Translations under genes and position numbers: made by a program
The notes under the pieces: generated by a model
The model's input: only the letters and a program-made list of their open reading frames with translations
What the model was told of the DNA's origin: nothing
Databases searched by the model: none
Assembly (NCBI GenBank): GCA_003003725.1
Contig: PVWI01000022.1
Span: 1 to 37,307 of the forward strand
Direction: 5' to 3'
Length of the DNA stretch: 37,307 bases
DNA from: a filamentous cyanobacterium Phorm 6
Lineage (GTDB): Bacteria; Cyanobacteriota; Cyanobacteriia; Cyanobacteriales; Microcoleaceae
In this document: positions 1 through 37,307 of the stretch, piece after piece
How the letters are laid out: the number at the start of each line of letters is the position of its first letter
Position numbering within the stretch: position 1 is the first letter of the stretch

Positions 1-257
1 GTCCTAATGATGCGCTCAGCAGCGCTCCACCGCCGTTTCCGTGGGTGGAAGGTTCGGCAGCGGATTCTGTAACGGATGTAACGGATATAACGGATAGAGG
101 TTCGAGGGAAAAAGCGGAGAAAAAAGCTCAGGAAGTTGTTCCGGCGCGCGGTTGGGTGGTGAATACTGAAGGAGAAGTTACGCTGGTTGGATACAATCCG
201 GGTAATGCTGCTGACTCTCGCCATCCTCGATCGAATTCTGTTTGTCCGCCGCGCTGA
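1..257 (+). CDS. C-terminal end of a probable secreted filamentous-hemagglutinin-type (two-partner secretion) protein, 5' truncated
   Basis: The reading frame is open from the left edge (first full codon at base 3) to a TGA at 255-257, so this is a 3' fragment of a longer gene. The visible 84 residues have a Pro-rich stretch (APPPFPWVEG), a low-complexity Asp/Val/Thr stretch, then a conserved-looking tail with GWVVNTEGEVTLVGYNP and a terminal Cys-Pro-Pro-Arg. A tail of the type 'W-x-x-N-x-x-G-x-V-x-L' followed by His-Pro and Cys-Pro is what I recall from the C-termini of large cyanobacterial hemagglutination-domain exoproteins. These genes are often followed by a CHAT-domain gene, as here. 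The family call is inferred from that tail and the neighbour; the diagnostic N-terminal domain is outside the window. Codons for residues around the Thr/Asp stretch coincide with a dispersed repeat (51-95). Confidence 0.5.
   Translation, partial: PNDALSSAPPPFPWVEGSAADSVTDVTDITDRGSREKAEKKAQEVVPARGWVVNTEGEVTLVGYNPGNAADSRHPRSNSVCPPR
51..95 (+). repeat. Dispersed repeat, coding copy
   Basis: This stretch starts GGTTCGGCA and contains iterated (T)AACGGAT units. About 35 of its first 40 bases match the stretch at 32851-32890, which lies between two glycosyltransferase genes. Here it is read in frame as part of a protein tail (GSAADSVTDVTDITDR). Confidence 0.7.
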
Positions 258-371
258 CAAGATGTTTTTTAGTGCGGATCAAGACGGATAAATATTGGTG
301 CTCATCTACGCTCCCACAGGTTTTGGTCTGGGGTTTTTAATCGATTTAAAATACAAGTGCTTGGATTCTAT

Positions 372-2984
372 ATGAAGTTTACCCGATCGCTCCGACAAGC
401 AATTATCTTATTTCTGATATCCTGTCTGCTAGCCGTGGCGATTCCTCCCGCAGTTGCTCAGATTCAGTCACCACAAGGAGTGCAGATTCTGAGACAAGCT
501 CGAACTCTGTACAATTCTGAACGTTTTTCGGAAGCTGTGCCGCTGTTGCAGGAAGCGGCGGCGCAGTTTGAGGCAAAAGGTCAAAATCTCGATCGCGCCA
601 CGGCATTGAGCAATTTAGCTGCAACCTACGGGCAGTTAGCACTTTGGGAACCAGCAGAAAAAGCTGTGAATGCTAGTTTATCAGTTGTGCGATCGCAAGC
701 GACAACTCCCAAACAACAGCGGATTTTGGCGGAAACTCTCAACATTCAAGGACAGATTAAACTCGAACGGGGGCAGACTCAAGAGGCGATCGACATTTGG
801 ACGCAATCGGCTAAAATTTTCGAGCAACTCGATCACAAAAACCAACTTTTTCAAGTTCAAATAAATCAAAGTCGAGCGTGGGAAACTCTCGGACTTTACC
901 CCAGAGCTTGCAAAATTCTGTTAGCTTCGTTCAAGCTGGAAAACAAAACTTGCGAACTTTCAACGGCGGGTTTAGCCACTTTAAAAAATCAACCAATTTC
1001 CGTTGAAAACGTCCGGGGAATTAATGCTTTAGGGCGGGTTTTCCGAGTTTTGGGACAACTCGAACGTTCGCAAGATTTGCTATTAGCGGGACTAGAAGCA
1101 GCGGGAAAATTGGGCGTTAAACAAGAGGATGCGGCAATTTATCTAAATCTGGGCAATACGGCGCGGGCTAAAAGTAATAAACCGGGTTTGAAAGCCGAAC
1201 AGCAGGATGATTTGCAGCGCTCTGCCCTAGAATATTATGCTCGATCGGCCGCAGCAATTCCAGTGACATCGCCTCTACAAATTCAGGCGAAGTTGAACCA
1301 ATTGAGTCTTTTGGTCGATCGCGAAAATTGGTCGGAGGCACAGGTTTTGTGGCGTTCCATCGAGCATCAAGTCACTCAACTTCCGTCAAATCGCGCCGGA
1401 CTTTATGCTCAAATTAATCTGGCTCAAAGCTTGATGAAATTAGCTCAGTCGCCTGGTAAAACTTTGAGTTTAATTGATATTGACAAAATGCTCGATCGAT
1501 CTCTCGAACCTGCGAACAGTTTGGGCGACAAACGGATACAAGCTTATATTCTGGCAGCTAAAGGCAAACTATCGGAAATCCAAAAGCAGGATCAGCAGGC
1601 AGAAACGTTTACAAATCAGGCTTTGAGTTTAGCGCCGGCGTTTCAATCTCCCGATATTGCTTACCAATTGTTTTGGCAACTTGGGCGAATTCGGAAAGCT
1701 CAGGGAGATACAGAAGGGGCGATCGCCCAATATACTCAAGCTGTGAATGTACTGTCTTCTCTGCGGGGCGATTTGGTAACAGTCAATCCCGAAGTGCAAT
1801 TTTCGTTTCGGGAAAGTGCCGAACCGGTTTATCGGGAATTAGTCGGGCTGCTTTTGGCAGAGGAATCTCCCAGTCAAGCTAAATTGAAATTAGCCCGCCA
1901 AACGGTAGAATCTTTGCAGTTGGCGGAATTGGATAACTTTTTTCGGGATGCTTGCGCTGATGCTAAACCAAAGTCGATCGAGGAAATAGATCCTACAGCG
2001 GCGGTGATTTATCCGATTATTTTGAGCGATCGTTTGGAGGTGATTTTGTCAATTCCCGGCAAACCCCTGCGCCGCTACGCTACTAAGAAGTCTCAAGCCG
2101 AGTTGGAAACTGCCTTCAGACAAGCCAAAAACGTGATCAGGCCTGCTGCTTTTCCCCGCGACAGGTTGCCTCCCGTACAACTGGTTTACGACTGGTTAAT
2201 CCGCCCCGCAGAGGCAGATTTGACTGCCAGCGGGATTAAAACTCTGGTATTTGTGCTCGATGGTTACTTGCGCAATCTGCCGATGGCTGTGCTCCACGAC
2301 GGCGAAAAGTTTTTGGTAGAAAAATACAATATTGCTTTGGCGCCTGGACTACAATTGCTGGCACCGAAACCGCTGAGCCAAGTCAAGTTAAAAGTGTTCA
2401 CTGCTGCCCTCTCCGAAGCGCGTCAAGGCTTCTCGGCTTTGCCGGGGGTGACTCAGGAAGTTCAGCAAATTGCTGCTCAGATGCCGGCGAGTGGGCTGCT
2501 GAATCAAGATTTTGTGAGCGGGCGGTTGCACGATCGACTTAAAGCTTTGTCTTACCCGATCGTCCATTTGGCAACTCACGGTCAATTTAGCTCGAATGCG
2601 GCGGATACTTTTATTGTGACTTGGGATGAGAAAGTAAATGTCAAGGAGTTCGATCGACTGTTGCGAGTCCGCACTGGGGAAAACCAACAGCCGATCGAGC
2701 TTTTGGTGTTGAGTGCTTGCGAAACTGCTTCGGGCGATAGTCGCGCCGCTTTGGGTTTGGCTGGGGCGGCAATTCGATCGGGTGCACGCAGCACTGCTGC
2801 AACCCTTTGGCAAGTCAACGACGAATCTACAGCTATTTTTATGACTGAGTTTTACCGTCAGTTGGCGAATGCTAAAAGCAAAGCTGAAGCCCTGCGCAAC
2901 GCTCAATTAACCCTGCTGCAAAACCGAGAGTATCAAAATCCCTATTTCTGGGCGCCTTTCGTTCTGGTGGGGAATTGGCAATGA
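372..2984 (+). CDS. Exported TPR-repeat protein with C-terminal CHAT (caspase-like) domain
   Basis: Predicted 870 residues. I chose the ATG at 372 because it begins a clean signal peptide (MKFTRSLRQ, a hydrophobic core, then cleavage after AVAQ near residue 30); a GTG at 357 would add five residues. Residues about 35-500 are helical TPR-like repeats (ALSNLAATYGQLALWEPAEKA is one). Residues about 600-870 form a CHAT domain ending in the usual 'NPYFWAPFVLVGNW' tail. The caspase-type dyad is visible: His736 in HLATHGQF and Cys783 in LVLSACETASGD. CHAT domains are cysteine-protease relatives of separase/caspase. In cyanobacteria, TPR-CHAT proteins with signal peptides are often encoded beside two-partner-secretion exoproteins and their transporters, matching the fragment upstream. 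The role in processing or anchoring such an exoprotein is inference. Confidence 0.9.
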   Translation: MKFTRSLRQAIILFLISCLLAVAIPPAVAQIQSPQGVQILRQARTLYNSERFSEAVPLLQEAAAQFEAKGQNLDRATALSNLAATYGQLALWEPAEKAVNASLSVVRSQATTPKQQRILAETLNIQGQIKLERGQTQEAIDIWTQSAKIFEQLDHKNQLFQVQINQSRAWETLGLYPRACKILLASFKLENKTCELSTAGLATLKNQPISVENVRGINALGRVFRVLGQLERSQDLLLAGLEAAGKLGVKQEDAAIYLNLGNTARAKSNKPGLKAEQQDDLQRSALEYYARSAAAIPVTSPLQIQAKLNQLSLLVDRENWSEAQVLWRSIEHQVTQLPSNRAGLYAQINLAQSLMKLAQSPGKTLSLIDIDKMLDRSLEPANSLGDKRIQAYILAAKGKLSEIQKQDQQAETFTNQALSLAPAFQSPDIAYQLFWQLGRIRKAQGDTEGAIAQYTQAVNVLSSLRGDLVTVNPEVQFSFRESAEPVYRELVGLLLAEESPSQAKLKLARQTVESLQLAELDNFFRDACADAKPKSIEEIDPTAAVIYPIILSDRLEVILSIPGKPLRRYATKKSQAELETAFRQAKNVIRPAAFPRDRLPPVQLVYDWLIRPAEADLTASGIKTLVFVLDGYLRNLPMAVLHDGEKFLVEKYNIALAPGLQLLAPKPLSQVKLKVFTAALSEARQGFSALPGVTQEVQQIAAQMPASGLLNQDFVSGRLHDRLKALSYPIVHLATHGQFSSNAADTFIVTWDEKVNVKEFDRLLRVRTGENQQPIELLVLSACETASGDSRAALGLAGAAIRSGARSTAATLWQVNDESTAIFMTEFYRQLANAKSKAEALRNAQLTLLQNREYQNPYFWAPFVLVGNWQ

Positions 2985-2999
2985 TTTAAGATGGGCATC

Positions 3000-3136
3000 G
3001 GGAATTGGGAATTGGGAATTGGGCATCGGGAATTGGGCATCGGGCATCGGGCTTGCACTCAACCGTCAACAGTCAACCGTCAACAGTCAACCGTCAACAG
3101 CCAACTGTCAACTGTCAACTGTCAACTGTCAACTGA
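3000..3136 (+). repeat. Two adjacent heptameric tandem repeats (STRR)
   Basis: From about 3000 to 3052 the unit is GGGAATT alternating with GGGCATC (about seven units). From about 3059 to 3136 the unit is GTCAACN, variants CAACCGT, CAACAGT and CAACTGT (about eleven units). Both have period 7, typical of cyanobacterial short tandemly repeated repetitive sequences. They fill the gap between the CHAT gene and cruF. Confidence 0.9.
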
Positions 3137-3216
3137 TTAAAATGCTTGATTTTTTGTTAAAAATTGTAAACTGTTAAACAGTGCTTTCCGCATCTAATAT
3201 TTTTCCGAGGAGTCCC

Positions 3217-4155
3217 ATGAAGCAACTTTTGATTGCTGAGCGCTTTTGCCTGATAGCCCACGTCTTATCAATGGCTTTTGGATTGGCAGGGTTGCTGCTG
3301 ATTTTACCCCGTCCCGAATTGGTGATGAATTTACCGCCCGCTGGACAAACTTTGTTCCAATTTGGGATGGCTGGGGGTGGAGTAGTTTATATCATTTTTG
3401 GTGCAGCAGCCGTTGCTCTGTATGCCTTTCGGACTTTGGGGTTGGGTGCAACTCTGGCATTTTTGCTGCCTTCTGTGTTTTTGTCCTTGGGTAGCGAATT
3501 GTTGGGAACGAGTACCGGTTTTCCCTTCGGTAACTACCACTATTTGAGCGGTTTGGGTTACAAAATTGCAGGGCTGGTGCCTTTTACAATTCCCCTGTCG
3601 TGGTTTTATCTAGGACTGGTTTCATACATAATTGCTCGCGCTGGAGTCGCTGGTGGTAAAGGTGAACTCAACTGGGTGCGCCAAATAGGGGCGATCGCCC
3701 TTGGTGCTTTGCTGCTGACAGCTTGGGATTTTGTACTAGATCCGGCAATGAGTCAAACTTCTATGCCTTTTTGGGAGTTTGAGGAACTTGGAGCTTTCTT
3801 CGGGATGCCTTACCGCAATTTGGCGGGCTGGATGGGCACTGGCGCTGTGTTTATGTCTGTAGCAGCTTTTTTCTGGAGAAAAAGCTCGATTAAATTAGAG
3901 CGATCGGAATTGAGTTTGCCCTTAATTGTTTATTTGGTAAACTTTGCTTTCGGAGCAATTATCACTGTAACTTCCTTGGATTCTCGGTTCTGGTTCCCGA
4001 CATCGCTAGCTGTGCTTCTGGGTGTAGTTCCGGCGATCGTCTTATGCTGGATCGCTAAACCCGCAGTAGATGACGTAACAGAAGCAATTCCGTCTTTGGA
4101 ATCTGCTCTCAAAGCTGAAATTCCATCTCAGCGCGTAGGCGCTTTGCGTAAGTAA
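3217..4155 (+). CDS. cruF: Carotenoid 1',2'-hydratase, CruF family
   Basis: Predicted 312-residue integral membrane protein with about seven to eight hydrophobic segments. The ATG at 3217 is preferred over a GTG at 3181 because GAGGAG (3207-3212) lies 4 bases upstream. Family signatures include GTSTGFPFGNYHY near the middle, then WDFVLDPAMSQ and FFGMPYRNLAGWMGTG. CruF hydrates the 1',2' double bond of the psi-end of gamma-carotene-type carotenoids, giving the 1'-hydroxyl of myxol and related carotenoids in the membrane. The next gene is the partner glycosyltransferase CruG, an arrangement known in other cyanobacteria. A terminator-like hairpin sits between the two, so they may be transcribed separately or with partial read-through. 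Confidence 0.9.
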   Translation: MKQLLIAERFCLIAHVLSMAFGLAGLLLILPRPELVMNLPPAGQTLFQFGMAGGGVVYIIFGAAAVALYAFRTLGLGATLAFLLPSVFLSLGSELLGTSTGFPFGNYHYLSGLGYKIAGLVPFTIPLSWFYLGLVSYIIARAGVAGGKGELNWVRQIGAIALGALLLTAWDFVLDPAMSQTSMPFWEFEELGAFFGMPYRNLAGWMGTGAVFMSVAAFFWRKSSIKLERSELSLPLIVYLVNFAFGAIITVTSLDSRFWFPTSLAVLLGVVPAIVLCWIAKPAVDDVTEAIPSLESALKAEIPSQRVGALRK

Positions 4156-4216
4156 GCGGCTGGTGAGCAATCGCGACTGATTTGGCAAAATTTTACACGA
4201 AATTTTGAGCTAATTT

Positions 4217-4249
4217 AAAAACCCGGTTTCTACAAGAAACCGGGTTTTT
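4217..4249 (+). terminator. Rho-independent terminator after cruF
   Basis: A 14-bp perfect stem, AAAAACCCGGTTTC (4217-4230) and GAAACCGGGTTTTT (4236-4249), with a 5-base loop (TACAA) and a T run in the 3' arm. It is 61 bases after the cruF stop. The AAACCCGGTTT core recurs at 12080-12144, so it may also be a dispersed element. Confidence 0.7.
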
Positions 4250-4357
4250 CAGCAGCAATATTTTCATGCCCAATTCCTGTAATATGTTTGAAGCCAAAAT
4301 TTTATTAAGTTTTTTAAATTGATACCAGTCGTAATTCCCAATGCTTCAATTCTTCAA

Positions 4358-4386
4358 TTTAAAATCTAAAATCCAAAATCCAAAAT
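4358..4386 (+). repeat. Heptameric tandem repeat directly upstream of cruG
   Basis: Units of the type TCTAAAA / TCCAAAA with period 7, ending four bases before the cruG ATG (4391). The tract occupies the place where a ribosome binding site would be; no Shine-Dalgarno sequence is visible. Confidence 0.8.
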
Positions 4387-4390
4387 AGAT

Positions 4391-5593
4391 ATGATCGCCC
4401 CCAACCACATCCCAAATCTCTTGACAAGTATCATCTCTTTCACACTCCTACTGCTGCAATTACCCGCCGTGGCAATTCTTCTATCGCGCTTGATTAAAGG
4501 CCCATCGCGCATCCCGCCCCTCGAACCAGAATCGCCGACACTGGATTTAATTGGTGCTTGTACAGTCGTTGTCCCAACTTTGAACGAGGTCGATCGAATT
4601 TCACCTTGTTTAGATGGATTGAGCCGCCAAAGTTACGAACTCCGCGAAGTGATTGTCGTTGACAGCTATTCCGTAGATGGAACAGCAGATTTAGTCAAAG
4701 CCACAGCCGAAAAAGACCCCCGGTTTCGGGTAATTAACGATGACCCACTACCGACTGGTTGGGTGGGGCGTCCCTGGGCTTTACACACAGGTTTTTTGGC
4801 AAGTTCCGAGAAGTGCGAGTGGATTTTAGGCATCGATGCCGATACAGTTCCCCATCCGGGTTTGATTGCGAGTTTGCTCAAAACTGCGATCGCCGGAAAT
4901 TACGATTTAATTTCCCTATCGCCACAGTTTATCCTCAAGTATCCAGGGGAATTTTGGCTGCAACCGGCGCTGTTGATGACTTTAGTTTATCGGTTTGGGC
5001 CGACCGGGACTGGTGGAGATGTGCCGGAATTGGTGATGGCGAACGGTCAATGTTTTTTGTGCCGACGCGAGGTTTTGGTGGAATTGGACGGCTACGAGTC
5101 TGCTAGGGGCTCTTTCTGTGATGATGTGACTCTGGCTCGCTATGCTGCTGCTAAGGGTTTTAAGGTGGGGTTTTTGGATGGGGCTAAGGTGTTGCAGGTG
5201 CGGATGTATGAAGGGGCGATCGAGACTTGGAACGAATGGGGTCGATCGCTCGATTTGAAAGATGCCGCTTCTAGGGTGCAAATCTGGGGCGACTTATGGC
5301 TGTTGCTGGCGGTTCAAGGTTTGCCAGTGCCGATCGTATTGGGCTATTTGTTGTTTGGTTTGCTATCGCCTGTGGCGGTGTTTCCCTACGGTTTGCTGTT
5401 GGGATTGAATGTATTTTTGGTGGCGGTGCGATCGGCTTTATGTTTGGCGATCGCCCCTTCGTACGATCGGACAAACGCATCGGGTAAATGGTTATTTTGG
5501 CTTTCACCTTTAGCCGATCCTTTAGCATTTTTGCGAATTCTAATTTCTGCATTGAATCAGCCGACTCAGTGGCGCGGTCGTTCGTATGAATAA
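4391..5593 (+). CDS. cruG: Carotenoid 2'-O-glycosyltransferase, CruG-like family 2 glycosyltransferase
   Basis: Predicted 400 residues. It has an N-terminal hydrophobic segment (residues about 10-35), then a GT-A fold domain: VVVPTLNEVDRI, VIVVDSYSVDGTADLV (nucleotide-binding Asp), and a DxD-type motif in WILGIDADTVPHPG. C-terminal hydrophobic segments (about 300-385) place it in the membrane. Gene order after cruF supports CruG, which attaches a deoxyhexose to the 2'-hydroxyl of myxol in myxoxanthophyll synthesis. Sequence alone shows only a membrane GT2; the specific acceptor comes from the neighbour. The start is the first ATG after the heptamer tract and gives a sensible hydrophobic N-terminus, though there is no Shine-Dalgarno sequence. 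Confidence 0.85.
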   Translation: MIAPNHIPNLLTSIISFTLLLLQLPAVAILLSRLIKGPSRIPPLEPESPTLDLIGACTVVVPTLNEVDRISPCLDGLSRQSYELREVIVVDSYSVDGTADLVKATAEKDPRFRVINDDPLPTGWVGRPWALHTGFLASSEKCEWILGIDADTVPHPGLIASLLKTAIAGNYDLISLSPQFILKYPGEFWLQPALLMTLVYRFGPTGTGGDVPELVMANGQCFLCRREVLVELDGYESARGSFCDDVTLARYAAAKGFKVGFLDGAKVLQVRMYEGAIETWNEWGRSLDLKDAASRVQIWGDLWLLLAVQGLPVPIVLGYLLFGLLSPVAVFPYGLLLGLNVFLVAVRSALCLAIAPSYDRTNASGKWLFWLSPLADPLAFLRILISALNQPTQWRGRSYE

Positions 5594-5692
5594 TCATTAA
5601 AATTCGGAATTATTAGCCCAAATTAGGAGACCACAATGCCCAAGGAGTGTCAACTTAAGTCTGAAAACCTTTGTATCTATCGTTTTTAGCAG

Positions 5693-5788
5693 AGGCCAGA
5701 TCCCCCTCGCATCCCCCGAAAGCAAGGGGGACTTTGAGAAGATTCTTGTCTCCCCCTTGCTTTCGGGGGGCTAGGGGGGATCTGGCCT
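5693..5788. repeat. 96-base near-perfect palindrome (MITE-like or bidirectional terminator)
   Basis: The outer arms AGGCCAGATCCCCCT (5693-5707) and AGGGGGGATCTGGCCT (5773-5788) pair. The inner arms CCCCCGAAAGCAAGGGGGA and TCCCCCTTGCTTTCGGGGG also pair, leaving a small loop around ACTTTGAGAAGATTCTTGT. No open reading frame is inside. The form suits a dispersed miniature element; no direct repeat flanking it is obvious to me. Confidence 0.8.
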
Positions 5789-5810
5789 GGGCGGTAAACA
5801 GCAGTCTTTA

Positions 5811-5849
5811 ACAGTTGACAGTTGATAGTTGACAGTTGATAGTTGACAG
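5811..5849 (+). repeat. Heptameric tandem repeat (ACAGTTG / ATAGTTG)
   Basis: About five to six units of period 7, alternating ACAGTTG and ATAGTTG. This is the complement-type partner of the CAACTGT units at 3059-3136. Confidence 0.85.
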
Positions 5850-5862
5850 CGAAGTTTTTAGG

Positions 5863-5923
5863 CAGGGGATTTAAGCCCCAGCCTAAAAACAATCCACCTA
5901 AAGGTGGGGGCTTAAATCCCCTG
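5863..5923. repeat. Inverted repeat with GGATTTAAGCCCC arms
   Basis: The left arm CAGGGGATTTAAGCCCCA (5863-5880) pairs with TGGGGGCTTAAATCCCCTG (5905-5923). The spacer contains a further small CCTAAA/CCACCT symmetry. No coding content. It resembles dispersed palindromes common in filamentous cyanobacteria; whether it is dispersed in this genome cannot be seen here. Confidence 0.75.
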
Positions 5924-5980
5924 TGATGCAGGTAAATTCTGTTTATATTCAATTTAATTGAATATAATTTTACCAATTAC

Positions 5981-6373
5981 CTATTTGAAGCTAAAAGCTG
6001 CAAGTGCCAAACAGCCCCAACCGATAATCAAAGCAACTCCCCCCAGTGGTGTAATTGCACCTAGCCATTTGATGTCAGTCAAACTCAGGGCGTACAAACT
6101 ACCTGAAAAGATGATTGTACCGGTAATAAAAGCCCATCCAGCGACTGCGAGAAAGGTTTGAGATTGTTCGGCGCGGTTCAAGAGTAATGCAACGAATAAT
6201 AGGGCCAGGGCATGATACATTTGATAGCGTGCACCTGTCTCAAATATTCCTAAAGCTCGATCGGTCAATTGATTTTTTAAAGCGTGAGAGGCAAATGCAC
6301 CGCCTGCAACAGATAAACCTCCGAATAAGGCTGCGGCTGCTATAAAAATTCGCGTTAAGATTAGTGATGACAT
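5981..6373 (-). CDS. DUF423 (YgdD-like) small integral membrane protein
   Basis: Predicted 130 residues with about four transmembrane helices (near 5-25, 45-65, 72-92 and 102-126). Features of DUF423 include GGLSVAGGAFASHALK near the N-terminus, GARYQMYHALALL, and a C-terminal ITPLGGVALIIGWGCLA. The family is widespread in bacteria and has no firmly assigned function. The gene is monocistronic here, with chlM about 200 bases upstream on the same strand and a repeat-rich convergent gap downstream. Confidence 0.85.
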   Translation of the reverse strand: MSSLILTRIFIAAAALFGGLSVAGGAFASHALKNQLTDRALGIFETGARYQMYHALALLFVALLLNRAEQSQTFLAVAGWAFITGTIIFSGSLYALSLTDIKWLGAITPLGGVALIIGWGCLALAAFSFK

Positions 6374-6576
6374 AATATTTATTAAATTAGTTATTGGTTG
6401 TGGTCATTTTCAAGCTATTCTGCATTTAAATTGTAGATCAAAACAAATTAAACTGTTGTGCGGTGTCCCGCCCGCCCTAAATATGCAATTTAAACGTGCA
6501 ACAGCCTAGTAAGGTGCGCGATGCACACCCTACATTTAGTTTGTTGAAAAAGTAGCTTTTTGCAGATATTTATGCT

Positions 6577-7263
6577 TTATTTGCGCACAGCTTCTAGCAA
6601 GCGCGAATAGTAAAAGCTAGTGCTATTCATGGCTGTTCTGTTAATCACAAAACCATTGCTTTCTAGGATTTTGATAATATCAGCTTCTCGGTGCTGATAG
6701 GCGCGGGTAGCTTTGCTCGGCCCAGGGAAAAGTTCGCCAAATTTTTTGAGGGCGGTTAGTGCTAAGGTTTTGGGGGCAAAACTGATAATTAGTCGGGATT
6801 GGGCGATCGAACTTAGGTGAGCGATCATTTCCGCAGCCTTAGCTTGAGGATAGTGGATTAGCACGTCCAAACAAATCACCGTGTGAAATTTGCCTGTTAA
6901 AGCTTCCAAATCTTGGGCTGCGAAGGAGATGTTGTAGAGCTTGCCGGGAACGGCTGTAGCTCGCTCGTAGGCTTCTGCTACCATCTTTTCAGAGATATCG
7001 CTGGCACAAACAATTGCCCCAGCTTCAGCCAGAGGAATGCTCAGAGATCCCACGCCACAGCCAGCATCGCAGACTGATAGCCCGCGCAAATTGCCGTCAG
7101 CTTGCAGCCAGCCGAGGACTGTATCCACCGTTTTCTGGTGCCCGGTGCGGATGTCTAGTTGCACTTTGTTGACTTTACCGTCGCCGTAAATTCGTTGCCA
7201 GCGATCGAAGCCCGTCGAGTTAAAATACTGTTTAACTATAGTCTTGTCGTCTACCAAATTCAT
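6577..7263 (-). CDS. chlM: Magnesium-protoporphyrin IX O-methyltransferase
   Basis: Predicted 228 residues. The N-terminus KQYFNSTGFDRWQRIYGDG and the class I SAM-binding loop VCDAGCGVG (residues 64-72) are characteristic of the ChlM/BchM family. VICLDVLIHYP further along is the methyltransferase motif after the fourth strand. The enzyme transfers a methyl group from SAM to the C13 propionate of Mg-protoporphyrin IX, an early committed step of chlorophyll synthesis at the membrane. Length and motifs are normal. The gene stands alone: the DUF4058-like gene upstream is divergent across a 319-base gap, and the DUF423 gene follows after about 200 bases. Confidence 0.93.
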   Translation of the reverse strand: MNLVDDKTIVKQYFNSTGFDRWQRIYGDGKVNKVQLDIRTGHQKTVDTVLGWLQADGNLRGLSVCDAGCGVGSLSIPLAEAGAIVCASDISEKMVAEAYERATAVPGKLYNISFAAQDLEALTGKFHTVICLDVLIHYPQAKAAEMIAHLSSIAQSRLIISFAPKTLALTALKKFGELFPGPSKATRAYQHREADIIKILESNGFVINRTAMNSTSFYYSRLLEAVRK

Positions 7264-7582
7264 CTTTCTGCCTGCTGCTGAGTTATTGCCAACGGTTAAA
7301 TATTATAAAGCCGCAGCGACAGTTATTGTGGACCGAAAGTAATTTAGTCTGGGGCCCCCAGGTTTACCAGTGGGGTCAGTTCTTCAATCTAAAATCTAAA
7401 ATCTAAAATCTAAAATCTAAAATCGATTGACACTCCCCACCCAATTAAATTGAGTTAGATTTATTAATACGGGCGATCGCAACTCGAACAATCCCGAATT
7501 GAGAAACTAATTCAATAAAAACCGAGTTGCAGCCGTGAGTCCATTCGATCGATAATTTTAATCAGCCCTAACTTTAAAAAAT
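7264..7582. other. Divergent intergenic region between chlM and the DUF4058-like gene
   Basis: This 319-base gap should hold the promoters of both flanking genes. The clear content is a heptamer tract (7388-7424, TCTAAAA units), a HIP1 octamer at 7473-7480 and a GC-rich GGGGCCCCC segment near 7350. I see no confident -35/-10 pair. Confidence 0.5.
7388..7424 (+). repeat. Heptameric tandem repeat (TCTAAAA)
   Basis: About five perfect TCTAAAA units, the same unit as at 4358-4386 and 15418-15447. It is an STRR of the type spread through this window. Confidence 0.9.
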
Positions 7583-8314
7583 ATGGTGCTACAAGACCAT
7601 TTTCACCCGCCGCTGTCGGTGCGCCGTCACTGGCACGCCTTTCACAACGCCTGGGCGACTTACATTGCATCCGATTTGAATGCCAAATTACCCGCAAATT
7701 ACTTTGCCGAACCCAACGTGCAGTTTGGGATTGAAATTGATGTAGCAGCTTTTGAGGAACCTCTACCGGAGTTTGATTGTCCAGAGACGGTAATTCGTTT
7801 GCCAATAGATTTCCAAAACAATTGGCTGCCGCCGCCAGCCCAAACAGTGCCTTTTTTACCTGCTACGGAAAGCGTGCAAATCAGTATTTTTAACACTGAA
7901 GGTGGCCCGGTTTTGGCCGGTGCAATTGAATTAGTAAGTCCTGCAAACAAAGATCGTTCTACTCATCGCGGTGCTTTTGTTTCTAAGTGCGAGACGTATT
8001 TGCGGCAGGGAATTGGGTTGGTAATAGTTGATGTCGTGACGGGAAGGAAGGCAAATCTTCATAATCAATTGTTAGCCCGTCTGGCGGAAGGAAGTGCTTC
8101 GCCCTTCGACGCTGAACTCTATGCTACAGCTTATCGTCCGATCGAGCGATCCGGCAACCAATGCCTCGATATTTGGCAGGAAAAACTGGCTGTGGGGTGC
8201 GAGCTTCCTACTTTACCGCTGTGGCTGCGGGGCGAGATTTGCTTGGCTGTGGAATTAAATCATATTTACGATCGAACTTGCCGAGAAAACCGAATTGCTG
8301 TCAGCAGCGCTTAG
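7583..8314 (+). CDS. DUF4058-like conserved protein of unknown function
   Basis: Predicted 243 residues, soluble, no signal peptide. The N-terminus has RRHWHAFHNAWATYIASDLN, the type of 'W-x-x-F-H-x-x-W-x-x-x-I-x-x-x-L' opening seen in DUF4058 proteins. The centre has GAIELVSPANKDR followed by AFVSKCETYLRQGIGLVIVDVV. This E-x-x-SP-x-N-K followed by a Lys-containing helix also resembles a PD-(D/E)xK-like core, but that is only a suggestion. Function is not known. The stop codon lies inside the first copy of a 40-base repeat (8305-8344), so the last residues (SSA) are encoded by the repeat. Confidence 0.6.
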   Translation: MVLQDHFHPPLSVRRHWHAFHNAWATYIASDLNAKLPANYFAEPNVQFGIEIDVAAFEEPLPEFDCPETVIRLPIDFQNNWLPPPAQTVPFLPATESVQISIFNTEGGPVLAGAIELVSPANKDRSTHRGAFVSKCETYLRQGIGLVIVDVVTGRKANLHNQLLARLAEGSASPFDAELYATAYRPIERSGNQCLDIWQEKLAVGCELPTLPLWLRGEICLAVELNHIYDRTCRENRIAVSSA

Positions 8315-8389
8315 TATCAGGACTGAAGTCCTCACTACGAACCTGTTATCAGCGCTTAGTATCAGGACTGAAGTCCTCACTAAGAACCT
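8305..8389 (+). repeat. Tandem pair of 40-base repeats with palindromic GGACTGAAGTCC core
   Basis: Two nearly identical copies, 8305-8344 and 8350-8389, are separated by GTTAT. Each begins CAGCGCTTAGTATCA and continues with the core GGACTGAAGTCCTCACTA. The core and its flank also form the inverted repeat at 36964-37030. The first copy contains the stop codon of the upstream gene. The pair fills the gap between two convergent genes. Confidence 0.9.
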
Positions 8390-8401
8390 AACTGGAAATA
8401 C

Positions 8402-9631
8402 TTAAAATAGCCTATGCCAAGTCAATTCTTTTGTCTGTTCATTTAAATGCCAGCGTAACAATTGAGTTGCTGAATTGCCGATGGGGCCCGAAAGTCCGAT
8501 CGCCTTTCTGGGAGAATCAGTCGCCAGGGCGATCGCACTTTCCACGTCGCAAATCCCCCACTTTACCAAATTCTGCACTCCCGCCAACAGCGGCAGAGTA
8601 GTACCTGCCAAAGTAGCAGATTCTAGAGGCGAGTGATAATCCAATCTTACCCAAGCCGTACCTTTTCTGACTTCAATTTGTCGGGAATCCCAAGGATAAA
8701 CACCGTCAGGCAAACCCAAAGGAGCCAAAGCATCGCTCACCAAAAAAATGCCTTTTTCATAGCTGCCAGCGCGCAGCAAAAAATCAATCATTGTCGGAGA
8801 AACGTGCTTCCCATCAGCAATTAAACCGCATTTTACGCCCGGATAAACGATCGCCGCTCCCAACAAACCAGGTTCTCGATGGTGCAAACTCGGCATCGCA
8901 TTAAAAGCGTGAGTTACCATTGAAGCTCCCAGGCCAAATGCTTGCTGTGCTTGCTCTCCCGTCGCTTGGGAGTGTCCGAGACTAACGGCAATTCCCAAAC
9001 TTTGCAGATAGGGAATGACTTCGCCAGTGCTGTCTAACTCCGGTGCTAAAGTAATTATTTTGACAATATCGGCACAATCTCCTAAAACTTGCTTGACATT
9101 TTCTATAGTTAGCGGTAGTAAGAATTTTGAGGGGTGAGCTCCTCGCTTCTGGGGGTTGAGAAAAGGGCCTTCGAGGTGAACGCCTAGAATTTCCGCTGTC
9201 TTGAGTTTATTGGTTGCGGAAGCAGTGGTTTTTGCTGTGCGGATATAATTAGCTATGGTGGAGAGCGATAGCGTAAATTTATCTAGCGAAGTTGTCACTA
9301 AAGTCGGCAAAAAAGCATCGACTCCTTGACACCATAAAAACTGACAAATTTTCGGTAAAACTTCAATATGTTTGCTTTCTAAATCGGGGAAAGCCCAACC
9401 GAGTGCTCCGTTAATTTGCAAATCAACACCGCCCAGAGAAAGCCAGTCACCTGCTGCATCAAAGACTTGGAAATCGGGAGGAGAAATTCGTTTAAATATG
9501 GCATCCATCGGGCAAATTTCTTGAATGATTCCCGTTTCGTCAATCGCCAGCATCTGCAAATCTTTGCAACCAGGGAGGCGAGCATTGACAATATCTATGG
9601 GGGTAGCATTTGGGGTTGTGGCTTTATTCAT
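8402..9631 (-). CDS. nagA: N-acetylglucosamine-6-phosphate deacetylase
   Basis: Predicted 409 residues from the ATG at 9631; a GTG one codon earlier is possible. Amidohydrolase-fold motifs in order are: GGVDLQING (Asp70, Gln72, Asn74, the same Gln/Asn substitution of the usual His-x-His that E. coli NagA has), GVHLEGPFL with metal ligand Glu154, VSLGH (His220), VTHAFNAM (His241), IADGKHVSP (His276) and LVSDALAP with catalytic Asp300. NagA removes acetate from GlcNAc-6-phosphate in cell-wall amino-sugar recycling. The gene is divergent from purE with an 86-base shared upstream region. Its 3' end faces the DUF4058-like gene across a repeat pair. Confidence 0.92.
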   Translation of the reverse strand: MNKATTPNATPIDIVNARLPGCKDLQMLAIDETGIIQEICPMDAIFKRISPPDFQVFDAAGDWLSLGGVDLQINGALGWAFPDLESKHIEVLPKICQFLWCQGVDAFLPTLVTTSLDKFTLSLSTIANYIRTAKTTASATNKLKTAEILGVHLEGPFLNPQKRGAHPSKFLLPLTIENVKQVLGDCADIVKIITLAPELDSTGEVIPYLQSLGIAVSLGHSQATGEQAQQAFGLGASMVTHAFNAMPSLHHREPGLLGAAIVYPGVKCGLIADGKHVSPTMIDFLLRAGSYEKGIFLVSDALAPLGLPDGVYPWDSRQIEVRKGTAWVRLDYHSPLESATLAGTTLPLLAGVQNLVKWGICDVESAIALATDSPRKAIGLSGPIGNSATQLLRWHLNEQTKELTWHRLF

Positions 9632-9717
9632 CACTATTTACGGGACAATTTATAAATTTGAGGCAATACAATAATTTACAATTAGCATCGATCTGAAGTT
9701 GGAAATCTTAAAATTAC

Positions 9718-10245
9718 ATGAATCAACCGACAGTTGGAATTATCATGGGCAGCGATTCGGATTTGCCAACCATGAAAGACGCGATCGCCATTTGCGAAGA
9801 ATTTAATGTACCTTGCTCCGTGGCGATCGTTTCTGCCCACCGGACACCCTTGCACATGGTGGAATACGCTCAAACCGCCCACCAACGGGGCTTGAAAGTT
9901 ATTATCGCAGGTGCCGGGGGAGCGGCACACCTCCCAGGTATGGTAGCATCTTTAACGCCTTTGCCAGTAATTGGCGTGCCCGTAGCGAGCCGACACTTGC
10001 AAGGGATAGATTCGCTGTACTCGATCGTCCAAATGCCAGCCGGGATACCCGTAGCAACAGTGGCGATCGGCAATGCTAAAAATGCCGGCTTGCTGGCAGT
10101 TCAAATATTAGCAGTTTCTCAGCCAGAATTGCTAGATCGAGTCCTCGCATACCGCAAAAACTTGTCCGAATCTGTAATGAATAAACAAAATCAGCTAGAA
10201 AATGTAGGTTATCAGAAGTATCTCAATCTGAACAATAATCTATAA
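9718..10245 (+). CDS. purE: N5-carboxyaminoimidazole ribonucleotide mutase
   Basis: Predicted 175 residues. The class I PurE motifs are all present: [14 protein letters not shown] (GSDSD at 11-15), SAHRTP with His41, [10 protein letters not shown] with His71, and [23 protein letters not shown]. It converts N5-CAIR to CAIR in purine synthesis. Length is normal with a short Asn/Gln-rich tail. It is divergent from nagA. The amt gene downstream begins 67 bases later on the same strand, so co-transcription is possible though not functionally expected. Confidence 0.95.
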
Positions 10246-10312
10246 ATTTCTGTAGTAGAATTGGAAAGTTTTCGGGTTCTTACCGATCGGAACAGTTGTA
10301 AAGAGGGCGAAA

Positions 10313-11923
10313 ATGATAAAAATGACTATCGGAAAGAAAAAGTCGAAACAACTCAGGCGAGAGTCTTCAAATTTGCCAGCAGTTAAATTATTGACAAAAG
10401 TCAACAGGTTCCAGAAACTACAAAGGGCGATCGCCCGCCTGAGCCCGAGTTGGCAAGCCTGCATTCCTTTAGCTGTACTCGTATTCTCGCTCTGGGGATA
10501 TGCAGCAGTAGCCCAAACCCCTCCCACGCCAACCACCGAGGAACAATTGGCCAGCCTCAAAGTGGGCATGGATACCATGTGGGTGATGGTGACTGGAATG
10601 CTAGTGTTCTTTATGAACGCGGGTTTCGGTATGTTGGAAACCGGTTTTTGCCGTCAAAAAAATGCGGTTAACGTGCTGTCCAAAAACCTGATTGTGTTTG
10701 CGCTGTCAACGATCGCATTTTGGGCGATCGGCTTTGCGTTAATGTTCAGCAACGGCAACGGTTTTATCGGTAGCAGCGGCGGATTTTTCCTGTGGAATGT
10801 AGCTGACAACAGCCCCGCTACAGGAGATGCCTATCAAGGCATTTTCACTGCCTTAAATTGGACGGGAGTGCCCCTCAACGCTAAATTCTTTTTCCAATTA
10901 GTTTTTGCGGGAACTGCTGCCACGATCGTTTCTGGGGCAGTTGCAGAGCGAATTAAATTCCTTGAGTTTTTAATTTTCTGCTTGCTGTTAGTAGGCATTG
11001 CTTACCCGATTACCGGACACTGGATTTGGGGCGGCGGCTGGTTGGCAAAAGCGGGATTCTGGGATTTTGCCGGTTCGACAGTGGTTCACTCGGTAGGCGG
11101 TTGGGCTGCTTTGATGGGAGCGGCATTTCTCGGGCCGCGGATCGGTAGGTACCGGGACGGCGATACTGTGGCAATGCCGGGACACAACATGAGTATCGCG
11201 ACTCTGGGCTGTTTGATTCTGTGGTTGGGTTGGTTCGGGTTTAATCCCGGTTCGACAATGGCACTCGATCCAAATGCGATCGCCCACATTGCCATCACCA
11301 CCAACACCGCCGGCGCCTTCGGGGGAGTTGCTGCCACAATTACAGCTTGGCTGTACCTGGGAAAACCAGACCTTTCGATGATTATCAACGGCATCCTCGC
11401 CGGCCTAGTCGGGGTAACAGCAAGCTGCGCTTGGGTAAACATACCCAACTCTGCCATTATTGGGACGATCGCCGGCATCCTGGTAGTGTTTGCAGTAACA
11501 TTCTTCGACAACTTGAAAATTGACGATCCTGTAGGGGCAACTTCAGTTCACTTAGTCTGCGGTGTTTGGGGAACTCTGGCAGTTGGTTTGTTTGCTGACG
11601 GGCCTACAACTGGAATTTATACCGCTGGACCGGCTGCCGGATTGTTCGTGGGCGGAGGTATCGGTCAACTCTGGGCGCAGTTGGTGGGCATTATCTCTGT
11701 AGGCGGGATGACCGTGTTGCTGAGCTCGATTTTTTGGCTGGCACTAAAAGCTTTGTTGGGTATCCGCGTTTCTGCTGTAGAGGAGGCTGAAGGTTTGGAT
11801 ATCGGCGAACACGGGATGGAAGCTTACACCGGTTTTGTGAAGGAAACTAGCTTGGACAACAGAAGTGAGAGCAGCTACGGCGGTTATGCTGGGGATGTTG
11901 GGGGAAGAACTACCAAACTTTAG
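10313..11923 (+). CDS. amt: Ammonium transporter (Amt/MEP/Rh family), long N-terminal form
   Basis: Predicted 536 residues. A basic N-terminal stretch (about 1-45) leads into a hydrophobic segment ending YAAVAQ (about 48-68), best read as a long signal peptide or an extra anchor. The conserved Amt core follows, starting [19 protein letters not shown]. The pore twin histidines are His259 ([12 protein letters not shown]) and His413 ([16 protein letters not shown]). About eleven transmembrane helices follow the N-terminal segment. The start is supported by GAGGG about 7 bases upstream; an ATG nine bases later is an alternative. It differs from the second amt at 13791: the two belong to different subgroups and are not a recent duplication. 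No NtcA consensus is visible in the 67-base upstream gap. Confidence 0.93.
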
Positions 11924-12515
11924 AGCAAAACTGTAGAGCGTGGGTGCGATCGGCTTTCTTCAGCTTTCGTACCCCAAATTAGCGATTTTTAGGCGAATTC
12001 GCAGCTCTATCTGCGAAAAACCGCAATCTGAAAGGGCGCTGCCCACAGATGCAGTCCCGGACGCACTTTTAACCCTATTAAACCCGGTTTATCGTTCTCA
12101 GTCTGTTGCTCAAATCACGCAATTTACTTTGACAAACCGGGTTTCTGCGTCCAGGCCAGGTTCACAAAAAATGTAACTGTACAAAAGCTCTAAATCCCGT
12201 TCCAGTAAGTTATCCCCAATTTCCAAATCTCAAATCTTCAATGCAAAAATCTCAAATCGCATGATTTCTGTGCCATAAAGTTTGGCAGGCAGATTTTTTA
12301 TGGTAGAGTAGTGCGAAAAAGTAAAGTTCTGCATCGCCGCCGCGCCCAAAATAGCACAGTGCTTGATTCTGATCAGAATTAAGGCTTTAATTGAGCGGTA
12401 ACATTTGATGCAGCAACGAGTGCAAATTATTCGGTGTGGTGCCTGCAAATCGCTTGAGTTTATGGAGAAGTTTGGAGGAGTTAGCAGAAGTAGAACTCAT
12501 AAATCCCTCTTAGGG
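11924..12515 (+). other. Gap between the first amt and the GDSL hydrolase gene
   Basis: No convincing coding sequence. An open frame extends upstream of the hydrolase start from about 12405, but its translation looks non-protein-like. The gap contains an inverted repeat with AAACCCGGTTT arms (12080-12144) and a short stretch (AATGTAACTGTACAA near 12169) that recurs downstream of the second amt. GGAGGAG near 12473 has no start codon at a suitable distance. Confidence 0.5.
12080..12144. repeat. Inverted repeat with AAACCCGGTTT arms
   Basis: AAACCCGGTTT (12080-12090) pairs with AAACCGGGTTT (12134-12144) across a 43-base spacer. The arm is the same core as the terminator stem after cruF. It is 3' of amt and could help end its transcript, but the long loop makes this weak. 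Confidence 0.6.
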
Positions 12516-13382
12516 ATGGAGGTTAGCCGATCGAAAACTGTTCCGGTTTGGGCTTTGCTATCTCTGCTGACGAACGGGGTACTAATACTAGCCGTCGCTC
12601 AACTGCTGCGGGGGCAAAACTTGGCAGAAAGCTCTCCTGCGAGTGCTGCGGTAACGGCAGAAACCACTGAGGAACTAATTCGACAGCCGGCGACGACGGC
12701 GACAAACTCTGCAAAGGCAGTGCTAGGCGTACCCGTTGCCGGGCCGCGACACAAATGGTCTTACCAGCAGTGGGTGACGCAGTTGGGGCGGGAAGCTGAG
12801 GCGGCGGCGGCCAATCGCCCCCCAAAACTCAGTGTCTTGGCTGGGGATTCTCTCAGTATGTGGTTTCCGACAAAGCTGTTACCAGCCGATCGCATTTGGC
12901 TCAATCAAGGGATTTCGGGGGAGACTTCCGTAGGTTTGCTGAAGCGGTTGCAGTTGTTCGATCGAACTTTCCCAGATACGGTGTTTGTGATGATCGGGAT
13001 TAACGATTTGTTGCGTGGGGCCAGCGACGAAGGGATTTTGGACAACCAGCGCCAGATTATCCGCGATTTGCGGTGGGCTCACCCAAAAGCACAAGTGGTG
13101 GTGCAGTCGATTTTGCCGCACAGCGGCGAACAAGCTACTTGGGAAAATCGCGATCGACTGTTGGCGATTCCTAACAGTCGGATTCGGGCAATAAATCGGC
13201 GGCTGAAAGAAATTGCTAGTTCTGAAAATGTTTTGTATCTGGATTTGTACCCGCTGTTTGCCGATGCTGACGGCAATTTGCCAACCGAACTCAGCACAGA
13301 CGGGTTGCACCTTAATGATCGAGGTTATCTGGTTTGGCGATCGGCCCTGCACTTGTTCGGTCAAATCCAGTTAAAAAATTAG
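12516..13382 (+). CDS. Membrane-anchored SGNH/GDSL-family hydrolase
   Basis: Predicted 288 residues from the ATG at 12516. I chose this start because MEVSRSKT is followed at once by a hydrophobic anchor (VPVWALLSLLTNGVLILAVAQLL). Starts at 12408 or 12462 are in frame, but the added residues look non-coding. After a Thr/Ala-rich linker come the SGNH blocks: block I LAGDSLSMWF (Ser112), block II NQGISGET (Gly), block III IGINDLLRG (Asn163) and block V STDGLHLNDRGY (Asp262, His265). The enzyme is likely an esterase or O-deacylase acting outside the cytoplasmic membrane. The substrate is unknown; the neighbouring transporters give no direct hint. Confidence 0.85.
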   Translation: MEVSRSKTVPVWALLSLLTNGVLILAVAQLLRGQNLAESSPASAAVTAETTEELIRQPATTATNSAKAVLGVPVAGPRHKWSYQQWVTQLGREAEAAAANRPPKLSVLAGDSLSMWFPTKLLPADRIWLNQGISGETSVGLLKRLQLFDRTFPDTVFVMIGINDLLRGASDEGILDNQRQIIRDLRWAHPKAQVVVQSILPHSGEQATWENRDRLLAIPNSRIRAINRRLKEIASSENVLYLDLYPLFADADGNLPTELSTDGLHLNDRGYLVWRSALHLFGQIQLKN

Positions 13383-13458
13383 TCATCAGTCATCAGTCAT
13401 TAGTCAGATGTTGAAGGAAGAAGGAAGATTTTCCCAATCTCCCAATCTCTCAATCTCC
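13382..13458 (+). repeat. Two short tandem repeats after the hydrolase gene
   Basis: Heptamers GTCATCA/GTCATTA (13382-13407, about 3.5 units) begin at the hydrolase stop codon. Octamers CCCAATCT/CTCAATCT (13433-13458, about three units) follow. Confidence 0.8.
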
Positions 13459-13790
13459 CCACATACTCTGCTTGCAGAGGTTATGTCAAGTACCTGCGGA
13501 TAGATTCATAAAATATTATATATCAGCATTTAGTATAGTGTAATACAGAATAACTGTTATGACAAATGGTGCAATCCAGAAGGCGGAGAGTATTGGATTG
13601 ATACTTGACAAATTTAGATGAGTTCGGCTATGTAAAGTCCGAGGCTTGAGGATTGGGGAATTATCTATTGAAGATTTGTTCCGCTAAAACAGGGACTTAA
13701 AACGAAATAACTATTGCATCTAAAATCCTCGCATCTAAAATCGCCTCGGTCTTCCCTGCAAATTGCTGAGTATTAGAAGGTAAAAATAAC
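13383..13790 (+). other. Upstream region of the second amt
   Basis: This 408-base gap has no coding sequence. It holds the tandem repeats near its left end, an NtcA-type site (13533-13546) and, near 13725-13745, two short copies of the CTAAAATC motif seen in the STRRs. AGAAGG about 10 bases before the GTG start of amt is a plausible ribosome binding site. Confidence 0.6.
13533..13546. promoter_or_regulatory. NtcA binding site, perfect GTA-N8-TAC
   Basis: GTATAGTGTAATAC matches the palindromic consensus of NtcA, the global nitrogen regulator of cyanobacteria. It lies about 245 bases upstream of the amt start in AT-rich DNA. Activation of amt under nitrogen limitation is a known NtcA role. A canonical -10 box about 22 bases downstream is not obvious, so the promoter geometry is uncertain. 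Confidence 0.7.
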
Positions 13791-15233
13791 GTGCTCAAAA
13801 AAAGTTTAACGATCGGCATCATCGCGCTGTGGCTGTTAAGCTGGCCGCTGATGAACAATGCCTTAGCTCAAGATGCTGCTCCTGCTGCGGCTGCGGTGGC
13901 GCCGAATCCGATCGACACTGGCGATACAGCCTGGATGTTGATCTCCTCAGCACTGGTATTGCTGATGACACCCGGGCTAGCCTTTTTCTACGGGGGACTG
14001 GTGCGATCGCGCAACGTCCTCAACACCATGATGATGAGCTTAGTCATGATGGGACTGATCGGCGTCACCTGGACTCTGTGGGGTTACAGCTTAGCTTTTG
14101 ATGTCACCGCCAGCAATCTCAATCCTAAAGGATTTGGCCAAGGACTCCAAAGCGTGATCGGTGGCTTCGACTGGATGTTCTTGAACAACGTCGCATCCGA
14201 CAAACCAGATCCCCTCGGCTATGCACCAACAATACCCCACCAAGTCTTCATGGTTTACCAGATGATGTTCGCCATCATCACTCCAGCATTGATTTCCGGG
14301 GCGATCGTCGAACGGGTAACATTTAAAACCTATTTCTGGTTCGTACTGCTGTGGTCTACTTTCATCTACTCTCCTTTAGCCCACTGGGTTTGGGGTAAAG
14401 GCTGGTTGAGCGCGATCGGAGCTTTAGACTTTGCAGGCGGTACAGTCGTCCACATCAGTTCCGGCGTATCAGCCGTAGTCGCAGCTTGGCTAATTGGGCC
14501 CCGCAAAGACCACTTAAACAACCCCCACACCCCCCACAACGTACCCTACGTCTTACTCGGCATTGGGTTGCTGTGGTTCGGCTGGTTTGGATTCAACGGC
14601 GGTAGCGCTTTGGGTTCTGGTGCTTTGGCAACAGTAGCCTTTGTCACTACGATGATTGCTACAGCAGCCGGTGGTTTAACTTGGACAATACTCGAATGGG
14701 TACTTAGAGGTAAACCGACAGCAGTCGGAATTGCTAGCGGTTTCCTAGCGGGACTTGTGGGCATCACACCTGCGGCTGGATTCGTACTCCCAGTGGGAGC
14801 ACTTTTGATCGGATCGATTACTGCGGTTTGCTGCTTCTTTGCCGTTAGTTTGCGGGTTAAGCTAAGATTTGACGACTCTTTGGACACCTTCCCGATTCAC
14901 GGCGTCGGTGGAACTGTAGGCGCGATGCTGACTGGCGTGTTTGCGACTAAAGCGGTTAATGCTGCCGGAAATGACGGGCTGTTTGCCGGGAATCCCGGAC
15001 AAATCGGCATCCAGTTTATAGGCGTTCTAGCTACTTATGTGTTTGCGGCTGTGGGCACTTTTGTAATCCTGAAAATTCTCGGGCAGTTTATGGAACTGCG
15101 AGTATCCTCATCTGCTGAAGACAAGGGTTTGGATATTGACCTGCACGGGGAAGAAGCTTACGGTGAGGATTTTGCCGGCGGTTTCAGTTCCTTTGAATCG
15201 GGTTCTCCTTTTGCGCCGAAAAAGGTGGGCTGA
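13791..15233 (+). CDS. amt1: Ammonium transporter (Amt1-type)
   Basis: Predicted 480 residues from a GTG start, with AGAAGG about 10 bases upstream. A signal peptide is clear (MLKKSLTIGIIALW, cleavage after NNALAQ), typical of Amt proteins. The mature part begins DTGDTAWMLISSALVLLMTP and has about eleven helices. The twin pore histidines are His221 (GGTVVHISSGVSA) and His370 (DTFPIHGVGGTVGAM), and the tail GLDIDLHGEEAYGEDF is the regulated C-terminal region that GlnB/GlnK-type proteins contact in this family. It imports ammonium across the cytoplasmic membrane. The upstream NtcA box suggests induction by nitrogen shortage. Confidence 0.95.
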   Translation: MLKKSLTIGIIALWLLSWPLMNNALAQDAAPAAAAVAPNPIDTGDTAWMLISSALVLLMTPGLAFFYGGLVRSRNVLNTMMMSLVMMGLIGVTWTLWGYSLAFDVTASNLNPKGFGQGLQSVIGGFDWMFLNNVASDKPDPLGYAPTIPHQVFMVYQMMFAIITPALISGAIVERVTFKTYFWFVLLWSTFIYSPLAHWVWGKGWLSAIGALDFAGGTVVHISSGVSAVVAAWLIGPRKDHLNNPHTPHNVPYVLLGIGLLWFGWFGFNGGSALGSGALATVAFVTTMIATAAGGLTWTILEWVLRGKPTAVGIASGFLAGLVGITPAAGFVLPVGALLIGSITAVCCFFAVSLRVKLRFDDSLDTFPIHGVGGTVGAMLTGVFATKAVNAAGNDGLFAGNPGQIGIQFIGVLATYVFAAVGTFVILKILGQFMELRVSSSAEDKGLDIDLHGEEAYGEDFAGGFSSFESGSPFAPKKVG

Positions 15234-15253
15234 TTTTATCGATAAGTTCGATC

Positions 15254-15294
15254 GTGTAGAGATGCAGTTATCTGCGTCTCTACGCTTTTTTTTG
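15254..15294 (+). terminator. Rho-independent terminator after amt1
   Basis: The stem GTAGAGATGCAG (15256-15267) and CTGCGTCTCTAC (15272-15283), extended by G-C and T-G pairs, has loop TTAT and is followed by about nine T. It is 20 bases after the stop codon. Confidence 0.85.
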
Positions 15295-15417
15295 AGTTTT
15301 TTTTAACGAACGCACGAAAGTCCCGCCCCTGTTCGCTATTGAATCAAATAATACCAGTTTCAAAAAAGAATGTAACTGTATACAAGCCGCCAACCCTTAT
15401 GCAGTAATTCATTCCAA

Positions 15418-15447
15418 TCTAAAATCTAAAATCTAAGATCTAAAATC
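15418..15447 (+). repeat. Heptameric tandem repeat (TCTAAAA)
   Basis: About four units of TCTAAAA, with one variant TCTAAGA, in the upstream region of ispH. Same unit as at 4358 and 7388. Confidence 0.85.
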
Positions 15448-15510
15448 CCGATCGCACCCCAGGCATTCTAAAATCAAAGGTAATTAACCTAAATTTCAAC
15501 TCGATACCGC

Positions 15511-16716
15511 ATGGATACTAAAGCTTTTAAACGATCGCTCCAACAGTCTGAAAACTACCACCGCAAGGGTTTCGGACACGAAGCTGAGGTAGCTGGGGTG
15601 ATGCAGACGGCTTATCAAAGCAGTCTGATCCAGCAAATTCGCGACAATAATTACAGGCTGGAACGCGGTGCAGTCACCATCCGGCTGGCTGAAGCTTTCG
15701 GCTTTTGCTGGGGGGTGGAACGCGCTGTGGCTATTGCTTACGAGACTCGCCAGCATTTCCCGTCGGAACGAATTTGGATTACTAATGAGATTATTCACAA
15801 TCCTTCTGTAAATCAGCATTTGCGGGATATGGAAGTTGGTTTTATTGCTGTTGAAAATGGGCAGAAAAATTTTTCGGTTGTCGATAGCGGCGATGTGGTA
15901 ATTTTACCGGCTTTTGGCGCTAGTGTGCAAGAAATGCAGTTGCTGAATGATAAGGGCTGCAAGATTGTTGATACTACTTGTCCTTGGGTTTCTAAGGTTT
16001 GGAATACTGTTGAGAAGCACAAGAAGAAAGATTATACTTCGATTATTCACGGTCAGTACAAGCATGAGGAAACTGTTGCTACCAGTTCTTTTGCTGACAA
16101 GTATTTAATTGTGTTGAATTTGCGGGAAGCTGAATATGTCAGCAATTATATCTTGCACGGAGGCGATCGCGATCAGTTTCTTGCTAAGTTTAGCAAGGCT
16201 TATTCTGCTGGTTTTGACCCGGATGTGGATTTGGTAAGTGTCGGGATTGCTAACCAAACTACTATGCTCAAAACTGAAACTGAGAATATTGGCAAGTTGT
16301 TTGAAAAGACGATGATGCGGAAGTTTGGGCCGGAGAATCTTAACGAACATTTTCTGAGTTTTAATACTATCTGCGATGCGACTCAGGAACGGCAAGATGC
16401 TATGTTGGGTTTGGTTGAGGAAAAGTTGGATTTGATGTTGGTGATTGGCGGTTTTAATTCTTCTAATACTACTCACTTGCAGGAAATTGCGATCGACAAA
16501 ACTCTTCCTTCTTATCACATTGATTGTGCGGAGCGCATTTTACCGGGAAATCGCATCGAACACAAGCCTTTAGGCGGAGATTTGCTCGTAGCTGAAAATT
16601 GGCTCCCTGACGGTAAAATTGTGGTGGGCGTGACTTCGGGTGCTTCTACGCCTGATAAGGTTGTTGAGGATGCGATCGAGCGCATTTTGGCGATGAAAGC
16701 CGCTGTTATTGTCTAA
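15511..16716 (+). CDS. ispH: 4-hydroxy-3-methylbut-2-enyl diphosphate reductase
   Basis: Predicted 401 residues, the long cyanobacterial/plastid form of IspH (LytB) rather than the roughly 310-residue proteobacterial form. The three cluster-binding cysteines are Cys66 ([10 protein letters not shown]), Cys157 ([12 protein letters not shown]) and Cys288 ([12 protein letters not shown]). The enzyme uses an iron-sulfur cluster to turn HMBPP into IPP and DMAPP, the last step of the MEP isoprenoid pathway. It feeds carotenoid, chlorophyll-phytol and quinone synthesis. Monocistronic by context: a terminator lies upstream and a long gap downstream. Confidence 0.96.
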
Positions 16717-17401
16717 TTATCTTGTTTCCGTACTGCACTCGGAATGATCATTTTCTGGGTGCAGTGCGATCGTCTCGATCGTCAATAGAGTATGATTCCG
16801 ATACCAGCGGATTTGATGCCATACCATTTATCAAAAGTCATGCAGCAGTAATACTAGGGTGCGCCGCCATTACAAATCCTTAAAAAAATCGACTTTTAGG
16901 GTAGCGATGCACCCGAAAACTACCGCTAAAAATTATCCGCGTTTATCTGCGTTTATCTGCGGTTCGCTTCCCTACCAATTCCTCCCCTTTAAACATATTT
17001 TTTTGAACAGATAATTTAAAAATCGCCTTTTTTTGGGGTAAAAAGCTTGACTTAGTTGACATTATAAGGTATTATTTGAATGATTGGAATATTGGCAATT
17101 TTAAAATTCAATTTTATACTCGTATTATTAAAATAATACCCCAAAAGTCAACTTAAATCAATAGGTAAAAAATTCTTTTTTTTGCGCGGCGATTTACAGC
17201 AGCAAAAGCCATGCAGGAAAAAATGGCGATCGTCAGTTTGAAGCTGCAAGCGATCGCCAATTAAAATAACCCAAGTAATCATTAGTAATAATGTTTGATC
17301 GTTCGGACTTTAGTCCGAACGATCAAACCAGTCATAAAATGGCGATCGACTGATTGGTTTGTGTTAATATGCTAAAATATCCAAAACCACGCGGTAATTA
17401 A
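16717..17401 (+). other. Non-coding, repeat-rich gap after ispH
   Basis: I see no gene in these 685 bases. Contents: a stem-loop just after ispH (ACTGCACTC 16732-16740 with GGGTGCAGT 16757-16765, no T run); GCGTTTATCT decamers near 16940-16965; TTTTGGGGTA near 17032 and its inverse TACCCCAAAA near 17146 on either side of a very AT-rich segment of about 105 bases; HIP1-like sites near 17226 and 17251; and a perfect palindrome at 17293-17328. It could contain the promoter of the next gene; no box is convincing. Confidence 0.5.
17293..17328. repeat. Perfect 17-bp-arm palindrome with GGACTTTAGTCC centre
   Basis: GTTTGATCGTTCGGACT and AGTCCGAACGATCAAAC are exact inverses with only TT between them. 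The centre GGACTTTAGTCC is like the GGACTGAAGTCC core of the repeats at 8305-8389 and 36964-37030. No T run follows, so it is not a typical terminator. It lies 74 bases upstream of the next gene. Confidence 0.85.
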
Positions 17402-17899
17402 GTGGAAAAACTTGAGACAGACATAGAGGCAATTTGCTCTGAGATTGAGGCATTGCGTCGGGAACGCCAGCAGCTTAGCATTGGCGCTGCTGCTCCTATA
17501 GGTGATTCGCCCCAGGCGATCGCCGATGCTTACCGCCGTCACGCGAGGGAAACTGCACAAGTGTCGGCAGAAATCAAGGGGATAGATGATGCGATCGCCG
17601 CTTTGTCGGCTCAAATGAACCAAAAACAGCAGCAGTCGATCAAGTTGCAAAGAATTAGTCCGATGGAGGAGCAGGTTGAAGAAGGAAGAACCCTCGCTCG
17701 CGGACACGCGGAACGGATTAACGAACTGGCGGGGGAACTGGCGGCGGAAGTGAAGGGACTCAAAGCAATCGCTGACCAAATTAGCCCCAGCTATTGGCAG
17801 GTTTATTATAAGCCTTTTATTACTGGTTTCAAGAGTATTTCTGTTCCCTACGTGCGATCGGACGGGGATGTTTGGACTATTGTCAATCGAGTAGTTTGA
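17402..17899 (+). CDS. Small coiled-coil protein of unknown function
   Basis: Predicted 165 residues, cytoplasmic, no signal peptide or membrane segment. The GTG at 17402 follows an in-frame TAA immediately, so the frame cannot extend upstream. Residues 1-125 are almost all heptad-like helix rich in Glu, Gln, Ala and Arg (EKLETDIEAICSEIEALRRE and later repeats), interrupted near residues 28-38 by Gly/Pro (GAAAPIGDSP). The C-terminal 38 residues (SYWQVYYKPF onward) have a different, aromatic character and could be a small folded domain. I do not recognise the family. It faces the response regulator gene tail to tail across 64 bases. Confidence 0.65.
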   Translation: MEKLETDIEAICSEIEALRRERQQLSIGAAAPIGDSPQAIADAYRRHARETAQVSAEIKGIDDAIAALSAQMNQKQQQSIKLQRISPMEEQVEEGRTLARGHAERINELAGELAAEVKGLKAIADQISPSYWQVYYKPFITGFKSISVPYVRSDGDVWTIVNRVV

Positions 17900-17963
17900 G
17901 AGGTTGCGGGAGCAGAAATTGGAAGTACCCAAGACAAGTTTTTTCTGTCCCTATTCCTCTACA

Positions 17964-18329
17964 TTAACCGCGCAATAGTTGCTTAATAGTGCCAACCAAT
18001 TCTTGAGGGTGAAATGGCTTGGCGATATAAGCGTCGGCTCCTTGTTTCATTCCCCAGTAGCGATCGAACTCTTCGCTTTTGCTGGAACACATTACCACTG
18101 GCAAATTCTGAGTTTTGGGGTCGCTTTTGAGCCGGCGACAGACTTCGTAGCCGTTCATCCGGGGCATCACAATATCCAAAACGACTAAATCCGGGCGGTT
18201 GGCCTTGATTTGCTCTAGAGCTTCTACGCCATCACTAGCTACCGTGACGTTGAGTCCTCTACCTTTGAGCAAGTCGGCGATCATCTCCCGCAGAGTGACG
18301 CTATCATCAACAACCATAACTGTACTCAT
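17964..18329 (-). CDS. Single-domain CheY/PilH-like response regulator
   Basis: Predicted 121 residues from the ATG at 18329, where MSTVMVVDDSVTLREMI begins the receiver fold and AGGGA lies about 8 bases upstream. An in-frame extension to 18449 only adds a low-complexity Asn/Val stretch encoded by a repeat. Receiver residues are complete: Asp8/Asp9 (metal), Asp52 (phosphate acceptor, VVLDIVMP), Ser82 and Lys104 (IAKPF). There is no output domain. PilH/CheY-like regulators in cyanobacteria usually act with chemotaxis-type histidine kinases on pili or motility, and no such kinase is in the window. It is near the polysaccharide genes on the same strand but 323 bases from the nearest. Confidence 0.88.
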   Translation of the reverse strand: MSTVMVVDDSVTLREMIADLLKGRGLNVTVASDGVEALEQIKANRPDLVVLDIVMPRMNGYEVCRRLKSDPKTQNLPVVMCSSKSEEFDRYWGMKQGADAYIAKPFHPQELVGTIKQLLRG

Positions 18330-18652
18330 AGAATAATCCCTACCAAGTTTCTGGGTTGAAACGTTCACATTAACGTTTGCATTAACGTTCGCCTTCAAAG
18401 GTGTCTTTGCCTGATTGAGATTACGCTCTGCTAGATGTAGTTTACCCACTTTTGCTCATTTCCCAATCATTTTTTGAATAAATATCTCGAAATAAAGATC
18501 CGCGTAATCTCGGTTGACACACGAGGCTCTGTCCGTTAGTCTATCATTTTCTTTCTCAAATGGTAGTTTTGTCAAAAAATCAGAGTGCACCTTGAGTTGC
18601 CCAATTTCCGATCCAGTTCAGGCGGGGCGCAGCCGCCTGCATCAAAATTTGT
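18330..18652 (-). other. Gap upstream of the response regulator and downstream of the BY-kinase
   Basis: No coding sequence supported. It holds AACGTT-type near-repeats (about 18358-18394, units of the type CATTAACGTTTG) and a GC-rich hairpin (CAGGCGG 18619-18625 with CCGCCTG 18633-18639) 14 bases beyond the kinase stop. The hairpin lacks a T run, so it is at best a weak terminator. Confidence 0.5.
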
Positions 18653-20989
18653 CTATTTTTGATTATTTGTGCCTAAAACCGATATTTTTTGGTCGTATAT
18701 CGTCTCTAAACCCACCGGGCGCTGCCGATAGCTATGACGGTCGTTTTTGCAGCCGTTAGCAACGATTCCCAAGACGGAGGCTCCCGAAATTTTTAATTCT
18801 TCTAAAACTCTGCGAACTTGCGATCGGTCTGTTTTCCCAATTTGCACGACCATAATCGTAGCATCTGTGTGAGCTGCGATCAAATGCGCGTCTGCCAAAC
18901 CTCCTAGCGGTGGTGTGTCATAAATCACTAAGTCAAAAAATGCTTGAAATTGCTCCATCAGATACTGCATTTTTTTGGAAGAAAGCAGCTTGATCGGATC
19001 TGGGGGAATTTGACCGGCGGTGAGTACGAACAAATTGTCTTGGTTGGGCGATCGTTGAATTGCATCGTTGAGACTGAGATCTGTCGAGATGGCATCGCCC
19101 AACCCGCGCACGTTCGGCAATCCTAGCTTAGCGTGCAGTTGCGGGCAACGCAAATCTGCATCTACTAACAATACTCGCTGTCCGACTGCCGCTGCTGTAG
19201 CCGCCAAGTGCAAAGCTACTGTCGATTTGCCGTCTCCGGCTACCGCTGAACTCACTAAGAGCGATCGAATTGTCCTACCTGCACTCAGCAAGTGTATGTT
19301 CGTGTAGAGCGATCGAAATGCTTCTAAAAATTGATAGTCCAAGTCGCTGAAAAGACTTGGCCCGAGCATCGGAACAGTAGGTTGAGCTTCGCCCAGTTCC
19401 ATAACTTCTACTTTCGAGTTCGATCGACGAGCTGATGTGAGTTTTCTCGATCGGACTGGCGGTCGGCGCTTAGCTTTTTTGCTAAACGGAATCACCCCGA
19501 TTACAGGCAATCTTGTGGCGATTCTCAGTGCTTCTGGAGTGTGGAAAACAGTATTTAGTACCTCTACGAGCAAGCCGACAGCAATGCCCAGCAGACCGCT
19601 TAAAATCACTGCCAGCGCTAACTGTTTTTTGGTTTGTTTGACAGTAGATGTTATATATTTGCCGAATTTATCTAGCGGAATTTCAGGAGGATTGATCAGC
19701 ACCCAAGGTATTTGCTGCTGAGCTGCATCGATCCGCAAGGCTTCTCGTTTTGCCAAAAAGTCCGACAAACTCTTCGTAACTACTTGCTGTTCCCGCACTA
19801 AATTGTCGTATTGTCGCGTGGTAACAGAAAAATTTCTAATTTTTTGGTTGAGTTCTTTTTGTAATTGAGTCATTTCGCGATCGCGCGCCTCAACTTCTTT
19901 GATTTGGGTGCTTAAATTTCCCATCACCACTTCTTTTGCTTGTTGAGATGATGTCAAAATCAGTTCTTCGCGACTTTTTCGCAGTGCTAAAACTGGCAAA
20001 CTGTCCTCTCTGTACTGAGCTAATTTTAGGGAGAGGTCTGAGTCTACTTTCTGGATTTGACCTAAGAGTCCACTGTAAGCTTGTCCTTGGGTCATCAACA
20101 CGCCAACGGGGTTATTTTCATTGATTAATTTTTGATAGCTTTGGTAAAGACTACGCATCCCTCTTAACTGTACTTGAAGTCCTACTTGCTGTCCTCGAAT
20201 GCTTTGAACTTGTTCTGACAGAGATTTTCCCTCTAGCTGGGGATCGAACAAGTTACTCTGCTGCCGCAGTCTTTGGACTTGCAGTTGCAGAACTTCGACT
20301 CTTTCTCGGAGCTTGGGCATCTCCATATCGATAAATTTAATACCTTGATTAATCCCCGTCAGCCGCTGCTGTAAGCTGTATTCTAGATAAGCTTTAGAAA
20401 CTTTTTCCAATACACCGTAAATTTTCTTGGTGTCTGCATCTTTGTAGCGAACTTCTAATATTTTTGTACCTTGCTGTTTACCATCTTTTGCGTAACTCAC
20501 GCGAGTGATTGTCAGTTTAGACATCAGTTCGGTATAGGTCATGTTAGGATTCCAAGCTCGCAATTCCTGAAGCACTGGCTGCATCATTTTGGGACTGCGC
20601 AAAATCCTAATTTGGGTTTCGTAGTCTACTAAGCTAATTCCTTCTATATTAATTTTTCCTAAGTCAGCGGCGACGGTGTTGTCTAATTGTTTCGACAGCA
20701 AACCTTCAGCGGTGGCTGGTTCTACTAACAGGGAAAATGAGCCTTCATAGTCGAGGGTAATCTTTTTAGAAGTGATGAATATAGCTGTTCCTGCGAGAGC
20801 GCTCAAAGCAATGGTGGCTGCTGCCATCACCAAAATGCGGCGGCGCAGGACGCCTAACAGCCAGGACAAGTCTAGCTTCTCTTCCTCTATCTCCTCGACG
20901 AAGTTATCTCTGTAGTTCTGAGCCGAGAAGTTCGGCAGTTTACCACTTGATTTGGGTGTGAAGGGTTGGTAATCTTGTCGGTTATCCAT
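18653..20989 (-). CDS. Polysaccharide co-polymerase fused to BY-kinase (Wzc-like tyrosine autokinase)
   Basis: Predicted 778 residues. First transmembrane helix about 51-74, a Wzz-type periplasmic domain about 75-450 with long coiled coils (about 220-245 and 355-420), second transmembrane helix about 455-478, then a cytoplasmic P-loop domain. Walker A is AVAGDGKST (582-590), Walker A' is LLVDADLRCP (607-616) and Walker B is LVIYDTPP (687-694). The protein would set chain length and control the Wzy-dependent export machine by cycles of tyrosine phosphorylation. The C-terminal tail has only two tyrosines (Tyr754, Tyr765), few for a Wzc-type cluster. GAGG lies about 7 bases before the ATG. The SLBB exporter gene is upstream on the same strand, probably in one operon. 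Confidence 0.92.
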   Translation of the reverse strand: MDNRQDYQPFTPKSSGKLPNFSAQNYRDNFVEEIEEEKLDLSWLLGVLRRRILVMAAATIALSALAGTAIFITSKKITLDYEGSFSLLVEPATAEGLLSKQLDNTVAADLGKINIEGISLVDYETQIRILRSPKMMQPVLQELRAWNPNMTYTELMSKLTITRVSYAKDGKQQGTKILEVRYKDADTKKIYGVLEKVSKAYLEYSLQQRLTGINQGIKFIDMEMPKLRERVEVLQLQVQRLRQQSNLFDPQLEGKSLSEQVQSIRGQQVGLQVQLRGMRSLYQSYQKLINENNPVGVLMTQGQAYSGLLGQIQKVDSDLSLKLAQYREDSLPVLALRKSREELILTSSQQAKEVVMGNLSTQIKEVEARDREMTQLQKELNQKIRNFSVTTRQYDNLVREQQVVTKSLSDFLAKREALRIDAAQQQIPWVLINPPEIPLDKFGKYITSTVKQTKKQLALAVILSGLLGIAVGLLVEVLNTVFHTPEALRIATRLPVIGVIPFSKKAKRRPPVRSRKLTSARRSNSKVEVMELGEAQPTVPMLGPSLFSDLDYQFLEAFRSLYTNIHLLSAGRTIRSLLVSSAVAGDGKSTVALHLAATAAAVGQRVLLVDADLRCPQLHAKLGLPNVRGLGDAISTDLSLNDAIQRSPNQDNLFVLTAGQIPPDPIKLLSSKKMQYLMEQFQAFFDLVIYDTPPLGGLADAHLIAAHTDATIMVVQIGKTDRSQVRRVLEELKISGASVLGIVANGCKNDRHSYRQRPVGLETIYDQKISVLGTNNQK

Positions 20990-21001
20990 GTTCAGCCTCG
21001 G

Positions 21002-21060
21002 TATTTTTGATGTTGATATTTTTGATATTGATATTTTTGATGTTGATATTTTTGATGCTG
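21002..21060. repeat. 15-base tandem repeat, four units
   Basis: On the plus strand the unit is TATTTTTGATGTTGA, with single-base variants (GATATTGA, GATGCTG). It lies 13 bases upstream of the BY-kinase start codon, between the exporter and kinase genes, so it would be in the 5' part or leader of the kinase message. Confidence 0.9.
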
Positions 21061-21139
21061 CCGCACCGCGACGGTCTAATCCTATTGTTTAGTTTATTCT
21101 AGCCTCTGCTAGGAATTATCCACCTTACCCGCAGCCTTC

Positions 21140-22621
21140 TTATCTGAATAAACCTCGGATAACATTTATAAAATTTAACACTCCGGTAGCTGGTCCGACA
21201 GGCGCGAGGATAGTGTTCATGCGGTCTACCAAATTGATGAGACCACTGCGAGATACGATGATCATGTCGTTGTTGCGAAGTTGAGGATTGATTTCTTCGT
21301 TAATTCCTTGAGTTAAATCGACTTCGATCGTCCGTTTAGTAGCTGTACCATCGTTATTGAGGCGGACTAGCTCAATTTTATTCCTTCTAGCCCTGGTATT
21401 CTCGTAGCCAAAAAATCCTCTGGAAATTAAAGCCTGATTCAGGGTGGCATTGGCTGGAAGCCTGACTGGATCGAGGGCTGTTCTGACTTCTCCTACTACA
21501 TAAACACTAATGCTGGCGGGAGCAAAGTTGGTATTAGCCAGCACGCCAGCTTCTGCGGGGTTGACGATCGTGGCTTTGGGAACAACGATTGTGTCTCCCT
21601 CCTGGAGAATAGTATCTTGAGATCCATCGCCGGACTCCAGGAACTGCCACAGGTTGACTGGGATAATTTGTTCGCCTCTTCTGGTGATGCGACGCACTTG
21701 GATTTGGCGGATGTCGGCGTCGGGGGTAATTCCGCCGGCTAGCTGAATGGCGCGGATGACGGTAGGAAAGCCTTCCCGACTGATGTCGCTTGTGGTGTTG
21801 CCGCCGATGACGACGTAAGGCCCCGGGCGGGTGACTTGGCCGACGATGGAGATCGATCGAGGTTTTTCTGGCGGCGGCGAAAAGTTGGCCGTTGCAAATT
21901 GGCGAGATTCTGCTTGGTTGAAGCTGGCGACTGTGGGAATCTCGATCGTGTCTCTGTCTTGCAAAATGATGTCTTGAGAGATATCTCCTTCTTGCAAAAA
22001 TTTCCACAGATTGACGTTGAGGATGCGATCGGGCCCGTCTGGTTGGGGACGGCGGACGCGGATGTTGCGGATGTCGGCGACACCTGTGACGCCTTCTGCT
22101 AGTCTGATCGCTTGGGTAACAGTGGGATACTGCACGCTGGGCGCGACTCCCGGGCCTGGAGTCAGCGAGATGATGAAGTTTCCGGGCCTGGTGACTTCTC
22201 CGATGACGCCGACGTTGAGGGGGCGCGCCGCTATGAGGCTGACTGTGACTATGGGGTCTTTGAGGACGCGGCGGTAAGCGTTGCGGATGATGTTGGTGGC
22301 TTCTACTAGGGTACGGCCGCGGATGGAGACTAAACCGATCAGCGGGAGGTTGATAGAACCGTCTGAGAGGACTTCGTAGCCGCGGGTGAGTTCGGGTACT
22401 TCGAGTATTTCTAGTTGGATACGATCGCCCCCGCCGAGTTTGTAGCTTTCAGCCGATCGTCCAAGGCCCCCAGATGGTGCCCTAACCGCGCCGGGACGCA
22501 GTTGCAGTTGCGCCGTTGCACAAACCGGGAACCCGAGGGAAATACCCACGCAGCCGATCGTCCACAAGGTCAAACTCAAGACTGGCACGGTTATTTGTTT
22601 GGGAAAATCAGCGTTAACCAC
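21140..22621 (-). CDS. Polysaccharide export protein, Wza-like with SLBB domains
   Basis: Predicted 493 residues from a GTG start (no ATG is near). A signal peptide ends around VCATA (residue about 37); the preceding Cys has no good lipobox. The Poly_export domain spans about 58-131 (YKLGGGDRIQLEILEVPEL). SLBB domains follow at about 133-230 and 255-348, both with a V-x-G-x-V-TRPG start (VGVIGEVTRPGNF and ISIVGQVTRPGPY), and a third, more divergent one at about 372-457 (VYVVGEVRTA). The C-terminal amphipathic helix is short. Wza-type proteins form the outer-membrane channel for capsular or released polysaccharide and dock to the Wzc-like kinase, whose gene follows after 150 bases. Confidence 0.92.
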   Translation of the reverse strand: MVNADFPKQITVPVLSLTLWTIGCVGISLGFPVCATAQLQLRPGAVRAPSGGLGRSAESYKLGGGDRIQLEILEVPELTRGYEVLSDGSINLPLIGLVSIRGRTLVEATNIIRNAYRRVLKDPIVTVSLIAARPLNVGVIGEVTRPGNFIISLTPGPGVAPSVQYPTVTQAIRLAEGVTGVADIRNIRVRRPQPDGPDRILNVNLWKFLQEGDISQDIILQDRDTIEIPTVASFNQAESRQFATANFSPPPEKPRSISIVGQVTRPGPYVVIGGNTTSDISREGFPTVIRAIQLAGGITPDADIRQIQVRRITRRGEQIIPVNLWQFLESGDGSQDTILQEGDTIVVPKATIVNPAEAGVLANTNFAPASISVYVVGEVRTALDPVRLPANATLNQALISRGFFGYENTRARRNKIELVRLNNDGTATKRTIEVDLTQGINEEINPQLRNNDMIIVSRSGLINLVDRMNTILAPVGPATGVLNFINVIRGLFR

Positions 22622-23020
22622 AGGCTACCTATTGTCTCACTAGGATCATTCACCAGTTTAATCGCTGATCGTTGAAATGCCATGTCGATCGCACATACCA
22701 GGCAAAAAAAATTATCAAATTTTGTTACCATCCCCAAGGCACTTACATGGAAAGCCCAATTCAAACAACCCTCGGTATTCCCGAACCCCTTTCCTTCTAC
22801 CCAACTAACAATTTAGAGCCGCAGCAGCTTGTATAGAATGCTGACAGGCGACAACTATAGCCTTTTGAGCTCTCATATGAGATACTATCCGGCTTGCGGG
22901 CTTGCGGGCTTGCGGGCATACCTCACCACGCTTGAGAACCGCTAGAGCTCCGTTTATTGTTATTTTGGTGGAATTAGCCCACTGCTATATTGATATTTTT
23001 CTCACAAAGGGTAGATATTT
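22622..23020. other. Divergent control region of the polysaccharide locus
   Basis: This 399-base gap separates the minus-strand exporter/kinase unit from the plus-strand assembly genes and should carry both promoters. TATAGAAT near 22834 could be a -10 element for the plus strand, but no good -35 is visible. Three perfect CTTGCGGG octamers lie at 22893-22916. AAAGGG lies about 9 bases before the wzy ATG. I see no open reading frame of note. Confidence 0.5.
22893..22916 (+). repeat. Octamer tandem repeat (CTTGCGGG x3)
   Basis: Three perfect CTTGCGGG units in the divergent control region, about 105 bases upstream of the polymerase gene. Confidence 0.85.
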
Positions 23021-24439
23021 ATGGCGAGACTGATTAAAGATATAATTTTATACAATAATTTTTTGCTGATTCTATTGGGTGTCAGCGCATTAATTATCAC
23101 TCTTTTCATATTTCAAATTGCCACTAAAAGAAATTTAGGTATTACTTTTGAAAAGTGGTTTGCTGTTTTGTACATATTCATATCTCCTCACGTTAATATA
23201 CCTCCTTTTAATTACCTGCATTTTATCAACCTTACTGAAGCTGATGCTAGTACGATCGGCAAGCTTCCGTTTGTGTTTTATCCCTGGATAATATTTATTT
23301 TATGCGGGAGATTTATTAACTTTTTTAAACATCAATTTGTCGAATCATTATCGTTTTTAGTGCTGAGAAATCCAGGATTTTCGCTGTATTCTTTGCTACC
23401 AGTAACTTCGACACTGTGGTCGCTAGTTCCTGATATTACGCTGAAAGCTGGGATGGCATTTACAGGTTTTACTATTGTTGGTTTTTACATAGCTGCGCGA
23501 TATGAGTGGCACGAACTATCTGGCTTAGTCCGATGGGGCTATACTTCGATCGGTATAGTTAGTTTTTTGCGGTTCCCGACTGTGACGCGAGAATTTGCAG
23601 GAATTACCAGTCACAAAAATTCTTTGGGCAGCATCATGGTGGTGAGTACAGCACTTTGGTATTTACACTATTGCCAAGGTGCTAAAACTCAAAAAGAACG
23701 CTGGATAGCTCTACTATTCATGTTATTTTCATTTTATTTGGTCAGGTCTACTAGCTCTGGAGGTTCTTTAGTTAATTGTTTAATGCTCATACTTATAGTA
23801 TCATCTTTAAGTATTTTGAGTAAGTTAAAGTTTCAATGGGCATTTACTTGTATTGTCGGCTTTATGATCTTCGGTATAATTTCTAGTGTTTATATAATAG
23901 ACAACTTAGAGTCAATTGTGGTCGGAGGTTTGGGCAAGGACTTGACTTTGACTGGACGGACGGAATTTTGGCCACAATTAATCGCGGCAGCCAATCAGCG
24001 TCCTTGGTTTGGCTATGGATTTGATGGATTTTTTCAACAAGCTTTACTGGGCGATAAAACCCCAGCTTATTTTGTATATACTCCGAATGGATTTCAACCG
24101 AAAACTGCTCATAATGGCGCTATATCAATATTGCTCTTTTTCGGTTATCCGGGACTGATACTAATCTTAACTTCTCTGTTGACTAATCTGGTTTTTGCTG
24201 TCCGGGAACTGAGCCGCCGCCCGCTATCTGAGTCGGGAATACCGATTATTTACTTAGTTTTTATTATTTTGAATAACTTAACTGAAGGTTCTTTAGGTGA
24301 TATTGGGGATGTGTGGCTTGCCTACGTGTTAATCACAGTTAGACTCAGTATCGATAGTAGCAAATCTCCATCCAGCAACCGCCGCAGTTATGGACAAGAT
24401 TTGCCACCGCGATCGGCATCCAGATTGAATCCCGATTAA
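23021..24439 (+). CDS. O-antigen ligase/polymerase family membrane protein (Wzy-like)
   Basis: Predicted 472 residues with about eleven to twelve hydrophobic helices. The family hallmark is the periplasmic loop near residues 305-335: GLGKDLTLTGRTEFW followed by RPWFGYGFDGFF, with the conserved Gly-Arg-x-x-x-Trp and Gly-Tyr-Gly elements of Wzy_C proteins. Its position as first gene of the assembly unit, before a flippase and sugar transferases, points to the polymerase that joins repeat units on the periplasmic face rather than a lipopolysaccharide ligase. AAAGGG serves as ribosome binding site. Confidence 0.9.
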   Translation: MARLIKDIILYNNFLLILLGVSALIITLFIFQIATKRNLGITFEKWFAVLYIFISPHVNIPPFNYLHFINLTEADASTIGKLPFVFYPWIIFILCGRFINFFKHQFVESLSFLVLRNPGFSLYSLLPVTSTLWSLVPDITLKAGMAFTGFTIVGFYIAARYEWHELSGLVRWGYTSIGIVSFLRFPTVTREFAGITSHKNSLGSIMVVSTALWYLHYCQGAKTQKERWIALLFMLFSFYLVRSTSSGGSLVNCLMLILIVSSLSILSKLKFQWAFTCIVGFMIFGIISSVYIIDNLESIVVGGLGKDLTLTGRTEFWPQLIAAANQRPWFGYGFDGFFQQALLGDKTPAYFVYTPNGFQPKTAHNGAISILLFFGYPGLILILTSLLTNLVFAVRELSRRPLSESGIPIIYLVFIILNNLTEGSLGDIGDVWLAYVLITVRLSIDSSKSPSSNRRSYGQDLPPRSASRLNPD

Positions 24440-24558
24440 CTTGCAAAAGTTATAAATTGATATAACTATGATATACTCGGTCTATGAGCTTGGTTTTTGA
24501 TTGATGTCCAAACGCTCGAAAAGTATATTTATTTCTGACAAGGACTGAGAACTTTCTG

Positions 24559-25893
24559 ATGTTAGATAAAATAAATGCGGTTAGTCAAAAGCTCGGTCCT
24601 GGCCTCCGCCAGGTACTCGGTAATCTGGCTTGGTTGTTGACAGACCAAATTTTGCAAATGGCTCTGGGTCTGTTTGTGGGAGTCTGGGTAGCTCGATATC
24701 TGGGTCCAGCACAATTTGGCTTAATCAATTATGCGATCGCCTTTGTGTCCCTGTTTGCCTCGGTGGCAACGATGGGATTGGGTACTCTGGTAGTGCGTGA
24801 TATTGCTCGCGATCCAGACTGCAAAGAAGAGACTCTGGGAACTGCTTTTGCCATACAATTTGCAGGCGGAATTATCACTTTACTGCTAACAGTGGCAGTG
24901 ATTTCAATACAGAATCCAAATGATGATTTAACTCGCTGGCTGGTGGGTATCATCGCCGCCGGAACTATTTTTCAGTCCTTTGAAACAATAAATTTTTGGT
25001 TTCAGTCTCAAGTTCAATCTAAGTATACAGTTGTTGCTAGAAATTGCGTATCATTACTGGTTGCCGCACTCAGAATCGGATTAATTGAACTCAAAGCACC
25101 GCTGATTGCTTTTGCTTGGTTGAGATTGGGAGAGGTGGCTTTGGCTGCATTGGCGATCGCCATTGTCTATCAAAGCAAGGGAAATGATTTTAAGCTGTGG
25201 CGAGTCAGTTGGGAGCGAGGAAAGGAACTACTCAAGGAAAGTTGGCCGCTGGTGTTATCGAGTTTGGCGGTTTTTATCTATTCCAAAATCGATCAGATTA
25301 TGCTCGGTTCTATAGATAAAACTGAGTTGGGATATTATGCAGTTGCCGTCAAACTATCCGAAGTTTGTGATTTCTTGCCCGTGATTATCGCTTCTTCTAT
25401 CTTCCCCAAACTCGCACAGCTAAGAGAAAAAAATTATGCTGAATATCTAAAAAAGTTTCAAATTTACTCCGATGCTATGCTATTTTTGTGGATAGGAGTG
25501 GCTTTGCCAATCTCTCTGCTGGCTCCTGTTATCGTGCAGACGCTTTACGGCGAGCAATATACAGCTTCAGCCAGGGTGCTGTCAATCTACGTTTGGGCTC
25601 AATTTGGCAGTAACTTTGGCATAGCTAGAAATACCTATTTTGCCTTAGAAGGTCAACTACGATACGGTCTTTACTTGACATTTATCGGATCGCTTTTTAA
25701 TATAGTATTGAACTCTTTGCTGATTCCTAAATACGGAGCTTTTGGAGCAACTGTAGCAACTTTAATCACTTATTTCTATGTAATTATTTTGGTCAACTTT
25801 CTGATTAAAGAACTAAGACCTTTTGGCAATTTAATCCTGCGTTCGCTGAATTTATACAAGGCTGCTTCCAGGCTGATAGGATTGATCAAATGA
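24559..25893 (+). CDS. Oligosaccharide flippase (Wzx/RfbX-like, MATE/MOP superfamily)
   Basis: Predicted 444 residues with about twelve transmembrane helices. The start has NLAWLLTDQILQMALGLFVGVWVARYLGPAQFG, an opening typical of polysaccharide flippases (RYLGPxxFG motif). It should move the lipid-linked repeat unit to the periplasmic side of the inner membrane. Its last codon overlaps the next gene by ATGA (25890-25893), indicating translational coupling. A 119-base gap separates it from the polymerase gene. Confidence 0.92.
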   Translation: MLDKINAVSQKLGPGLRQVLGNLAWLLTDQILQMALGLFVGVWVARYLGPAQFGLINYAIAFVSLFASVATMGLGTLVVRDIARDPDCKEETLGTAFAIQFAGGIITLLLTVAVISIQNPNDDLTRWLVGIIAAGTIFQSFETINFWFQSQVQSKYTVVARNCVSLLVAALRIGLIELKAPLIAFAWLRLGEVALAALAIAIVYQSKGNDFKLWRVSWERGKELLKESWPLVLSSLAVFIYSKIDQIMLGSIDKTELGYYAVAVKLSEVCDFLPVIIASSIFPKLAQLREKNYAEYLKKFQIYSDAMLFLWIGVALPISLLAPVIVQTLYGEQYTASARVLSIYVWAQFGSNFGIARNTYFALEGQLRYGLYLTFIGSLFNIVLNSLLIPKYGAFGATVATLITYFYVIILVNFLIKELRPFGNLILRSLNLYKAASRLIGLIK

Positions 25894-27107
25894 TTGAAAT
25901 TAAACCCAATATCCAACATCGATCGCACTGTCCCTATTCAGGCAAATTGCTCAAACCTGTTAAAGTATTGTGGCAAGGTGCTCGCGTCTGTGTGGTGTCT
26001 GAGTCTCCCGCAGGTGGCGAAATCATTGACGAGTTGAGAATTGGCCATGCGGCTAAAACTGCTTACAGCATTAACTTAGCTCAAGGAACAACTTTTAGCG
26101 ATGACAATTATGCGGAAGAGTTTTTAGCAAAACCTTTGCTCCAATCTCTGCAAAACCCCCAAACCGAACAGCTAGAAATTGGTCAAGAAATCTTCAAGTC
26201 TTATCAGCGGGTAATCGTATTAAACTGTATTGATTATCTTTACGGACACAGCCTTTTAAAGTTACTGAACGCACAGAGGCATTTAGACTCTCACCCAGAT
26301 TTTGGTCTGATTGTCATCGTCCAAAAATTCATGCGGTGGATGGTTCCCGAAGGAGTTGCCGAAGTCTGGACAGTACCTCTATCGCTAAAAAATGCTCAGT
26401 GTTACTATCCCAGTTTTGGCGAGTTTGTTAGCAAACAGTTAGAGCGTTTTGATGAAGTTTATGTAAGTGAAGCCTATTCTCATCCCAGTCGATTTGACAT
26501 TAGTAAATTCACGGGGGTTCCCAAACATGATTTTGATCAAGAAGCATACAAAATTACTTTTGTTTGGCGGGAAGACCGGCTGTGGTGCAATAATTTAATT
26601 TTCAAAGTTTGCCGAAAACTCAAATTGCTGCAAATTCCTTTGAGTATTCAAAATTGGAACGTGCGGAGGTTATTTACAAAAATGCGAACGTTGCTGCCTT
26701 CAGCTAAGTTTGCAGTTGCAGGTTTAGGCAAAAGCACTACCTTTCCTGAGTGGGTAGAAGATTTCAGGGTGGATAAGTTTGATGAAAAAACCGAGAGGAA
26801 AATGTGTCAGGTTTACTCTGATAGTCGCCTGGTGATTGGCATTCACGGTTCCAATATGTTGCTTCCTTCGGGTCACGCTGGTATGACGATCGATATGATT
26901 GAAGAACGATGGGGGAATTTTGCTCAAGATGTTCTATATCAAGAGTCAGATCCTAGACTTGCTTCGTTTCGCTATCGATATCTGCCACTTTCGACTAGCT
27001 TGAAAAATTTAGCGCATATTGCTTCAGAAATGATTATTAAGCGATCGGATTTCTATTTTCACATGATGGGCGATTCCCAACCGAATAGCTTTGCTTCACG
27101 GATTTAA
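25890..27107 (+). CDS. Glycosyltransferase-like protein, weak GT61-type motif
   Basis: Predicted 405 residues, soluble. I do not recognise a firm family. The C-terminal half has SRLVIGIHGSNMLLPSGHAG with His319, similar to the 'G-x-HG-x-x-L' nucleotide-sugar site of GT61 family enzymes, followed by TIDMIEERWGNFAQDV. The N-terminal third has a short motif CVVSESPAGGEIIDELR that I cannot place. It is translationally coupled to the flippase (ATGA overlap) and lies among transferases. A role in sugar transfer, or in a transferase-like modification of the repeat unit, is the best inference. No signal peptide or membrane helix is visible. Confidence 0.6.
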   Translation: MIEIKPNIQHRSHCPYSGKLLKPVKVLWQGARVCVVSESPAGGEIIDELRIGHAAKTAYSINLAQGTTFSDDNYAEEFLAKPLLQSLQNPQTEQLEIGQEIFKSYQRVIVLNCIDYLYGHSLLKLLNAQRHLDSHPDFGLIVIVQKFMRWMVPEGVAEVWTVPLSLKNAQCYYPSFGEFVSKQLERFDEVYVSEAYSHPSRFDISKFTGVPKHDFDQEAYKITFVWREDRLWCNNLIFKVCRKLKLLQIPLSIQNWNVRRLFTKMRTLLPSAKFAVAGLGKSTTFPEWVEDFRVDKFDEKTERKMCQVYSDSRLVIGIHGSNMLLPSGHAGMTIDMIEERWGNFAQDVLYQESDPRLASFRYRYLPLSTSLKNLAHIASEMIIKRSDFYFHMMGDSQPNSFASRI

Positions 27108-27145
27108 TCGATTTCACACTTTAAATATAGCAGGAGATATAGGCA

Positions 27146-28207
27146 ATGAAAAATAGCGGTTCTGTTTATATAGTTACTGGAATGTGCTGTGATGAAGAAG
27201 GCCAGGAAAGTAAATATCCCCAGGGCTCGGATGCTAAATCTTCATCGGAAAAGTTTCAATTAGTTTACTGGCGATGTGCGGTGGTATATTTTGCTTCCAG
27301 CGTTAGAAATAACCCGGAAGCTCAGCATATCTTATTTACGAATACCGATCGCATTCCAAACATTGAAAGCTTTAACACCGTTGAGTTTTTCAACAAAATC
27401 GGAGTTAAAGTCGTCCAGATTCCATTTACATATCAGCCACCCATTGAATACTACCCCGCCTTCAGAAGTACGTTTTTTAAGTTTGATATTATTCAATATT
27501 TGAAAAACCATTCGGAGTTAAACGATCTCTGTATCGCTTTAGACTCTGACTGCGTGTGGGTAAACTCCGCCGATCGCATAATTGCCGATATCGAAAAACA
27601 CGGTTTGACAACTTACGATCTTTACGAGCCCGATGACAAAAAAATTAGCGGTTTAACTAGGCAAGAAATGCAGAAGATTTATGAGGAATTAGGCTATAAA
27701 GTAGATGAGCCTCCCAAGTATTTTGGTGCAGAATTTATCGTAGGAAATGGGAAGCATATTAAAATATTGTCCGACGAAGTAGACTCAATTTGGGAGACTT
27801 GCTTGCAAAGATTTGTCGCAGGGGAGACAAAATTTAATACAGAAGAGCAGATGCTCAGCTATATTTACAATAAGCTGGGATATGCTCGCAGCAGTGGGAA
27901 TGCTTACTTTAATCGAGTGTGGACATCGCCGATATATTATACGGCAAATGAGGCAGATTTAAAAATGGATGTGTGGCATTTGCCAGCCGAAAAAGGATAT
28001 GGGATTAAACGACTTTTTACACAAGTTGCTAATCCCAACTCTGATTTTTGGAATGTGCCTGTAGGAGAGCTGTTTCTTAAATATGTTGCGGGTTATATGG
28101 GCATACCAAAACGCAATATTTCTAAGACGGTTCTCGATGTGTTTGACAATAGAATTTCTGGCATACAAAGGAGATTGGCGAAAGTCACAGGTGTTGTCAA
28201 AAATTAG
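27146..28207 (+). CDS. Putative GT-A-fold glycosyltransferase, unclassified
   Basis: Predicted 353 residues, soluble. AGGAGA lies about 9 bases before the ATG. The N-terminus (SVYIVTGMCCDEEG) and the sequence CIALDSDCVWVN, with a DxD motif at Asp133 and Asp135, suggest a nucleotide-diphospho-sugar transferase fold. The later GAEFIVGNGKHIKIL and NTEEQMLSYIYN elements fit acceptor or second-metal regions of such enzymes, as in GT8- or GT32-like proteins. The family cannot be fixed from sequence by eye. It sits 38 bases after the preceding transferase-like gene and 18 bases before the next one, so it is clearly in the same operon. Confidence 0.65.
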   Translation: MKNSGSVYIVTGMCCDEEGQESKYPQGSDAKSSSEKFQLVYWRCAVVYFASSVRNNPEAQHILFTNTDRIPNIESFNTVEFFNKIGVKVVQIPFTYQPPIEYYPAFRSTFFKFDIIQYLKNHSELNDLCIALDSDCVWVNSADRIIADIEKHGLTTYDLYEPDDKKISGLTRQEMQKIYEELGYKVDEPPKYFGAEFIVGNGKHIKILSDEVDSIWETCLQRFVAGETKFNTEEQMLSYIYNKLGYARSSGNAYFNRVWTSPIYYTANEADLKMDVWHLPAEKGYGIKRLFTQVANPNSDFWNVPVGELFLKYVAGYMGIPKRNISKTVLDVFDNRISGIQRRLAKVTGVVKN

Positions 28208-28225
28208 TATACTGGAGTTGTGTAA

Positions 28226-29152
28226 ATGTTCGATCGCCAATTGAAAACCCCCGTCGCGTTTATTATTTTCAAACGCCCGGAAGAAACTCAGAGAGTGTTT
28301 GCAGAAATCCGCAAAGTCAAACCGTCTAAATTGTTAGTGGTTGCTGACGGGCCGCGGCCGGACAGACCGGGAGAAGACCTGCAATGTGCTGCTGCTCGGG
28401 CGATTATTGAGCAGGTGGATTGGGAATGCGAAGTTTTGCAAAATTATGCCGATCGCAATTTGGGATGTCGCGATCGCGTTTCTAGCGGGTTAGATTGGGT
28501 GTTTGATACGGTGGAAGAGGCGATTATTATTGAGGATGATTGCTTACCTGACAGTACATTTTTCTATTTTGCAGAAGAGTTGCTCGAACGCTACCGATAC
28601 GACGAACGAGTTATGTCGATATCTGGACAAAATGTGCAATTTGGCAAGCAACGAACAGATTATAGTTACTACTTTTCTCGCTACACTCACTGCTGGAGTT
28701 GGGCGACTTGGAGGCGAGCTTGGAAACACTATGATTTAGAGATGAAGCTGTGGCCGGAAGTTCGGGATAGCAATTTTTTGATGGATATATTGGGAGATGC
28801 TCATGCTGCCAAAATCTGGACAAAAACTTGTCAGTTGTGTTACGAAGGCACTCTTGATACTTGGGATTTTCAGTGGACGTTTGCTAGTTTTATTCAAAAT
28901 GGTTTGAATATTTTGTCTAATGTCAATTTGGCTGCAAATATCGGACATGGAATGGGGGGAACTCACACGGATGATATCAGTAGTCCCTACAATAATATGT
29001 CTGTTGAGCCGATCGCCTTTCCGCTCAAACATCCTCCGTTTGTGATTCGGGACGCACAAGCGGATAACTTCACTCAGAATAGTTTATATGATTACGATCC
29101 GAAATTTGTGAAGAAAGTACAGCGAAAACTTAAACAACTTTTGAAGATGTAA
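28226..29152 (+). CDS. Putative glycosyltransferase (GT2/GNT-I-like GT-A fold; HlpA-like)
   Basis: Predicted 308 residues. The N-terminus has TPVAFIIFKRPEETQRVF and then KLLVVADGPRPDRPGE, the type of nucleotide-sugar-binding opening of this GT-A group. An acidic metal-binding motif IIIEDDCLPDSTFFYF (Glu103, Asp104, Asp105) follows. WSWATWRRAWKHYDLEM is highly conserved-looking in proteins often labelled 'hemolytic protein HlpA-like' or GT2. The His-Gly-Met-Gly-Gly-Thr-His stretch near residue 240 is also a family feature. The transferred sugar is unknown. GGAG lies about 9 bases before the ATG. Gene order places it in the repeat-unit assembly operon. Confidence 0.75.
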   Translation: MFDRQLKTPVAFIIFKRPEETQRVFAEIRKVKPSKLLVVADGPRPDRPGEDLQCAAARAIIEQVDWECEVLQNYADRNLGCRDRVSSGLDWVFDTVEEAIIIEDDCLPDSTFFYFAEELLERYRYDERVMSISGQNVQFGKQRTDYSYYFSRYTHCWSWATWRRAWKHYDLEMKLWPEVRDSNFLMDILGDAHAAKIWTKTCQLCYEGTLDTWDFQWTFASFIQNGLNILSNVNLAANIGHGMGGTHTDDISSPYNNMSVEPIAFPLKHPPFVIRDAQADNFTQNSLYDYDPKFVKKVQRKLKQLLKM

Positions 29153-29240
29153 GTAAAAATGCAGTTTTTTTTAGATATCCGACTTTTTGGATGAGTCGGT
29201 AATCTGGTATTTTTTTGGGGATTTTTATGAAAGATTTAAC

Positions 29241-29267
29241 CGCAGAGGCCGCAGAGACCGCAGAGGA
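29241..29267 (+). repeat. 9-base tandem repeat (CGCAGAGGC-type, three units)
   Basis: CGCAGAGGC, CGCAGAGAC and CGCAGAGGA in direct succession, in the 172-base gap before the GT4 gene. The sequence can be read in frame with that gene (giving an Arg/Gly-rich extension), but this is better seen as non-coding. Confidence 0.8.
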
Positions 29268-29324
29268 AGAGAGAGAGGAATAATTTTGAGGTCAACCAAG
29301 GGATTTGATACTAAGGATGTTTTA

Positions 29325-30575
29325 ATGAAAGTTTTGCTGGTCAGTAATTATGATGTTAAAGGTGGTGCTGCGAGGGCGACTTATCGCTTGCACAAGGGTT
29401 TGCAAGGTATTGGAGTAAATTCGGAAATTTTGGCTGGCTATAAGTCTAGTAATGATGAAACTGTACGGTTGATGCCGACAAAATTAGGGGAAAATTTCAA
29501 GAGTATCAGACCTAAATTAAATAGGTTGCCGTTAAAGCTTTATCCAAAACTAGGTCAGGTGATTTTTTCGCCGCAATGGGTTCCTGATTCCCTAGCATTG
29601 GAAGTTGCCAAAATTAATCCTGATGTGATTAATTTGCATTGGGTTTGTGAAGGTTATATGCAGATTGAAACTTTGGCTAAGTTTAATAAGCCGATTGTTT
29701 GGACGCTGCACGATATGTGGGCGTTTACGGGTGGATGTCATTACAGCGAAAGTTGCGATCGGTATATTGATTCTTGTGGTGCTTGTCCGCAACTTCACAG
29801 CACTAAGGATGCTGATATTTCTCGTTGGATTTGGCAGCGAAAAGCTGATGCTTGGCAGAATTTGGATCTGACTTTGGTGACTCCGAGTCATTGGTTGGCT
29901 GAATGCGCGAAATCTAGTTCTTTGTTGAAAAAATATCCAGTTAAAGTGATTGCTAATGGCCTAGATGCTGAGGTTTATAAGCCGCTGAACCGATCGCAAG
30001 TGAGAGATAGTTTGAATTTGCCTCAAGATAAACAGTTGGTGTTGTTTGGGGCGATGCAGGGTACGGGCGATCGCTGGAAAGGTTTTCCGTTGCTGGTTCC
30101 GGCTTTGCAAAGTTTGAGTCAGTCGGGATGGAAGGATAGGATTGAACTTGTGGTTTTTGGGTCTTCTGAGCCGGAAAATGCGATAGATGTTGGTTTCAAA
30201 ACTCATTATTTAGGTAGGTTGGATGATGAAGTGTTAGCAAAAGTTTATGCGGCGGCGGATGTGATGGTTGTACCGTCGCGGTATGAAGCTTTTGGGCAGA
30301 CTGCATCGGAAGCGCTGGCTTGTGGTACGCCTGTTGTGGCTTTTGATGTGACGGGATTAAAAGATATTGTCGATCGCCACGAAAACGGTTATTTAGCTCA
30401 ACCCTATGATAGCGAAGATTTGGCGCGAGGTATTACTTGGGTTTTAGAAGATGCGGAGCGACACGAAAAGCTTTGTCATAATGCTCGTATGAAAGTTGAG
30501 GCAAAGTTTACATTAGCAGTGCAAGCTCGCGAGTATCAAAAACTTTATGAAGAAGTTTGTCAAGCAGCTAAGTAA
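29325..30575 (+). CDS. Glycosyltransferase family 4
   Basis: Predicted 416 residues. I chose the ATG at 29325 because MKVLLVSNYDVKGGAARATYRL is a standard GT4 opening and AAGGA lies about 8 bases upstream. The frame is open to 29187, but the extra 46 residues are encoded by the repeat-containing gap. The C-terminal donor domain has the E-x7-E motif (Glu321 and Glu329 in RYEAFGQTASEALACGTPV). A Cys-rich stretch (CHYSESCDRYIDSCGACPQL) around residues 140-160 is frequent in this GT4 subgroup. It should add one sugar of the repeat unit on the cytoplasmic side. Confidence 0.9.
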   Translation: MKVLLVSNYDVKGGAARATYRLHKGLQGIGVNSEILAGYKSSNDETVRLMPTKLGENFKSIRPKLNRLPLKLYPKLGQVIFSPQWVPDSLALEVAKINPDVINLHWVCEGYMQIETLAKFNKPIVWTLHDMWAFTGGCHYSESCDRYIDSCGACPQLHSTKDADISRWIWQRKADAWQNLDLTLVTPSHWLAECAKSSSLLKKYPVKVIANGLDAEVYKPLNRSQVRDSLNLPQDKQLVLFGAMQGTGDRWKGFPLLVPALQSLSQSGWKDRIELVVFGSSEPENAIDVGFKTHYLGRLDDEVLAKVYAAADVMVVPSRYEAFGQTASEALACGTPVVAFDVTGLKDIVDRHENGYLAQPYDSEDLARGITWVLEDAERHEKLCHNARMKVEAKFTLAVQAREYQKLYEEVCQAAK

Positions 30576-30779
30576 ATATACTGGAAAAACTCAAGACTTA
30601 GGTACTCAATTTTTTAAATAAGTCGGGTATGTAGAGGCTGCTCAAATGATAAACTTTCTTTTCAATTTGTTGATAATGTGGCAAATTAAGTTAATAATTG
30701 TATTGCGATCGTAGGCGATCGGCATGGGCGATCGCGCGTGAGACAGTTGATTATTGCAAACAGCCAATTTTTAATATAG

Positions 30780-31688
30780 ATGGAGCAGACAAGTATAGCA
30801 GTCCTGATGACTTGCCATAACCGCAAGTCAAAGACTTTGGCCACTCTAGAGTCGCTGTTCCAGCAAAGATCGATCGATGAAATTGGACATAAAGTTTATC
30901 TGGTAGATGATGGGAGCACTGATGGCACTGCCGAAGCAGTACAGCAAACATATCCTGATGTCAAGATTTTTGCTGGGGATGGCAATTTATTTTGGAATGG
31001 AGGAATGCGTATCGCTTTCAGTGAGGCAATCAAAGACGATCCAGACTATTATCTGTGGTTGAATGATGATACGATACTTTATCCAGAAGCTTTAAGTTCG
31101 TTGTTAACAACCAGCCGTCATTTACTTGAACAAGGAGAAGAAAATGCGATCGTTGCGGGTTCTACTTGTGACCCCGATACTGGTGATTTTACTTACGGCG
31201 GTATAGTTAAAATTACACCATTACTTCCCTTTAAATTTCGCTTTATCGAACCTACAAAAGCAGCTCAGCCCTGTGATAGCATGAATGGTAACTGCGTGTT
31301 AATTCCCCGCAGCGTCGTTCAACTTGTTGGCAATCTCGATCCAGCCTTTATTCATTATTTATCAGATTGGGAATACGGGCTGCGTGCCCGACAAAAAGGC
31401 TGTACAGTTTGGATAGCTCCCGGCTATCAAGGAACCTGTTCGCCCAATCCCCAAGCCACAAAAGTGGCTGCTGATAGCATGAGTGAAGGCTTAGAAAAAA
31501 TGAACCAACCGAAAGGTTTAACTTTTCAAGATGCTACCCTTCAACCGTGGGAAGAATGGAAAGTATTTGCTCAGCGCCACGGTGGTTTATTCTGGCCAAT
31601 TTATTGGTTGCTACCTTACAGAAGGTTAGTTTGGTTTTCAGTTTTGAGCAAGCTGGGATTAACTAAAAACAAAACTGAAGGTAAATAG
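30780..31688 (+). CDS. Glycosyltransferase family 2
   Basis: Predicted 302 residues. GT-A signatures: AVLMTCHNRKSKTL at the N-terminus, VDDGSTDGT (42-50), LWLNDDTIL with the metal-binding acidic pair Asp96-Asp97, and LSDWEYGLRARQKG, which corresponds to the catalytic-base region. GDGNLFWNGGMRIAF between them is typical of rhamnosyl/GlcNAc-type GT2 members. There is no membrane domain, so it acts in the cytosol or at the membrane surface. A 204-base gap without a gene precedes it; the next GT4 starts one base after its stop codon. Confidence 0.92.
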   Translation: MEQTSIAVLMTCHNRKSKTLATLESLFQQRSIDEIGHKVYLVDDGSTDGTAEAVQQTYPDVKIFAGDGNLFWNGGMRIAFSEAIKDDPDYYLWLNDDTILYPEALSSLLTTSRHLLEQGEENAIVAGSTCDPDTGDFTYGGIVKITPLLPFKFRFIEPTKAAQPCDSMNGNCVLIPRSVVQLVGNLDPAFIHYLSDWEYGLRARQKGCTVWIAPGYQGTCSPNPQATKVAADSMSEGLEKMNQPKGLTFQDATLQPWEEWKVFAQRHGGLFWPIYWLLPYRRLVWFSVLSKLGLTKNKTEGK

Positions 31689-31689
31689 G

Positions 31690-32850
31690 ATGGTAAATCG
31701 AAGTGATTTGCGTGTGGCTTGGCTGGTTCCAGAAGTAGAATTGGGTGCATATTGGCAGCCTGTATTGAGAGAGTTTACAAAAGTATTTAAGCATACTGTA
31801 TTTTATACTGGTCGCGTTTGGTCTGGGTTCGATCCGACGCTACCGGGAGCATCAGCAATTCAGTTGGTAGGCGAGACGAAGTTTGTTGAGACGACGAAGA
31901 TCGAAACAGGGTACGATCGCGGTTTCATCGCAGTATCACCTAGCATCATCGGTCATTTGCTCAAGTTTAGACCTCAGATCGTTTTTCCTCAAGCTTTTTC
32001 TCTGTGGACTGTTTTGGTAGTGCTGCTAAAACCTCTCTGTGGCTGGAAAATTGCAATTATTTATGATGGTAGTTCCCCGAATACGGATTTTCGAGATTCG
32101 GGTTTTCGGACGTTTGTCAGACGCATATTAGCTAAGTTTGCTGATGCTTTTGTTTCTAACAGCCAAGCCGGAAAAAGATATCTGGTGGAAGCGCTGAATG
32201 TACCGGAAGCGGAAGTTTTTACTAGAACTTATTTGGTTCCTGATGCGGAAACGCTACTGAAACCTTTGTCAGCTAATCAGGTGGAAAATTTAGGTCTGAA
32301 GCAGCCAATTTTTTTATATGTGGGGCGGATTACGGCTAGAAAAGGAATTAAGACGCTGTTAGAAGCTTGTGCGATCCTCAAAAAGCAAGGATATTCTGAT
32401 TATACTTTATTAATTGTTGGTAAGGGCGACCAGCAAGATGAGTTGGAAGCTTTTATTAAAGAGCAAGATTTTCCTGAGCAAGTAAACTGGGTGGGATGGG
32501 TTGATTATGGAAGTTTGGGAGCTTATTTTCAGCAAGCTGATATTTTTGTATTTCCGACTTTTGAGGATGTTTGGGGAATGGTGGTGCCGGAAGCTATGGT
32601 GTTTGGAAAACCGATATTGTGTTCTAATGGTGCTGCTTCCTGCGAGTTAGTTGTGGAAGGTGAAAATGGTTATATTTTTGATCCTAGCAATGCTCAAGAG
32701 TTGTCAGAAAAAATGCAGATTTTTATAGATAGTCCTGATTTGATTGCATCGATGGGAGAGTGTTCGCGACAGCTCATTTCTCAAAAAACTCCTGAAACAG
32801 CAGCCAAAGCTTATGTTGAAGTTACATCTTTTTTGATGGGGAAGAGGTGA
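31690..32850 (+). CDS. Glycosyltransferase family 4
   Basis: Predicted 386 residues. The donor-binding half shows LYVGRITARKGIKTLLEA and the E-x7-E motif in FPTFEDVWGMVVPEAMVFG, and ends in a normal GT4 helix. The N-terminal half has the Rossmann-like acceptor domain with IAIIYDGSSPNTDFR. The ATG is one base after the stop of the preceding GT2 gene; AGGTAAATAGG upstream supplies a partial ribosome binding site. The sugar and linkage cannot be predicted. Confidence 0.9.
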   Translation: MVNRSDLRVAWLVPEVELGAYWQPVLREFTKVFKHTVFYTGRVWSGFDPTLPGASAIQLVGETKFVETTKIETGYDRGFIAVSPSIIGHLLKFRPQIVFPQAFSLWTVLVVLLKPLCGWKIAIIYDGSSPNTDFRDSGFRTFVRRILAKFADAFVSNSQAGKRYLVEALNVPEAEVFTRTYLVPDAETLLKPLSANQVENLGLKQPIFLYVGRITARKGIKTLLEACAILKKQGYSDYTLLIVGKGDQQDELEAFIKEQDFPEQVNWVGWVDYGSLGAYFQQADIFVFPTFEDVWGMVVPEAMVFGKPILCSNGAASCELVVEGENGYIFDPSNAQELSEKMQIFIDSPDLIASMGECSRQLISQKTPETAAKAYVEVTSFLMGKR

Positions 32851-32890
32851 GGTTCGGCAACGGATTATGTAACGGATTTAACAGATTTAA
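32851..32890 (+). repeat. Dispersed repeat, intergenic copy
   Basis: About 35 of 40 bases match 51-90, including GGTTCGGCA, CGGATT and TGTAACGGAT. It begins directly after the stop codon of the preceding glycosyltransferase gene. Confidence 0.7.
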
Positions 32891-32902
32891 ATGACAGATT
32901 AT

Positions 32903-32937
32903 CAATGACCAATGACCAATTACCGATTACCAATTGC
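32903..32937 (+). repeat. Heptameric tandem repeat ending 2 bases before a start codon
   Basis: Five units of period 7: CAATGAC, CAATGAC, CAATTAC, CGATTAC and CAATTGC. Only CG separates the last unit from the ATG at 32940. Confidence 0.85.
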
Positions 32938-32939
32938 CG

Positions 32940-34169
32940 ATGAAAGTTCTATTATCTGCCTTTGCTTGCGAACCAAATCTCGGCTCTGAAGAGGGAGTGG
33001 GATGGAATACAGTTATCCAATCTGCGAAGTATCACGAAAGTTGGGTATTTACTCGGACGTTTTGTCGATCGTACATTGAAGCAGAACTAGAACGCAATCC
33101 AGTCCCAAACCTACATTTCGTTTATTTCGATCCGTTTGGGTGGAGCGAAGATTGGAAGGGAAAACAGGGATTGCTGCAACTTCATTATTATTTGTGGCAA
33201 ATCTGGGCTTATTTTATCGCTCGAAAGCTCGATCGGACGATCGGCTTTGATATAGTACATCACGTAACCTATGTCAAACATTGGTCTCCCAGTTTCCTAG
33301 CACTGTTGCCACATCCTTTTATTTGGGGGCCTGTAGGGGGTGCAGAAGCAGCACCAAAGCCTTTTTGGCAAGATTTTAGTCGCCGGGGAAAAATTTACGA
33401 AACGCTGCGAGCATGGGCTCAAAGCGTCGGAGAACGCGATCCGTTTGTGGGGCTGACGGCGCGCCGCAGTGCCGTCGCGCTGGCAACTACGGAAGAAACC
33501 GCAGCCAGACTGCGATTTCTGAAAGCAAAAAACGTGAAAATTTTCTCGCAAGTTGGTTTATCGCAACAGGAAATTCAGGAATTAGAGAAATTTCCAATTC
33601 CGCCGGAGGAACCAGTTAGATTTATCAGTGTTGGTCGTCTCTTACATTGGAAAGGGGTACACTTGGGACTCCGTGCATTTGCGGAGGCGAAGCTGGAACA
33701 ATCGGAATATTGGATTGTGGGAGACGGCCCAGAAAGGCAGCGTTTAGAAGCTTTAGCCACAGATTTAGGAATTGCAAATAAGGTATTATTTTGGGGAGCT
33801 TTACCGCGCGCTGAAACCCTTTTTAAAATGGGGGAGTCTCACGTTCTCCTCCATCCGAGTTTGCATGACTCTGGCGGTTTTGTGTGTACGGAAATGATGG
33901 GGGTTGGGCGTCCGACGATTTGTTTGGATTTGGGCGGGCCTGCGACTCAAGTGACTGCTGAAACCGGCATCAAAGTGGCTGCTATTGACCCCGATCGCGC
34001 AGTGAAAGGTCTAGCAGAGGCTATAGTGTGTTTAGCCAACGATCGTGAATTGCGATCGCGCTTGGGTCGATCGGGTCAAAAGCGGGTTAGGGAAATTTAT
34101 GATTGGAATATAAAAGGTAAATTCTTTGCCGAATTGTGCGAAGATGTACTTGACGAAAAATCACGATAA
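32940..34169 (+). CDS. Glycosyltransferase family 4
   Basis: Predicted 409 residues from the ATG at 32940; the frame also has a TTG two codons upstream, within the repeat. MKVLLSAFACEPNLGSEEGVGWN is typical of a GT4 subgroup. HPFIWGPVGGAEAAP lies in the acceptor half. The donor half has VGRLLHWKGVHLGLRAF, WIVGDGPERQRLE and a variant E-motif region HPSLHDSGGFVCTEMMGVGRP, where the usual first Glu is replaced by an Asp-Ser-Gly-Gly loop. No Shine-Dalgarno sequence is present; a heptamer tract occupies that position. It is the last obvious transferase before the epimerase gene. Confidence 0.88.
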   Translation: MKVLLSAFACEPNLGSEEGVGWNTVIQSAKYHESWVFTRTFCRSYIEAELERNPVPNLHFVYFDPFGWSEDWKGKQGLLQLHYYLWQIWAYFIARKLDRTIGFDIVHHVTYVKHWSPSFLALLPHPFIWGPVGGAEAAPKPFWQDFSRRGKIYETLRAWAQSVGERDPFVGLTARRSAVALATTEETAARLRFLKAKNVKIFSQVGLSQQEIQELEKFPIPPEEPVRFISVGRLLHWKGVHLGLRAFAEAKLEQSEYWIVGDGPERQRLEALATDLGIANKVLFWGALPRAETLFKMGESHVLLHPSLHDSGGFVCTEMMGVGRPTICLDLGGPATQVTAETGIKVAAIDPDRAVKGLAEAIVCLANDRELRSRLGRSGQKRVREIYDWNIKGKFFAELCEDVLDEKSR

Positions 34170-34225
34170 CTTCTGATTTGTTCGATCGCAAAAACAGAAA
34201 AATATATTTGTGAGGAGAGTCAAAC

Positions 34226-35308
34226 TTGAGCGTTGCAATTATTACTGGAGCCGCAGGTTTAATAGGTTCTGAAGCCTGTAAATTCTTTGCTGAACAAGGA
34301 TTCGATGTTGTCGGAATCGACAACAATATGCGCCAGTTCTTCTTTGGTGCAGATGCTTCTACAAATTGGAACCGTCAACAACTAGAAAAGTCCTTGGGGA
34401 CAAAGTATTTTCACCTAGATGTTGACATTCGTGACTATGAAGCGATCACTAATATTTTTCAGCGGTACGGTGAGGATGTCGAATTAGTGATTCACACGGC
34501 AGCCCAACCTAGCCATGATTGGGCTGCACGCGCTCCTAAAATAGATTTTACCGTCAACGCCAACGGTACTCTCAATCTTTTAGAAGCAACTCGTTTGTAC
34601 TGCCCCAAAGCAGTTTTCATTTTTACATCAACAAATAAAGTATATGGGGATACACCAAACAGATTGCCTTTAGTTGAGTTAGAACATAGGTGGGAAATTG
34701 AATCTGGTCATACTTACGAAGGTGGCATTCGGGAAGATATGTCCATCGACCAATGTTTGCATAGTTTGTTTGGTGCTTCCAAAGTAGCTGCTGACATCTT
34801 AGTTCAAGAATACGGCCGCTATTTTGAGATGAAAACCGTTTGTTTTCGCGGCGGCTGTCTGACTGGACCGAATCATTCTGGAACTCAACTGCACGGCTTT
34901 CTCGCCTATTTAATGAAATGCGCGGCGACGGGGACTGCTTACACCGTGTTTGGCTACAAAGGCAAGCAAGTTCGCGATAACATTCATAGCGCTGATTTAA
35001 TTGCAGCATTTTATGAATTTTATAAAGCTCCCAGAAGCGGCCAAGTTTATAATACAGGAGGAGGCAGGTACAGCAATTGTTCGATGATAGAAGCTATCCA
35101 GATGTGTGAGGAAATCGCGGAACGCAAATTCAATTGGACTTATGCTGAAGGAAATCGCGTTGGCGATCACATTTGGTGGATTAGCGACAATTCCAAATTC
35201 GCCAGTCACTATCCTGACTGGAAAATGAAATACAACGTTAAACAAATCCTACAGGAGATTTATGATTGTAACGCCGAGCGTTGGCTTAAAGAGGTGTTCA
35301 ATGATTGA
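34226..35308 (+). CDS. NAD-dependent nucleotide-sugar epimerase/dehydratase (CDP-paratose/tyvelose 2-epimerase-like)
   Basis: Predicted 360 residues, extended SDR family. The start is a TTG at 34226: GAGGAG (34212-34217) is 8 bases upstream, an in-frame TGA lies 15 bases upstream, and the Rossmann motif TGAAGLIGS begins at residue 7, leaving no room for a later start. STNKVYGD (135-142) carries the Ser/Thr active-site segment. The position of the usual Tyr-x-x-x-Lys is Phe182-GAS-Lys186 ([11 protein letters not shown]). [14 protein letters not shown] and the [11 protein letters not shown] stretch resemble CDP-tyvelose/paratose epimerase relatives. It would supply or modify an activated sugar for the polymer. 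The Phe makes the reaction uncertain. Confidence 0.85.
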
Positions 35309-36107
35309 TAAAGGGAAAAAGAATGTACTCGGCATATTAGTAAATGCCGTTAATTATGAAGCGGCTGTAGACAAAATTATTGCGGCAGCCACCGCCGGAA
35401 AACCAATGTCGGTTTCGGCTTTAGCGGTGCACGGGGTAATGACTGGGGTGCTTGACAGCACTCACCGCTATCGGCTCAATCACATTGATTTAGTATTGCC
35501 AGATGGACAGCCGGTCAGGTGGGCGTTAAATTGGCTCTATAATACGGAATTGCCCGATCGAGTTTGTGGGCCAAATGCGATGTTACAAATTTGCGAACGT
35601 GCCGCCGAAGAAGGATTATCCATCTATTTGTACGGCTCAAAAGCTTCTGTACTGGAGGCTTTATCTCGCAATCTCTGCGAGCGTTATCCTAAGTTAATTA
35701 TTGCTGGAACTCAGCCCTCTAAATTTAGGAACGTTTCGCCAGAAGAAAAACAGGAAATTGCACAACAAATTCGTGATAGCGGTGCAGCAATTACTTTTGT
35801 TGGTTTGGGGTGTCCGCGACAAGAAGTCTGGGCTTATGAATACCGGAATGACTTATCAATGCCACTGATTGCTGTAGGTGCTGCTTACGATTTTCATGCA
35901 GGTAATTTGGCGAAATCTCCTGAGTTTTTATCTAAAATAGGTTTGGAATGGCTGTTTCGGTTGGTTAAAGAACCAAAGCGCCTCTGGCAGCGTTATGTTT
36001 TGTTGAATCCGCTTTATATCTGGCTGTTTTTGCTGCAATCTTTGAAACTAAAAGAGTTTGATCCTAAAGACGCCACGCCACCTGTGGAAGAAGTATTGTA
36101 TGGTTAA
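35301..36107 (+). CDS. WecB/TagA/CpsF family glycosyltransferase (GT26)
   Basis: Predicted 268 residues from the ATG at 35301, with GAGGTG about 4 bases upstream; an ATG at 35262 is in frame but would overlap the preceding gene by 47 bases. The chosen start overlaps it by 8. Family motifs: [13 protein letters not shown] with the conserved Asp, [36 protein letters not shown] and [14 protein letters not shown], then [21 protein letters not shown]26 enzymes add a sugar such as ManNAc(A), or glucose in related systems, to a lipid-linked intermediate. The last gene of the plus-strand unit. Confidence 0.93.
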
Positions 36108-36285
36108 AATTTCTTTCTTCTGTTGTGAATTGTCAGTTTCACAAATAAAAAGCCAAAAGCCAAAAGTAGAAATAATAATTAATTATTTTGACTTTCGACT
36201 TTAAATTTGTGACGATCTAAATCGAGAATTAATGGGTTGTTTTCTGTGATTTCTGTTTTGCTTGCTTTGTAACTTACTGTCTACG

Positions 36286-36492
36286 TTACTGAGGAAGTAT
36301 CAGCCGTCCTTGTTGGATCATTTGGAGAACTTGAGTTCGACAGCCTGCGCAGTCGCAGCCTAGAGTTATAGTGGCGAGGTTTCCTATTTTGTCAGAGTTG
36401 ATATCTGGTAGCGAGGATTGGCTTTCGTCTTGATTTGTTTCTGGATTGACTGCGATTTCGCTATTGGGATGGTTGGATTTGGGGAAATTTGG
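36286..36492 (-). pseudogene. Possible remnant of a gene C-terminus (Cys-rich tail)
   Basis: On the minus strand a frame of about 68 codons ends in a TAA at 36286-36288. Its upstream end is closed by a TAG and no start codon is available near it. The tail includes LGCDCAGCRTQVLQMIQQGR, which looks protein-like (three cysteines and a helix). I do not recognise the family. It overlaps the plus-strand remnant in part, so at most one of them is likely real there. Confidence 0.3.
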
Positions 36493-36937
36493 GTGCTAGC
36501 ATTGGCAGGATTTACGCCAATCTCCAAGCAGACGGCATCGCTATTTTATCCCTGACGCCAAATGTCAAACCTTGAGAATTCATACCATCATTTCGGAGAG
36601 TTTTTAGCTTCACTCCAGACGGTAGAGAATCAGCAATGCTGAAGTACAAAACTGATTTTAATCAATCAATATTCTTGGTAACAAATCACGAATTTCAAAA
36701 AGAACTAATCCGCACCGTCGGAAAATTTATAAACTGTCAATTTGACCCCATAAATCCTCAGCTTTACTGCTGGTTAACCAGCCGGAAGCCCGGGCAAGAG
36801 TTTTTCCGAGCAACTTACTCTCGAAGCAATTAATTTACAGACATTTGCAGTAAACTTAAAAAATGCAGCCGTATCTAATAATCTTTCCTCAACAGAAGAA
36901 TTGCCTTTAAAAGGATTTCGCCCGCGCTGGCTACCCT
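36447..36937 (+). pseudogene. Possible decayed gene in two frames
   Basis: One plus-strand frame reads YWDGWIWGNLGASIGRIYAN to a TGA at 36573-36575, then continues open in the same frame (EFIPSFRRVFSFTPDGRES onward, with an ATG at 36636) to a TAA at 36831-36833. From about 36777 another frame reads on (SEQLTLEAINLQTFAVNL, ending GFRPRWLP) to a TAG near 36937. The composition looks protein-like, and one stop plus one frameshift would join the pieces. The family is unknown and this may be chance. Confidence 0.3.
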
Positions 36938-36963
36938 AGAAAATGAAAAATAAAAAGATTAGA

Positions 36964-37030
36964 TAGGTTTGTAGTGAGGACTTCAGTCCTCTCTCATTTG
37001 ATGCGGACTGAAGTCCTCACTACAAACCTA
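36964..37030. repeat. Perfect 26-bp inverted repeat with GGACTGAAGTCC core
   Basis: The arm TAGGTTTGTAGTGAGGACTT... (36964-36989) is the exact inverse of 37005-37030, with a 15-base loop. Each arm contains the self-complementary core GGACTTCAGTCC / GGACTGAAGTCC. It is related to the repeats at 8305-8389. A partial third arm (TACTACAAACCT) follows at about 37030-37041, next to the stop codon of the last gene. Confidence 0.9.
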
Positions 37031-37042
37031 TACTACAAACCT

Positions 37043-37307
37043 TTATTTTCCGGCATAAGCCCCCATCCGTTCTTTGATAAACCGGATATAAAAATGCCTG
37101 AAAGTAGACTTAATCACCCGCGGCATCCCAAAGTCGATCGGCATCATATTTTCCGGCAACTTCCAATCCAAAACCTTGAGACTTTCCGGGTGCAAAAGCG
37201 GAAAATTAATCGCCTCTAAATTTGAGCAAAGTCCCAATTTCATCGCCGCAGCTACAGTCGGAACCAGCGCCGGATCGACATTAATAATTTCAACTACCGT
37301 TCTATCC
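37043..37307 (-). CDS. C-terminal fragment of a minus-strand protein, possibly DUF362-like
   Basis: The frame is open from the right edge to a TAA (minus strand) at 37043-37045, about 87 residues visible; the start lies outside the window. It begins DRTVVEIINVDPALVPTVAA and continues with MKLGLCSNLEAINF, LKVLDWKLPENMMPIDFG and ends with RFIKERMGAYAGK. The pattern of a 'DP-x-x-V-PT-x-x-A' helix followed by 'G-x-x-S-N-L-E-x-I' recalls the C-terminal part of DUF362-type proteins, but I am not sure. The stop codon abuts a dispersed palindromic repeat. Confidence 0.45.
   Translation of the reverse strand, partial: DRTVVEIINVDPALVPTVAAAMKLGLCSNLEAINFPLLHPESLKVLDWKLPENMMPIDFGMPRVIKSTFRHFYIRFIKERMGAYAGK

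Follow-up and report, generated by a model that had tools for sequence, protein, structure and literature searches.

A GTAG-tagged REP/REPIN family and a predicted REP-associated transposase in a filamentous cyanobacterium

Repeat sites of the window and their counterparts in relatives

The window analysed here is the whole stretch of 37,307 nucleotides taken from contig PVWI01000022.1 of the filamentous cyanobacterium Phorm 6. It carries a short hairpin repeat (REP) at three places, once as a complete REPIN, and these sites comprise the following features.

36966-37028: complete 63-bp REPIN, GGTTT...AAACC, two REPs head to head with the GTAG tags outside, matching the genome REPIN consensus
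36971-36989, plus strand: left REP, GTAGTGAGGACTTCAGTCC, by sequence match
36990-37004: 15-nt spacer of the REPIN, common to both copies on contig C297 by sequence comparison
37005-37023, minus strand: right REP, with GTAG on the minus strand, by sequence match
8298-8387: tandem duplication of a 45-bp unit made up of one REP and native flank, the two copies being 93% identical
8320-8338, minus strand: REP with an intact GTAG tag
8365-8383, minus strand: REP with a mutated tag, CTAA where the intact copy has CTAC
8312-8314, plus strand: TAG stop native to the upstream gene (7583-8314), not derived from the REP
17293-17328: untagged perfect palindrome with the REP core and 17-bp arms

A sequence-only reading of this DNA had placed the repeat core at several loci, with a tandem pair near 8305 and an inverted repeat at 36964, and both observations were confirmed. 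Indeed, the core GGACTGAAGTCC is found at 8320, 8365 and 37005, its reverse complement at 36978 and GGACTTTAGTCC at 17305; the tandem pair corresponds to 8298-8387, and the inverted repeat has arms of 27 nt (36963-36989 and 37005-37031) which are 100% complementary and have 15 nt between them. Positions 37019-37044 read ACTACAAACCTAT followed directly by ACTACAAACCTTT, and a copy of ACTACAAACCTTT without its first base or two also occurs in two relatives, G052 and G043. This motif may be the end of an older REP next to which the REPIN was inserted.

The frame at 36500-36939, ending 26 bp before the REPIN, is broken in the own genome: the stop at 36937-36939 closes a frame of 54 codons including the stop, with no ATG, which is not an intact gene here. 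Five of the seven relatives examined (G052, G011, G033, G036 and G057) carry an open frame of about 500 codons whose last residues are identical or almost so, and 36937-36939 is therefore a true gene end; no such frame with a matching end was present in the other two, G054 and G026. Thus, the statement that the element abuts the stop of the last gene holds for the gene end, as seen in five of seven relatives, and does not hold for the gene itself, which is broken here. On the other side of the REPIN a minus-strand frame stops at 37043-37045, 14 bp away, so that the element lies between convergent gene ends. The relatives show at this site another GTAG hairpin (GTAGTAGCGGTTTCAACCGCC, G052), a decayed REPIN (G050), one end only (G054) or a chimera (G043), and no clean empty site was found among the relatives compared, most of which lack the left flank. 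A second GTAG hairpin family, GTAGTAGCGGTTTCAACCGC, occupies 25 places in the own genome (at most one mismatch), and one of its members sits in the gap of G052 (L069) that matches window position 36966.

At the 8305 site no repeat is present in G042, G059 and G033 (in G033 only the next 130 bases are covered), and the gene ends in AGC-GCT-TAG there too, so that the TAG at 8312-8314 is native. The repeat is thereby ruled out as the source of the stop codon at 8314, and the contrary claim, that the 8305 copy supplies this stop, has to be withdrawn: the duplicated 45-bp unit includes native flank. Since G057 (L105) has a single copy of the junction with the same downstream flank, the simplest reading of the pair at 8298-8387 is that repeat and flank were duplicated later. 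The corresponding gap in relatives (L099, L100, L104) holds various simple tandem repeats (GGGAGAG, TAACCAA, CTTCCTT, CATAGGG) and is thus highly variable with or without REPs.

The 17293 element, previously noted as a related palindrome, is indeed a perfect one over 17293-17328, but it is not a canonical copy since the GTAG tag is absent. REPINs or arrays occupy this site in G052, G053, G036, G043 and G026, several relatives having a variant arm, GATCGTTCGGACT, or a relative of it. With up to three mismatches allowed, a search of the genome finds the palindrome once more, on C287, next to a hybrid REPIN that carries this same arm. An independent palindrome at 17293 was rejected, as the genome has only two perfect copies and relatives hold REPINs or arrays there; judged from these sequences, the palindrome probably derives from a variant-arm REPIN that has collapsed. 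Positions 17018-17182 hold a dispersed repeat, about 165 bp long, with many matches in the own genome and across the genus, most of them at 70-78% identity; it is unrelated to the REP and seems to be a further mobile or dispersed element.

Copy number, consensus and placement at gene ends

In the own genome (G000; 6,644,697 bases in 526 contigs) the 19-bp GTAGTGAGGACTTCAGTCC has 199 exact copies, rising to 576 when T or C is allowed in the loop (TY), with no match of the reversed control in either case. Head-to-head REPINs of full consensus number 72 (reversed control 0), the same 72 being found on both strands because the pattern is palindromic, and the window unit is one of them. These genome-wide counts bear out the suggestion of a spreading hairpin made from the window. 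In a sample of 42 stretches of this genome (732,399 bases, mostly picked for holding a copy), 272 copies were found with at most three mismatches, 96 of them exact; the reversed pattern gave 0 matches and 20 shuffled patterns gave 1 in total. Some contigs, for example C241, end inside REP arrays, and the assembly thus probably undercounts the copies.

The 235 copies with distinct flanks share the conserved block GGTTY-GTAG-TGAGGACT-TY-AGTCC, with exact GGTT in 180 of them; the base 3' of AGTCC is mostly T or G, and conservation fades a few bases beyond the block. The GTAG positions are 98-100% conserved, a figure that is partly circular as the copies were picked by this consensus. The REPIN consensus is GGTTY-GTAG-TGA-GGACT-TY-AGTCC, followed by a spacer (7-32 nt as searched) and the inverse. 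Neighbouring copies no more than 120 bp apart form 181 pairs, of which 81 are head to head, 75 head to tail and 25 tail to tail, and 31 of the 90 clusters comprise 3-16 REPs, many of these clusters being tandem arrays. At L033 3838-4199, L174 12654-13010 and L158 9567-9823, arrays of 8-11 REPs show regular periods of 34-68 bp.

Exact GTAGTGAGGACTTCAGTCC occurs in 22 of 59 family genomes, all of them among the 27 of the own genus, where counts range from 0 to 611. A restriction of the repeat to the genus holds within the family for the TC loop (22/27 genus members, 0/32 others) and fails with the TY loop, as 15 of 192 class genomes outside the genus carry 1-44 copies. When REPIN DNA was searched in distant mode (E≤1e-5), no phage match was obtained and a single plasmid match was found, in Oscillatoria nigro-viridis PCC 7112 (80.6%). 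Along with Planktothrix in the same family and a RAYT homologue labelled Microcoleus, this match suggests that the cyanobacterium is probably of the Microcoleus/Oscillatoria type.

The placement of the repeat was assessed against genes called by a simple script, in which open frames were scored by codon use. Seventy-six of the 90 clusters fall in called gaps, 3 lie inside genes and 11, including the window REPIN, are at stretch ends or have no called neighbour. Among the 76 gap clusters, 35 are in convergent gaps versus 16.2 expected by gap length, 39 in tandem gaps versus 37.7 and 2 in divergent gaps versus 22.0. Moreover, a stop codon is found no more than 50 bp away from 50 of the 76, compared with a mean of 11.2 (sd 3.1, highest value 23 in 2000) under random placement, so the preference for gene 3' ends that the window had suggested extends to the genome sample. 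In tandem gaps the stop is the nearer side in 26 of 39 clusters, and in five copies the GTAG tag itself provides a TAG stop.

Mobility of the repeat and its link to a transposase

The 63-bp REPIN of the window is identical at 63 of 63 positions, spacer included, to C297 11411-11473 and 11645-11707, in opposite orientation. Beyond the unit, the window and C297 sequences have a single T in common on one side and differ from the first base on the other. Because the immediate flanks are common to both C297 copies, these are probably one insertion duplicated locally. In the sampled stretches, 26 consensus REPINs have 20 different spacers, so that a shared spacer marks a shared origin. Presence or absence was scored for three clusters on contig C196 (sites A, B and C) by searching 12 relatives and counting a relative if both flanks were found. 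The array of site C is absent in all eight relatives counted (G047, G052, G030, G017, G042, G026, G050 and G046); at site B the repeat family is present in two of eight (G046 and G052) and absent in six (G030, G026, G058, G017, G054 and G042); at site A it is present in all three (G046, G053 and G026).

PF01797 has two matches in the own genome, on C184 and C241. The latter, C241:13169-13768 on the minus strand, encodes a protein of 199 aa which is the single RAYT of the genome. It scores 98.1 bits against NCBIfam NF047646 (REP-associated tyrosine transposase; cutoff 80) and also matches Pfam Y1_Tnp, and among PDB sequences it matches TnpA_REP 4er8 (E 3e-10) and no other at E≤0.01. Its N-terminus carries PPHRPPH, its tyrosine motif reads YIHNNP, and NHYH and W[YH] are present; NHYH and the Tyr of YIHxNP (H85, H87 and Y146) are invariant in 15 of 15 aligned homologues. 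Upstream, 64 bp from the RAYT start, lies a REPIN array that continues as far as the end of the contig; downstream, a decayed REP is found some 12 bp past the stop codon of the gene. The idea that a RAYT might be found in this genome thus proved right, with the same repeat on its flanks.

RAYT orthologues of at least 91% identity exist in 6 of the 59 family genomes, and these carry 199 (G000), 371 (G011), 496 (G036), 611 (G043), 128 (G053) and 99 (G054) copies of the repeat, whereas counts of 0-156 (median 5) were obtained for the 21 remaining genus members counted. Copy number is higher with the RAYT (U=124, p=2e-4), in a test that ignores phylogeny. In a tree of 29 genomes built on two window loci (G059 and G060 being without a copy count), three sister pairs with versus without the RAYT all differ in the expected direction: G053 128 vs G030 24, G036 496 vs G033 156, and G000 199 vs G052 35. 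Many copies are found without a close RAYT in G033 (156) and G048 (82), and G058, G030, G046 and G052 have 17-35 copies yet no orthologue of at least 91%. A recent loss would explain the copies of G033, and a RAYT may have been missed in fragmented assemblies.

The hairpins beside the transposase vary with the protein. Fifteen RAYT homologues of the family, of 52-100% identity, were compared. The six loci of at least 91% have an AGGACT stem, G049 (67%) has AGCACT and others, G021 (62%) has GGCACT plus one other, and AGCCCT is found in four genomes, with RAYTs of 58-59%, from the genus to which Planktothrix belongs; all hairpins of these family loci have GTAGT and a two-base loop. By a strict test, the tagged hairpin is absent at 3 of the 15 loci (L045, L050 and L051). 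Among the named loci, which are the best 80 of 393 confirmed homologues, 38 have a tagged hairpin within 400 bp of the RAYT and 42 have none by the same strict test; tagged hairpins reach a density of 3.2 per kb within 400 bp of the 80 genes vs 0.08 per kb beyond 1 kb. A tagged hairpin with a two-base loop lies within 600 bp at 50 of 95 loci; over all of these 50, protein and stem distances correlate at r=0.60, a value reached by 0 of 9999 permutations, and the 37 dereplicated loci give r=0.55 (0 of 9999). Without L197 (a duplicate of G053), L267 and L271 (of another build), the values are r=0.61 for 47 loci and r=0.57 for 35 dereplicated ones. RAYT divergence thus tracks the sequence of the flanking hairpin.

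Mobilisation, a possible RNA role and known systems

Taking together the observed copy number, unit boundaries, presence or absence in relatives, linkage to the RAYT, co-occurrence, co-divergence and 3'-end bias, we consider it probable, at roughly 0.88, that this is a GTAG-tagged REP family which is mobile mainly as REPINs and would be mobilised in trans by the single predicted RAYT on C241. By analogy with the TnpA_REP literature, the RAYT, as an HUH tyrosine transposase, would recognise and cleave the single-stranded REP with involvement of the GTAG tag, and the REPIN might be copied as a single strand into new sites. The 3'-end bias would then result from the loss of insertions in genes and promoters and not from sequence targeting. 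Tandem arrays may grow by local duplication, through replication slippage or unequal exchange, and REPIN copies would decay once the RAYT is lost.

Another transposase might move the repeats as MITE-like non-autonomous elements, for example an IS200/IS605-like TnpA on C184. The genome does have one other Y1 transposase match, C184:35726-36070, beside frames that by eye resemble TnpB in two pieces. However, no copy of the repeat, with up to four mismatches, lies in the 6 kb around this gene, whereas the RAYT is flanked by it, and hairpins built alike but with altered stems flank the RAYTs of relatives. The C184 transposase was therefore rejected as the mobiliser, and we regard a MITE-like origin as very improbable. 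That the palindromes arose by chance, short inverted repeats being common, is practically excluded, as the reversed and shuffled controls, with 0-1 matches against 199-272, refute it.

Alternatively, the hairpins might be RNA 3'-end elements of the host, such as terminators or mRNA stabilisers, which selection and recombination would maintain and copy, the RAYT being incidental. Their distribution would suit such elements, with 35 of 76 clusters convergent, 2 divergent and 50 within 50 bp of a stop, and so would the stability of the REPIN as RNA, which folds at -49.5 kcal/mol. The folding energy of single-stranded DNA is -4.4 kcal/mol for one REP and, for the complete REPIN, -28.4 (plus strand) and -29.4 (minus strand), with z-scores of -13.0 and -10.9; the REP at 8312-8343 alone folds no better than shuffles. 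Against a host element stand the gain and loss between near relatives, the range of 0-611 copies within one genus, the 63-bp identity on different contigs and the linkage to the RAYT. The terminator scan, run on the window site, lends it no support either: it returned one weak match to a lax consensus where 0.6 is expected from shuffles, and the tail of this match, TCTCATTTGA, is not a clean U-tract, so that the REPIN is not supported as an intrinsic terminator there. We therefore judge a purely host-derived element quite improbable.

It is less improbable, although still doubtful, that REPINs, once moved by the RAYT and retained where genes end, might serve as RNA 3'-end hairpins at a substantial share of convergent genes. 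If this were true, the hairpins would bar 3' exonucleases, and changes of copy number within the genus would rewire transcript ends. Cyanobacteria are reported to be without Rho, and in the passages of a 2026 study that bear on this point (PMC13289151), for Synechococcus elongatus signatures of intrinsic terminators are given for only 22% of transcription units, with REP-like stabilising 3' hairpins largely absent. Given the reported absence of Rho and this 22%, the question of an RNA role is worth asking, and a cyanobacterium with hundreds of gene-end REPINs offers a natural contrast to Synechococcus elongatus.

The preferred reading, a REPIN family mobilised by its RAYT, also has a wider interest. 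Copy number ranges from 0 to over 600 among species of a single genus, and it differs between sister species that have the RAYT and those that lack it; REPIN gain, bloom and decay after transposase loss thus become directly testable outside proteobacteria. A literature search, which left most subscription journals outside its reach, found no title or abstract opening that describes this cyanobacterial REP family, and the core string appeared in literature text only in papers with titles on human disease or cells.

Pseudomonas REPINs, as treated by Bertels and Rainey in 2011, reportedly consist of two inverted REPs and a spacer that move as a unit and are linked to a RAYT. The present family resembles them in its paired inverted REPs, spacer and RAYT and differs in sequence and host; it also differs in its larger clusters, about a third of which (31/90) go beyond a pair, many as tandem arrays. 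With the E. coli REP/TnpA_REP system, as presented in the relevant parts of PMC8266576 and in PDB 4er8, it shares a GTAG tag with a hairpin and an HUH tyrosine transposase. According to the same parts, TnpA_REP binds single-stranded REP and the part of GTAG in cleavage varies between systems; E. coli REPs have a required stem bulge, whereas the consensus of the own genome has none.

The transposase probably belongs, judging by its motifs, to RAYT subclass 2.8. In the sections of PMC6006769 that treat this subclass, it is cyanobacterial and is likewise characterised by NHYH, W then Y, a proline-rich N-terminus and flanking 5' GTAG REPs; its table lists YIHYNP where the C241 RAYT has YIHNNP, and YIHYNP is found among the homologues of the latter. 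Among the matches listed, relatives of the RAYT with at most 65% identity occur outside cyanobacteria, for example in Chloroflexi and Planctomycetota, and relatives of the subclass outside cyanobacteria are already noted in nr in those sections.

The closest account is that of the GTAG super-family of REPs, whose cyanobacterial families are GTAG-12, -15 and -16 in the relevant sections of Di Nocera et al. 2013 (PMC3733652). GTAG-12 is reported there in filamentous cyanobacteria, and the cyanobacteria of section 12 are Anabaena, Nostoc and Cyanothece. A gene-end bias is described, and the tags often provide TAG stops, as five copies do in the own genome. The present repeat further agrees with the super-family in its unpaired GTAG end, short stem, TY loop, head-to-head dimers, gene-end location and RAYT. 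In contrast to these sections, where head-to-tail dimers are absent or rare in most genomes, such dimers make up 75 of the 181 neighbouring pairs here, and the conserved unit includes GGTTY outside the tag. Compared by description, the repeat could be GTAG-12 or a close relative. Thus, by the features tested, it belongs to the GTAG REP/REPIN class with a RAYT.
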